Assembly (NCBI GenBank): GCA_964036295.1
Contig: OZ038463.1
Span: 6,935,274 to 6,999,273 of the forward strand
Length of the DNA stretch: 64,000 bases
Reading direction: 5' to 3'
Source: Plumapathes pennacea
Lineage: Eukaryota > Cnidaria > Anthozoa > Antipatharia > Myriopathidae
The notes under the pieces were generated by a model. The model did not search any database. It was not told the origin of the DNA and saw nothing but the letters and a program-made list of their open reading frames with translations. A program made the position numbers and the translations under genes. Below are positions 1 to 64,000 of the stretch, piece by piece (position 1 is the first letter of the stretch; the number at the start of each line of letters is the position of its first letter).

Positions 1-171
1 AAAAGTCAACTTAGCCTAAGAAAACATATTGTAGTTTCCTTCCCAATCATTCGTGGTCTCTAAATGACACACAATATGCATCTAGAAAGGTTTCAAAGTG
101 GTTCCCCAGAGAAGCTTTTTTCGCTTAAGTCGGGTGGAGATAAGAAGTGCCGATCGACTTCCAATTAATAA
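1..171 (-). repeat. Intron segment of a duplicated ferritin-like gene copy
   Basis: This segment resembles 40845-41000 directly and 11050-11230 as reverse complement. In the intact minus-strand ferritin-like gene the matching sequence lies in the intron between exons 41625-42936 and 40275-40558. With 3398-3711 it forms one intron interrupted by the Helitron-like element at 172-3397. The downstream exons of this copy would lie left of the window. Confidence 0.6.
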
Positions 172-3100
172 CTAGAAATACGATAATCGCAGATACCCCC
201 TCACTCCGTCCTGCACTGGCATATATTAGAAGTTTCGACGCAAAAAAATAAACATAGAAGTAATGTGTCTATTTTATACGACCTTTGATGTAACCAGCTT
301 GTTGTAGTTGATGGGGCAAGCCTATTAAAATATCGTTTTACTACTTGTACTGTACCAAGTGCTGAACACTTAAAGGAGAAAAAGAGTGGTCTGAAATATA
401 GTAACTTTGTGTTACTAAGCTCTGACCCAATAAGAAAACAACATATATATCAGCATCAATTTTTTTATTCTTAATCTTATTGTCATCATCATCATACAGC
501 ACACTAATCATTGTGTGCCCTTTTTATCATACATTTGTGTTATATAAGCTTCGTCAAGTGCTCTTGCCTGGTACGAAAACCCAAAACCTTGTAGGAAAAA
601 GTAGGAACGTACTCTCCAACCAAAAGCATGCAGGAGCACAATCCCTTGGAGGATAAAGGAATAATAACTATCATGAACTTAATACAGGTAAACAACCCTT
701 TCACTCCCAAGCCTAAATGCAGAATCTCTCAGCTTTTTCAAAATACATGATATAAAATAAATTATGTAGTGAGAAGTGACAGTTTAGTCAGCATTCACTT
801 AACCAAAAAGGTACAAAAAGCTATATATTCTCTATACTGTACAATACAGTACACTTTTAAATGAAGGAGAAAATTGAATTTGATCACTCTTAGGTGTGAA
901 AGGGTTTAAACTTGTTGTTACAACATTGGTTACTGTCTACCTTGGTGCTGGCCTTATGTACTCACATGTTATTGCCACTTATATTACATAACTGTATTGA
1001 AGTTTTCCTTCATAAAAAGCAAACAACCCTCTAACAAATAAGTAAATAACAAAACCTTGTGTCAAAAAGGTACACATAGAAAAAATATACTTGGCTCTGA
1101 GCATGTCATCCACTGAGCACAGTACAGTACCACTCCAAATTTTAAGAAAACATACAGATATACCGAAATTTTTTTTGTGGCGTACTCAACAGAATATACA
1201 GAATATACAGGCCAATGTTTTTGAGAACATTTTCCTTTGGCATTCTTGTTGGACCAGACAATCGGGTTGTACACATCAGCATTGAGTTCATTTTTAGCTC
1301 CTGACAATCTTACACTTTCATGATGTCAGTGACTTGGTATATGAGGATCCCTTAACAGCACAGGAGTTGGCTTCTCAGCATGATTCCTTTACTTTAACAT
1401 TTCCTTTAGCATGATCCTTCGAGATGAAAACACATGTTCAGGTTTTTGTCTTCGGTACATATTGTTGCAAATTTATTATACAGTACTTACCTATAAACAA
1501 CATAGAAATTGAACTTCCACTTGGACTGAAGTGTAAGTTTAGCCAAGGAACCTCTTTCTTTTCTCCTACACAAATCAGAAAAGGCACCAAGTCTTAAATG
1601 GATTAATAAGATAATTCACATGATGTACACAATACAATGCACTTTCATAGCTAACCTGTACTATTCATCCACAATTGACATAAATCTTGGAAGGATGCTG
1701 CAAAGGAACTGGTGCACAGTGTAAATAAATACTTGTTGTCCTGATAATAGAGGCCAATTCTTTCCTCAAAACACTGCTATAAATGTTTTTGGTTATCTCG
1801 GAGCATAATATTAAGTGTACATGGCATAAAAACAAATTCACATCATCATATGGACAGCTAAAGAAACTTAACTGCATAGATCATAAATCACTGTAAATTA
1901 ATTAGGCACTGATACTGTAGTAAAAATTGGCAAATATTCTAAAAAACACAAACTACAGTTTTTGCAATGGTAAATCAAAGTACAAACACATGTATACAGT
2001 ATTGTGTTCTCTTCAATCCTTGTGTATAAAAATACAGCAAATAATAACAAAACAAAATCAGTGGTCTGATTAAGCAGGAATTCAAATTAAACAAAATTTC
2101 AACATGCATTCTTTGTTTAACTGTTCTTCATTGAAAAGAAACAATGACAAAGAATGGCCGAATTGCAATTAATGCGTAATTGTGCAAATTTGGCCATCAA
2201 TACACAGCGAGGTCAAAAATATAAATACAACTATAAAAGCCATACAGAATAGTTTTCAATTCTTACCTGTCCCTTGCTTCCTGATGATAAGAACGGGCAG
2301 ATCACTCACATTGGCTGGAAGAGTGCTGAGAAATCCCTGAACATCCTGTGGCAAGTTGAGGACATTACCTTTGTACCCACGCTGGCCGCCGTGTTTTCGG
2401 TAAACACACATGATTTGGAAAGCTCTAGCGATCAGCATTTCCTCTACTTCGGTGAGGTCCTGTAGTTCTGCAGGGACTGTCCCAGGTCCATGTCGTTTTC
2501 AGCTGAGAACAATCGACACGAGGTCTTTTTGTCGCGTTTGCACCTGGTGCAGGTATAGTTCAGCTCGGGTACACTTTGGTTGGTGATCGGCCATGTTTCT
2601 CTGCATACCTTGCAGCGTAAGTGTCGGAGATTTTCCTCAAAGCTGTGAAAGGCAGTGAGTTCTTCCCGCACCCATTCTTCCACGGTTATGCAAATATTGT
2701 TGTTTTTGGCTGCGACGTTCTTCGATAACTGCAGCACGCTGTTGTCGGCGTCAAGTGTTGGCTTCATTTTGAGCTTGAAGCCTGCGGGTACTCCGTTCAG
2801 ACGATTCATTGCCACGTCGAGAAGCTACTCGCTGGCGATTGGATTCTCTTTGCGGAGTTGTCTGCGTTTTCCGCTTCTGTTCATGTCGCTTTCGATCGGC
2901 ATTCATGCGCTGTTTTCTTTGCGGAGTCGTTTCTTCGGCACGATTCTTTTTATGATGCTGTCGATCATAACAGGATTGTCGCCTTTTCTCGAGACGAATT
3001 TGGCGTTGTTCGCTCGTTTCACGATTTCGCCTTGCTCGTGCCTGTTCCCTTCTCATTTGAAGACGAGCTTCGCGAGACTGTTGTGTTTCAAGTTTTTCAG

Positions 3101-3397
3101 TTAAGTTTTCCATTTTCGTGAACGTAGCTACGATATATTGTTGCTTCGTTCAAATCTAAATGCTTCGTTCAAGTCTAATATTTCTCTGTTAATCCGAGTA
3201 AAACAACAGGGCACACGTGATCGATCCGGCCTTTGTTATTGGTTGGCGGGGTAGCCGCGCCTAAAGTCGTACGCCAGACAGACTGACAGACAGACGAACG
3301 TTAAATTTCGAGATGGCGACAGGCTTGGAGTCCCCAAGTAGGCGGTATAATATTACTGCATTAGTGTCGTGAGTATTTCCCTCACTTCGTTCGGGGA
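172..3397 (-). mobile_element. Helitron-like rolling-circle element 1
   Basis: Read on the minus strand, the element begins TCCCCGAACGAAGTGAGGG after an A at 3398 and ends in CTAG before a T at 171. Short inverted motifs CGAT/ATCG lie just inside the right terminus. The same termini recur at 33652-37316. Paralogous copies of the flank at 40.98 kb and 11.04 kb lack the insert, so both ends are placed by comparison. Positions 2256-3113 hold a broken helitron-associated reading frame; I see no convincing coding sequence in 176-2255. A TTA present at both borders leaves open a short target duplication, so the superfamily call is moderate. Confidence 0.6.
2256..3113 (-). pseudogene. Helitron-associated DUF6570-type N-terminal protein, frameshifted
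   Basis: Translation from the ATG at 3113 gives an arginine/glutamine-rich basic region of short repeats (about 100 residues). A frame change near 2751-2815 leads to a cysteine-bearing segment with CKVCRE and CTRCKRDKK. A second frame change near 2480 leads to LTEVEEMLIARAFQIMCVY and a stretch containing LNLPQDVQGF. This order matches the N-terminal, zinc-binding portion of Helitron helicase-like proteins in cnidarians, from family memory. The frame ends at a good splice donor (GGGACAG then GTAAGAA near 2260), so an intron is possible. No helicase or Rep motif is present. Two single-base frame changes argue it is inactive. Confidence 0.65.
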
Positions 3398-3711
3398 TAA
3401 TATTTTTTAGGCCCCCTTACCCCCCTAGGGTCAGCGTTTGATGTTGAGCACCCTAAGCGGTACCAAAAACCCGTGATTTTGACCCCTATGGGGTACGTAC
3501 GACGAGTATCCCCGTCTCTTCCTTTTATCCTCGGGCCGTGACCCTTATACCAGCCCACACACACGCTCAATCCGCACACATAGACACACTGTCTTCCAAC
3601 CCTGAGCCAGCGCGAGCTCAGCATCGGTTCTGAATTACAGTTCTACTGGTAAGCGGCCCGGCAGACTTGATCAAACGCTCTTAACTAATATAAAGTATTA
3701 GTTACTCTTAC
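3398..3711 (-). repeat. Intron segment paralogous to 41060-41320
   Basis: This continues the intron started at 1-171 on the other side of the Helitron-like insertion. It matches about 41060-41320 directly, and its left 70 bp match 10985-11040 as reverse complement. It includes the words TCCGCACACATAGACAC and AACGCTCTTAACTAATATA shared between copies. Confidence 0.65.
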
Positions 3712-5103
3712 CTTTTGAAACAAATGTTCGTCTCGGTCGTTTAAAGCCCGTAACTGCTCTTTAACATGCTCGTAGAACGAGCCGATGCTGTTGGATTCGT
3801 CGATGAATGAAGGCTGGACGTCTTGATATTTAACAGGATAAAGCAAATATTTTGCTCGGTTTCGGGTGGGCACGTAACCTCTGAAATCGAAGGCTGGCTT
3901 GTGCCCTGAAAGGTAAGGAGCTTCTTCTGGTTGAACAGCACTGGAATGACTGTCCGCCGGCATGTAAGACGGCTGTTCAATCTGCATAAAAACGTTACTT
4001 CCTGATAAGGGACAAGGAACACGCCTCGATGGATGCACATGAAGTCCGTTCTGGTTTTCTACCAGGAGCACCATAGAACAAGTTACGTCTGGCCAATTAC
4101 CTTTGACCTGTTGCGATACAATAATTCCACCGCAAAGAGATGAGAAGCCGCATCGAAAGATGAAAGATGGAGGAAGAACGAAAGGCTGGGGAAGAAGAAG
4201 AAGAGGAGGGGAGCGGTTATGACATGAAGACTGAATATTAAGATCAGAACAAGAAAGAAATGGATTAATGGATAGATGGATGGATGGATTACTTTTATCT
4301 AGTATACAAGATGATCATAAAGGCATACAGCATCAAAAATCGCTGAGGAGATGTTTGAGAATAGGTCGTCTTCTGCACCTCACGAAACTTTGAGCGATGC
4401 CGACCGAACCGCTTAAAAGTTTTAGTTCCCGAAAAACCTCCTTTTTTGCAAAAATCTTTCATCGATTTGATCTAGATCGTATTCTACCTTTAACGGGCAT
4501 GAATAAAACAATAGTAGATCTGTATTCTTCAGTCCCAAGACCTTTTCAAGGATATACAGTACTAGTCTGCTCGCAGCCGTTTTTGTGGTGCACAACTTGT
4601 GTTGCCACCACAAAAACGGCTGCGAGCAGACTAATACAGTACGTGTATATACTTAAAATAGCAACGCTACAATTCTCTTTTTCCGACAATAATTTTGAGG
4701 GACATACAAACCTTTGTTGAGGCCTTAAAATGGGGCACAAGATGAAAGGAAACACTAACAAGAACAAGACCAAACAACACAAAAGGAACAAGAACAACAA
4801 CTTAGAGACTATAGAAACAACACAATTACCTCTAAAAGCACCAGCGGACGTTCTTGTATATAAGCTTCTCTTGTTCCTCGTTGAAGACGCCAATGGATGG
4901 AAATCTCTGGATACCAGCTGAAGTCTCATACCAGTCAGGCACACGTTTGTTGTCGACCATACCGAGCCACAATAGCTTGTTTGTTGTCACAGTCAAAGTT
5001 TGGAGCGTCTGTCGCATCAACTGCAAGCACGAGCGAATCCAGTAGCGTTGACATGTCCCCACTGGGTGTGATTGGCAGGCTGTTACCAAAATCAACGAGA
5101 ACT
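3712..5103 (-). pseudogene. Broken copy 1 of ferritin-like (VioB-like) gene, two exons
   Basis: Two exons match the intact gene. The upstream one (4830-5103) follows an acceptor TTCCAG and has a donor after 4830; it encodes the end of the N-terminal domain with GDMSTLLDSLVLAVD. A 2-bp insertion in its 3' part and extra bases around 4975 shift the frame. The downstream exon (3712-4107) starts with VKGNWPDVTCS and ends before a GTAAGA donor. It has lost roughly 900 bp corresponding to the middle of exon 41625-42936, including the ferritin-like core. The intron between them is about 720 bp and carries a 71-bp MITE. Retained introns rule out a retrocopy. Confidence 0.75.
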
Positions 5104-5835
5104 CTGGAAGAGACAGTGACAATTTTAACACAATAACTGTAACGTGGCTTATAGGTTTGGTGTGAAAGATATAATAAAGCAGAAAATGAACAGACACTAA
5201 TATATATCAAGGGCGGATCCAGGACAATTGCAAAGGGGGTGGCTGGGATCGAGTATGGTTGAACGCCGAAGGCGTGAGCTATTTGGGGGAGGGGGGAATG
5301 CCATTTCCAGTGTTTGCAGACAATTTTGGAGCACATTAAAGAGTCTTGTTATCAAACGTGACATACTTTATTTTACCTAGAGCTAGAAAACACTTCGACC
5401 GCATCCCCCGTCGCCATTTCCGCTCCCGCAAATATAAGAAAATGACTGGGACCGGTACGTTTTCATTTATTTCTTTAAAATTCTGCCATTATGCCAAAAT
5501 ACTCGCACGGTTCCTGAAACTTGAAGGCTTTATCTTTATTTGGATGTACTTTTGGAGGTTGTAGTCCGAAAAAAAAAAAAACAGTGTCACTTTCATAGTT
5601 AAAACTCTCACTCCGTTTCTTAACTAATGCTTCTTATTCGGCCGCTTCTCAGCCCACTGTCCCCGCTTTACGGCGGCATATCTTTGCGCCATACGTGCTA
5701 GATCAAATCTCCGCGCGGATTCGAATAGTTCAGGCATTCATGCATATTTTGGTGGGTTTTATCGTCGTCAAACTCAAGTTTTTCGGTCCGTCACTTTAAA
5801 GAAACAGCTGAAGATGCTGGTCTTGAATCATGCAT
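4084..5835. repeat. Inverted duplication unit, partner at 23685-25460
   Basis: The reverse complement of this block aligns over its length with 23685-25460, including both ferritin-like exon fragments, the MITE at 4563-4633 and the flank near 5830 (GACCAGCATCTTCAGCTG). Part of it (about 4330-5390) also aligns directly with 56850-57880. The 57-kb copy lacks the MITE. Confidence 0.7.
4563..4633. mobile_element. 71-bp fold-back MITE with 9-bp target duplication
   Basis: The element starts TAGTCTGCTCGCAGCCG and ends with its exact reverse complement. Arms are 28 bp and perfect, separated by a 15-bp loop. It is flanked by ATACAGTAC at 4554-4562 and 4634-4642. The 57-kb paralogue (near 57020-57040) lacks the hairpin, which supports a true insertion. 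The copy near 24910-24955 keeps the termini and flanking repeats but has a rearranged interior. A 9-bp duplication is the usual length for Mutator-like elements. Confidence 0.8.
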
Positions 5836-6079
5836 TGAATCTTATTGCGCTTGTGGTGGTTTTGCTTTTGCTTTTGTTTTTTGCTTCGTTTGTTCATGGA
5901 TATTCCGACCAAACACGTTCGGAGAAGTCGGGAAATCAAGAAATTGGAAACCAAAGAAACCGGATTTGGTGACTAGCAATCCTTCTACAGCAACGAGAAA
6001 ACGTCCATTAGATGAAGAACTCCGCGGGTTGTAGTTTTTGATCAACCGGTATTCCATCGCTTTGAATCTGAAAGCTTAG

Positions 6080-6213
6080 CCACCGCACCTGGAGGCCGCA
6101 CGCCAGAGATACTGACTGAAGAACATTAAATTTCAAGATAGCGACCCGCTTGGAGTCTCAAAAAAGTGCGACACTACACCATTAGCGCCGTGGTTATTAC
6201 CCTCGCAGGGCTC
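6080..6213 (-). mobile_element. Helitron-like 5'-end remnant
   Basis: The reverse complement starts TCCCGAGCCCTGCGAGGGTA and matches the first ~130 bp of the element at 172-3397 (forward 3260-3397), including ACATTAAATTTCAAGATAGC-like sequence. No matching 3' end was found. The interval 5836-6080 shows nothing recognisable. Confidence 0.5.
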
Positions 6214-6407
6214 GGGATACATGAGATTGACATGATATTGGTGAATCCAACTAGCGCGGCCCAATTTAAGGAGTATTCGATTTATAGGACACGTAATTTG
6301 ATACCCCTTCCGTATTCAACTTCAGACAAGGTATGGCCACCATTCTAGTTGGATTGTTATACCATTCTAGTTAGTGTATCCCAAGTTGTAGAGAGAAACT
6401 TGATATA

Positions 6408-6716
6408 TATAAACAACTAGACTGGCGTTGCCAGTGAGCTCGCGGCGTGAGTTGGGTCGAGACCAGAATATAAAATGGAAAGTAGGGGACAAGAGCGGAA
6501 CTCCCAAGAGAGACTTCCAGTTTCTCACCATAAAAATATCACACAGCATAGAGAACTTGGCTTTTGACACCTTGCTCTTTTGACACCTTGATTAAACTGA
6601 AAATTATCATTACAACACTCATACACTTGCTTCTTAAAGGTTGATCGACCCTGCATTTTGAGAATGCGTGACATATCTTTTTATGCACAATCGATTATGA
6701 CACTAACAGGATAAAC
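6408..6716 (+). repeat. Interspersed repeat R1, copy A
   Basis: It begins near CTAGACTGGCGTTGCCAGTG and contains GTGAGCTCGCGGCGTGAGTT, and ends near a GATTATGACA-type terminus. Similar copies lie at 46514-46587 plus 54791-55012, at 55873-56135, and reversed at 60298-60633 and 62365-62640. Here the sequence GGAAAGTAGGGGACAAG is uninterrupted, giving the unoccupied target for the 8.2-kb transposon. Confidence 0.75.
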
Positions 6717-6719
6717 AAT

Positions 6720-7930
6720 CTGGGATTGGCAGGGGAATTATAACCACATTTTGCGCAATCAAGATTTAAACTTACCTTTTTGCCCATGCACATTAACCAT
6801 CTCCATCCAAACTTTGAAGCCCAGTAGATTGCCTCAGTTGAATATACCATGCTGTCAAACTGTGATGCCAAGGTCTTCCTTCAATCCACCATGAGATGAA
6901 CTACCAATACTAAATGCAAAATGATCAGTTATATGCACGATGTAAATTAAAGCATGCAACTTTAGTAATACATAACATGCGTTTCAACGTATTTGTACAA
7001 AAACAAAAACACGAGGATGTAATGGGAACACAAAAATGTTTGAAAACAAAGAATAAACTTACCCTAAAACAATGAAGTCAAAAGTATGTTCAAAGTACAT
7101 TGTGTGTCATAGTAAACTGGGTACGGGTACGAGTACTCAACAATTCTGTTGACTTGTGTACTCAGTTTATACATACAACTATAAAATCTTTAGATCTAGT
7201 GCACAGCAATAATTTCCATGAGCTTTAGCACAGTGTCAAAGTGTTCTCAAGTTTAATTATTTTGATGACAAAATTAACTCTAAACAATCAACATGGTTTT
7301 TGCAAAAAGAAAATCAAGACCGAAAAGATAATTCATTTATGAGAACCTTGAAATGTAAAGATCAGCATCTGATAACATGTCTATACAAATACAAAACAAG
7401 AGGTCCATGCAAATTTATGGCTGACTTCAGCAACTTTTTCAAGCAAATCTTTTTCACAATGTTTCTAATCTTCAATGTGGTACCTAATAATATGCATACA
7501 AAAATTTTGCATTCTAATTGGCTGAGAGCATGTGGGTTTTTCCTAAACAGTGCGAATATGTGAAATTGACAGTGATGAAATACGGAGACGACATTAGGTA
7601 CCATCAATACAATCACAGCAAAATGCTTTTCAAATGAAACAATTTGAACAACCTATCAACTTGAAATAGCATATGCACCTCATAGATGCATAATCAATAT
7701 TTAATAGCAACAAAATATCAACACTGCAGAAGTGTCCCACAAGAAGACTAACTTAGGTGTACCCAGCAAAATATCTATTAAACTATCGTCTCTGATGACA
7801 AAAAATGGCAACAAATGCAACAGCTTCTAAACCTGTTCATGTATATGCAGACTCCAAAAGAGTTCAATCAAATTGTACATGTGTTCAAACTGGGCGTATG
7901 ATCGCCAATACTAATTAGCTTGGTATTTGA
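6720..7930. other. AT-rich stretch, nothing recognised
   Basis: I see no conserved reading frame, paired splice sites or repeat shared with the rest of the window. The short open frames around 7300-7616 look like chance. Confidence 0.5.
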
Positions 7931-7989
7931 ACTACCTCAGCTGTACTAATAAAGTACATGTACAATGGCTGGCTGCTCTGACTGAGTTA

Positions 7990-8870
7990 ATGGCCCCTTT
8001 TACTAATTGAACGGAAAATAGATTGCAATTCCTCAAGATCTGAAATCTCAAATGGGCCATTGCTCCGCAATCCCACAGGGCCATAGAAACCACAGGTGGA
8101 ATGTACATGGTCAACATCGTCACGCCTTGGCCAGTCAAAAAATCTCAGCACCCACTCTGTGCAGAAACTTGAATTGCGTAAAGTTCCCATCATCAGATGT
8201 GGCTAGTGCTCTGCCAATGTAAAATTGATTGACATAATCGACGGCATAATAATCCTCTGCCTTGATGGGGTCAGGAGGGATTGAGTGCAAGGCTTGCTTA
8301 TGCAGCTCAAGAACCATATACTTCCTGAAGTCAGGAATGCTGCTTGGCTGAACCATGACATCTCCCGTCACAAGACACCTAGCATACAGGCAAACAAACA
8401 CACCACAGTCCCAGCCATTATCTTGTTGTGGGATGTCACCTGGCTTGTTGGCGAGAAATCTCCACTGGCTGATGTCAAGGCTAGGATCAATCCAACCTTT
8501 ATTTCAAATTCTTGGGTGAAGATTTCATACATCTCTGAGATGTTGAGAGGCAAGAGTCTCTTTTGCAGATGCTTTCTACCTGTGGCTGTCTTGACAGATA
8601 TGAAATATTTTCCTCCCCGGACACATTCTGCTGATGTCATCTCTTACATAAAATTCCTCGGTTTTCTTCACCTCTTCATTTGACAACGTATCTGATCTTT
8701 TCTTCCTGTCAATGCCTTCTACTTTTCTTTTCTTCACTGACTGATCACACACTTGAAGATCTGCTCTTTTTTTTTCTGGGGGACATTCCCTCTATTACCC
8801 TTGCAATAACATGGGACACTGTTTTCTACCATAAGTTACCCTGCTTCAGGAAAAGCCATAAATAAAAGAA
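7990..8870 (-). pseudogene. Remnant of an ULP1-type cysteine protease (probable transposon) gene
   Basis: Reading the minus strand from about 8870, three frames are needed. The first has EEVKKTEEFYVRDDISRMCP. The second has KRLLPLNISEMYEIFTQEF. The third, near 8440-8330, has PQQDNGWDCGVFVCLYARC, the catalytic-cysteine block of the ULP1/SENP family, where the conserved Q and the C of DCG act in the active site. It is followed by VDYVNQFYIGRAL and FDWPRRDDVDHVHSTCGF near 8110. The His/Asp part of a protease and the middle of the protein are absent, so a deletion lies around 8480. Such a combination is familiar from repetitive uncharacterised cnidarian genes. Confidence 0.55.
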
Positions 8871-8874
8871 AATT

Positions 8875-9790
8875 TTGAGTTTGGAAATAATATGGCACAT
8901 TTTCAGTTTATCTTGACTGTATGTAGTCTCCGCGACAGAAATTATTTGAACTAGAAAATGAATACTAGATTTCACCCTGATAATAAAAAAATTCAGAACG
9001 TTTTGATATGGCACAACTTACCCTTGGTTGCTATTTTGAACTTATAAAACTTTGAACCAAATCTGATTATCAGTCAGCTGTGATAAAAACTTTAAGGTCC
9101 AAAAACGTCGCGGAGACGATACTTTGAAAATGGAATGCCCATAACTCATAGCTAAGATACAAGATCCACTTTGAAACAGCAGTTTTAAAATAAGGACCAG
9201 TGGCACATCATGTCCACAGGCCTTTTTCAGAATTTTATGTTTTCATTCTCCTTTTAAGCAAACAAATTGTTTGTCGTCTCCGCGACAGTCATTTCACCTT
9301 TTTCTATAATTAATTCTAATTTATGCAACATTGCCGCTATGGAGTTGCGAACCATTGTTGACAAAGTAAACTTCAGACTCTTATCTACACTTTCCTGGCC
9401 AATTTAGGGTTATTTGTGAAATTTAGAATCCTAACTCATACTGGCTGAAGATTGCCCTGGTCCCTTGCCGCAGAGCATCTCCAGGTGAGCCAGCTTTTCG
9501 CACCACCTCTCTAATTTGTTTCTCTAGGACAGTTTTCAGGGAAAACAAGATGCAGTAAAAAAACATACTAAATATTGTACACGATAATGGTAAATTTGAA
9601 ACAAATAACTTAAAAGTTGAAAGGATATGAGCATTTTAGATAGTCTCTGAACTTGATGTGATGTCACAAGCACAAAAATGAAAATTTCTTCGCATAATGA
9701 GGAAGTAATATAATTACACACAGTCATAATGTTACAGGAAATAATATTGATCAAATCTGATGAAGCTTTGTGGAAGCAGTATAGCCTACA
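8875..9790. other. No gene recognised; recurring GTCTCCGCGAC motif
   Basis: The 11-mer GTCTCCGCGAC occurs at about 8926 and 9275, with its reverse complement near 9108. A minus-strand frame at 9430-9540 (EKQIREVVRKAGSPGDALRQ) could be an upstream exon of the ULP1-type remnant, but I cannot support it. Confidence 0.35.
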
Positions 9791-9792
9791 AT

Positions 9793-10825
9793 TTAATGAA
9801 TGATCCAGTATCCACGCTGGCGTATCTCATTTTTGGCGTATCTCACCTCTTCGAGGGAAATCTCTGCGCGTTTAATGCGGCCTCCAACTCTGAGTAAGCC
9901 ATCTTGGCTCAAGAACGGATCCAGCTTGTAGAGACTGCTGGTTTGCTTTAGTTTCTGGTTGCGTGCTCTGGCTGATCGTCCGTCCTGAAATTCTCCTCCT
10001 TTCAATGCTTTTAGTGCACCCAGTTCATCTTGAAAATGATAGTTCTGAACACTCCTAAGAATCACGTGTTCTGCTTGCCTTAAGTTTTCTACCAGGGGAG
10101 TTGTATGCGGACCTGTTGCCGGTGCATCAGTGGCTGGTGTTGAAATTTTGGCTCGAAGACGTCTGACGTACTGAATCGCAAGGGCTAAGGCTTTCTTGAG
10201 TTTGAACCATGATGAGAAGTGATCAAAAATGGTTGGATCCAGGTACTCTGCCGATGGCTTAACTCGTGTGCTGTGAACCATCACTTTCTTCACTTCGGGA
10301 TCTTCCTCGGCTACAGGCACAGCTGGTAGGTCAGCGTACTGTGGTAACTCCGTCTTCCAAAGGAACTCTGGTCCCTTGAGCCAGAGCTGACAGTTCAGTA
10401 GTTCTTTGGCAGTGCCTGATCTGGAGGCTATATCTGCTGGATTTTCCTGGCGGGTCAGTGGCTTATCTTTGAGGGTGATCCTGAACTGGAAGCTGTCCAA
10501 CTCAATACACCAGTAAGTGCCAAGCGATCGTTGGATTGGCAGAACATCATGGCGAAGGTCAAGGTCTTTGAGATCCTTTGTGCGATCTTCTGGCGACACA
10601 GCTTTTAGGACCTCCAGAGAGTTACTTGTGCAAACGTAGTCCAGCGTAGGCACACATGGCTTGCGATTTCTTGACGAGGTCCATTGCATCTTGGGGTGTC
10701 TTCACTGCTTTCAGCCCGCCGTCGACGTAGAAATCGTCTTGCAGGAAGCGGGAGACAACCTCGCCATACTTGAGCTCACCTGCTCGTGCTGTTTTGTGCA
10801 AGCCAAAGTTCGCACACCCGGGCAT
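9793..10825 (-). pseudogene. BEL/Pao-type LTR retrotransposon pol fragment, degenerate
   Basis: The 5' part (10825-10622) has CANFGLHKTARAGELKYGE and FLQDDFYVDGGL, the reverse-transcriptase segment with an FYVD(D)G motif seen in Pao elements. A single-base frame change near 10625 leads to a frame running to 9793. That frame has LDLRHDVLPIQRSLGTYW, then jumps to ENPADIASRSGTAKELLN, so the RNase H region is missing. It ends with RVGGRIKRAEI and GYWII, the pre-integrase segment. Integrase, gag and LTRs are not seen. This is a deleted relic. Confidence 0.8.
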
Positions 10826-11513
10826 CAGGAGAAATGTTGGACATTTTTAGCCCGCACGCCGATGCCAGCGGTTATTCCCTTAGTTTTTCAATAAACCGCT
10901 AAATTCTGCGAGAAAGTTGGCCAAAAGAGTGTATTGAGCAATTTTAGCACATCACAAGCAGCGCTTATCAATTTTAGATTCGAAATACTGCTTAGGGTGC
11001 TCAACATCAAACGCTGACCCCAGGGGGGTTAGGGGGCCTGAAAATAAAAATTATTGGAAGTCGATCGTCCTTCTTATCTCCACCCGACTTAAGCGAAAAA
11101 GGTTTCTCTGGGGAACCACTTCGAAACCTTTGTAGATGCATATTGTGTGTCATTTAGAGATCCCGAATGATTGGGAAGGAAACTACAATGTTTTGTTAGG
11201 CTAACTGGACTTTTGGAAAGGGAGATCACTCCTTTGTCTCTACATAGGTATTATATATATTATACGCATATTATGTATGAACAGTAAATGACAGTAATTT
11301 GTGATCCTCACATGGAAAGTCTGGGCTTCAATAAATCGAACCCATGATCTTCGCGATATCGATGCGATGGTTTGCTTCTGTAATGTGCATTGATACTCGA
11401 CTTTTAAGTCACACACCCTTATAAATTGATGGAATATTTAAAAGTGCTATGTACGTCAAACAACAATGAATGCAGTCGCCATAACTCACATTTATCTTAT
11501 ATTATATATTTAG

Positions 11514-12313
11514 GTGTTGAAAGTAAACAACTACCTATTTAAGGGCATTGTCGAGAAACACCATCTCCAAATCCACAAAGATCGAAAACCAGAGCCATAC
11601 GATGAGTCAGCTACATGGCTTGAAAAGGTGAGCAAGAATATCATGGCATTTTTTAGATATTAAAATGTGTATTCCAGAGAAGGCGCGTTAGTAATGCTAC
11701 CTATCGAATGTAAGTTGACTGCTTATTCTCCAGATAATTCATTGTCTTCTCAATTTTTACGAATTTGGTCTGCGTCGACGCAGTCGTAAAACGTTTTTGT
11801 ATTTGTGATAATACGCTAAACGTCCATAAGGGACTGGCCATTAATTAGAATGGGGGGAGGGGGTGGGGAGGGTCACTGCGTTTATGTAACCCAAAAGGAG
11901 AGGGCCTTAAAAAATCATGACAGGAGTTTGGGGTAGGTCACGTATTTTTGTGTGCAATCTTGTTCACTGTAAAGTGCTTGTAGTTCTCTAGAAGGCATGA
12001 AATGATATTTTGGAGAACCAAATTTCAAGTTGATTAACTGTCGAAGTCAATCAACTTTCTGGGCGTATCATTACAAAAACCTTATATTAACAAATATATA
12101 TACATCTTCCCATTGTTTTTATGTAGGACTGTAATATCAATTACACCTTCTCCTTCGATGGCCCCAAAATCCCTTTTGACAAAGGCAGTGCGTGGCTAAT
12201 TGATCAACAGTCCTAAGATGTCTATATGTACAAGCCAGGCTCTCGCGCACATTACAACGCCGTTCTCTTCAACAAAACTTACACAAAGCTACTCAAAGTT
12301 TTGCACGATGCAT
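11514..12313 (+). pseudogene. Broken ferritin-like copy, last two exons
   Basis: An acceptor (TATATATTTAG) precedes 11514. The exon 11514-11627 begins like the intact 40558-40275 exon but lacks about 170 bp of its middle; a GTGAGC donor follows. A second acceptor (TTTTATGTAG) precedes 12127, whose frame reads DCNINYTFSFDGPKIPFDKG. One extra base near 12200 then gives a stop. Homology to the last exon stops near 12313 at a deletion flanked by GATGC. Confidence 0.8.
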
Positions 12314-13711
12314 GTTGATGCTTACATGTTTTTGTTGTGTGTATGTGACTGTGTGTGTGTGTGTATGGTATCGTGTTTGGGGTAATTATTCTACTTGGTT
12401 GTGTGTGTGTCTAAACAGTGGCGGTGTAAGTATTACTCGACTATTTCTTTTATGTGTCAGTTTATTATTTTGCGTGTTGCTGTGTTTATTTTCTTTGTGC
12501 TTTGTCCTTTTTTACGTATGCATCCTATATTTGCGTATTTTTTTAAGACTAGTAAGAATGCTATTTTTAAGCGTATGTTTATGCATTTGAACATTGTTAT
12601 GCAATTATTTGTGTTTTGTTTTACGAGGGACTCATGTAGACTAGGCTAACCAGTAGGGATAATGCCGGCGTATTGACTAGAAAATACTACTGCATCAACT
12701 AAAAGTAATGTAGTGCAGGGGTAAGCGTTATAACGTCCCTCAGTTTTATATTAGTATATATCATTCTGCATAGCAACACAATTCAGAGTCCTTATTTCAC
12801 AATGAAAACGTAAGCACAAACACAAAAAGCACATTAGAGTCCTTATTTCACGGTGGAAACGCTCAGACTGTGCGCAATCTATAAAGCACTCTGACACATT
12901 TAAACGCAAGCACAAGTCGGAGAATTTTAGTTTTTCTCCGTGATTGTGCTAGTAAATTTTCATTCAACGCATATGTTTAGCAGGTTGCATTTACTTAGCT
13001 TTTTGCTTGCGTCGCTTGTAAAAACCGGGATTTAGTTGATATGCAGTTCCATTTTTTCGCCGATGTTTTTATTGTTGCTGTTTATTAAATTACGCTGTTG
13101 TGTTGTCCGATGACACGATTAGAATAACGGCAGTGTCTTCTTTTATTCTCATGCGAGTCTTGTTAAACGTGAGCCATCTCAGGAATTCTGAGAGTGTTGG
13201 GTTTGATTGTTTGTTTTGCCTTAACTTTTATTTCCTTTCAGCTTTTCTGATGCGTTTTAGATCCGAAACCAAACATTTAATGGGTGAAAGATCAGATGTT
13301 TCGCAAATAAAAACTGGACGATAACATTGGTATCGTCCCCAAAGGCAAGCCAGCCAATACCTGCATGAAATGACAATAACCTAAATATATGACCGTGCTC
13401 ACATGAAAACTCTCGATCAGTTCATTCATTTTGTAATAGCAGTGATCACATGTTTGTTATTGAGCAGAGTTTATGTACATTTTTCTCGACGCTTGCTTAT
13501 TTTGGGCGGAAAAACATGGTCCAGTAAATATTCAGTGCGCGTGCAAGACAGCGTTAGCCAAACACATTAAAAAGAAACTTCCACAAACCTGTGTGTGCAC
13601 ATTCTACTGTAGTTTAGTACTGTGGTAATTTTCTTAGTTTTTGTACAGTTTTATAAAACTATGTCCAAGCAAACCTGCACATTGAGGAGAAATCTTCGTT
13701 AAGTATATCTT

Positions 13712-14020
13712 GGTGTCAGAGGTTCCTCGCTTGCTAAATGAAGAGTGCAGCGAAGGCTCGGCAGGGAGCGGCACAAGGGGAGCGGTGGCGAGGGAACCAT
13801 TGGGCGCTCGAGTTAGCAACCTCACTTCCATGCCAGTTCTTCTCGCTCGCGACCGCGAGCGAGTTTGTCAAACATTAATAACCAGTCATCGACGAAGTTC
13901 AGCTGAACTCATGGAAGTGAGGTTGCTACCTCGCGCGCCCAGAGGTCCTTTCTACTCGCTTCGTCGCTGCAGTTCTTGTCGGAAAACCCTTGAAGGAGTA
14001 GTATAAGGACCTCTGAAACC
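13712..14020. mobile_element. Fold-back MITE with long imperfect arms
   Basis: The left part starts GTCAGAGGTTCCTCGCTTGC and the right part ends in a complementary AGGACCTCTGAAAC. An inner inverted pair (AGCAACCTCACTTCCATG near 13812 and its complement near 13912) is perfect. A diverged copy occupies about 37790-38225 in the right arm. Confidence 0.6.
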
Positions 14021-15464
14021 AGGGTAAGTTAAGTCATTTTAGCATTTAAGAAAATGTATTGTAAACAGCTCGGTCCAACTTTTATATAAGTTTTTTTACA
14101 AACTAAGCAAGTAAACTAAATTTATTGCTTTGCACAACAAACTACTTACTCATCAAACTTTCTCGCATAAGTACCTCGTCATCTCCTGGCATAATACCGT
14201 AAGCATGTCAATCCGGGTGACCCTAAAAACGTAGAACGGTGGAATGGCAAATACCTCCAAATTCTCAAACGCAGAATGGCGGAACGTAGCCCCAAATGCT
14301 AAAGCGTGGAATGGCACAATACACTCCCGGTACCAGCTCGAACCATTATTTTTTTCCCATTCCGCGCTTTAGTGATTAAGCCCCAACTCCTAAAACGCGG
14401 AACGAGGTAGTACTCCTCCGAAACCACCTCTATATTTATCTGACTGTTTATGTCTCTATCTCTAAGCCTTTCTTTTCTTTTCTTTTCGCTTGTTGTTCTT
14501 CTCTTTATTTCTTGATTTTTTCCTTCATCCCGGGTTTTATTATTATTATTTTTATCATTAACAAATACTTTTTCGTGAAATATTCTAGTTTTTAAACGTA
14601 ATTGGAAAGAAAGAGGGCAAGAGAAATATAGATCCGCCATGTTCAAAAACTAACTCGGCTAATCTTGCCATATATAATCCTTGCGCAACAAAAAAAATCC
14701 TCACCCGGGACACGCCGCATTCCTAATTTAATTTGTCCAATTTCTTTTTTGTCCCGAATGTACGGTAACAATGACGCCAGGAGTTCACTTGCAACGACCA
14801 GTTTTGTTTATTTGTTTTCGCTCTTTTTCATGTTAACAAAGAAAGTTTTGAGACAGTCGCGTGCTTACCCTAAAGTAAAAGCAATCGTGATCTGATTCGG
14901 GGAAGCTTAATTCGGGTGAAACATTACCACACTATCACATTTTATGCGATTACACCTGCGTACGCATTACGCGTTTTGAAGCAACGCCTTTTCACTCGTT
15001 TATCTGCACATTTAATTCAAGAAATTGTTCAACATCAATACTCTCAAAATAATATCGGTCATACTCAATACTTCTATGGGAGGTTTTATGGAATCATTTT
15101 ATGACGTCAAAAATGGCGCGTAAGTGTCCTCTGGCCGTCAAAGTGACTCAATTTGCGGCTACAATTATCATTCAATACTTTTCCCCTCTGTCGATTGGCC
15201 GAGAGACTGCTACGTCACCTGCAAATAACTGCCTACAACTAAGTATTTAATCACGCCCACTACTGTTTTCGGCGTGTCAACTGCAAATAATATTCTGCTC
15301 ATGCGCAGTTTTCTCCGCCTGTTTGAACGCTCATTTTCGCTAAAACGCGCCCTTCCCAATCGGCATTTTATGCCAAATTATTTGTGAAATGCAAGCTCAC
15401 TCTAATGGAAAAACAATTATTGAACTCGATTATCGTAAAATATCGTTATTTGCCAGTGTCTCAC

Positions 15465-15511
15465 AGATCAATTATTTGCCTCTGCCTCCGGCACCGGCAA
15501 ATAATTGATCT
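15465..15511. repeat. Perfect 16-bp-arm hairpin
   Basis: AGATCAATTATTTGCC at 15465-15480 pairs with GGCAAATAATTGATCT at 15496-15511. An outer TGCCAGTG/CACTGGCA pair extends the symmetry. It is probably a fold-back remnant. Confidence 0.7.
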
Positions 15512-17440
15512 GCTCGCCACTGGCAAATCAGAATATTTTGCTCATCCCGTCCAATAATTGCTTATTATTTAGTTCCTTGTGACATTACAATTAACACAAA
15601 ACAGGACTACATGCTGTCCAATTTGGAAATAATTGAATTGTCGATCCTCATATTACAAATACGAACAAAATCTAGCTCCAAGGTAACAAAGAAGACCTTA
15701 CTAGACGATGTACTGAAAAGATGAACCAGCCAAATCAATTATTCAGGTAATGTATTGGGACATCAATTTCTCTTTTACAGAATATTCTCTTTAGAGATTT
15801 TCAATGATAACAATTATCACTTTTAGGGCAATAATCCTGCGGGGTTTTAACACAATTAGTTCGAAAACGTCGGAGACTTCATGTCTTGAAACGTGCTACC
15901 TCCGACGAATTTTTGCCTTATTGAATATTCATGACCTCGTATCCAGCGTAACCTTAAGAGATAACTCTTAGCTAACGCGGTATTTTGACGGCCAGCCGAC
16001 GCGAAACGAACAGAAATATGTCACAATAAAACCTCCCATACGAAGATATATTTTTTAGACGCATTACTAGCAATGCTCGGCATGCATTGTACTAAAAATC
16101 AATCACAAACAGCTCTATTGTACAAAATGGCATGATCCCGGCTATGATGCTAAGGACGGGCTTCCTGCCATGGTTCGTTTGGAGAAAAGCTCTCTCCTCT
16201 GACACGTTTGCTGAGAAGAGCCATGGCGAACGTGAAAAATGACTCGACATCACGGGACTGAAACGGACAAAATTAAGTAACCTGATTCAATTACCACAAT
16301 AAATCCACAATATACCGAGAAGAAATCCGTTAAGCCCTTCTGATAAGGAATGAAGTAAGAACCCCAACCCTGCCAATTCTCCCGCATATGCGTACCACCT
16401 TCAGTCTTCTGGGCTTCGGCTAAACTTTAAATAATCAAATTGCCCGGTATAACAGGTGATGTGCAAGCTTCCCATTCAGTTTGATCTATTTGCTTATGAA
16501 TTGAAGATAATTTTCCGAGTTCCACAAACATAAGGGTAAATGTCAGGTAAAACAAAGCATTTGCATGAAGTTCCAAATGTTTGTCCAAGGAGGCTTCCCA
16601 TGGTTCCAGGTTCATCAATAAATAATCTTTTGTACTGAACTTTATAACTTTTCATGTCCGCTGTCTCTGTTTTCCGTGAATGACTTTTTTTTTTCGTTAG
16701 TGCACAAATCCGCCACAAACACTTTATTAACTTGCCGGTAATACAAGTGAGGTACAAACAGCTTTATTTTACTAAATATTCACATTTGTTGAGCAGTGTT
16801 CCCTAAAAGCCAATAAGCATAATTTTTCTTGAATTTAATTTTATGGTGGATCTGTGCACATGTATTTCAAATTTTACTTCCATCCTTATATTTCACTTGA
16901 TAATCGTTTAGAATTTCTAGCAGTCATTCTACGTATTGTCTTTGTGTTTTACCATGTCAGTTGAGCTTCCTTACACTTCCGTGTAAAGTAGAGTTGAACT
17001 GTGCAGTTTTCTTTTAGTATTTCCTGAGGTCATCAGCGTCAAAAAAAGGCAGATATTTGGAAACACAACCCTTTTTGAGAACCGTTTTATTTTTTACTTA
17101 CATCTATTAATAGGGACTTTTTTTTAACTTTCCGTGGTGGAAAATATTAAATTCTGATAACAGCTGCAATTTTACCTAATAAAATTGTATGTTGAACTGA
17201 AAAAAGACCGCTTTAAAAGAGACTAAATCAACGGGGACAACAAGCTATTGAACGCTCTGTGTGAAATTCAAACTAAAAGCTTGCAATGCAAACCTTTCAC
17301 GCGACACTCTGCTTTCTTTAGAATAAACTACAAGTTTCATAGTTCCAAAATCAGTAATGTGAATATATCTTATTGTTGTTGTTTTCACGTTTCACGTTCT
17401 TATTTTTTTTAACACTAACTGATCGGTTGATCTCACTGCT

Positions 17441-18060
17441 TTACTGCTGAGGGTTTCGACAACATAATCGTCGAAGTTGCTTCATAACTTCAGTCCGAAT
17501 TTCAGGCAATCGCAAGCAGTAAAAGAACGGGTTTAAGCACGAGTTCAGTAGAAGAACTGTGATGGCAAATTCAAAAACACACTGCGTGAGAGCAGTGTTT
17601 CCGACGGTTAAGACGATTATAGTTAAGCACGAGATAGGCAAATAGCAGATGATGAAAAGTACGTAGATCCACATCATGGTAGATGCTGTTCGTTTGTACT
17701 TCACGATGTTCAGTATGCTTCTCTCCTGTTGTTGAGCTTGGTTGATGGCTTGAGGTTGAACCTGTTGGCCGTGCTGACCTCGCAAACGCCGGTATATCTT
17801 GATGTAGGACACAGAAATGACGAGGAAACAAACACAAACGCCACTCATCCAAATAAATTGTTTCAATACCCCGCTCCAAAAACTTGAAGATGCGAAAAAT
17901 AGTGAACACGACCAGATGAAGGTAAGGACTGCACAAACTCGCCTGGTCGTCACAATCTGTTGATATCTGAGATGAAAAAACAGGGCAGTGTATCGGTCCA
18001 GGCTTATCGCTGTCATAGTGAGCAACGAAGCACAGGTGAACAACGGCCCGGCAAAAAAGG
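17441..18060 (-). pseudogene. Rhodopsin-type GPCR, TM3 to C-terminus
   Basis: The frame has CASLLTMTAISLDRYTALFF (end of TM3 with the DRY motif), then TM4 and TM5, a glutamine-rich third loop, TM6 with CYLPISCL and TM7 with NSCLNPFFYCLRLPEI, an NPxxY variant. The tail ends at RLCCRNPQQ. The open frame extends upstream to 18277, but that part is not receptor-like. TM1 is found 2.5 kb away at 20519-20743 and TM2 is missing, so the receptor is broken. It resembles the single-exon orphan class A receptors that are numerous in corals; the ligand is unknown. Confidence 0.75.
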
Positions 18061-20518
18061 ACGAAGAAAACAAGGAACAGCGGTGAACACTGTGAGGATT
18101 AAGGTGGCTCCATAGGGTTTTCAGACGCAATTTCGCGTGGGCACCAAAATCACAATGATATAACCCGACTTTCGTAATTCCTTGGAGGAAATCTGAATTT
18201 AACAGGAAATTCTGAAAACTCGGAATAAAAACAGTTAAAATGCGTGCACAGTTCTTCGTGTCACGAAGAAACTGCAAACTTGCAAGCCTTTTTCAATCAA
18301 ACCAAGCACACGCCGGCTTTACTTGATCGCCGATCTTTATCACTTTACCTTCGAATGTATATAACTCTATTGAATTAGCTTGAAAGTATTGTTTCTGCAC
18401 ATCCTGTCAGGCCAATTTCTAAACAAGCAACACACGATAAACAAGTTCTACAATTCAGATTTTATTCTGTTTGACTTTGAAATGAACAGCCGTGACAAAC
18501 GCGGCTCGAACGGTCATTTCGGCAATCATCAGTTGCAATGGACAAACCAGTACATTCGGCCTAGTCACAACACTGACAGCAATTCTTGGAAGTAAGCAAA
18601 CTTAGACAGAAATTATTGGCGCTGTTATGAAGCTTTGCAAATCCTACTAACCTGCAGAGTTTGATCCCGTGTCAGTCTGTGGCATATTATCTCAGGAGAA
18701 TATTTAGCAAAACTAAATATTCACGAACTGTATTGAATAAGTATGAATGAACTTGATGGGACACAACTGCCAACAAACTTGTTGGGAGCTAGTGGAGTAG
18801 CATACGACGGCTTGAACTGACGACTTTCGAACGGTCTTCACGGTTTGTGATTGAAAAGATTGAGTTCTTGAACAGCTATCACCCTCAAATTGTTCGAGAC
18901 TTCGCCAGCAGTAGTTCACACAGGATAATTCGTGGCTGACATATCCAGTACGAGCTTCTCAAGACGGAAATTCTGGAATTGCATGGTGTTTCTTTTTAGC
19001 TTCGCACCAAGAAAACTTGCTGGCGTGCGATCGCCGCTTTCTCCTCGTGTTTACAATTACGGCTAACGCATGCGCACTTGTCGATCTTGTCGAGGCATTA
19101 TTTTGCATTTGATGGCGCAATACGCACGTAAAATATCAAGTTTTTCTCTGCATTTATCTCGAGTTTCCTTCGGTGAATCTGTCTTAAATTTTGCAGGCAA
19201 ACGAAGATTATATCCGGTTTTTTAATATTTGATTTTAATGGAAATTTATGGAGCAGAATTTTTTTTATTTACAAAAAACATAAATTGCCAATTAGCTCGA
19301 AATCTGCTCCTCTAACCCCAACTTTTTTTCACAGTTATGTTTACCTTATACAGATTTCTAAACATACTGAAAGTTTCAGAAAAATTCACCGAAGAAAACT
19401 CCAGAAAATAGAGGAGAAAGTTTGAAAATGGGGTGGAAGACCTTTATTTCAAGGACGTATTGTTTCCATAGTAACCACAGTAGAGTGACAAAAGTAAGAT
19501 GTATGAGCAACAGACCTTTCGAAACATCTACCCTGCAAATTTGATCAAGAAAGAATATAATGAAATGAAAATATGACGGTTTTTGTGTCATAAACTAAAT
19601 ACAAGCAAGTGCAGGGAAATACCCTATGGAACCACCTTAATTACTTTCATCAAGAGAAAAGCAAAAAACGGAGGCTGGCAAACTGAACCGGCACCAAGAT
19701 CTGTCAGCACAAGAGAGCAGAGCAGAAGCTTGGAAGGAAAGCGAATTGATCATCGCCAGAAATTTCAGACATCCGGTTGCGCCATCTCGGAAGAGACATC
19801 AGGTTTCACGCTGACAGCCGCTCAAGAAATAACAAAGAAATGTATGGGATCTGATAATAAATTGTGCTTTTCGCTTAACTGAAGCACGTTCGTAAAAATG
19901 TCTGGGCAGCATTCGGAAGAGGAAAGCTTCCTAAACACAACAGTACAAAAAATATTTATCTCCGGTAAAATTCGATGTGTACTTTTTTGAATTTAAAATT
20001 TCGGCCGACGTAAGAAGGGATTGATAGCAGAATACGCTCAAAACCGGCTACTGTCACTTTTTAAGCTGCATTTAATACAAGAACCTTGGGTAAAACGCAA
20101 AATGTCTACCCCGTACCTGATTGTCGAAGGATTGAACATCTCCTGTGAAGCCTCAGTCAGTCCCCTGGAGCAAATTCGATGTGTACTTTTTGTGTTTGAA
20201 TTTGCAGTTCACAGCCAGCCATGGCGAATACCTCCCGTGAAATACGCTGACTTCGAATGTTGATATTTTGGGCTGGGAAGCTCCAAATCGCATGAAAATT
20301 GTACCAAACGAAAGCTAATTTCAACTAGGTCGTTTAGCGGCACGTCTCCTAAACGTAGCAGTCTCTTTTTGAACCGGAGAAACCCATCCCTCCCCCACCC
20401 CACTGAGGCAAAGTACGTAACAATGTTGAATGTGTGAATGGCGCATGCTCATACCGCACGCCGCTGGGAAAGACCGGAAGCAATCGTGGACGCAAAATGT
20501 CCGGAATTTCTGGCGATG
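18061..20518. other. Sequence separating the two halves of the GPCR
   Basis: This stretch replaces TM2 and the first loops. I see no transposon termini or coding frame of note. A short direct repeat, AATTCGATGTGTACTTTTT, occurs near 19969 and 20174. Confidence 0.45.
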
Positions 20519-20743
20519 TGTAACGTGACGCATTGCTAAGAGAAGCAAAAGGTTTGCGAAGGTTGTCGTGATGGCCAGTGGTACATTTAACGCAGCGTTC
20601 ACGAGGTATGGAACAGAACTGTCTAAAGTCTCAAAAAGCACTTTCGGGAAAATAAAGCAAAACTGTGGATTGTTTGGCTTTGTTGTCGTGTTGTTGTTAA
20701 CGATCGTCACGTTGGTGAAGAACGACTCCGAAGTGGGTGCCAT
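20519..20743 (-). pseudogene. Rhodopsin-type GPCR, N-terminus and TM1
   Basis: The ATG at 20743 starts MAPTSESFF. N-glycosylation sequons at N11 and N17/N18 fit an extracellular tail. A hydrophobic segment at residues 46-70 (containing TTTFANLLLLLAMRH) is TM1. Receptor-like sequence stops after RHVT near residue 75 and the frame runs on into unrelated sequence. With 17441-18060 it is one broken receptor gene. Confidence 0.65.
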
Positions 20744-20854
20744 GTTGTTTCACTCTACTTGGATCTCTGGTGGTGGGATTTCCTGTGGGACTGATCTAAC
20801 AATAAAGTATCATTTGTTAACTCTTCAAAGATGTTAGATGATTGAAAACTTCTT

Positions 20855-21300
20855 GTGATCTGTAATCGTCGAAAGTCTCTGCGTGTGTTGTCAGATGTTT
20901 TGTTGCACTCAGAAGATGGGGAAACGTTGGACTCCTGCTAACCTGACACTTGTTTGAAGGAATTAAGCTTTCATTTTGTAAAACTACTAATTTAAAATAT
21001 GCATTTACCCTTCCTAACCTAACCTTTATTGTATTTTATTTTCGGGACACTTTAATTCCGAGATTTGGGGATGGTCATATTTCGCGACACTCTATTTTCA
21101 CGATTTTCATAAATTTATAGAAACTGAGTCATTTTGTTTTCACGATTGCGTCGATAACTTAATCTTTAAATACCTTTGCTATTAGTGATCTGTAATCGTC
21201 GAAGTCGCTATCCTTGTGTCGTCAACAGGGTTGTTGCTTTATTGCTCCGTACTCTGAAAGATGGCGAAGTATTGGACTCTTGCTACTCTGACACCTTAAT
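20855..21300. repeat. Imperfect direct repeat of about 115 bp
   Basis: Two copies, 20855-20965 and 21184-21300, both begin GTGATCTGTAATCGTCGAA and share GATGG, TTGGACTC and CTGACAC further on. Between and after them I see nothing coding. Confidence 0.55.
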
Positions 21301-21702
21301 TGAAATAATTTAATCAATTAAACCGTTAGCAAAGTAGATCCACTTTGTCGGTGCCACTTTGAATGACAAGGTTTATGCGTTATTAATAATAATTTGACTA
21401 AATAGACACTGGATATTTGACAGACTATGGCTGCCGTGTTTGTACTCACGAAAACTCATTAGAGAAGTCAGAATGCCTTTATTTAAACACAATATTTATT
21501 AATGGTTATAGCTTGTGGGGTCGTGTAAATAGTTACTTGTACTACCTACAACTATAATACTACATTATACTAATCTTTAAACTATGAGGAAAACGATTTG
21601 GCTCATATGAGCAGATCCTGCAAAGAGACTACCGTATTTAAACTCAATAAGAAAAACCTGGAGAAGGGGGTCATGAGTGTACTACATGAATGAAATGTTG
21701 AT

Positions 21703-23425
21703 TCCCCGAGCCTGTGAGGGGTACTAATCGTGACGCCCTGTCGTTTCTCAAAATTATGATGCTACTGATAAGCGCCAAAGACAATGGGTCAAATGTTTAG
21801 CTATATATCAGGTAGAATTGAAGAGATGAGCTAACGGCTAAGGAGGGAATTTTGATTTGATTTTGTATTTTATTTCTATTAAAATGTTTAGGACATAATG
21901 TTTAAATACGCCGACTCTTAATCACAAACGTTAAAACTTACATTCGGCAATGATAGTTCTCGGGATGTAGTTCAAGCTGAACGAAGCACGCAATTTGTAT
22001 GATGGTGGATAAAAATTACGGCCAAGAGAATAAATTTAATAAATGGCAGCACATCCATTCGCTTGCAGACCAATTTTTAAGGTCGGCGGAAGACGCTCCA
22101 AAGGTTTATACTTGTTCTTGGCCGATACTCGAATGTTTTAAGCTTTGTCCAATTTTCCTGAGAAACTATGTGTTAAAAAAACATTTCGTACTGGCGGAAT
22201 GGTACATGCTGTATATCGATCGTGCAGTTATCATTTTGTGTCAATGTTTCAGTCGGTTGACCGTACACAGGAACCCGTCGTTCATCTCTATCGATAGTCG
22301 TTATGCAGTGGACGCGCGCGATTGAGTTGTTTGCAAGATATCTTTAAATTAGCCTAGATAACTTACCACAAGACTTGAAGTATATTGTGTATGCCGAAGC
22401 CCTTGGACGAAAGGTTACTTTGGTGTTCTTCTTTGATGACGAGTTACAATTATTAAGAGCTCGCTCGAACGAACTAGGCAAGAAAACAATACATTCTTCT
22501 ACGTATATGCACACATTCAGTCATCCGCTCAATATTTATCTGTTTCATTTGATTAACAAGAGCGTAAAATTTGAACCTTCTACGACAGGTCATTCATGTG
22601 ACTATAATAAACTTCACTCTTGAGAAAACATTTTGTATTCGTCGTCATTTGAAATCCTAGTAAATGAATATACCTCTGAATATGCTTGGAAGAAAGATAC
22701 ACCGCTCAAAATGATTTGAACGCTGGTAAAGCGGGCAAGGTTTGTGCACTTTAGAATACATCCTGCCAATTTTCGCTTTGAGTTGAGAGGATTAGGCCAC
22801 TTTGAGGTTGAAAGAGCAATTATTTGAATCAGACTCTATGAACTGTGGAGCCGATTGCCTCATTAAATAGTATGCATGTTACGCATGATTGAGCGCGTGT
22901 TGGGTTCACTTTACTGTGGTGGTAAAGGGTGACGAAGCAACACCAAATAAGAGGGTTTAATATTGAGAAATTTGAACCTCATTAGCCCATATCTCAGCTG
23001 TTCAACGCGGTAAAGAGCTAATTTTTGTGCGACCTTTTTTTAAACAGGACATTCCAAAGAATATTGTCTAAAATCCATATTTCAGCTATTTTTTGTGACA
23101 TCACTTTACCAGTTTGTTAACCCAAGGCAATCCCTACTTTAGAGCAGTTAACACATGTACCTTTGCCGAAATGGATGCGTATTTAAGCGAAACTGACTTT
23201 ATTGTGTCTGGAGGTTTGTGAAGTCCAAACAAGCATGTATTGGGCAATCAAATTTTAAAACGTTGAGCAAAGGAAAGCGCTCCTAACGCGCACGAATGAC
23301 CACTTGCCAGCGCAACAGCCCCTTGCTCGCCTCCCCATTCACATGCCCTCCTAAGCCTGTTGCACGCACTAGACCACAACCAAAATCTGCCAATCAAAAA
23401 AAGAGCCGACCTTACAGCGGCATCG
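21703..23425. other. Mostly featureless; possible Helitron-like 5' start
   Basis: TCCCCGAGCCTGTGAGGGGT near 21703 resembles the 5' terminus of the Helitron-like elements elsewhere in the window, but I find no matching 3' end. Open frames at 21999-22325 and 22375-22623 have no recognisable motif. Confidence 0.3.
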
Positions 23426-23429
23426 CTAC

Positions 23430-23685
23430 CGTGTATAAAGTAGAGTTGAACTATGCAGTTTTCTTTTCCTGAGGTTGCATGAGCATCAAAAAAGGCAGAT
23501 ATTTGGAAACACAACCCTTTTTGAGAATCGTTTTATTTGTTTACTCACATAATAAGGACTTTTTAAACTTTCCGTGGTGGAAAATATTAAATACTGATAA
23601 CAGCTGCTATTTTACCTAATAAAATTGCGTGTGGAACTGAGAAAGACCGCTTAAAAAGAGACTATAAATCAATACGGTTCAATGC
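23430..23685 (+). repeat. Third copy of the 16985-17235 segment
   Basis: It matches 16985-17235 directly and 30165-30435 as reverse complement, for example TTTCCGTGGTGGAAAATATT near 23571. It abuts the inverted copy of 4084-5835. Confidence 0.7.
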
Positions 23686-24419
23686 ATGATTCTAGACCAG
23701 TATCTTCAGCTGTTTCTTTAAAGTGACGGACCAAAAAATTTGAGTTTGACGACGAAAAACCACCAAAATACTCATGAATTCCTCAACTATTCGAATCCGC
23801 GCGGGGATTTGATCTAGCACGCATGGCGCAAAGATATGCCGCCGTAAAGCGGGGACAGTGGGCTCAGAAGCGGCCGAATAAGAGGTATTAGTTAAGAAAC
23901 GGAGTGACAGTTTTAACTATGAAAGTGACACTGGGTTTTTTCGGACTACAACCTCCAAAAGTACATCAAAATAAAGATAAGGCCTTCAAGTTTCAGGAAA
24001 CGTGCGAGTATTTTGACATAATGGCAGAACTTTAGAGAAATAAATGAAAACGTACCGGTCCCAGTCATTTTCTTATGTTTGCGGGAGCGGAAATGGCGAC
24101 GGGGGGCGCGGTCGAAGTGTTTTCTAGCTCTGGGTAAAATAAAGTATGTTGCGCTTGATAACAAGACTCTTCACTATGCTCCAAAACTGTCTCAAAACAC
24201 TGGAAATGGCAATACTCCCCCCCCTCCCCTCCCCCAAATAGCTCACGCCTTCGGCGTTCAACCATACTCGATCCCAGCCACCCCTTTGCAAAAGTACTGG
24301 ATCCACCCTTGATATATATTTAGTGTCTGTTCATTTTCTAATTTATAATGTCTTTCAGACCAAACCTATAAGCCACATTACTTTTATTATTATGTTAAAA
24401 TTGTCACTGTCTCTTTCAG

Positions 24420-25468
24420 AGTTCTTGTTGATTTTGGTAACAGCCTGCCAATTACACCCAGTAGGGAGATGTCAACGCTACTGGATTCGCTCGTGCTTGC
24501 AGTTGATACGACAGACGCTCCAAACTTTGACTGTGATAACGAGCTATTGTGGCTCGGTGTGGTCGACAACAAACGTGTGCCTGACTGTTGCGAGACTTCA
24601 GTGGGTATCCAGAGATTTCCATCCATTGGTGTCTTCAACGAGGAGCAAGAGAAGCTTATACAAGAACGTCCGCTGTTAATGTTTCAATCTTCCTTATCTT
24701 TCTTTGTAGTTCTGAGACTTGTTCTCGCTTTTGCTGCTTGTTGTGTTGTTTCTATGTTTTCTAAGTTTTTTTCTTGTTCCTTTTATGTTATTTGGTCTTG
24801 TTCTTGTTGGTGTTCTCTTTCATCATGTGCCCCATTTTAAGGTCTCAACAAAGGTTACAAAGAGAATTGTAGCGTTGCTATTTTAAGTATATGCACGTAC
24901 TGTATTAGTCTGCTCGTAGCCGTTTTTGTGGTCGCAGCATTTTATGCAGACTAGTACTGTATATCCTTAAAATGGTCTTGGGACTGAAGAATACAGATGT
25001 ACTATTCTGTTTTTCATAAACGTTAAAGGTAGAATGCGATCTAGATCAAATCAATGAAAGAGTTTTGCAAAGAAGGAGGTTTTTCAGGAACTAGAACTTT
25101 TAAGCAGTTTGGTCGGCATCGCTTAAATTTTCGTGAAGTGCAGAAGACGAGCTATTCTCAAATAGCTTGTCAGCGATTTTTGATGATGTATGCCTTTATA
25201 ATCATCTTGTATAAACAAAAATAGTCCATCCATCCATCCACCCACCCACCAATTTATCCATCCATCCATCCATCCATCTCTTTCTTGTTCTGATCTTAAT
25301 CTTCAGTCTCCAGGTCATACCGCTCCCCTCCTCTTCTCCTTCTTCCCCAGTTTTTCTTTCTTCCTCCATCTTTCTTCTTTTGATGCGACTTCTCATCTCT
25401 TTGCGGTGGAATTATTGCATCGCAACAGGTTAAAGGTAATTGGCCAGAAGTTACTTGTTATAGGGTGC
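24420..25468 (+). pseudogene. Broken copy 2 of ferritin-like gene
   Basis: The exon after the acceptor at 24418-24419 matches intact exon 57560-57293 (GDMSTLLDSL-like region near 24469). About 19 bp at its 3' end, including the splice donor, are deleted near 24679. After a ~750-bp intron the next exon opens at 25429 with the equivalent of VKGNWPEVTC. It stops after about 40 bp at 25468, where sequence matching the end of the GPCR gene takes over. Confidence 0.75.
25228..25282. repeat. CCAT-type microsatellite
   Basis: Imperfect (CATC)n/(CCAT)n tract inside the intron of ferritin-like copy 2. The complementary tract is at about 4265-4290 in copy 1. Confidence 0.8.
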
Positions 25469-25663
25469 CTGAAATTCGGACTGGAGTTATGAAACAACTT
25501 CGACGATTATGTTGTTGAAACCCTCAGCAGTAAAGCAGTGAGATCAACCGATCAGTTAGTGAAACGTGAAACGTGAAAACAACAACCACAAGATATATTC
25601 ACATTACTGATTTTGGAACCATGAAACTTTTAGTTTATTCTAAAGAAAGCAGAGTGTCGTGTA
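25468..25663 (+). pseudogene. Copy of the GPCR 3' end and flank
   Basis: This matches the reverse complement of about 17310-17510: the last ~18 codons of the receptor (PEIRTGVMKQLRRLCC then a stop in place of R) and its 3' flank. The flank continues at 30122 on the other side of the element 25664-30121. Confidence 0.75.
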
Positions 25664-26610
25664 TGAGGAGCCGCAAGCAGCGATTTTTTGACTCTACAGG
25701 ATATCTCAGTTGCTAGAGACGCTCTACTTATTTAAGTTCCGAAGTGCGAAACTAATTAACACTTTGGTTGAATCTGTCAAAGCAGGCGTTGCACTAAATA
25801 ACAGCGTGTATTCTTCATGAAAACTGATACTCGCACAGTATCTTCGTCTGATTTGATCTTTTTTACTACATTAGTAATAGATAGGAAATAAGAAAAGATA
25901 ATTGTATTCGTTTCTTTCATTGCAAAAAGCCAGTCACTACAAGACCATTGTCCCTGACTCGACAGTCACTCCCGAGCGTTAATATTCCCTCTCAAGATTG
26001 CGCCGAAGCACGCACTCCCTAGGAATACTACAGCAACAAAGATTCTGTCGGGTCAGGCCAGTCACCGAAATCTTGAACGAAAATGAGTCATGATCTTAGC
26101 AGTACCGGAGTCTATTAAAAGTTGAATGAAATTCTTAATTCAGCGAGTTTTTCCCCAACTTTAACGCACGTTGTTGGGTATTGATCGCGCGCAGTTTGAA
26201 GTTATCCGCCATCGATTCTTTACCATGCAAGCTTTTGCATGGAAGCATAAAAGGCTTAAAAATAATTAAAGTTGGAGACTTCTCGGCTGCATGAATAACT
26301 TAAGCTGATGCGCTAGATTTTGAGCGCGAGCATGTCTGGTCATTGCATGTAATATTTATTTTCATTGCAAAAAGCCAATCAGTACAAATATCCTTGGAAT
26401 ATCACAGCAATGATTCTGTCGCACTGAAAACTTCAAAAAAAATTTGGCGGACGATTAACCGAGAGCGCTGGACGTACAAAGAATAGAAAGTAAATATGAA
26501 AATAATTTGCAGGATGAGTTAATCAGAGTTAGACTCTCAAAAAGACTCGATCACGTGCGGCAAGAAGTACGAGCCGATAGACCAATGAGAACCTCTAGTT
26601 TTTTGTTTTA

Positions 26611-26944
26611 TTACTTTAGTGGATTTCGCAGGAGTCGTTTTAGATCCTGTTTCTTACTTTGAAATCGAAGGAATGCGTTAAAACATGGATCCTTCATCAG
26701 TTTTTCTTCACGGGATGTTTCTTTTTCACAGCAATCCTGCTCCGGGATTGACATACAAATGGAGTCCAAGTCAGAGCAGTCTTCTGTGGACTGCTGCTCG
26801 GACTCCTCGACTAACGAATGATCGACCTCAGCCGACTCCTGGGTCGTCGTTTGTGCTTCTTGTGCTCCTGCATGTCTCCGAAGTCTCTCCTTCTCTTTCA
26901 GTATTTTTGTACGCCTTCTGCTTCTCCTTATCGTGCTTTCCCAT
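26611..26944 (-). pseudogene. Hypothetical small basic/acidic protein, one frameshift
   Basis: ATG at 26944 gives MGKHDKEKQKAYKNTERE. A one-base change near 26890 continues as LRRHAGAQEAQTTTQESAEV and runs to a stop at 26611, about 110 residues. The C-terminal part contains DCSDLDSICMSIPEQDC and ends RLLRNPLK. The charged N-terminus and acidic middle are coding-like, but I recognise no family. It could be an accessory protein of the surrounding element. Confidence 0.35.
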
Positions 26945-26977
26945 CTTGTGGTAAAAAAAAATTAATTAATATAAGTT

Positions 26978-27705
26978 GGATATATTTTGGCGGCCTCTTC
27001 TCTCCTCTCCCCTGTTTACTCGACATCAAGGAGAACTCCACAAGAAAACCCAAGGTGTTGATGATTAAACGAATCAAGCACGGGCCCGACATGCCCCACC
27101 CCCAATCCCCTATTATGGCAAATATGTTGCGCTTCGCGGCCGAGAAACTGGAGTGTATTTTCTGTTGGCGGCATCCCTCGTACTCATTGAAAGCACTGGT
27201 CAAATTAGAGCCAGTGAAAATAGTATTAGGCCAGCTATCCCACCTAAAAGTGAGTACAGCATAATGAGCCGAGAGTAAGTTTACAATCATCTCAGCGGGA
27301 ACCTCTGAGATAAATTATGTCTGAGGTAATGTCCCGCGTGAATAAAATGGATTTAACTTTGGCGGCCTCCTCTTCCCTGTTTACTCAACATCGCTTGCCG
27401 ATATAAAGCCCATGGTGTTTATGATTTTAAAAACGAATCAAGCACAAGCCGGACGTGCCCCACCCCCAATCCTCTACTATGGCAAATATGTTGCGCTTCG
27501 CGGCCGAGATACTGGAGTGTATCAATTTTGTTGGCGGCATTCCTCGTACTCATTGCATTGACATTTGTTCAAAATGAGAGCCAGTGAAAACAGTATTAGG
27601 CCAGCTATCCCGCTCAAAAATGAGCTGGGATAATTTCACAATTATCTCAGCAGGAACCTCTGAGATGAATTATGTCCGAGGTAATGTCCCGCGTGAATAT
27701 CGGCA
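26978..27705. repeat. Tandem direct duplication of about 365 bp
   Basis: Units 26978-27350 and 27351-27705 share AATATGTTGCGCTTCGCGGC, GGCCAGCTATCCC and the terminal GGTAATGTCCCGCGTGAAT. Small indels separate them. The region 25700-26600 before it and 27710-28410 after it show nothing else recognisable. Confidence 0.75.
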
Positions 27706-28410
27706 AAACCATGGTGCGTGTACCGAAGAACAGAATAACTATGAAAGAACACATAAAACATACGGCTCGCGATAACTTGATACGTACCAATTCCCCTCAG
27801 CCCCATCAACAGCATTCAAGTTCTAATATACTCTCTGCATCATCGGCTGTCAGTTGCAAAACAGTCGCACAACAAGCACATCATGGCTCAACAATCCCTT
27901 GACTACGATCTTAAAATCTGTGTAATTGTTCTAACTCTGATTTGGACTCACCTTCAATCAAACGGTTGTTGTGACTACGGTTGGTATTTTCTTGCATCTT
28001 ATGCTGAGTGTTCCCGCACAAACTGTATGACTTGGCGGGGAGTTTGCAAATTGAGTACAAAGTCCAATGTAATGTGATTGGGTCGGTATTCTCAGTCCCA
28101 GGATCTCTTTTCAAGTGATTGACATTGCCTTACTGTTTGCGCGGTATGGGTTGTGCCAGATCTGAAAACTCTCCAATGTGTGTACAGACAATACCTTCCG
28201 CTAGCACATTGCCGAAATTTTTAAGTTTTTGGCAAATTGCTCTGATAATTTCACCAATTTTCGTCTCTGAATTCATCCAGAACTAGCCGCCCCACCCCCA
28301 AGATTTTACCACTGTACAATTGTGATGCTGGTGTGGAAGTGATAATTGGCATACCTATATTTGGGAACATGTACAATGGCGCTAAAATCAACTAGCATTA
28401 TTATTTACGC

Positions 28411-29788
28411 GGTCTGGTTAATTTAAGCGACTTGTACGACGAGGATGGATTACCTGCATCGTTTAAGTTTTTATCATCTCGTCAGCAAAGCAAGCAAGTC
28501 TACGTAACGACACCATTTGGGCTCTTGTTGGGTATTCTTTGGTTGCGAAACATTGAAGAATGCCCCTTCATCCGGGTGTATCGAAAACGAAGACCCCGAA
28601 AACGAAGACCTAAGACCCAGAAAACGAAGACCCCAAAATAAATTAACATAAATTTGCGGGGTCTTCGTTTTATGGGTCTTCGTTTTCGATACACGGTGGT
28701 GGGTGTATCGAAAACGAAGACCCCGAAAACGAAGACCCCAACAGTAATAGCCAACAGCTTCACTAAGTGGCACTCTATTTCATACTGCTTGTTCAAGCTT
28801 TACGACGAGTGGCAAAAATTGCGGGGTCTTCGTTTTATGGGTCTTCGTTTTCGATACACCGGTGGTGGGTGTATCGAAAACGAAGACCCCAAAAACGAAG
28901 ACCCCAAAGGGAATCGTCCACTTTCCTGTATTTTGCGCGTGGTTTCTCTTGAAGTGATCTGTCTACGGTGTTTTGTAGAGCTTATCGTGCTGTCAGCTTT
29001 TCTGCCATGTTGTTTACTTGTGGCGTAGCACCGCTGACCGGCTCACCTTTCGCGCGCACAAGCAACACGCGCCAGACAATGCAAATTTAACCAAGTTCAC
29101 ATGAAAGTCAACGTAAATTAAAAACGTTGAGTCGGTTTATTTCAAGTTTGATATTAAACAGACTGCAAAGAATCTCTTCAGGAGATCCTCAGCAGGAAGG
29201 AACGATGGATATATCGAACAACAGTAACAAGAATACGTACATGACGTTCGCGTTGATTTAGCAAACGAAGACCCATAAAACGAAGACCCCGCAATTTTTG
29301 CCACTCGTCGTAAAGCTTGAACAAGCAGTATGAAATAGAGTGCCACTTAGTGAATCTGTTGGCTATTACTGTTAGGGTCTTCGTTTTCGGGGTCTTCGTT
29401 TTCGATACACCCACCACGGTGTATCGAAAACGAAGACCCAGAAAACGAAGACCCCGCAAATTTATGTTAATTTATTTTGGGGTCTTCGTTTTCTGGGTCT
29501 TAGGTCTTCGTTTTCGGGGTCTTCGTTTTCGATACACCCCCCTTCATCCGGACGGAACTGTTTCAAAAAGCGATTACAGAGTTCAATTTCAGAGGATTCG
29601 ACTTAAACGACTCGAAGGGCATTCAAGAGGACCGCTGGAAATCTCACTCTGCGACCCTTGAAGCTCAGTTATCATCTGCAGCAAAAGAAATTGTGACCTT
29701 ACGCGCCAAGTTCAACTCTTTTCAAGGCCAAATGCCAGATACACCTTTACACGGAGCGATGTATGGTCATGACTCTTCTTACGACTGA
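28411..29788 (+). pseudogene. Unknown reading frame split by a palindromic insertion
   Basis: The left piece (to 28575) contains DLYDEDGLPASFKFLSSRQQ and GILWLRNIEECPFIR. The right piece starts at 29541 inside the duplicated target and continues in the same frame as TELFQKAITEFNFRGF to a stop at 29788. The right piece includes a likely short coiled coil near LEAQLSSAAKEIVTLRAKF. Removing the insertion and one copy of the target leaves an uninterrupted frame of about 125 codons. No upstream ATG is seen, so it may be an internal or last exon. I do not recognise the family. Confidence 0.5.
28574..29539. mobile_element. 966-bp palindromic element built of GAAAACGAAGACCC repeats
   Basis: The ends are GGGTGTATCGAAAACGAAG and its complement, flanked by CCCTTCATCC at 28564-28573 and 29540-29549. 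The arms (about 28574-28915 and 29262-29539) are inverted copies. Each contains many AACGAAGACC units in both orientations, about 20 in total, arranged as small hairpins around GTATCG/CGATAC. The arms also share a non-repeat segment (GCACTCTATTTCATACTGCT near 28770, reversed near 29330). The spacer 28920-29260 is unique and shows no coding sequence. Confidence 0.8.
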
Positions 29789-30965
29789 CTTTTACGACAC
29801 GAAAACGATTATTAGGTCGTACGAAGGTCATGCCGACAGTCGCAAGCAAAAATCGGGAATACATATGCGGTTGTGTGTACGAAATGTCAACACGCAAAAC
29901 GAATTGATAACTACATGAGGCCGAACAAATAATAACCTGGACTAAAAACGGACGTCCCAAGGGTATCTATGTGATGCGCCGTGATGATGTTTTAATTAGA
30001 AACACTCCGGCCTCCCGTGTGTAAATCTCTCAACAAAGCCTTTGTCCGAAAAATTTGCTGCCTTTGGAAGTGGTCATTTCAGATGACCACTCCAGCGGTA
30101 ACCAAGGCGTGCGGCTCCTCATCGAAGGTTTGCATTGCAAGCTTTTAGTTTGAATTTCATACAGAGCGTTCATAACAATAGCTTGTTGTCCCTGTTGATT
30201 TATAGTCTCTTTTTAAGCAGTCTTTCTCAGTTCAACATGCAATTTTATTAGGTAAAAATACAGCTGTTATCAGTATTTAATATTTTTCACTACGGAAAGT
30301 TTAAAAAGTCCTTATTATGTGAGTAAACAAATAAAACGGTTCTCAAAAAGGGTTGTGTATCTGCCCTTTCTGACGCTGATGACCTCAGGAAATACTAAAA
30401 GAAAACTGCACAGTTCAACTCTACTTTACACGGACGTGTAAGGAAGCTCAACTGACATGGTAAAACACAAAGACAATACGTAGAATGAATGCTAGAAATC
30501 CTAAACGATTATAAAGTGAAATATAAGGATGGAAGTAAAATTTGAAATACATGTGCACAGATCTACCATCAAATTAAATTCAAGAAAAATTATGGTTATT
30601 GGCTTTTGGGAAACACTGCTCAACAAATGTGAATATTTTTAGTAAAATAAAGCTGTTTGCACCTCACTGGTATTACCGGCAAGTTACTAAAGTGTTTGTG
30701 GCGGATTCGTGCACTAACGAAAAAAAAAAAGTCATTCACGGCAAACAGAGACAGAGGACATGAAAAGTTATAAAGTTCAGTACAAAAGATTATTTATTGA
30801 TGAACCTGGAACCATGGGCCGCCTCCTTGGACAAACATTTGGAACTTCATGCAAATGCTTTGTTTTACCTGACACGGCCTTATGTTTGTGGAACTCGTAA
30901 AATTATCTTCAGTTCATAAACAAATAAAAAGATCAAAATGGGAAACTTGCATATCACCTGTTATA

Positions 30966-32066
30966 ACATAGTCACGATACAAGCCGCGCGCTGATTGGTC
31001 GAAAACCGTGGTTTGCTTACCCGTGGTTTATAAGTTATAAACCACGCTTACGTCATCCTCTAGCAAAAAAGAGTAAATAATGCGAGAATGGAGTCACCAA
31101 TGCCCAACTTCGAGATAAAATTTGGCTTTAAGTGAAGGCACCGGCTAGTACGGTTCACCGTGAATCGGTAAAGAACGTGACCTCATCAAAAAGCACTTCA
31201 ACAGTTTGGAGAGGGAAAATCTATGTCGAAGAACGGCAAGTTTCTTGTCAGCGTCGCGGAAAGCGACTCGGTTTAAGCACTGCCCCTAAGTACAGCATAT
31301 TTGGGAGTCACAATTACATCAGTGGGTTGTTTGAATGAAGTTGAATGCTTCAACAAGGAAGGAGAGAGTAAATCATTCAGTTGAAGAAGATCAGCCGTGA
31401 GCAATCACTGAACATGAACGGCGAAGACAAACGAACAGACGTGTTTGTAGTGATGTAAGAGAAAGAATTTCCGACGATGTGACTGAAAAAATGATTGAAG
31501 AATTTTCGGACGGACTTCAAATGATTGTACTACGAGGTAGAGTCAAGAAATTGGTAAGTTCTCATTCACACAATTTTCGAGTCGGCCGTTGGAGCATTTG
31601 TTGATTCCCTTCAAATTTGCATTTTATGCACTAGCCGACTGTATATGATTTCATATACTTGTAGTCCAAAGTTCTACAGGAAACATAGTTCTTTACTTTG
31701 AGATGTTGTCTAATTTTATAGAACAGATGGCCTGGCTGAAAAATTGAAACTGACTTGGCAATTCGGACCGCCGAGCCGTTTAGGAGAATCTATTTTTTCA
31801 TCGCTGTTAGCATTCCAACATTTTTGATGAATAAAGACAGTTTTATTCTGAAAGTTTTGAAGTTCTATGTTATAAAACAAATAATCCAGCCTCAAGCGTG
31901 CTCCGTTCAGAAATAAAGCACTTAGCAAGTGCCGAGAGCACTCAAGAAGTGGGGAAAAGCGCTCGCCTTCGGCTCGCGTTTCTCCCTACACTTCTTTCGT
32001 GCTCTCGTCACTTGCTGCGTGCTTTATTTCTGAAGGGAGCACGCTTGAAGCTGGTTTATTTGTTAA
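30966..32066. mobile_element. 1.1-kb insertion with TTATA target duplication
   Basis: TTATA occurs at 30961-30965 and 32067-32071; the left arm has it once, at CACCTGTTATACCGGGC in reverse complement. The insert begins ACATAGTCACGATACAAGCC. It contains a CCAAT-like word and a GTGGTTTATAA/TTATAAACCAC hairpin at 31021-31045. A coding-like plus-strand stretch with DVTEKMIEEFSDGLQMIVLR ends at a GTAAGT donor at 31554. The right end is a fold-back element. It is probably composite. Confidence 0.55.
31871..32066. mobile_element. Fold-back element with ~90-bp arms
   Basis: ACAAATAATCCAGCCTCAAG at about 31877 pairs with CTTGAAGCTGGTTTATTTGT near 32045. The symmetry continues through AGAAATAAAGCAC and GCGAGCC-type sequence to a centre near 31965. 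Confidence 0.7.
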
Positions 32067-33849
32067 TTATACCGGGCAATTTGATTATTGAAAATTTAGC
32101 CGAAGCCCAGAAGATTGAAGATGGTACGCATATATGCGGGAGAATTGGCAGGGTTGGGGTTCTTACTTCATTCCTTATCAGAAGAACGAATCTCCTCTCG
32201 GTATATTGTGGATTTATTGTGGTAACTTAATCAAGTTACTTAAATTTTGTCCGTTTCAATCGCGTGATGACGAGTCAAGTTTCACGATCGCCATGGCTCC
32301 TCTCAGCAAACGTGTCATAGGAGAGAGCTTTTCTCCAAACAAACCATGGGAGGAAGCCCGTCCTTAGCATCATAGCCGGGATCATGCCATTTTGTACTAT
32401 AGAGCTGTTTGTGATTGATTTTTAGTACAATGCACGCCGAGCATTGCTAGTAATGCGCCTAAAAAATATATCTTCGTATGGGAGGTTTTATTGTGACATT
32501 TCTGTTCGTTTCGCGTCGGCTGGACGTGAAAATATCGCGTTAGCTAAAAGTTCTCTTTAGGGTTACGCTGGATAAAAGGTCATGAATATTCAATAAGGCA
32601 AAAATTCGTCGAAGGTAGCACGTTCCAAGACATGAAGTCTCCGACGTTTTCGAACTAATTGTGTTAAAACCCCGCAGGATTACTGCCTTAAAAGTGATAT
32701 TATCATTGCTGTAAAAGCGTGAAAATCTCTAAAGAGAATATTTTGTAAAAGAAAAATTGATGTCCCAGTACATTGCCTGAATAATCGATTTGGCTGGTTC
32801 ATCTTTTCACTAAATCGTTTAGTAAGGTCTTCTTTGTTACCTTGGAGCAAGATTTTGTTCATATTGGTAATATGAGGATCGACTGAAAACAATAATGCGC
32901 ATGAGCAAATAATTAGTTGTAGGTAATTATTTGCAGGTGACGTAGCAGTCTCTCGGCCAATTGACAGAGGGAAAAAGTATTGAATGATAATTGATAGTCG
33001 CAAATTGAATCGCTCTGACGGCCAGAGGACACTTACGCGCCATTTTTGACGTCATAAAATGATTCCATAAAACCTCCCATAGAAGTATTGAGTATGACCG
33101 ATATTATTTTGAGAGTATTGATGTTGAACAATTTCTTGAATTAAATGTGCAGATAAACGAGTGAAAAGGCGTTGCTTTAAAACGCGTAATGCGTACGCAG
33201 GTGTTCGCATAAAATGTGATGGTGTGGTAATGTTTCACCTGAATTAAGCTTCCCCGAATCAGATCACGATTGCTTTTACTTTAGGGTAAGCACGCGACTA
33301 TCTCAAAACTTTCTTTTTTAACATGAAAAAGAGCGAAAACAAATAAACAAAACTGGTTGTTGCCAGTGAGCTCCTGGCGTCATTGTTACCGTACATTCGG
33401 GACAAAAAGGAAATTGGACAAAAGTAGGAATGCGGTGTGTCCCTGGTGAGGATATTTTTGTTGTTGTTGCGCAGGGACTTTAAGTGGCAAGAATAGCAGA
33501 GTCAGTTTTTGAACACGGCGGATCCATATTTCTCATACCCTCTTTTCTTCCAAGTACGTTTAAAAACTGAAATTTCACGAAAAAGTATTTGTTAATGGAA
33601 AAAAATGAACGGCTATATTACAGTAAAACGCCGGATGAGGAAAAAATTAATTCCCCGAGCGAAGCGAGGGTAATAATCTTGACGCTAATGCAGCAAAATT
33701 GCCTTATTTGAAGACTCCAAGCGTGACGCCATCTTGAAATTTATTGTTCGTGGCTGTGTGTGCTAGGTACGACCTTTTAGGCCAGGTGCCTAACGCAATG
33801 ACGTAATAATTATCGATTAACTGCGTTCACAAAAATGAATTTGAAAACT

Positions 33850-34070
33850 GGAAAACTTGAAACACAACGGTCTCGCGATTAGCTCGTCTTCAAAAGAGAA
33901 GGGAACAGGCACGGGCAAGGCAAAATCGTGAAACGATCAAACGGCGCCAAATACGTCTAGAGAAAAGACGACAAACATGTTATAACCGACAGCATCATGA
34001 ACGGAAGCGTGACGAAGAAACGGCTCCGCAAAGGGAACAGCGCTTGAAAGCAAATTGGGAGCTTCAGACG
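33850..34070 (+). pseudogene. Helitron-associated basic N-terminal region, remnant
   Basis: The nucleotide sequence matches the 5' part of the frame at 3113-2751, for example GAAACTTGAAACACAACGG-like and AACGGCTCCGCAAAGGGAAC-like words near 33857 and 34021. Stops and indels interrupt the frame. Only the repeat-rich basic region remains. Confidence 0.55.
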
Positions 34071-34206
34071 CCGTTTTGTGTTAAGCTCAGATACTTATTC
34101 AGAAAGGACAAACAACAAAGGTCAGTCAGTGGAAATCGAACAATCACCGTGACAAATATATTCTACCCGTATCTTGTAACTCGATCCCTTCAAGAATGTA
34201 TTACAC

Positions 34207-34334
34207 GAGGAGCCCCAAGACCCACATTCTGGTCACAACGGGGATTTCCCTTGAGTTCCCGTCAGGTGTTAGCTGCGGCTTGGGCGCTGCCAAAATGGAC
34301 TCGCAAAACCGGAATGTGGGGGTCGGGGCTCCTC
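34207..34334. mobile_element. 128-bp small TIR element
   Basis: GAGGAGCCCCAAGACCCACA at 34207 pairs with the complement of GAGGAGCCCCGACCCCCACA at the right end. The first nine bases resemble the ends of the element at 25664-30121 (TGAGGAGCC). No clear target duplication. Confidence 0.45.
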
Positions 34335-34373
34335 ATGATTCTGTATGCTGAATAAATCATTTTCCCTCGAAGT

Positions 34374-36240
34374 ATTGTTTTAATACGCTTCTGTCGCAAT
34401 CCAACTTCACAATCATGGAATGCTTTCAAGCGACAACGAAACAAAGTTACATTCTTGAAACGCAGGGGTATCAAGTCATTTTGCTGCGACGCCTCAACCA
34501 AGGCAAAACATCACGGCGAGTTCTGGAGGAATATGAAGCCTCTACTTCCAAAAACCCGAAGTTCCAATCCCAACAATATAATCCTTGTCGAAGAAGATCA
34601 AGTAACTACGCATCCTGCCTCTGTAGTCACAACCTTTAACAAATATTTCTCTAAAATGGCCAAAAGTCGCAGGGAAAGTTGCACCATGGAAGAATTCGGC
34701 AATCACCCAAGTGTGAAGAAAGTGGCGGAAATTAACGGGTCTCACAAGCTCTCCTTCTCTTTCAAGCAGGTTAGCTGTGACTACATACACAACATTCTGA
34801 ACCACCTCAATCCCAACAAATCAGTCGGAGTTGACAACATATCACCAAAACTCCTGAGATTGTCAGCACCAGTAATTGCAGTGGACGTTACTAGGCTCCT
34901 CAACGTTTTGATCCGACGACAAGCATGGCCTTCTGAATGGAAACGTAGCAACCTGACGCCTGTTTTAAAGAAAGGAAACGACACAGATATTTCCAACTAC
35001 AGACCTGTGTCCGTTCTTACTGCTCTCTCCAAAGTCTACGAGAGGGTTATGTTCGGTCATTCGCCATGTTTATCACCCAATTTGTCCGGCTACATGAGAG
35101 GACATTCATGCTGTACCGCCCTGCTGAAGATGACGGAAGACTGGCGCACCAGTCTGGACAACAAGGAAGCAGTTGCAGTAGTAGCCATAGACTTAAGTAA
35201 AGCTTTTGACTCTATCTGTCACAACCTCCTACTTGCCAAATTACAGGCGTACGGATTCTCCAACTCTGCAACAAACTTGATGAAGGCCTACTTATGCGAC
35301 CGCCGACAACGAGTAAAGGTTCAAGGAGAGTATTCCGACTGGAAGTTAGTAACTGCTGGAGTTCCTCGGGGATCCCTACTAGGCCCACTGTTGTTTAACT
35401 TTTTCATTAACGACCTTAATTACTTCGTCTCCAACGTATCTCTCAGACTTTATGCTGATGACACTACCGGATACGCATCAGATGTATCCCCTGTAGTTCT
35501 TGAATTCCTGATCAACGACAACCTGTAATCTCTATCTTCCTGGTTTGAGCACAACTTTTTACAAATCAACGAAACAAAAAATCAGGCTATCATTATTGGT
35601 CCGTCCAAGTACAGATTCGATTTCTTTTTGAAAGATTCGCACATCGAACTAACAGACACTCTGCAAATCCTAGAGTAACCATGGATGACAAATTAACATT
35701 TAAGAAGCACATCACAGAGCAGCTCAAGAAGGCATACGCAAGTCTGCTGCACTCCGCAGAATCCGTCGTTTTGTACCGTTAAAGACTATGATAGGACTAT
35801 ACAAGGCATTTTATCCTTCCTCACCTCGAGTATTGTGGTCCTGTACTCATTGGACTCGGGAAAATTCAAGCAAAAAGGCTGGAGGACGCTAATTCTTACA
35901 TTCTAAGGTCACTATTTGGCACTGCAAAGTCTGAACCCTGCAAAACATTTACTAGCTATGGTTAACATTAGATCTCTCGCACAACGCAGATATCACCAGT
36001 CTTTAGTTTTACTTTATAAATGTATCAAAGAACAAGGACCTCAATACATTAGTGACTTTTTTAAATCCAAAACAACACGTTACAACTTAAGGGGTACAGG
36101 ATCAAAATTAGCTCAGCCACGTTTCAACATAGAATGGAAACACAAGTTTTTTACTTATATTTAACTAGTAGACTTTGGAATAATTTACCAGCAGCTGCGA
36201 GGGAATCCCCGAACGTCAAGACTTTCCGGAGCACTAATTG
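34374..36240 (+). pseudogene. Non-LTR reverse transcriptase, degenerate
   Basis: The frame holds the RT palm and fingers: LNPNKSVGVDNISPKLLR, SNYRPVSVLTALSKVYERV, VVAIDLSKAFDSICHNLLL, AGVPRGSLLGPLLFNFFIND and the catalytic LRLYADDTT near 35449-35475. A CAA-to-TAA-like stop ends it at 35528. Translation resumes with SLSSWFEHNFLQINETKNQA, shifts frame near 35678, and the C-terminal part reappears at about 35925-36164 (KHLLAMVNIRSLAQRRYHQS). The element cannot make a full RT. Confidence 0.85.
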
Positions 36241-36612
36241 ATCAATGTTGACCTTGAAGCAGGGGTTACATGTAGCTGTACTATATGCGGCTAAAGGTAG
36301 TCTGCTGACATAAGCCGTCTAGGTTTTTCCTCCAATACTTAACATTATATGACGGTTTACATTTACTAGGTAAAGTTTTTATAATGTGTTATATTTTTAA
36401 CAATAATATACATGGCTAATTAGGTTGTCCTAACTTTAATTATTATTAAAACATAGATATTAAATACTGTTTAATTTATTTTAAGTGAGAGATAGGGATC
36501 GGGCAAGTATAAGTTTTAGATTTTATTTTCAGTTCACGTTCACGTTTGAATGAGTTTCATTGAAGCGTAACGTGGGTAAATAAAGTATCGTATTGTATTG
36601 TATTGTATTGTA
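34374..36612 (+). mobile_element. 5'-truncated jockey/CR1/L2-like LINE
   Basis: The insert carries a degenerate reverse transcriptase (34374-36240), about 350 bp of 3' untranslated sequence and a (TATTG)n tail at 36589-36611. The endonuclease domain is absent, as expected for 5' truncation. It sits inside Helitron-like element 2. Confidence 0.75.
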
Positions 36613-38434
36613 GTTTCGGCTACCGTATTCGCTCAGAGCAATCGGAACTTGGAGTCTTGAATGATTTAGTCAGATGTCTTATTTTTTCTTTCAAGATTTA
36701 AACTATAACAAATGCTGTAATCTGACACGCGGTGATTGCAGAGAGAATCGTTCACAAGCCCTTAGAACTATGACTAGGTCTGAAGCCCGTGTATAATTTG
36801 AAGTAAACCGTTCAAGTTTTGCTTTGATTCTGGGAGAAATCATGCTGTTTTGAGCGGGTTCACATACAAAACAATTCGAGCTCATTAAATATACATGCCC
36901 GAATCCGGAGCGTGCAGTCCAGAGTAAAAACAAATTGCACAGGAAGCCTATTTAATTGGACTGCCTATGAATTCAAAATTGGAAACTCAGTGTTCCTTTT
37001 TTCCCGTACTACGACGGCCGACCAACTTTAAAATTTGAGTATTAAATTTTGAGAACGTGCTTGGCAGACTGTATGAATTAATTTGACGTGCAGACCGTGG
37101 GAAATACGTACGGCGTCACGCAATCGACTCTTTTTTCAACGCAAAAGTATAACACACACCATTCTTTTTCTCCTTCCTTTGCGTGTAGCACTTGATTTCG
37201 AAGAAAAGATTGAGTCAACATTTCGGTAAAACAAAGGCTACTCTTGTTGGGAGTACCAAAGTAAAAGTCCCATCAATGGCAGAGCGAGGGGGTATCTGCG
37301 ATTATCGTATTTCTAGTTAAGAAAAGAACAAGCGAAAAGAAAGGAAAAGGCTTTAGAGACAGACGTAGACAATCAGATAAGTAGAGAGGTGGTTTCAGAG
37401 GACTATTCTCTTGTTCCGCGTTTTAGGTGTTGGGGCTATCACTAAAACGCGGAATGGGAAAAAAATAAAGGTTCGAGCTGGTTTCGGTAGTGTAATGTGC
37501 CATTCCACGTTTTAGCATTTAGGGCTGCATTCTGCCATTCCACGTTTTAGGATTTGGAGGCATATTCCGCCGTTCCACGTTTTAGGGTCACCCGGATTGA
37601 CATGTTTACAGATTACGCAAGGAGACGACAAGTCACTTATGCGAGAAGGTTTGACCAGTAAGTAGTTTAATGTGAAAGGCAGTGATTTGACACAAAATTT
37701 AGTTTACTTGTTTAGTTTCTAAAGAAATGATAAAGAAGTTCGACCGAGGCTCCTTACAATACAGAATTACTTAACTTCCCCTGGTTCCAGATTCTCGATT
37801 GATATAAACGAGTCTCGATTAATACAAACGAGTCTCGATTGATATCAACGAGACTCGATGTAACGAGGTACTTTTTCAGTCGTGCTGGTTTACTTAAATC
37901 GAGTACGTTTATTTTTAACGAGTCTCGTTTCCCAGGAACCGGGAATGATCCGCTCCTTAAAGATGTTTTCCGAGAAGAACGGCGGCGACGAAGCAAGCGG
38001 AAATGACCTCTGGGGGCGCGAGGTAGCAACCTCACTTCCATGAGTTCAGCTGAACTTCGTCAATGATTAGTTAATGTTTAACAAACACGAGTGGCGATCG
38101 CGAACGAGAAGAACTGGCATAGAAGTGAAGTTGCTACCTCGCGCCCCAATGGTTCCCTCGTCACCGCTCCCCTGTGCCGCTCTCTGCCGAGCCTTCGCCG
38201 CACTCTTCATTGGCAAGCGAGGAAACTCTGAAACCAATATATACTTAACGAAAGATTTCTCCTGAACAGTATAGGTTTGCTTCCAATTATATAATTATTA
38301 GACATAGTTTTATAAAACTCGACAAAAATAAGCAAGCGTCGTGAAAAATGTACATGAACTCTGCTCAGCAACAATTATGTGAACACTGCCATTACAAAAC
38401 AAATGAACTAATCGTGTCATCGGACCGCACAACA

Positions 38435-38673
38435 GGGCCCGGTTTTTTGAAAGCCGATTAAGCTAATCCAGGATTAACGAAATTTTTCTTGTAAACTCTC
38501 TGCCAATAAACTGCAGGGTTTTATTCGAAGATGGATTAGAAAGCTTTTTCCAGTTTAAAACGTTATCAGTAAAGTCCTGTGAACGAAAACTTCACGTTTT
38601 CAGGATTATAAATAACAAGAAAGTTTAGACCTAATCCAGGGTTAGCCTAATCGTGTTTTGAAAAACCGAGCCC
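38435..38673. mobile_element. 239-bp MITE with GGGCCCGGTTTTT ends
   Basis: The termini GGGCCCGGTTTTTTGAAA and the complement of GGGCTCGGTTTTTCAAAA are inverted repeats. AACA flanks both sides (38431-38434, 38674-38677). The left arm has the uninterrupted site near 13095. Short sub-terminal pairs such as GATTAAGC continue the symmetry. Confidence 0.75.
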
Positions 38674-39474
38674 AACATAATTTAATAAACAGCAATAATA
38701 AAAGCATCGGCGAAAAAACGGAACTCCATATCAACTAAATCCCAGTTTTCACAAGCGACGCAAGCAAAAAGTTAAGTAACGCAAAATGCTAAACAGTATG
38801 CGTTAAGTGAAAATTTACCAGCACAAGCCCAAGAATAACTAAAATTCTCCGAATTGTGTTTGCGTTTAAATGTGTCAGAGTACTTTAAATTGCTCAGAGT
38901 CTGAGTGTTTCCACCGTGAAATAAGGACTCTTGTGCTTTAGTTCACTTGCGTTTGTGCTTGCGTTTCCGTTTAGCCTAAGGGGAGGACTCTAACTTGTGT
39001 TGCTGTACAGATACATACTAATATATAATTGTGGGACGTTATAACGCTTACCCCTGCACTATATTACTTTTAGTTGACGCAGTTAGTATTATTTTTTAGG
39101 TCGTTACGGCGGCATTATCCCTACTGGTTAGCCTGGCTATACTCTCTCGTAAAACAAAACACAAATAGTTGCATTAATGCATAATATTCAAATGCATAAA
39201 CATACGCTTAAAAATAGCATTCTTACTAGTCTTAATTATAAAAACGCAAATATATGGTGCACACATAAAAAAAGACAAAGCACAAAGAATATATATATAG
39301 CAACACGCAAAATAATAAACTGACACATAAAAGAAATAGTCGAGTAATACTGACACCGCCACTGTTCAGACACAAAAAAGATAGAATAATTACTCCAAAC
39401 ACGATACCACACACACACACACACACAACAAAAACATATAAGCATCAGCATATGCCGTCTCCTTCCAACTCCTC

Positions 39475-39813
39475 TCAAGGAGTAAAGGTAAAGGTTGGAC
39501 CAGCATTGGGTCCAATTCCCGGGTTTCCATCGTCATCAATCGGAGTGCGCACCAGGTTCTTCAAGTGTAACTGAACCGTTTTCATGAGTCCAAGAGCGTC
39601 GTCCATTCGTTCGTCTCCTCCACCGTTAAACGCATCGTGCAAAACTCTGAGTAGCTTTGTGTAAGCTTTGTTAAAGAGAACAGCGTTGAAGTGTGCACGA
39701 GAGCCTGGCTTGTACATAGACATCTTAGGACTGTTGATCATTGGCCACACACTGCCTTTGTCAAAAGGGATTTTGGGGCCATCGAAGGCGAAGGTGTAAT
39801 TGATATTACATTC
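39475..39813 (-). CDS. Ferritin-like (VioB-like) gene, last exon
   Basis: The acceptor TTTTTATGTAG precedes 39813 and the exon opens in phase 0 with ECNINYTFAFDGPKIPFD. It continues through SPKMSMYKPGSRAHFNAVLF to TFTFTP and a stop at 39475, 113 codons including the stop. The pseudogene copy at 12127-12313 has the same start. This is the C-terminal tail that follows the ferritin-like and linker regions. Nothing in it suggests a membrane segment. Confidence 0.75.
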   Translation of the reverse strand, partial: ECNINYTFAFDGPKIPFDKGSVWPMINSPKMSMYKPGSRAHFNAVLFNKAYTKLLRVLHDAFNGGGDERMDDALGLMKTVQLHLKNLVRTPIDDDGNPGIGPNAGPTFTFTP

Positions 39814-40274
39814 CTACATAAAAACAATGGGAAAATGTATATATATTTGTTAATATAAAGTTTTTGTAATGATATCCCCAGAAAGATGATTGACTTCGAC
39901 AGTCTTTTCATGCCTTATAGAGAACTACAGCACTTTTTAGTGAACAGGAGGTACACAAAAATACGTGACCCTCCCCAAACTCCTGCTATAATTTTTTAAG
40001 GCCCTCCCCTTTTGGGTTACATAAACTAGTGACCTTCCTCACCCCCCTCCCCCATTCTAAATTACACACGCACACGGACGTTTAGCGTATTATCAAATAC
40101 AAAAATGTTTTACGACCGCGTCGACGCAGACCAAAATCGTAAAAAGTGAAAAGACAATGAATTATTTGGAGAATAAGCAGTCGACTTACATTCGATAGGT
40201 AGCATTACTAACGTGCCTTCTCTAGAATACAAATGTTTTTAATATTTAACAAAAGCCATGCTTTTCTTGCTTAC

Positions 40275-40558
40275 CTTTTTTATAAGCTTTGTAGCTGCCA
40301 CATCGTCTGACTGTAGTTTTCGATCTTTGTGGATACGCATTTGGTGTTTCTCGACAATGCACTCAAATAGGTAATAATGCGACAGCTGCCTTTTCTTGTC
40401 AAATGCATGGAAAGGATTGCATACAGAAGACCCTTCTCCTTGTTCTACAATTTCATTAATTGCAGCCAAGGCAGATTTCAAGTCGGTAACTTTGATTAAC
40501 TTCCCGAGTCCATAACTGTTTTTAAACTTCTTCCACTGCAGTTGCCTACTTTCAACAC
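40275..40558 (-). CDS. Ferritin-like (VioB-like) gene, penultimate exon
   Basis: The acceptor ACATTTAG precedes 40558 and the donor GTAAGC follows 40275. The exon starts in phase 1, completing the glycine codon left by exon 41625, and ends in phase 0. The translation includes VTDLKSALAAINEIVEQGEG, NPFHAFDKKRQLSHYYLFEC and IVEKHQMRIHKDRKL. Length is 284 bp. The region fits the part of VioB-like proteins after the ferritin-like core. The paralogue at 11514-11627 lacks the middle. Confidence 0.75.
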
Positions 40559-40684
40559 CTAAATGTATAATATAAAATGAGTGTGAGTTATGGTGCCTGC
40601 AGTCATTTTTCATTTGACGTAATCATAGCACATTTAAAGATTCTATCAATTTATAAGGGCGCGTGATTTAAAAGTCGAGTATTA

Positions 40685-40770
40685 ATGCACATGTATACAG
40701 AAACAAACCATCGCACCGATATCGCGAAGGTCATGGGTTCTATTTGTTGAAGCCCATACTTTTCCTTGAA
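40685..40770. repeat. Possible SINE-like remnant in intron
   Basis: ACCGATATCGCGAAGGTCAT followed by GGGTTCTATTTG resembles a B-box-containing repeat I associate with coral genomes. The paralogue is at about 11325-11390 reversed. No complete tRNA-like fold was drawn. Confidence 0.3.
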
Positions 40771-41624
40771 AGGATCACAAATTACTGTCATTTTCTGTTC
40801 ATAGATACACATATAATATAATACCTACTTAGAGACAAAAGAGTGATTGCCCTTTCCAAAAGTCCACTTTTCAAGACATACAATATACATCTACTTAGGT
40901 TTTGAAGTGGTTCCCCAGAGAAACTTTCTTCGCTTAAGTCGGTTGGAGATAAGAAGGCCGATCGACTGCCAATTAATAATTATTGTTTTATTGTTTGGGG
41001 GGGAGGAGGAGGGGGACCCGTACAATAAAAGTTCGACTGACACCCGACCCCTAACCAGCACTATTTGATGCTGAGCCCCCTACCAAAACCCGTGGTAATT
41101 TTGACCCCTAAGAGGTACGACAAGCATCCCCGTCCTTTTTTATCCTCGGGCCGTCACCCTCTTACCATCCAACACACACGCTCAATCCGCACATATGGAC
41201 CTAAACCAGCGCGAGCTCAACATTTGTTCTGAATTACAATTCTACTGGTAAGTGGCCCGGCAGACTTTATCAAACTCTCTTGATCAAACGCTCTTAACTA
41301 ATATATAGAGGATATTACAGGGCGGCGCGAAGATATGAATTTTATTTTCGAGTGGTAAAATATTGTTTTTACTACGAGAAAATAAAATCCGTTTCTTCAA
41401 GCCGCCGTGTAATTTTCTTTTTATTATATTAACCACGAGTGTTTTACGAGAAATTGCACAAACAACCGTGCAAAAGCGGGAAATGATGCCAACGATATCC
41501 TCACTAGTGAGGATATGGAAAATACGCCACTCGGGTCCCGGAGCTTCGTATGGATTTTACGCACCGTATGTTTTCCAGTAAAACACTCGTGTCTATATGA
41601 TAAAAAAGTATTAGTTATTCTTAC

Positions 41625-42936
41625 CTCGTGAAAATAGGTTTTCGTGTCGGTGGTGCAAAACCCTTAACTGCTTTATAACATGTCTGTAGAACGAACCGAT
41701 GCTATTGGATTCGTCGATAAATGAAGGCTGGACGTCTTGGTTTGAAACAGCATAAAGCAAATTTCTTGCTCGGTTTTGGGTCAGCGTTTGACCTCTGTAA
41801 TCAAAGGCTGGCTTGTGCTCCGAATTGAAAGAAGCTTCTTCTGGTTGAACATCATTAGAATGATTGTCCGCCGGCATGTAAGACGGCTGTTCAATCTTCA
41901 TAAAAACGTTCCTGATAAGCGACAAGGAGCAGGCCTCGATGGGAACGACAAGATCAGGTTGAACTCCACCGGGCAGCTGTGAAGGATAATCTGGGATAAA
42001 GCCATCATAATAGAGGTTGGGTTGGCCTCCGATCGCGTTCAGGATGTTTGCTACGAGCCCCATGTGTAACATTTCTTGAACGAGGACAGTTTTAAGAATA
42101 AACTGTACCTCAGAGTTACAGATATCTTTAATTGTAGCCAGGGCCGTCAGATACGGTGGAATAGTAGCGTGCTCGAGTTCCAGGGCAATTTGCAAGTCTT
42201 TTTTTAGCTGTTTAATGGTGTAGTCGGCGGTACTCCAGTGCCCTATAGGAAGATCTGGGCTATCCAACCAACGGTTAATAACCTTCAGCTTGGCCTTTGA
42301 AAGGTCACGGGTGGCGGGCATGTAGTTTGCATTGTGAATTGGCAAATTGAGGGTCATCTTTATGACGACCTTATGACTTTTTACCTGGTAGTAGTCTCCA
42401 AGATCGACAAAATTCTCGGTCATGACAGGGTACAGAACTGCGTACTGCTTAAATATGGGGTAGATTTCTCCCAGCCATGTCGGACACGGAAAGTCGGGGT
42501 AGTAGTCATAAACTTTAATCACTACGACGTTATCAACAAGGCTTTTGTCATTAGCAGGGGGACCACCAGTCACGCTGTAGCAGAAGCCGTATAACTGACC
42601 ATCAATGTAACCACGCCGCTGCTTCTGATTGATAGTCTTAATTTTCACAGTGGCAATTCCGTTTCCGTCTGTCTTGATCTTTCCAGGCTTAGGTAAACGA
42701 GGAAGTCCCAAAGGTGGCCAGCCCTTAGGTACTCCGAACACCTTCAAGCACTCCTGGAATTCTATCTCTTTGTTCTGGGCTTCCCGCCCAAATTGAGTCA
42801 CCACAAATTGAAATTCAGCGACGTCGCCTGCTTCATAACGGTTAGTCCATCTGCTAAACGGGTGCACATGAAGTCCAGTCTGGTGTTCTGCCAGGAGCAC
42901 CCTAGAGCAAGTTACTTCTGGCCAATTACCTTTTAC
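41625..42936 (-). CDS. Ferritin-like (VioB-like) gene, exon with catalytic-type core
   Basis: The acceptor (ATATTGCAACAG) precedes 42936 and the donor GTAAGA follows 41625; start phase 0, end phase 1. The first ~200 codons are a beta-rich segment. The ferritin-like core follows: ALELEHATIPPYLTALATIK (about 42185-42130) supplies E and E-x-H ligands, and LVQEMLHMGLVANILNAIGG (about 42084-42025) supplies the second E-x-x-H. These are the helices of the iminophenyl-pyruvate dimer synthase/VioB family. In bacteria VioB couples oxidised tryptophan imines in violacein synthesis; the animal substrate is unknown. The exon is intact. Upstream exons lie 14.4 kb away at 57293-58564. The open frame could also start at 42969, but that would be intron. 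Confidence 0.85.
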
Positions 42937-43029
42937 CTGTTGCAATATAATAATTAGATAGAAACTCAAAAGAAGAAAGGGAGGAAGAACGAAAGGCCGG
43001 GGAAATAGAAGAAGAGGGTTTTATGAGTT

Positions 43030-44100
43030 GCTGTCGTTTATACGTACTGTAGATTTACTCAGGGATGCTCAAGAAACTTCTCGAAGGCGGGTTCAAAACA
43101 AGAAATTTCCGTAAAAAATGAAGTATCAGCCGGATAACTTTAATCTGAAATTTTTGGAGCGTGACAGTTTATGAGTTTCGATCGCGCTCAGCTCGCTCAC
43201 CAGAGTCTACCAGCTGGATTTGGTCAGAGCCATTAACAATTCCTTGCTATAAACTGTGGCTGTCATTCACCAAAGTCACGGGATTGAATAGATAAACCAT
43301 TCAAATGTCCAATCTTGATGACTCCTGTCAAACCGCCTGTCAGTTATAGATCTGTGCGCGGGTTTGCAAAGCTGCCAGTTTCATTCAAAAATGTTTTTTG
43401 GATGTGTCTTGGCAATCCGGGTCTTCCCTGACTTGCTAATAAGTAACAGTGAAAGCAGTGAGGACGACTTCTCTTCAAAGGCAGCAAAAGGCCACTAATT
43501 CGAGGTGCATGGCAGGACTTGTACTGTCGTCGAATATATAAACTAATCACTCGAGTACTTGCTGGAATTTTAGAACCGACAACAAAGTAGTTGATCTGTT
43601 GAATTTATCCGTGTTTGGATCTGAAGAGTTTTCCGATAAATGTCAGCCATAGAGGGAAAACCACTGGGTTATAAAGGAGCCCAAATTATATGTGCGAGTT
43701 CGCTGATCTTAACACAGTCTGGAGGTTTACAAGCTGGCTTAGCAGAATAACACATTGGAGCTATGGTATGTGACTTTCTTAATACAAACTGCTCGTAATT
43801 ACCCAAAATAGCCTTCCTGCTAAGAAGATAGGAAAGCGTCGGTGTAGATTGCTTTTCACTGAACCGCCCATTGACCATCTGTTGTAGTGACGATGTCTTT
43901 CTTCGTCGAGCCGAATTGCAGACTGTTGTTTTGTGTTGTATACATCTATGTCCAGGATACTATAGTTAGTTTCGGAATGTTTCTACAGTCCCTGGTTCCT
44001 CGGGATTGCCGTTTACTAAAGATGGTAGCAATCCGAGTCGTGGTGAAATCACGCCGGACAATTTTTGAGCGCAGGCATTTAGGTGAAGACTTCCAGTAAC
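43030..44100. other. Intronic, nothing recognised
   Basis: Similarity to the pseudogene-copy intron stops near 43030. Short frames at 43344-43550 and 43669-43878 (minus) carry no motif I know. Confidence 0.4.
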
Positions 44101-44905
44101 GCCATCAGCATGCTCATAATGCGAAAATTATGGTCATATGTTCCGGTCGTGGGAAGGACGAGGAATTAGTCTTGGAGGAAATTAAACTATAATTTCGATA
44201 GTGCAAACACCCTTCTTCAATTATCAATCAGTGCAAATTGTGTAGCTTTGCCTGCGTTGACAATAACCGTAAATAGAAACACGCAAAGACGCCGCGTAAT
44301 CTAAAAATAACAGAAGCTGTATGGAGTATTCTCATGCGCGCTGACTTACAATTTTGTTTTTTCGTGGGAAGCGCGAAACTTAAAGTTCAAAATTCGACTA
44401 ACTAAAAATTGCCGAGTGAAATAGTTGAACTTACATTTAAGAGCCACGCAAATTGTGCAGCGGTTCGAATCACGAAGCATTTGGAGCATGGGTTGAAATT
44501 TACCTGACTTTGTCCTGACTTTGGCTGACTTTGTCGCACTGTACACGCCATCAGATGCTCATAATGTGAAAATTATGGTCAATTGTTTCGGTCGAGGGAA
44601 GGACGAGGAAAAAACTAAACCATAAGCTCGATAGTGCAAAGACCCTTCTTCAATATTATCAATCCGTGCAAACTGTGCGGCATCGCTTGCAGTCATAAAC
44701 AGACGAGGAAAAAAAACACGCGAAGACGCCGCGTAATCTAAAAATAACAGAAGCTGTATGGAGTTTTCCGGTTCGCCGACTTGCAATTTTGTTTCTTCGT
44801 GGGAAGCGTAAAACTTAAAACTCCGAATTTGACTACGTAAAAAAATGTCGAGTTAAACGGTTGCAATTTTATTTCAGAGTCACGCAAATTGTGCGGTGGT
44901 TCTGT
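44101..44905. repeat. Two direct copies of a ~360-bp repeat
   Basis: Units 44101-44465 and 44548-44905 share GCTCATAATGCGAAAATTAT-like starts, GACGCCGCGTAATCTAAAAA and GAGCCACGCAAATTGTGC-like ends. They are separated by about 80 bp. Confidence 0.7.
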
Positions 44906-45019
44906 AAACCATGCACTGCTTTGTCAAAGTTTCATCTCCATACATTTCTCTCTTAAAATTGTGTGTTCACGAACGCGGCATTTTTCTGAGTGTGGCGTAT
45001 CAATGTGCATGCGTGAAAC

Positions 45020-46491
45020 GATTTCTGGCCATGAAAACTGGAAACACAACAGTCTCGCGAAGCTCATCTTCAAAATAGAAGGGAACACGGGCAATCGTGG
45101 AAACGATTGAACAGTCAACTACGACTCAAGAAGTGAACAGAATCGTGTCGATGAAACGACTCCGCAAAGAGGACAGCGCGCATGAATGCCGATCAAAAGG
45201 GACATGAACAGAACACCACGTGAAGGGAATTGGTAACTTCAAGAGAAAAAGCGGGCTGAAGAACAGACTCCGCAAAAGAGACCTGAAAGAAACAGCGCAT
45301 GAAAGCGGAACACCGTGACAAATTGCAAGTACGCCGTCTATATTCTATAGAAAAGTATCGAACAGTTATTTTTCTTTTACAGCGGATGAATCAATGTTTA
45401 CAAGATGAAGGAATAAATTTGTAAGCTAGGTCCCTTACTAAAATTAAAAAAAAATTTTCGAGTGAAATTTAACGTGGAATTCACGAGTCAGGCAGTGAAT
45501 TTTTCTTGAATTGCATAAGTCAAAGAAAAACAATGAAATTATATTTTCACGCTTCAGCGCGCGCGAGAAAGCCATTGCAAAGTTAAACTGTCAAGAACCA
45601 GCAAATTAGGAATCAAGTTGAGATTCAAGATCACAGTCACTTTTATTGAACCTTGTGGTGTGACTAATCGTTGTTATAAATGCCCTTTGAAGACAAGAAA
45701 AGTTCTATTCAACAAAACCTGTTTCACTTATAATTTATAACAAATCACCACGAAATCTGAAGACAAGATCGTTGTCATTGAACACCGATGTTCAAGCACG
45801 TAAATTGGTGCCGACAGCTGATAGAAAAAACTTGTGTGAAAGAAGAAGTCCAAACAAGACGTTACAAAAATATAACCGATAAGTACCTGGATGTTTTTGC
45901 TTCATAGTTCACACCGAAATGCTCAGCTTTTAGCTAAAAAGTCAGTCAACTATGTTTGATTCATTATTTACAGCGTGCTTGCTCGCGTAGACACACGTCA
46001 TCCATGCAATTCTGGGAGAAATTATGCTGTTTTGAGCGGGTTCACAAGAAAACAATTTGAGTTCATTAAATATGCAAGTCTGAGTCCATTGCATGCATTC
46101 CAGAGTAAAAAAAAAATCGCACAGAAAACCTAACTGCCTATGAATTCAAAACTGAAAAATCAGTGTTCCTTTTTTCCCGTACTACGGCGGCCGACCATCT
46201 TCACAATTCCAGTACTAAATGTTTGAGAATGTGCCCTGCAGACTGCATAAATTAATTTGCCATGTCGACCGTGAGAAATACGTACGGCGTCACGCAATCG
46301 ATTTTTTTTTTCAACGCAAAAGTATAGCACACACCATATTTTTCTCCTTTCTTTGTGTGCAGCACTGGACTTCGAAGAAAAGATTGCGTCAAAACGTCGG
46401 TAAAACAAAGGCTTCTCTTGATGAACAGTAGCAAAGTAATAGTCCAATCAATGCCAGAGCGAGGGAGTATCTGCGATTATCGTATTTATAG
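45020..46491 (+). mobile_element. Helitron-like remnant 3
   Basis: The left part (45028-45345) is a broken copy of the basic helitron-associated coding region, with CAACAGTCTCGCGAAGCTCA near 45049. The right part (46010-46491) matches 36830-37316 and ends GCGATTATCGTATTTATAG, a mutated CTAG terminus. The 5' end was not located and 45400-46000 is AT-rich with nothing recognised. Confidence 0.5.
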
Positions 46492-46513
46492 TTGTATGTA
46501 AAATCATTTAACC

Positions 46514-46587
46514 TAAGACTAGACTGGCCTTGCCAGTGAGCTCGCGGCGTGAGTTGGGTCGAGACCAGGATATTTAATGGAAAGTAG
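46514..46587 (+). repeat. R1 repeat copy B, left portion
   Basis: The sequence from CTAGACTGGCCTTGCCAGTG to GGAAAGTAG is the left part of an R1 copy cut by the 8.2-kb transposon. The remainder is 54791-55012. The last TAG (46585-46587) is the left target duplication. Confidence 0.8.
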
Positions 46588-46785
46588 TAGTGGAGCTGAT
46601 ATGTGCAGAATTTGGACCGAGTTGTTCACTTTTAGTTAAAAGCACCAAACTTGCAGGAAATATTCATTTTGTCATACTAATAAATATCTGATATAGTGCC
46701 ATCGCGAAATTTGCTGCTAACTCCAGTTAAAGGGGGTTTCCAAAATGGCCGCCCTCTTGACCGGAAGTCAAATTCGATATTACCA
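46588..46785 (+). repeat. Left terminal inverted repeat
   Basis: Starts TAGTGGAGCTGATATGTGCA; conserved blocks TTGTTCACTTTTAGTTAAAA, GATATAGTGCCATCGCGAAA and CAAAATGGCCGCC pair with the right end. Identity to the right TIR is visibly high but with several indels. Confidence 0.85.
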
Positions 46786-47653
46786 AGAGTGGTAAAATTT
46801 AGACTTTAAATGTATTTTACGAATGCTAACATGTCCATATATATTTATCATCATATCATGAGCCTGGGATTTTAAAGCAGTGTCGCAAATATTTTGGTTT
46901 GTTTTGTGTCACCTCTACGCTGAACCGGAAGTGAGAGGTGACTTGAATGAAAGTGTTATAAAGTGTTTGAAATCATGTTAACTATTCAACAATTCTTGAA
47001 GTTTAATTTAAAGGTACTAGGCTCCTGGCATTTAGAAAATATTTTAGCTTTTTCTGTCCAATGGTGGAGGACGCACACATAACAAAACAGTTGCTAGTAC
47101 CCAGGAGTCTTAAGCTTGCGGAGCCGTGGCCGTTTGTTATCTGGGTACTAAGCTACCCACAGTTCAAGGTTATATCTAATTTGGATACTGGAGACGCCAT
47201 TTTCTCATCGACTGATCAGAAAAGGGCGAATTAAAATGTGATGTATAGCTTCGACACTATTCAACAAAATCAAAGCTAAAGCACTAAGATACAAGTTTAC
47301 AACTGCAATATTGGAAAGCTAACTGGAAAGGATGGTTTGATCATCACTGTATACACTGTAAATATCTGCTGATAAGTTTTTAACATGTTATAAATAATTA
47401 AAGTAAAGCTATTGTAGGTCCCAAGTTTCCTTCTAAAGTCATTTGCTAGCTTTAATGTTTCAATCACCGGTAAGTCACCACAATTTAATACGAACAACGG
47501 AGGAGAGACTTGCAAATAATTTGCAAATTTTAAATAAAAAATGTATTCAAAATTTCGAACACTGGAACCACTAAGAACTACAGATTTCGACGCAGCAGTT
47601 TAATACCTGGTTTTGTAATTCTGAATACTGAATCTTGAACTTTCAGTAAAGCA
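46786..47653. other. 5' leader of the transposon
   Basis: No reading frame or repeat is evident between the left TIR and the first ATG. The promoter of the large gene is expected here but I cannot point to a specific element. Confidence 0.4.
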
Positions 47654-50600
47654 ATGTCTAGTGTCAGTAAACTGGCAAGTGAGCAAGGAGCATCTGATGG
47701 TTCAAGCCAGACAGACTGGTCTCAGTGCGCTTTATGCCAACAAAATACAAGCGAGCCGTTACAGTGCCCTGCAGATTCTAAGCGGAAGTCTGATGTAGGA
47801 GCAGGCTACAAGACTTTGGCCGGTAATCTAGTACAGTTCAGTGATCTTGGTTGCGTGCCAAAAGAGATAAATCTTTCAAGACTAGACGAGGGTGGTGGGA
47901 TAGGGGATACATTTGTAAGGTGCAAGGCTCGCTGGCACAGAAGTTGCTATGCCCTCTTTAATTCAACGAAGCTTAAACGAGCAGAAAAAAGACGTAGTTC
48001 GCTGGAACGCGAGGAGGTAGGAGGAAGGTATACGCGCTCGAATACTACTGCATTCACAAGTACCGCTACATGCTTTGTATGCGATGAGTTTGGTACGCGA
48101 AACAAACCTCTGTACAACGTTTCAACCCTTGGTTTAGATGCTCGAGTACGAACGTGTGCATTTGCATTACAAGACGACAAGCTTTTAGCTAAACTCAGCG
48201 AAGGAGACTTAGTAACGCTCGAGGCAAAATATCACGCCGCATGTTTAGCCTTACTGTACAAAAAGGCAAGGACAGTGAGAGACGAAGACGAAAAAGATGA
48301 AGAAATTCAACGTCCTGGGGGTATTGCACTTGCCGAGTTAGTTGCTTACATAGAAAAGTCGCGTAATAGTGCAGCAGAACTCCAAGTTTTCAAACTTGCG
48401 GACCTGGCCAGAATGTATAAGTCCCGTATGCAGCAGCTTGGTGAGGACACAACCGCTCTTGTAAACACTTCGCGGCTGAAAGAGCGTATCCTTTCACACG
48501 TTCCTAATCTCGAAGCCTACAATCAAGGGCGTGATGTGTTTCTTGCTTTTAAACAAGATCTTGGATTCGCTCTACAGAAGGTTCAGAAGGAGAACTGCGA
48601 CGAAGAAGCAATGCATCTAGCCAAAGCCGCAAGTATTGTGCGCAAAGACATGCTGGGAAAGAAATACACGTTTGATGGTTCGTTTCAGCCTAACTGCCAG
48701 GAGAACTCTGTTCCAGCGTCACTGGTAGCTCTAGTTAGTATGATTCTTTATGGGCCGAGCATTGAAACTCAAGCCAACACCTCATCTAAATCTCAAGCTG
48801 GTCTCACCATTTCTCAGCTAATACAATACAACAGCTATGCTCGTCGCCGCGAAGGAGACGCGCAGCGGGAGCGACGAAACAAATCTCGCGAGACGCCACT
48901 TCCTCTTTATATAGGGCTATCTGTTCATGCCAAGACCCGTTGCCGTGATCTTATTGAGATTATGCACAGTCTGGGACTTTGTGTGTCATACAACAGAGTT
49001 CTTGCACTTTCAACGGATCTGGGAAATGCTGTTTGCCGTCCCTACCAAGATGAGAGTGTTGTGTGCCCTTCCAATCTTCGCCTGGGTTTATTCACAACGG
49101 CCGCTGTAGATAATATCGACCACAATCCAAGTTCAACAACAGCGCATGATTCCTTTCACGGAACGGGGATATCCATGTTTCAGCACTCCACTGCTGAAGT
49201 GCCTGGCATAACTCGAAATTGTGTGGCTATTGCGCAAACAGCGACAAATACAAAGTCCGTAGCAGAATTACCCGAGTCTTATACCGAAGTTGCACCAGTT
49301 GTTCTTCAGAACAAAACTCCTCTAGTCTCGGAAATGCCTGGGCACCAGCAAGAGGACACAAACATCATAAACCATGCCATGGGAGAAGAGATGGACTGGC
49401 TCGACAATACTAGAAACATTGTTGCAAATCACCAGAATCTGGAAGACGGTAACAACGTTTCCTGGGCAGCATTTCATTCCACCACAGAAAAACAACAACA
49501 GGATAGTCGTCCTTCCGCCATATCTGCTTTATTGCCTCTTTTCCCCGATCAAGCTAAGTCAGTGGCAATGATTCGACATGCAGTGAATGTCATCAAAGCA
49601 TGTGTGAATCACCTAAATCCTGGTCAGGTGCCTGTAATCGCTATGGATCAGCCATTGTACGCCATCGCAAAGCAAATTCAGTGGAACTGGCAGGATAACT
49701 ATGGAGAGAGAAAGTTTGTCATCATGTTTGGCGGCCTTCACATTGAAATGGCCTTTTTGAAAGCCATTGGTGGGTGGTTGGAAGATAGCGGATGGACAAC
49801 TGCACTAGTAGATGCTAACGTTGTCTCAGCTGGAACAGCCGAATCATTCATCAAAGCCTCGAGCGTTAAGCGTTCACGAAGAGCACATCAAGTAACGGCC
49901 AGCAGCCTGTATGTCCTATTGCAGAAGGCTTATACTAAGTATACAGAGGGCCTGAACAACAGAGATGATACCCTTCCGTTCGACGACTGGTGTAATCAGC
50001 AGGCATTAGCAGTACCACAGTTCCAGTTCTGGTACACAACCCTGCAACTTGAATTTATTGCTCTTGCTGTTCGTTAGGTCGCTTCGTCAAGCCAACTTCG
50101 ACCTCTACATTGACGTTCTTTCCGAGATGTTACCGTGGTTTTTTGCCTTGAACCACACCAACTATGCACGTTGGCTCCCAGTTCATCTTCGCGACATGTG
50201 TGTACTGCAGCAGACGGTCCCAGACGTCGCTTCTCAGTTCGACAAAGGATTGTTCACAGTCAACAAGTCCTCTAGACGGTTCTCTGCGATCGCCATTGAT
50301 CAGGCCCACGAGCAGAACAATGCAATGGTCAAAGGAGATGGTGGGGCTGTTGGCCTGACAGAAAACCCCAGCGCTCTTCGCCGATGGATGCTGTCAGGGC
50401 CTGAAGTGGCAAGGTTGGTGAATGAGTTTGAAGCCCACTTGACGACGAAGGTGGACGCTCAAACTGGTATACATCACCATGAAGTTCAAAGAAGCTTTCA
50501 AGCGTCATTCTTCGAAGATGTCAAATCGCTTGCCACAACAATGGAAGATCTAGGAAATCCTTTCCTGGAAGAAAGTGGAGATCTTTTAGTCCTCGACACC

Positions 50601-52125
50601 AAGGAAATTGCCGGACCAGCTGCAGTAGAGAGGATGCGTCAGGTAGAGACCATTGGTAGGGAGCAGTGCCACACCTTCATAACTGAGAGCCTGGTGAATC
50701 GAAACAAGTTATTGTACGACCCGATTAAGAGAAACAAACTTTGCTTGTTTACTTCACCTCCGCCAAAGAAATCAGCCAAGACGACAGAGCAGCTATCCTC
50801 TATGAAGAGCAATTGCTCACTTTTTGCCAGACTCTACATATCCTGCCAAACGAGGGATGGTGACTTAGATGAATTTTTCAAGCATGAGAATCAAGGATGT
50901 CCTCCATCTTTGTCTAATCTTGGAAAATTGCGTCTTCCCAAGAAGAAATCGGAGCTGACGGAATGTATCCAGACTCATACCACGCCACAAAGTGAGATGC
51001 CTGGTTCTATTGACATCACCATCATTGACGGAGCTGCAGTTGTCAACATGATCAAGCCAGGGTTGGAGAAAACATTTTACGGTTATGCTGAGCAATCATT
51101 CTTGCCCTATGTAAAGGCACAGCTTCGCCATGCTGAACGTGTAGACATTGTATGGGACGAGTACCTGAAGAATAGCCTGAAAGCAACAACTAGTAGGTGT
51201 AACCGAGGGGCCGGTGTCCGACGGCGCGTTGCAGCCAACAATCAGCTTCCGCGTAATTGGAAAGAATTTCTGCGCGTAGACGACAACAAGCGCGAACTTT
51301 TCAAGTTTTTGGCTGAGTGCATTGCATCCCTCGATGTAGAGAAACAGGTCATCACAACGTACGGAGAGCAAGTTTTGTGCACCTTACCGCGTGATGAAAC
51401 CTTAAGCCTGGCTCCCTGCACGCACGAAGAAGCCGACACGAGAATGCTGCTACATGTTGCAGATGCAGTGCAACGCGGTAACAAGAAAATACTTCTGCGA
51501 ACTGTCGACACTGATGTTCTCGTGCTGGCCGTGGCAGTCGTGCAGGAACTTGAAGACAGCGAACGCCTTGAGCTATGGGTTGCGTATGGCACTGGTACGC
51601 TCTTCGATACATTGCTGCCCATGAGATCTCTAGAAGTCTTGGACCACAAGTCTCCAAAGCACTTCCAGTATTCCATGCTTTCACCGGGTGTGACACGGTA
51701 TCTTGCTTCGGCGGAAGAGGGAAGAAAACAGCCCTGGAAGCTTGGAAATGCTATCCGGATGTGACAGATGCATTCCTTACCTTAGCTCAAAGTCCAACCG
51801 GGGTCAGCAACGCATGCATGAAACATTTTGAGCGGCTTTAGTGGAGCACACTAAGCGTGCTGCGTATCAGGCAGGTCACTGTTGGGGACAAGCACTGATG
51901 CCCAATCCAGTACTCCCGAATCCACAAGATTGGGGATGGACGCTAGATGAAGAAATCTGGAAGCCTTTCTGGACCACGCTACCCGACGTAACGAAGTCGT
52001 GTCGTAAACTCGTCCGATGCGGATGTAAGAAAGGGTGTCAGGCAAGCTGCTCCTGCGTGAAGGTGGACTTAAGCTGCACTTCTCTCTGCACCTGCACTGA
52101 TGAGTGCAGCAACAGAAATATATAA
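47654..52125 (+). pseudogene. Large transposon protein: zinc modules, PIN/FEN-like domain, CXC tail (two frameshifts)
   Basis: ATG at 47654. The first frame (to 50077) has two Cys/His modules, CALCQQ with WHRSCYALF and CFVCDE with YHAACLALL, then a long region with YNSYARRREGDAQRERRNKS. A one-base shift in a T run at 50054-50056 leads to a second frame with VRSLRQANFDLYIDVLSEML and FALNHTNYARWLPVHLRDMC. Near 51420-51530 it has HEEADTRMLLHVADA and TVDTDVLVLAVAVV. A second shift near 51600 leads to RYIAAHEISRSLGP and FHAFTGCDTVSCFGGRGKK. Another break at 51836-51841 leads to a CXC tail (CGCKKGCQASCSCVKVDLSC). The acidic residues and GCD-x(9)-GKK order resembles FEN/PIN nucleases. The breaks suggest inactivity, or errors in the assembly. 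Confidence 0.65.
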
Positions 52126-52696
52126 CGTTCAGAGCAATTACTCGGCCGAATTTTTTGAGAGCTACCCTGTCTCCTGTATGTTCGAATCTGTGAAAGTATT
52201 TGGCTTTCAAAATTCGTAAAAAAGTTTTGATACCTCCAGTAATACCGTACATGCACTATGACACATTATTAGGTTTTAAGACTGAGTTAAGCCGCTACTG
52301 TATCTGAAACATGTACCGGTAAATATTTTTTGTGGCAGCAAAAATGAAACAGACAAACAGTGTAATTAGCATGTAAAGAAAAACTATTTCTTTGACTGCT
52401 TCTGCTAAAAGTATCTTTCACTTCCGGTTTGTGCTGAATGCCCTTTAAAAGCATTTTTTATGCCGTCAACCAAAAGTATTCCTTTAATAAATTATACGTG
52501 TACGTCTTTACTGTTCCTGTAGACTGTTTATCTGTATTTAGAAGGATAAAAAATACATTCTACCACAACACACTAGTTTCTCGCTCTCTGATTGGTCGAT
52601 TTACCGTGGTAAATGAGAGTCCAGACAACGATGCTGACGCCAACATTCGTGTCGCCAGCATTCATGTTTCAGAGGCTTCCTTTTAATAATTTGAAC
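52126..52696. promoter_or_regulatory. Putative leader/promoter of the recombinase gene
   Basis: Contains TGATTGGTCGATTTACCGTG (52587-52606), a reversed CCAAT box next to a short palindrome, followed by GGTAAATGAGAGTCCA. A similar arrangement (GATTGGTCGAAAACCGTGG) is near 30988. No coding sequence seen. Confidence 0.35.
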
Positions 52697-54182
52697 ATGG
52701 ATAATTTTGAGTGCTTCCCGACTTTTGAACTCGGTATAAACGTCTTGGCAGATTTCGACAGCTTTGACACAACGGATGACGAATTAATTGAACACGCTGA
52801 GATGGCAGAGAAAACCCAAACCGAAAGCCTGGTCGAGACTAACAAATTAGTGTCGGAAAACACTCGCTTTGCATTGTTAACCGATGAGGACCTGACGGCG
52901 ATAATTAGCAGCGCTGAGGCAAAGGGAACAAAGAAGAATACAAAGTGGATAGTCAACACAATCGAAGGTAAACATATTTATTAAATATGTCATGGTTAAT
53001 ATATTTTTAAAGCTGTACTTACAAAGTTCTGCTGTTGTTTACATTGCAGAATGGTGCCGTGACCGCGAGCTACCCAGCAACTTATTGACAATGAGGTACG
53101 AAGACATGGAAAATGTTCTTCGGAGATTTTACGCCGAGGCTAGGACCAAGAAGGGTGAGGAATACGGGAGGTCGTCGCTGCTTGGTTTCAGAAATGCAGT
53201 TGAGAGATATCTCGCCGCCAACAACCGGGAGGTGAAAATCACCAAGAATCCCTTGTTCGCCCGGTCCAACAAAATGCTTGGGTGCAAACTGAAGCTCAAC
53301 CGCAGACAAGGTAAAGAAAACGTGCAACACAAGGCAGTCATCCAACCAGAGGATATCGAGAAGCTGAAAAACAGCCCATTCTTAAGCTGCAGCGATGCCG
53401 CGGGTCTCCTTCGCCGTGTGTGGTTTATCGTTACACTGTTCTGGTGCCGGCGCGGCTGTGAAGGTCAAAGGCAACTTCGCCGGGATAGTTTCAGGTTTCT
53501 AACCGACGCAGACGGCCAGAATTACGCCGAAATGACCCACGATGTCCAGACCAAGAACCACCAGGGAGGAATATCTGAGAAAACCAGCCACGAAAAGCAG
53601 ACCCGGCTCTACTCGACGGGTCAGATTGATGACTCCTACAGGTGTCTTCAGAAGTATGTGCAAAAGCTGAAACCAAACCAGCCAGCCTTTTTCCAGCGAC
53701 CCAAGCCAAAAGCCAATGAATCAGATCAAGTGTGGTACGACAACAGCCCTCTGGGAGTCAACACGCTGTCGAAAATGATGAAAGAAATCTCGCTCGGCGC
53801 TGGCCTTTCACAGATCTACACAAATCACTGTGTTAGAGCGACGGCCATCACAATTTGGTCCAACGCCGAAGTGCCTTCTCGCCACATAATGTCGATCTCT
53901 GGTCACGCCAACGAACAGAGTATTGCAAACTATAACTCAAGACCATCGGCTCAACAACTGAAGAACTGCTCAAACATCCTCTCCGATGCACTAGTTGGCC
54001 GAGCACCGACTTCAACTGCAGTTGTTCCAGCGACATCTCCGGGTTCGTCTTCAACTAACACAGTTCATCTTTGTGCTTCAAACACCAGCGCTATGTCCTT
54101 CCCGAGTGGAATATTCCGTGACTGCACTATTGCAAATGCTAATGTGTATATTCTGCCCCCAAATAACGGCAATGTTGTTTGA
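52697..54182 (+). CDS. Crypton-like tyrosine recombinase, two exons
   Basis: Exons 52697-52967 and 53050-54182 flank an 82-bp intron with GTAAAC donor and TACATTGCAG acceptor; the joined frame reads TIEEWCRDRELPSN and gives 467 residues. The DUF3504-type catalytic region has FWCRRGCEGQRQLRRDSF (candidate first arginine R224/R225), TNHCVRATAITIW (H350, R353), SGHANEQSIANYNSR (H376, nucleophile Y385). This R..H-x-x-R..H..Y order is the tyrosine recombinase signature, of the kind shared with Cryptons and their domesticated relatives KCTD1, QRICH1 and ZMYM proteins. The start at 52697 is chosen over 52613 because MDNFECFPTFE is the coding-like N-terminus. No disabling change was seen, in contrast to the upstream gene. 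Confidence 0.85.
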
Positions 54183-54401
54183 ACATTTGTGCACGTTTCG
54201 AGAACTTTTGAACTCGCCAAGTTAGTTTTCAAGCTATTGTTGTAATGACCAATCAGAAACGCCTATTTCAGGCACTTGAAAAAATAAACCAATCAGATTG
54301 CGAGAAAGTTATAGACAATGCTTGCTCTTTTTATCTGTCACGTTTTGCGACAAAATACAACGAAACTTTGTTGTATATTTCTAATTATTGTGGTAGAAAA
54401 C

Positions 54402-54582
54402 AAATTTCCACTGGTTTGCCGTGGTGTGGACTCTTATTTACCACGATTTACGTCATCACATGGTCAAAATTAGTTGCGGACTCACTCGACGAAGCGCCTC
54501 GTGAGTCCACAACATTTTGACCATGTGATGACGTAAATCGTGGTAAATAAGAGTCCACACCACGGCAAACCAGTGGAAATTT
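54402..54582. repeat. Long hairpin with ~80-bp arms near the right TIR
   Basis: AAATTTCCACTGGTTTGCCG at 54402 pairs with its complement ending at 54582. The arms stay near perfect through TTTACCACGATTTACGTCAT to a centre near GACGAAGCGCCTCG. It lies between the recombinase stop and the right TIR. Its right arm shares CGTGGTAAATAAGAGTCCA with the sequence upstream of the recombinase start. Confidence 0.85.
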
Positions 54583-54593
54583 ATTAATTTTAA

Positions 54594-54790
54594 TTGTACA
54601 TCCGGACCACGCACTTTTACTTCCGGTCCAAGATGGCGGCCATTTTGAAAATACGCCTTAACTCGGAAACCCATCAATTTTCGCGGTGGCACTATATCTA
54701 TAATTGATAGGCACACTAAAACCTGTCTTTCTGCCAAATTTGATGCTTTTAACCAAAAGTGAACAATCCATGCACATATCCGCTCCACTA
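54594..54790 (-). repeat. Right terminal inverted repeat
   Basis: Complement of the left TIR at 46588-46785, ending GCTCCACTA at 54790. GATGGCGGCCATTTTGAAAA and GTGGCACTATATC are conserved blocks. Confidence 0.85.
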
Positions 54791-55012
54791 TAGGGGACAA
54801 GAGCGGAACTCCCAAGAGAGACTTCCAATTTCCATAAAAATATCACACAGTATAGAGAACTTGGCTTTTGACACCTTGCTCTTTTGACACCTTGATTAAA
54901 CTAAAAATTATTATTACAACACTCATACACTTGCTTCTTAAAGGTTGAGCGACCCTGCATCTTGAGAATGCGTGACATATCTTTTTATGCACAATTGATT
55001 ATGACAGTTTGA
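54791..55012 (+). repeat. R1 repeat copy B, right portion
   Basis: Resumes with TAGGGGACAAGAGCGGAACT and continues through CTTTTGACACCTTGATTAAA to GATTATGACA, matching 6478-6716. With 46514-46587 it reconstitutes one R1 copy. Confidence 0.85.
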
Positions 55013-55014
55013 CC

Positions 55015-56575
55015 TTGACTCTTATTGCTCGCGGGAGCCTGGGGTCCAAGGGAGCTTAAAAACGGAAATTTTTCTTTTTTTTTCTTTTTGTGGGTCGAGA
55101 ATCAACACACGGTGATTGGTTTATATTATCACGTGCTAAGCGATGACCGTAATTGACTTCGCTAAACAACTCGAGATGTGGCCAGTGAATTGCTCGTTAC
55201 TTGTGTGTAAAATTTAACTGCATCCCATCCAAACTCAACACCATTTGGCTCTGTGGAATATGCACGGATAAACTGGATTTTCGGGAACGATTTTGATTCG
55301 CGTTCACCGCGGAAGCTTTGAGAATAGCCGTAGACAAATATTTGATGGATACCGCTGGGGGATTGCAGATATCTCTGTCGCCGATAAGTATTTAGTTCCG
55401 GCAAAACCTTCTGTGGCGATACGAAATACTTTTGGGAAGATAACAGGGCGAAAACAGAAACCAAAGCTACGGTGAGCTTTAGCCGTAAAACAATGACGCT
55501 TTATGCTTTACTCTGTACATGACATCTGTTGCCTCATAAAATTCTTCTGCGTATCGTACATTACCTGTTGAAGTATTTCTTTCATTCGATCATGTAGCCT
55601 TTGTTTCGCAATGTTCATTAAATACCAGAAATAAAAAATACACCGAAATAATTCTGAGGATTGAGTTTGCAGTTACAAATGGACTGAACACACTGTGAAC
55701 AAAACCGCAATAATATTGTAAACATCTCTCGTGTGACACTCCTCGCTTTCAATTTTATATTTGTTACAGAGCACGAATACTCGAAAGCCTGATAGAATAA
55801 ACGTATTGAGTTAATAAAAGAAAACACATAAGTAGTGAAGCGAAGGCTGGATTAATCGTGGCCTCTGATTAGAAACTAGACTGGCCTTGCCAGTGAGCTC
55901 GCGGCGTGAGTTGGGTCGAGACCAGAATATTTAATGGAAAGTAGGGGACAAGAGCAGAACTCCCAAGAGAGACTTCCAGTTTCTCACCATAAAAATATCA
56001 CACAGTATAGAGAACTTGGCTTTTGACACCTTGATTAAACTAAAAATTATTATTACAATAATAATTAAATAATTATTATTAAGTAATAATAATTTTTAGT
56101 TTAATCAAGGTGTCAAAAGAGCAAGGTGTCAAAAGCCAAAGTATTTCGTGTCGCCACAGAAAGTTTCGCCGGGACTAAATACTTATCGGCGACAGAGATA
56201 TTTGCAATCCCCAGCGGTATCCATCAAACATTTGTTTACGGCTATTCTCAAAGCTTCCGCGGTGAACGAGAGCCAAAATCGTTCCCGAAAATCCAGTTTA
56301 TCCGTGCATATTCCACAGAGCCAAATGGTGTTGAGTTTGGATGTGATGCAGTTAACTTTTACACACAAGTAACGAGCAATTCACTGGCCACATCTCGAGT
56401 TGTTTAGCGAACTCAATTACCTCTCGTCTAGCACGTGATAATATGAACCAATCACCGTGTGCCCATTCTCGACCGACAAAAAGGAAAAAAATAAATAAAA
56501 ATTTGCGTTTTTAAGCTCGCTTGGGCCCCAGGCCCCCGCGAGCAATTAGCAGTAGACACCGAGGTCAAATAATAT
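55015..56575. repeat. Inverted pair of a ~430-bp repeat (R2)
   Basis: The unit 55015-55440 is repeated in reverse at about 56140-56575, both ending in GCTCGCGGGAGCC-type sequence next to a GGTCAA. A third copy, same orientation as the first, is at 58845-59265. The minus-strand frame of the first and plus-strand frame of the second both read HQTFVYGYSQSFRGERE-like sequence and TEPNGVEFG. The third copy is frameshifted, so coding is doubtful. The middle (55470-55870) is AT-rich with nothing recognised. Confidence 0.65.
55873..56135 (+). repeat. R1 repeat copy C, ending in a partial palindrome
   Basis: It starts AAACTAGACTGGCCTTGCCA and shows the uninterrupted GGAAAGTAGGGGACAAG target at about 55935. 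Beyond 56060 an inverted piece (TTTTTAGTTTAATCAAGGTG) folds back on 56028-56050. Confidence 0.75.
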
Positions 56576-56849
56576 CAGAAGTTTTCAAACTCATTTGTTA
56601 GATTCTTGGTGCGTGTGTCCACCAAGTCTTTGCTGAGTCGAGCTCCACATTAGGGCGCACCTCTGTATGCGTATATTAAGGTGTCGATAAAAGTTCGTGA
56701 GCCCCTTTCGGAAAAAAGACCATTGTAGCGTCAAGATTTAACGTATATACAGGTATTATATATCGTTTCAAAGGTCTTTGACTGCCGAATATAGATATGA
56801 TGTTATCATTTTCAGGCACATCAAAGGTAGAGTACGATTTAAGTTAATT

Positions 56850-57292
56850 TGAAATTTGACTCTTTGGAAAATCGCTGACAAGGTATTTGAGCCTCACAAA
56901 ATACCTACTTTTTCGCGAAAATCTTTCATCGATCTGATCTAGATCACATTCTAATTTTAATGTGTATGAAAAACATAATAATAGATATGCATTATTTAGT
57001 CCCCAGTCCTTTACGACAATGTATAATACGTGTATATACCTCGAATAGCAACCTGACGCTACAGTGATCTTCCGTTAATATTTTTGAGGGACGCTCGAAC
57101 CTTATCGAGACCTTAAAATAGGGCACAAGAAGAAAGGAAACACTAACAAGAACTAGACGAAACAACATAAAAGGAACAAGAACAAGAACTTAGAGAATAA
57201 AGAAACAACAAAACAAGCGGCAAGAGCGAGAACAAATCTGAGAACTACAAAGAAAGATAAGGAAAAAGAAGATTGAAACATTAACTACTTAC
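56850..57292 (-). repeat. Ferritin-gene intron segment shared with 4330-4829
   Basis: This part of the large intron matches 4330-4829 and lacks the 71-bp MITE. The match ends near 56850; between there and 43030 lie the inserted elements. Confidence 0.6.
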
Positions 57293-57560
57293 TTCTAAAA
57301 CCACCAGCGGATGTTCTTGTATAACCTTCTCTTGCTCCTCGTTGAAGACGCCAATGGATGGAAATTTCTGGATACCTGCTGAAGTCTCGTACCAGTCGGG
57401 CACACGTTTGTTGTCCACCACACCGAGCCACAATAGCTCGTCTTGACAGTCAAAGTTTGGACTGCCTGTCTTATCAACTGCAAGCACGAGCGAATCCAGT
57501 AGCGTTGACATGTCCCCACTGGGTGTAATTGGCAGGCTGTTACCAAAATCAACAAGAACT
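57293..57560 (-). CDS. Ferritin-like (VioB-like) gene, exon ending the N-terminal domain
   Basis: The acceptor CTCTTTCAG precedes 57560 and the donor GTAAGT follows 57293. It enters in phase 2 and ends in phase 0. The translation has VLVDFGNSLPITPSGDMSTL, then LLWLGVVDNKRVPDWYETSA, GIQKFPSIGVFNEEQEKVI and EHPLVVLE. A segment with D-x-(G/S)-N-(S/A)-LP followed by a WYE..AGI motif is typical of VioB-like N-terminal domains. Unlike the copies at 4830-5103 and 24420-24679 it is undamaged and keeps its donor. It joins in frame to VKGNWPEVTC at 42936. Confidence 0.75.
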
Positions 57561-57660
57561 CTGAAAGAGACAGTGACAATTTTAACATAATAATAAAAGT
57601 AATGTGGCTTATAGGTTTGGTCTGAAAGACATTATAAATTAGAAAATGAACAGACACTAA

Positions 57661-57960
57661 TATATATCAAGGGCGGATCCAGGACTTTTGCAAAGGGTGT
57701 GGCTGGGATCGAGTATGGCTGAACACCGAAGGCGTGAGCTATTAGGGGGAGGGGTGGGGGTAGAAATCTTAGGTCTGCAAAATGGCATTTCCAGTGTTTT
57801 GAGACAATTTTGAAGCCCAGTAAAGAGTCTTATTATCAAACACGATATACTCTATTTTACGTAGAGCTAGAAAATACTTCTTATATTGTATTATTTTCTG
57901 TCATAATACACATACATTTTTTTTTGTTACTCCAAAGGGGGGGGGGGGGGGGGCTAGCCA
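57661..57960. repeat. Intron segment shared with 5200-5395, with a G17 run
   Basis: TATATATCAAGGGCGGATCC near 57660 matches 5199 and, reversed, 24310. An uninterrupted run of 17 G at 57937-57953 is likely to be length-variable. Confidence 0.7.
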
Positions 57961-58068
57961 CCAAATCCACCCCACCCTCTCCCCTAAATCCGACCAAGTA
58001 AATACACAAATAAATAAGTTATGTAATTAGGCACGTGACTCACTGCTTACAAAAGCAACGTTTCTTAC

Positions 58069-58564
58069 ATTTTGTTACGTGTATCCATAATGAAAGGAGC
58101 ATTCTGTACTGCCTCATCTCTGGTCAATAACATGCGTCCGTGACCAACAAAGAAAGGAGGTGCTTTACTGCCATGAACACCTATAACTCCTGTGAGACGC
58201 CCCCATGTAAAATTGGCCCAAGTGTCGTTGCTCGAATAGAGGTCAAGGTTGAGATGAATGGAAAATTCAATATTTTCCTCAGAAGTAAATGGACGTCTCA
58301 TTTCGTAAACCACCTCCTTTAGTTCATGATTTGTTTCTTTCTGAAGCCAACGGAAGTTATTCAATACCGAAGTATACGCAGCTCCGAACGCGTGATTGCT
58401 CGGCTTAGCATGGAGCAATTTTGTCCAAAGGCCATGAAATGAAACGGGTTCAAAGTCGGCTTCAAAGGAATTTCCGACTCGAATTCTCCATCCCCAAATC
58501 TCACTGAACGTCTGGGCTGCAACATCAATGTCTACTAGTTTTGCGAAACTATGCATTCCCACAT
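58069..58564 (-). CDS. Ferritin-like (VioB-like) gene, most upstream exon found
   Basis: An acceptor (CTTTATAG) precedes 58564 and the donor GTAAGA follows AAAT at 58069. Phase 1 in, phase 2 out, and the joined codon with the next exon is ATA (NKIVLVDFG). The translation has AKLVDIDVAAQTFSEIWGWR, SFEADFEPVSFHGLWTKLL, FGAAYTSVLNNFRWLQKE and WGRLTGVIGVHGSKAPPFFV. A LVD(I/L)D start, a WGRLTGVIG-like strand and the order of blocks match the N-terminal part of VioB-like proteins. The initiating exon (about 100 residues in relatives) was not found up to 64000. Confidence 0.75.
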
Positions 58565-58574
58565 CTATAAAGTA

Positions 58575-58844
58575 AAGTAGAAACCCTTTTAGTTTGAGCT
58601 TCAGAAACTATCAGTAATAACTAGTTAGTACTAGCAGCAGTGCTATAGTGGTAGTTTAATTAAATTTTTACACGATGTATAAATAATATACCTATACTTA
58701 GCGTACATATCGTGGTTTTTCTAGTGTACTAGAGTGGAACCCCGCCTTACGGCCACTCCCCGTTATTACGGCCATTTCTTATGCCCAGTTTAGTATTACG
58801 CCCAGTCATTAAATTAACTGAAAACCCCGTTAATCAGGAAAAAA
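58575..58844. other. No feature recognised
   Basis: Short AT-rich stretch upstream of the first exon found; no exon-like sequence with a phase-1 donor was recognised. Confidence 0.4.
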
Positions 58845-59265
58845 TAACATTATTGCTCGTTGGGGCAACGCCCCGACGAGCTTAGGATTGGAGACCGTGT
58901 CTTATCTTCATCATATTTTTCTGGGTTACGAATCAGCACACGGTGATTGGTTCACATAGCCACGTGATATGTGATGACGTAAGGTGACTTCGCGAACAAC
59001 TTGAGATGTAGTCGATTGAATCGTACGTTAATGGTTGTGTATAAAGTTATCTGTATGCCATCCAAACTCAACACCTTTTGGCTCTGTGGAACAGGCACGG
59101 ATAAACTAGGTTTTAGGGAACGATTTTGGCTTGCATTCTCAAGTTCACCGTCATAGCCGTAAACAAATGTTTGATGATTCGATTATATTTAATGGCTACC
59201 GCTACAGGATTGCAAATAACTCTGTCGCCGCTAATTATTTAGTCCCGACGAACTTTGGGCACACA
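58845..59265 (+). repeat. R2 repeat, third copy
   Basis: Starts at CTCGTTGGGGCAACGCCCCG and shares CACACGGTGATTGGTTCA, ATCCAAACTCAACACC and CTCTGTGGAA with 55015-55440. The sequence 59270-60000 after it contains no recognisable gene. Confidence 0.65.
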
Positions 59266-60012
59266 AAGCTTTCCTTCAAATTTATGATGTCGAAGTTCCA
59301 TGTCTTTCAAAGTGAAATACGTACGTGCAACGAATACCTTGACCGCAAAGGCGGTAAACAAATGAATCAGGAATCGGATTTCATATCATTGTTTAGTTTT
59401 AGTTTTATAATTTGTGGCACTCGGAAGCCGTAGAAAAGAAGCAGCCGGGTGGATCACTGTGCGTATTTCTTGGCCAGGCGATGTACAACACATCTATTCG
59501 GACAAAGGTTGACTTTCATAATTTTGTTTGAAATCTGTATATGGAGGTGTGTTGCGACTTGCGTGATGAACGTGACCAGCCGGTCAGGGTTTTAACTGGC
59601 ACAAGTGCGACAAATATGGCCTACCAATCGTATAATCAAACTTTAGGGAATCCGAATCAGAACTTTCGAAAGGCTATAGGCAACGAGGCGAGCTTAGCGG
59701 CGACATTGCTTAGATATACAGTTTACACTAACATTGGCCCGACATCAAAGCACTGCTATTCATCTCATTGATCAGGGCAAAGGTTACGCCGGAAGATGAT
59801 ATCGTTTACAGTTGCTAACATCTGCCTGCTTTTACTGTGATTAGAGCCCCGGATGAGTGCAGCTACAGCTGTGGCAGTGTTAATCACAGGTTTTGTTGAG
59901 GCTCTGTTAAACTTGGCGGCAGCTCAAAGCAGAATTTGACAAGCATTCAGCCGTCCACCGCCATGGTGAGGCACGTACTGACTTAACAACTGCGCCAAAA
60001 AGCTAACACACC

Positions 60013-60046
60013 GAGTGAGTGAGTGAGTGAGTGAGTGAGTGAGTGA
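60013..60046. repeat. (GAGT)n microsatellite
   Basis: About eight uninterrupted GAGT units. Confidence 0.9.
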
Positions 60047-60297
60047 CAGATTGTAGACACCAATGACTCCCTTAAAAACTCCTTAAAAACTCCGTTTTTA
60101 AGCTCGCCGCAGCCGCGAGCAAATACACCGAAATAGTCCTGAATATTGAGTTTGCTAGTCACAAATGACTTTCAATTTATATTTGTTACAGAGCGCGAAT
60201 ACTCGAAAGCCTCATAGAAGAAACGCATTCAGTAAAAAAAAACATAAGTATTGAAGCGAAGGCTAGCTTATCGTAGCCTCGGATTACAAATAAATCT

Positions 60298-60633
60298 TCA
60301 AAGTCAAACTGTCAAAATCGACTGTGCATGAAAAGATAAGTCACGCATTACTCTTTTCTTGCTGGCTAACTTTTCACTCCAAAGATCAAAATGCAGAGTC
60401 GTTCAACCTTTAAGAAGCAAGTGTATGAGTGTTGTAATGGCAATTTATACCAATAGGTTTCATATGAGCAAGGTGTGAAAAGTCAAGTTATCTATACTGT
60501 GTGATATTTTTCTGGTGAGAAACTGAAAGTCTCTTTTGGGGGTTTCGCTCTTGTCCCTACTTTCCATTTTAGTTTCCTCTGGTCTCGACCCCACCCAACG
60601 AGCTCACTGGCAAAGCCAGTCTTGTTTATGATA
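60298..60633 (-). repeat. R1 repeat copy D
   Basis: Reverse-oriented R1: GTCAAACTGTCAAAATCG near 60302, TTTAAGAAGCAAGTGTATGA near 60410 and CTCACTGGCAAAGCCAGTCT near 60603 are complements of R1 blocks. It lies just beyond an R2-like GCTCGCCGCAGCCGCGAGC end near 60102. Confidence 0.75.
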
Positions 60634-60639
60634 ATTTGC

Positions 60640-62200
60640 TTTTCTTTATTTTTATGCTGGGCCTAAGGGCCCAGCATATAATTATTTTCACCCGAAAACC
60701 ACAGCGTAGGTATCATGACAATTGGTAAAAGAAGTCCCCCCTCTAGGATTTTGAATTTTGATTGACGTGTAAGCAAAAATACTATATTTTGATTGGATAA
60801 TGTTCACGTGCAAGCGGCGTGGAAGCCTTTCTTTTCTTGGCTGAGTTTCAAAGTATGTAACGTGAGATTTCTGTTGACGTATACTTGCGCTCTTGCGGTG
60901 TTTGTTCATTATATTCACTTTCGCATTTTTTCTTCGTCCAGCTGGTTAAAATTAAGCGAATGAAAGCAAACATAATCAAACGATACCATTTCGACAAGCT
61001 GAAGTGGATCCCGGCTGGGTTTTCATCTCTAACATACGCTCGTCAAACAATCGTGAATTCATCAAAACCGCGTTGATAATAGCTCAGAAATGAAACAGGC
61101 CGACTGGAAATTTAGAAAGCTTGGTAGAAGAATGCAATTTAGAAGACGAAAAACAGGTAAGTAATGAAGCGATGGCTAGATTAATCAGAAATATTACAAT
61201 TTCCTCGAATGTGATTGGTTCATAAACCCCCCAATTAATCATTAATTGGACACCTATTGTTCTGTAATCGGACAGTTGGCTTAACCAATCATAAGCAAGA
61301 GTGAAAATTAAATGCACCAATCAGCGTTACACTGATTTTCAGTGGAAAAAACGATTGCCGGTGTGAGTTTGTGGCATATCGAAAGCTAAAGGCGAATTTT
61401 GTTAATTCTTGGACAACTTTTAACATGCAAGGAACAGTTTGTGGTCAGTCAAAGAACGTGAACAGTCACTATGTAACGAAAGAATACAAGAAATTTTCGC
61501 CGGTCGGGCGCGTTTGTTTGTCACGAAGTCGCCAGCGTGCTGTGCTATAGACACCGTCTGCAACTTACGGCTCAATGTCAATGAACGTCGTTAATTCATT
61601 TCAAAATCATGGAAGAAATTTAACTTTGTTGTGATGGACTGTGATCGACAAACGTTCCTCGAGAATTAATCGGTCAAGAAATCGGTAAGTTTGTATTTGC
61701 TGTGCCGACCCGCTAAGATACAGATTTTTTCAATCTTGAATATTTCCTTTGAATGCCTTGGAGTAAACTTCTGTGAAAAAAATAAACTAGTATTCTGAGT
61801 TTCAAAGCACCTGTTATGTTCAAAAATGTAAACCTGAAAAGTCGAAAGAAACGGTCTTTCAATTTGTGAGTTCGTGATGGGTTTACTGATTTTTACTGAG
61901 TGTAAAGAACTTACGCATTTTTGACGTTTACTTCAAAAATCCGCATTCAACTCAAATCATTGGGTAAATTAGCTTCTTCTTTCTCTCAAATATTTTAAGT
62001 TGATATAACTGAGAGCTAGATGACTACGAACAAGCGGCGTGTTTACAAACGCCGAGCCGTGTGTAAGCGAGTGTTAAAATCGATCGGCGATGAAGTACTT
62101 CTTGATGCTTTGTTTTTATGTATAGTACAGGAGAAGACGCTGAAGCTATATGATCATTTCATTCTCAGAAATAATTGTAATATTTATGATTAATTGGTAA
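60640..62200. other. No gene recognised
   Basis: Frames at 60688-60918, 60885-61076 and 61084-61320 lack motifs. A short hairpin CCAATTAATC/ATTAATTGG is at about 61231-61249. Confidence 0.45.
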
Positions 62201-62222
62201 GAGGACTTCGTGTCGTCCGATG

Positions 62223-62315
62223 TCGGTCTGTAATCATACGAGTGATTGCGAAATCGGACTCCCGCGAAGCGCGGTCGTCCGATTTCGTAATCACTCGTAT
62301 GATTACAGACCGAAT
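62223..62315. repeat. Hairpin with 37-bp arms
   Basis: TCGGTCTGTAATCATACGAG near 62223 pairs with the complement ending near 62315, with one mismatch in 37 bp. The loop is TCCCGCGAAGCGCGGTC. Confidence 0.85.
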
Positions 62316-62364
62316 CGGACTCCAGTCAGTCCTATTACCATTATTAATCGTGGCCTGCGATTAG

Positions 62365-62640
62365 AAACAAATGTTCGAAGTCAAACTGTCAAAACAATTA
62401 TGCATGAAAATGAGATAAGTCACGCAATTACTCCCAAACTCAAAATGTAGATTCTCTCACCCTTTTGAAGCAAATGTACGAGTGTTGTAATTATAACTTA
62501 TAGTTTAATCAGGTTCATTTGAGTAAATCAAAAGCCAAGTTCCCCTTACTGTATAATATTTTTTTCGGGTGAGAAATTGAAAGAGAAAATTGAAGTTGAT
62601 CACTCTTGGGAGTCTCGCTCTAGTCCAGAGATTGCTTATT
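62365..62640 (-). repeat. R1 repeat copy E, diverged
   Basis: GTCAAACTGTCAAAACAATT, GATAAGTCACGCAATTACT and GAAGCAAATGTACGAGTGT match reversed R1. The left part of R1 (the ACTGGC end) is missing. Confidence 0.65.
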
Positions 62641-63129
62641 CAACAATTCTTATGGTGCGTGCGGACACTTGCCACACCAAACTTGAATCCCAGCATCTGT
62701 CGCGTTTTCACGCGACAAAACTCGTTATATTTAATGATATTTGAGCGGTCGACCCAAGAACACAAGGCTCATCGAGGGGGGCTTACGTAAATTGAAACCA
62801 GCTACAAAATGTAACCCCCCGTTAATATGGCCAGATTATTGTCCCTACGGTGGCCGGAGTGGTAGTATTAATAAGTAGCAGACGTAGAAGTGTAGCAGAA
62901 GTATAGCAGTAGCAAATCAAACTTGGCATAGCATGCCAGGTACCTCGGCTCAGAAAAAAAACAAAAACAAAACAAAACAAAACAAAACCTATAAACAAAA
63001 ATAAAAACAAAATAAAGACGTGTTTTAAATTAAAAAACAGACGAAAATGACATAAATAACAAACTGTGCTCGACGGCAAAACTAATGAAAATGATAAATC
63101 GAATCACCATTCAAAAGAATTGCAAAAGC

Positions 63130-63600
63130 CCTAAGAAATGCCACGAAAACTCAGAATAAGAGATTGTGGACTAAAGTCTGTAAAGGATTATTTTGGACTG
63201 GACTTATACCCTACCAAGACTGTGCACAACCAGTACTAAGTTGAGCAACTCTTCCAGTTCAAATTCCTGCACAGGAGAATAACTACAAGCTCCTTTTTCT
63301 ATAAAATTATGTAGCAGAATCTGAATGCTGCTTCTAATAATACGCCAAGAAGAAATGAAACTTTGCTACACCTCGTCTGGAAATGCCGTATTATAAATGT
63401 ATTTTGGGACAAAGTAGAATGTTCTTCCTGGCATCTCTTGGTCTTACTTTGGCCCAGTTTAAAAATTTGCTTTGGTCTGCAAGGGAACATTGCCAAAGTC
63501 TTACTAGACGTCTATTTACTCCTTGCACGAGTTTATATTTACAGCTGCAAAATGTAAAAGAAAACTTGCTACCGTATTTTTTTTGTATACGAAGACATGT
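63130..63600 (+). pseudogene. 3' remnant of an L1/Tx1-like LINE reverse transcriptase
   Basis: Plus-strand translation near 63340-63560 gives ETLLHLVWKCRIINVFWDKV, then LLARVYIYSCKM. A histidine/cysteine pattern followed by FW and a final LLAR..I..CK is typical of the C-terminus of L1/Tx1-like ORF2 proteins, from family memory. Upstream 63140-63300 has weak similarity and stops. Only the tail remains. Confidence 0.45.
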
Positions 63601-63604
63601 ATAA

Positions 63605-64000
63605 TCTAAAGTACGACTCAGTGGAAAATTCAAAATGGTCGTCGGCGATAATTTTCCGCCTGTAATTTTTTCCACTGCCTTTATTACTTGTTTGTTTATT
63701 CCTATATAATTCCTTATAACATGACTCAAGCTTAGTGCAAATTAGACACGTTAGTGGCAAAACATCATGACAAAACACACTAATATATTAGTCTTTATTA
63801 AAAACTGGACCACGGGATATTGGATTTCTAGGCTTTTGATTGGTTCCTTGGACATGGGTTATCAGCTCATATCAAATGGGTGGATATATATGGTCAATGG
63901 ACGTGTGAGCGACGAAGTAATGTTGAGAAAGTTTTTTCAGATTTCACAATACGAGCAGCCATTGATCGATCGCTTACTTCGGTTCGCCTCCGCGATGTAA
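63605..64000. other. No feature recognised
   Basis: A plus-strand frame from 63767 runs to the window end with a stop, but has no motif I know. Confidence 0.35.

Follow-up and report, generated by a model that had tools for sequence, protein, structure and literature searches.

The window, the whole stretch of 64,000 nucleotides of black coral DNA analysed here, contains an insertion with inverted ends in which two large genes of different types lie side by side, one for a nuclease-like protein with a cysteine-rich tail and the other for a Crypton-type tyrosine recombinase. This arrangement raises the question of whether a single transposon employs both enzymes, or whether one mobile element has settled inside another. 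It is highly probable that two unrelated mobile elements are nested here: a decayed outer element of the Academ kind (AcademX), about 6.2 kb in length, and a Crypton-like element that was inserted into it later. Both kinds of element are already known, and one has inserted into the other; the pairing of the genes is coincidental and the two-enzyme transposon only apparent. A new transposon class is not supported, and a candidate for one is removed, being accounted for by nesting.

The outer insertion spans 8,203 bp (46588-54790) and is bounded by TAGTGGAGC ends. Its left terminal inverted repeat (TIR; 46588-46782, forward strand) starts with TAGTGGAGC and its right TIR (54596-54790, reverse strand) ends with GCTCCACTA, both being defined by complementarity and by genome copies. 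The inverted termini and TIRs of about 195 bp that the initial annotation had described are real, though imperfect: the terminal stretches (46588-46607 and 54771-54790) are 95% complementary and the inner ones (46622-46759 and 54629-54766) 72%. The 9-mer TAGTGGAGC on its own is weak evidence, with 3 occurrences found against 0.26 expected and 1 of 100 shuffles reaching 3; both ends are corroborated by copies elsewhere in the genome, found by searching the 290-Mb assembly (24 contigs, the window lying on contig 2) with the end sequences. At least 42 matches to the left end (40 of 61 candidates scored) and at least 40 to the right end (40 of 66 scored) were obtained, each set partly containing the opposite end because the two TIRs resemble each other. 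Twenty relatives of the outer element were retrieved, of which 18 carry both outer ends and two a right end only, and at least four more pairs of outer ends were seen outside these regions.

The letters of the window contain a TAG target-site duplication (TSD) on both sides of the element, as previously noted, at 46585-46587, where paralogous empty sites in the window also bear on it, and at 54791-54793. An exact 3-bp duplication was found at eight of nine distinct outer insertions with both ends readable, loci with the same flanks being counted as one insertion (L035 and L046, whose right ends are unreadable, and L047 and L048 were left out). The duplicated triplets are TAG in the window and TAC, TCA, CAA, TAA, TGA, AAA and TTA elsewhere, the ninth insertion being flanked by AAA and AAC; the duplications are 3 bp long but not, as a rule, TAG-like. 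The flanks of the element, once joined, have three further alignments in the window that run through the join, at 6416-6702 (94.8%), 55875-56058 (88.5%) and 60634-60386 (81.5%); these are unoccupied copies of the target repeat. Unoccupied sites had been proposed correctly, only their number having been given as two.

The large outer gene, on the forward strand, is split into four overlapping open pieces. The first (47654-50074, 807 aa) codes for a Cys-rich N-terminus and the first part of a DDE domain, with a candidate first aspartate in VDNID (codons 49109 and 49118) and a candidate second in DQPLY (codon 49646), the codons having been read by eye. The second (50010-51764) holds the rest of the DDE domain, with a candidate glutamate in DQAHEQNN (codon 50310), followed by most of a FEN/XPG-like nuclease with the aspartate of IIDGAA at 51027 and the motifs HEEAD and DTD. 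The third (51572-51841) contains the FEN/XPG helix-hairpin region FTGCDT..GRGKKTA, and the fourth (51832-52125) the C-terminus with a CXC-like (tesmin/TSO1-like) cysteine tail. This pattern is interpreted as frameshifts at three points, about 50070, 51600 and 51835, and an assembly error is possible. Since the gene is broken into four pieces, the outer element is complete in its ends only, and its earlier description as a complete transposon holds to that extent. The CXC assignment agrees with the cysteine spacing of the tail and with homologs named as CXC or TCR domain proteins; a Pfam search with the fourth piece gave no match.

Searches of the outer protein against Pfam, NCBIfam and PDB sequences gave no usable family apart from a weak similarity to DUF6589, its main one in Pfam (28 of 48 homologs, best 4e-8). 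The initial annotation had recognized no DDE transposase, yet one is present in the large protein, to judge from predicted fold and conserved residues. The fold predicted for its homologs resembles the P-element, Hermes and RAG transposases in structure comparison, and the D, D and E are conserved across the aligned homologs. The fold result comes from a second homolog, chosen as it has the first Asp region; the central part of a model of homolog P0126, which lacks that region of the DDE domain, gave no DDE match. Foldseek on the second model ranked unrelated proteins first, with RAG1 at E of about 1. A FEN1/EXO1/XPG-type nuclease follows the DDE core in the structure comparison of a predicted homolog model, which upholds the PIN/FEN-like reading of this protein, and the nuclease acids are kept in 47-48 of 48 homologs. 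A DDE core joined to a FEN/XPG nuclease is predicted with high confidence as the architecture of the outer protein.

The P element, Hermes (hAT) and RAG1/Transib families have a large helical insertion ahead of the catalytic E, and the outer protein shares with them, at the level of structure, both this insertion and the DDE RNase-H-like core, whereas sequence identity is about 10%. To our knowledge, the transposases of these families carry neither a FEN/XPG nuclease nor a CXC tail. The results suggest that many animal proteins that lack a name, some of them annotated only as 'tesmin/TSO1-like CXC domain-containing', are DDE-core transposases with a FEN/XPG nuclease.

The nuclease of AcademX elements is XPG. 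The outer element has a DDE domain with an XPG-type nuclease in the same protein and TSDs within the 3- or 4-bp range of that lineage. The combination of DDE core, FEN/XPG nuclease and CXC-like tail with 3-bp TSDs fits AcademX, a name that we give with moderate to high confidence on the basis of architecture, 3-bp TSDs and length. As described in a passage of PMC10045372, the TSD length of Academ elements is tied to the accessory enzyme, these enzymes being given as 'helicase and nuclease', and measures 3 or 4 bp in AcademX and 9 or 10 bp in AcademH. The likeness extends to one large protein with both domains, to TIRs, and to similar length; the window copy differs in being frameshifted and in holding a nested element, and the likeness is one of architecture, TSD and length. 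An origin in a superfamily other than Academ, of a DDE transposon with a FEN/XPG nuclease, is unlikely. In its favour, the main Pfam similarity, DUF6589, is not labelled Academ; but the combination of DDE domain, nuclease and 3-bp TSD is the one attributed to AcademX in that passage, and the length of about 6.2 kb without the insert is near the mean of 5,565 bp given for curated bivalve Academ elements in an excerpt of PMC10294476.

Downstream of the transposase gene, and on the same strand, lies the recombinase gene. Its first exon (52613-52967, possible start ATG at 52613 or 52698) is followed by a putative in-frame GT-AG intron (52968-53049, splice sites placed by eye) and by a second exon (53050-54182) with an open frame and a DUF3504/phage-integrase domain (DUF3504, E 9e-11; Phage_integrase, E 9e-8). 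Residues of the R-H-R-Y type are present in the HCVR, GH and NY motifs, the last with the Tyr, the first Arg being tentative, and 228 homologs were found. Among the best matches of both this protein and the outer one, those with names come from sea anemones and corals such as Actinostola, Acropora, Desmophyllum and Actinia.

The two genes do not form a genuine pair: the recombinase lies in a separate Crypton-like element of 2,030 bp (52558-54587, forward strand) with left end TTCTACCACAACACAC and right end CCAGTGGAAATTTATTAA. BLAST of the outer region against the 20 relatives gave matches that extend to about 52518 and resume at 54589, mostly 39 nt apart. The gap between the flanking matches is 110 nt or less in 18 of the 20, the exceptions being L029, in which the left-hand match fell in another part of the locus, and L045, which is deleted there. 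With the insert set at 52558-54587, the joined flanks align across the join, ungapped at the join, in 19 of the 20 relatives, and none of the 20 has the recombinase at this position. Loss of the recombinase from the short outer copies by deletion was also considered and was rejected, since in these copies both flanks meet without interruption at the points where the recombinase element begins and ends.

The termini of the insert are those that bound its dispersed relatives. Its right-end 18-mer occurs exactly at 1,032 places in the genome, and the left-end 16-mer of short derivatives, one base off that of the window, at 1,098, while the same sequences read backwards occur at none. The recombinase protein matched 106 stretches genome-wide, from near-identical down to 24%, against a single full match for ORF2 of the outer element, namely the window itself, with three weak partial ones (10 of 10 candidates scored). 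Fourteen loci that reach into the recombinase gene (L050-L063, eight of them in a duplicated region of contig C4) are 97.3-99.3% identical over the stretches that were fetched, and L078 is 93-99% identical. A short derivative has entered the outer copies L030 and L037 at another site (one duplicated insertion), a site that is empty in 29 loci from 19 distinct places. On these sequence comparisons, the recombinase element can be regarded with very high confidence as nested in the outer one, which bears out the TIR element with an internal Crypton, one of two readings offered initially.

A true composite, in which the recombinase was taken up by the outer element and the two genes now move as a unit, has a published precedent in MarCry-1_FO, a Mariner-Crypton composite of Fusarium, which likewise has a Crypton recombinase gene within a TIR element of DDE type and is described in part of PMC3212892 in four copies more than 97% identical, with the TIRs and TA duplications of the unit. 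The recombinase frame, moreover, is open inside intact outer TIRs. Such a composite is nevertheless very unlikely here: the recombinase segment has the termini of its own dispersed relatives, a broken outer gene with an open recombinase is the pattern of late insertion, and the single full ORF2 match means that no second copy of the pair was found. Joint mobilization in several copies, as in MarCry-1_FO, was thus not observed; there is one nested case, with empty sites in all but one of the relatives. The other initial reading, a separate class of TIR transposon that relies on the nuclease, with or without the recombinase, is extremely improbable and fails both of the refuting tests set for it at the outset. 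Although the conserved nuclease acids indicate that the nuclease matters to the element, a DDE fold is predicted in the large protein, its D, D and E being conserved, no fetched relative has the recombinase at this position, and the recombinase is a late, independent insertion.

Under the nested reading, the DDE core would cut at the TIR ends and join them to the target across a 3-bp stagger, giving rise to the 3-bp TSDs, and the FEN/XPG nuclease would probably be accessory, trimming flaps or gaps at excised or inserted ends. On this reading, the Crypton-like element inserted later, between the outer transposase gene and the right TIR; it is mobilized by its own recombinase, presumably by way of a circular intermediate, and has no role in moving the outer element. 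Its insertions show no clear duplication and a preference for an A-rich half beside the left arm.

Insertion without target duplication is a defining trait of Cryptons. The empty sites of both the window insertion and that of L030/L037 reveal no duplication beyond 0-2 ambiguous T. Most fetched copies of the nested element have CCAGTGGAAATTTATTAA, or a close sequence, as right end. At this end lies a near-perfect hairpin (54399-54585) with 72-nt arms that are 99% complementary, and both arms are retained in 11 of 14 short-derivative loci (L064-L077). The hairpin was considered as a separate small hitch-hiking element, but the pairing of ends on contig 1 favours one unit, without proving it. There, 49 of the 80 right ends used are accompanied by a left end on the same strand no more than 2.5 kb away, compared to 2 in the opposite-strand control, and 27 of the 49 paired ends span 335-352 bp; among exact matches, such a partner is missing for 31 of the 80 right ends and for 49 of the 98 left ends. 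These counts leave out right ends below 1 Mb (three of them) and, beyond 31.5 Mb, the final 17 right-end and two left-end places, and the left-end pattern used fits the short derivatives, not the left end of the window copy.

A palindromic junction, GTTGTGGTAAAA-N6-8-TTTTACCACAAC, occurs at six places in the genome, three of them duplicates of one, with none in the control. Among the six, it lies between tandem short derivatives at L068, L069 and L071, the first two being duplicates. Tandem junctions of this type suggest 12-bp inverted arms around a 6-8 bp spacer, but the usual right end of fetched copies is CCAGTGGAAATTTATTAA or close to it. In a passage of PMC3212892, the typical recombinase site is given as inverted repeats of 11-13 bp separated by 6-8 bp. 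AAAA is found 5-8 bp upstream of the left arm in 316 pattern matches, compared to 42 at 16-19 bp, both counts taking in overlapping matches and duplicated loci. In all 23 distinct left flanks, three of which are element sequence, the base 11 nt ahead of TACC is A. A plausible, though tentative, model is that this animal Crypton-type recombinase recombines between the inverted arms TTTTACCACAAC and GTTGTGGTAAAA, which flank a core of 6-8 bp in a circle or tandem form, and that its integration, free of duplication, takes place where the host has an A-rich half-site (AAAA) located 5-8 bp from the left arm; the conserved right-end hairpin may be the other arm. If true, a defined site of recombination could be assigned to animal Cryptons.

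The nested element resembles animal Cryptons (CryptonA/CryptonI) in its single DUF3504/phage-integrase recombinase gene, its lack of a clear TSD and its abundant short non-autonomous derivatives. In the portion of PMC3212892 that deals with termini, short direct repeats are described for fungal Cryptons and animal Cryptons are reported to be without terminal repeats, in contrast to the 12-bp inverted arms suggested by tandem copies and the right-end hairpin seen here; the nested element provides a testable recombination-site model for such ends. The abundance of short derivatives is not new, since the same source describes abundant non-autonomous copies in medaka and Rhodnius, but the site structure may be.

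Two observations concern the wider distribution of these elements. In C4:22-26 Mb and C6:20-23 Mb, many copies of the outer element have the same flanks, as do Crypton-like copies on C4, which gives these stretches the look of recent segmental duplications on a large scale. In addition, seven loci (L002-L008, on C4, C14, C16, C17 and C20) match the initial ~518 bp of the outer element at 88-89% identity; three of them lie on C4, at about 11, 91 and 17 kb from its ends, and the rest in contigs shorter than 90 kb, as if a truncated outer copy had been absorbed into a subtelomeric repeat.
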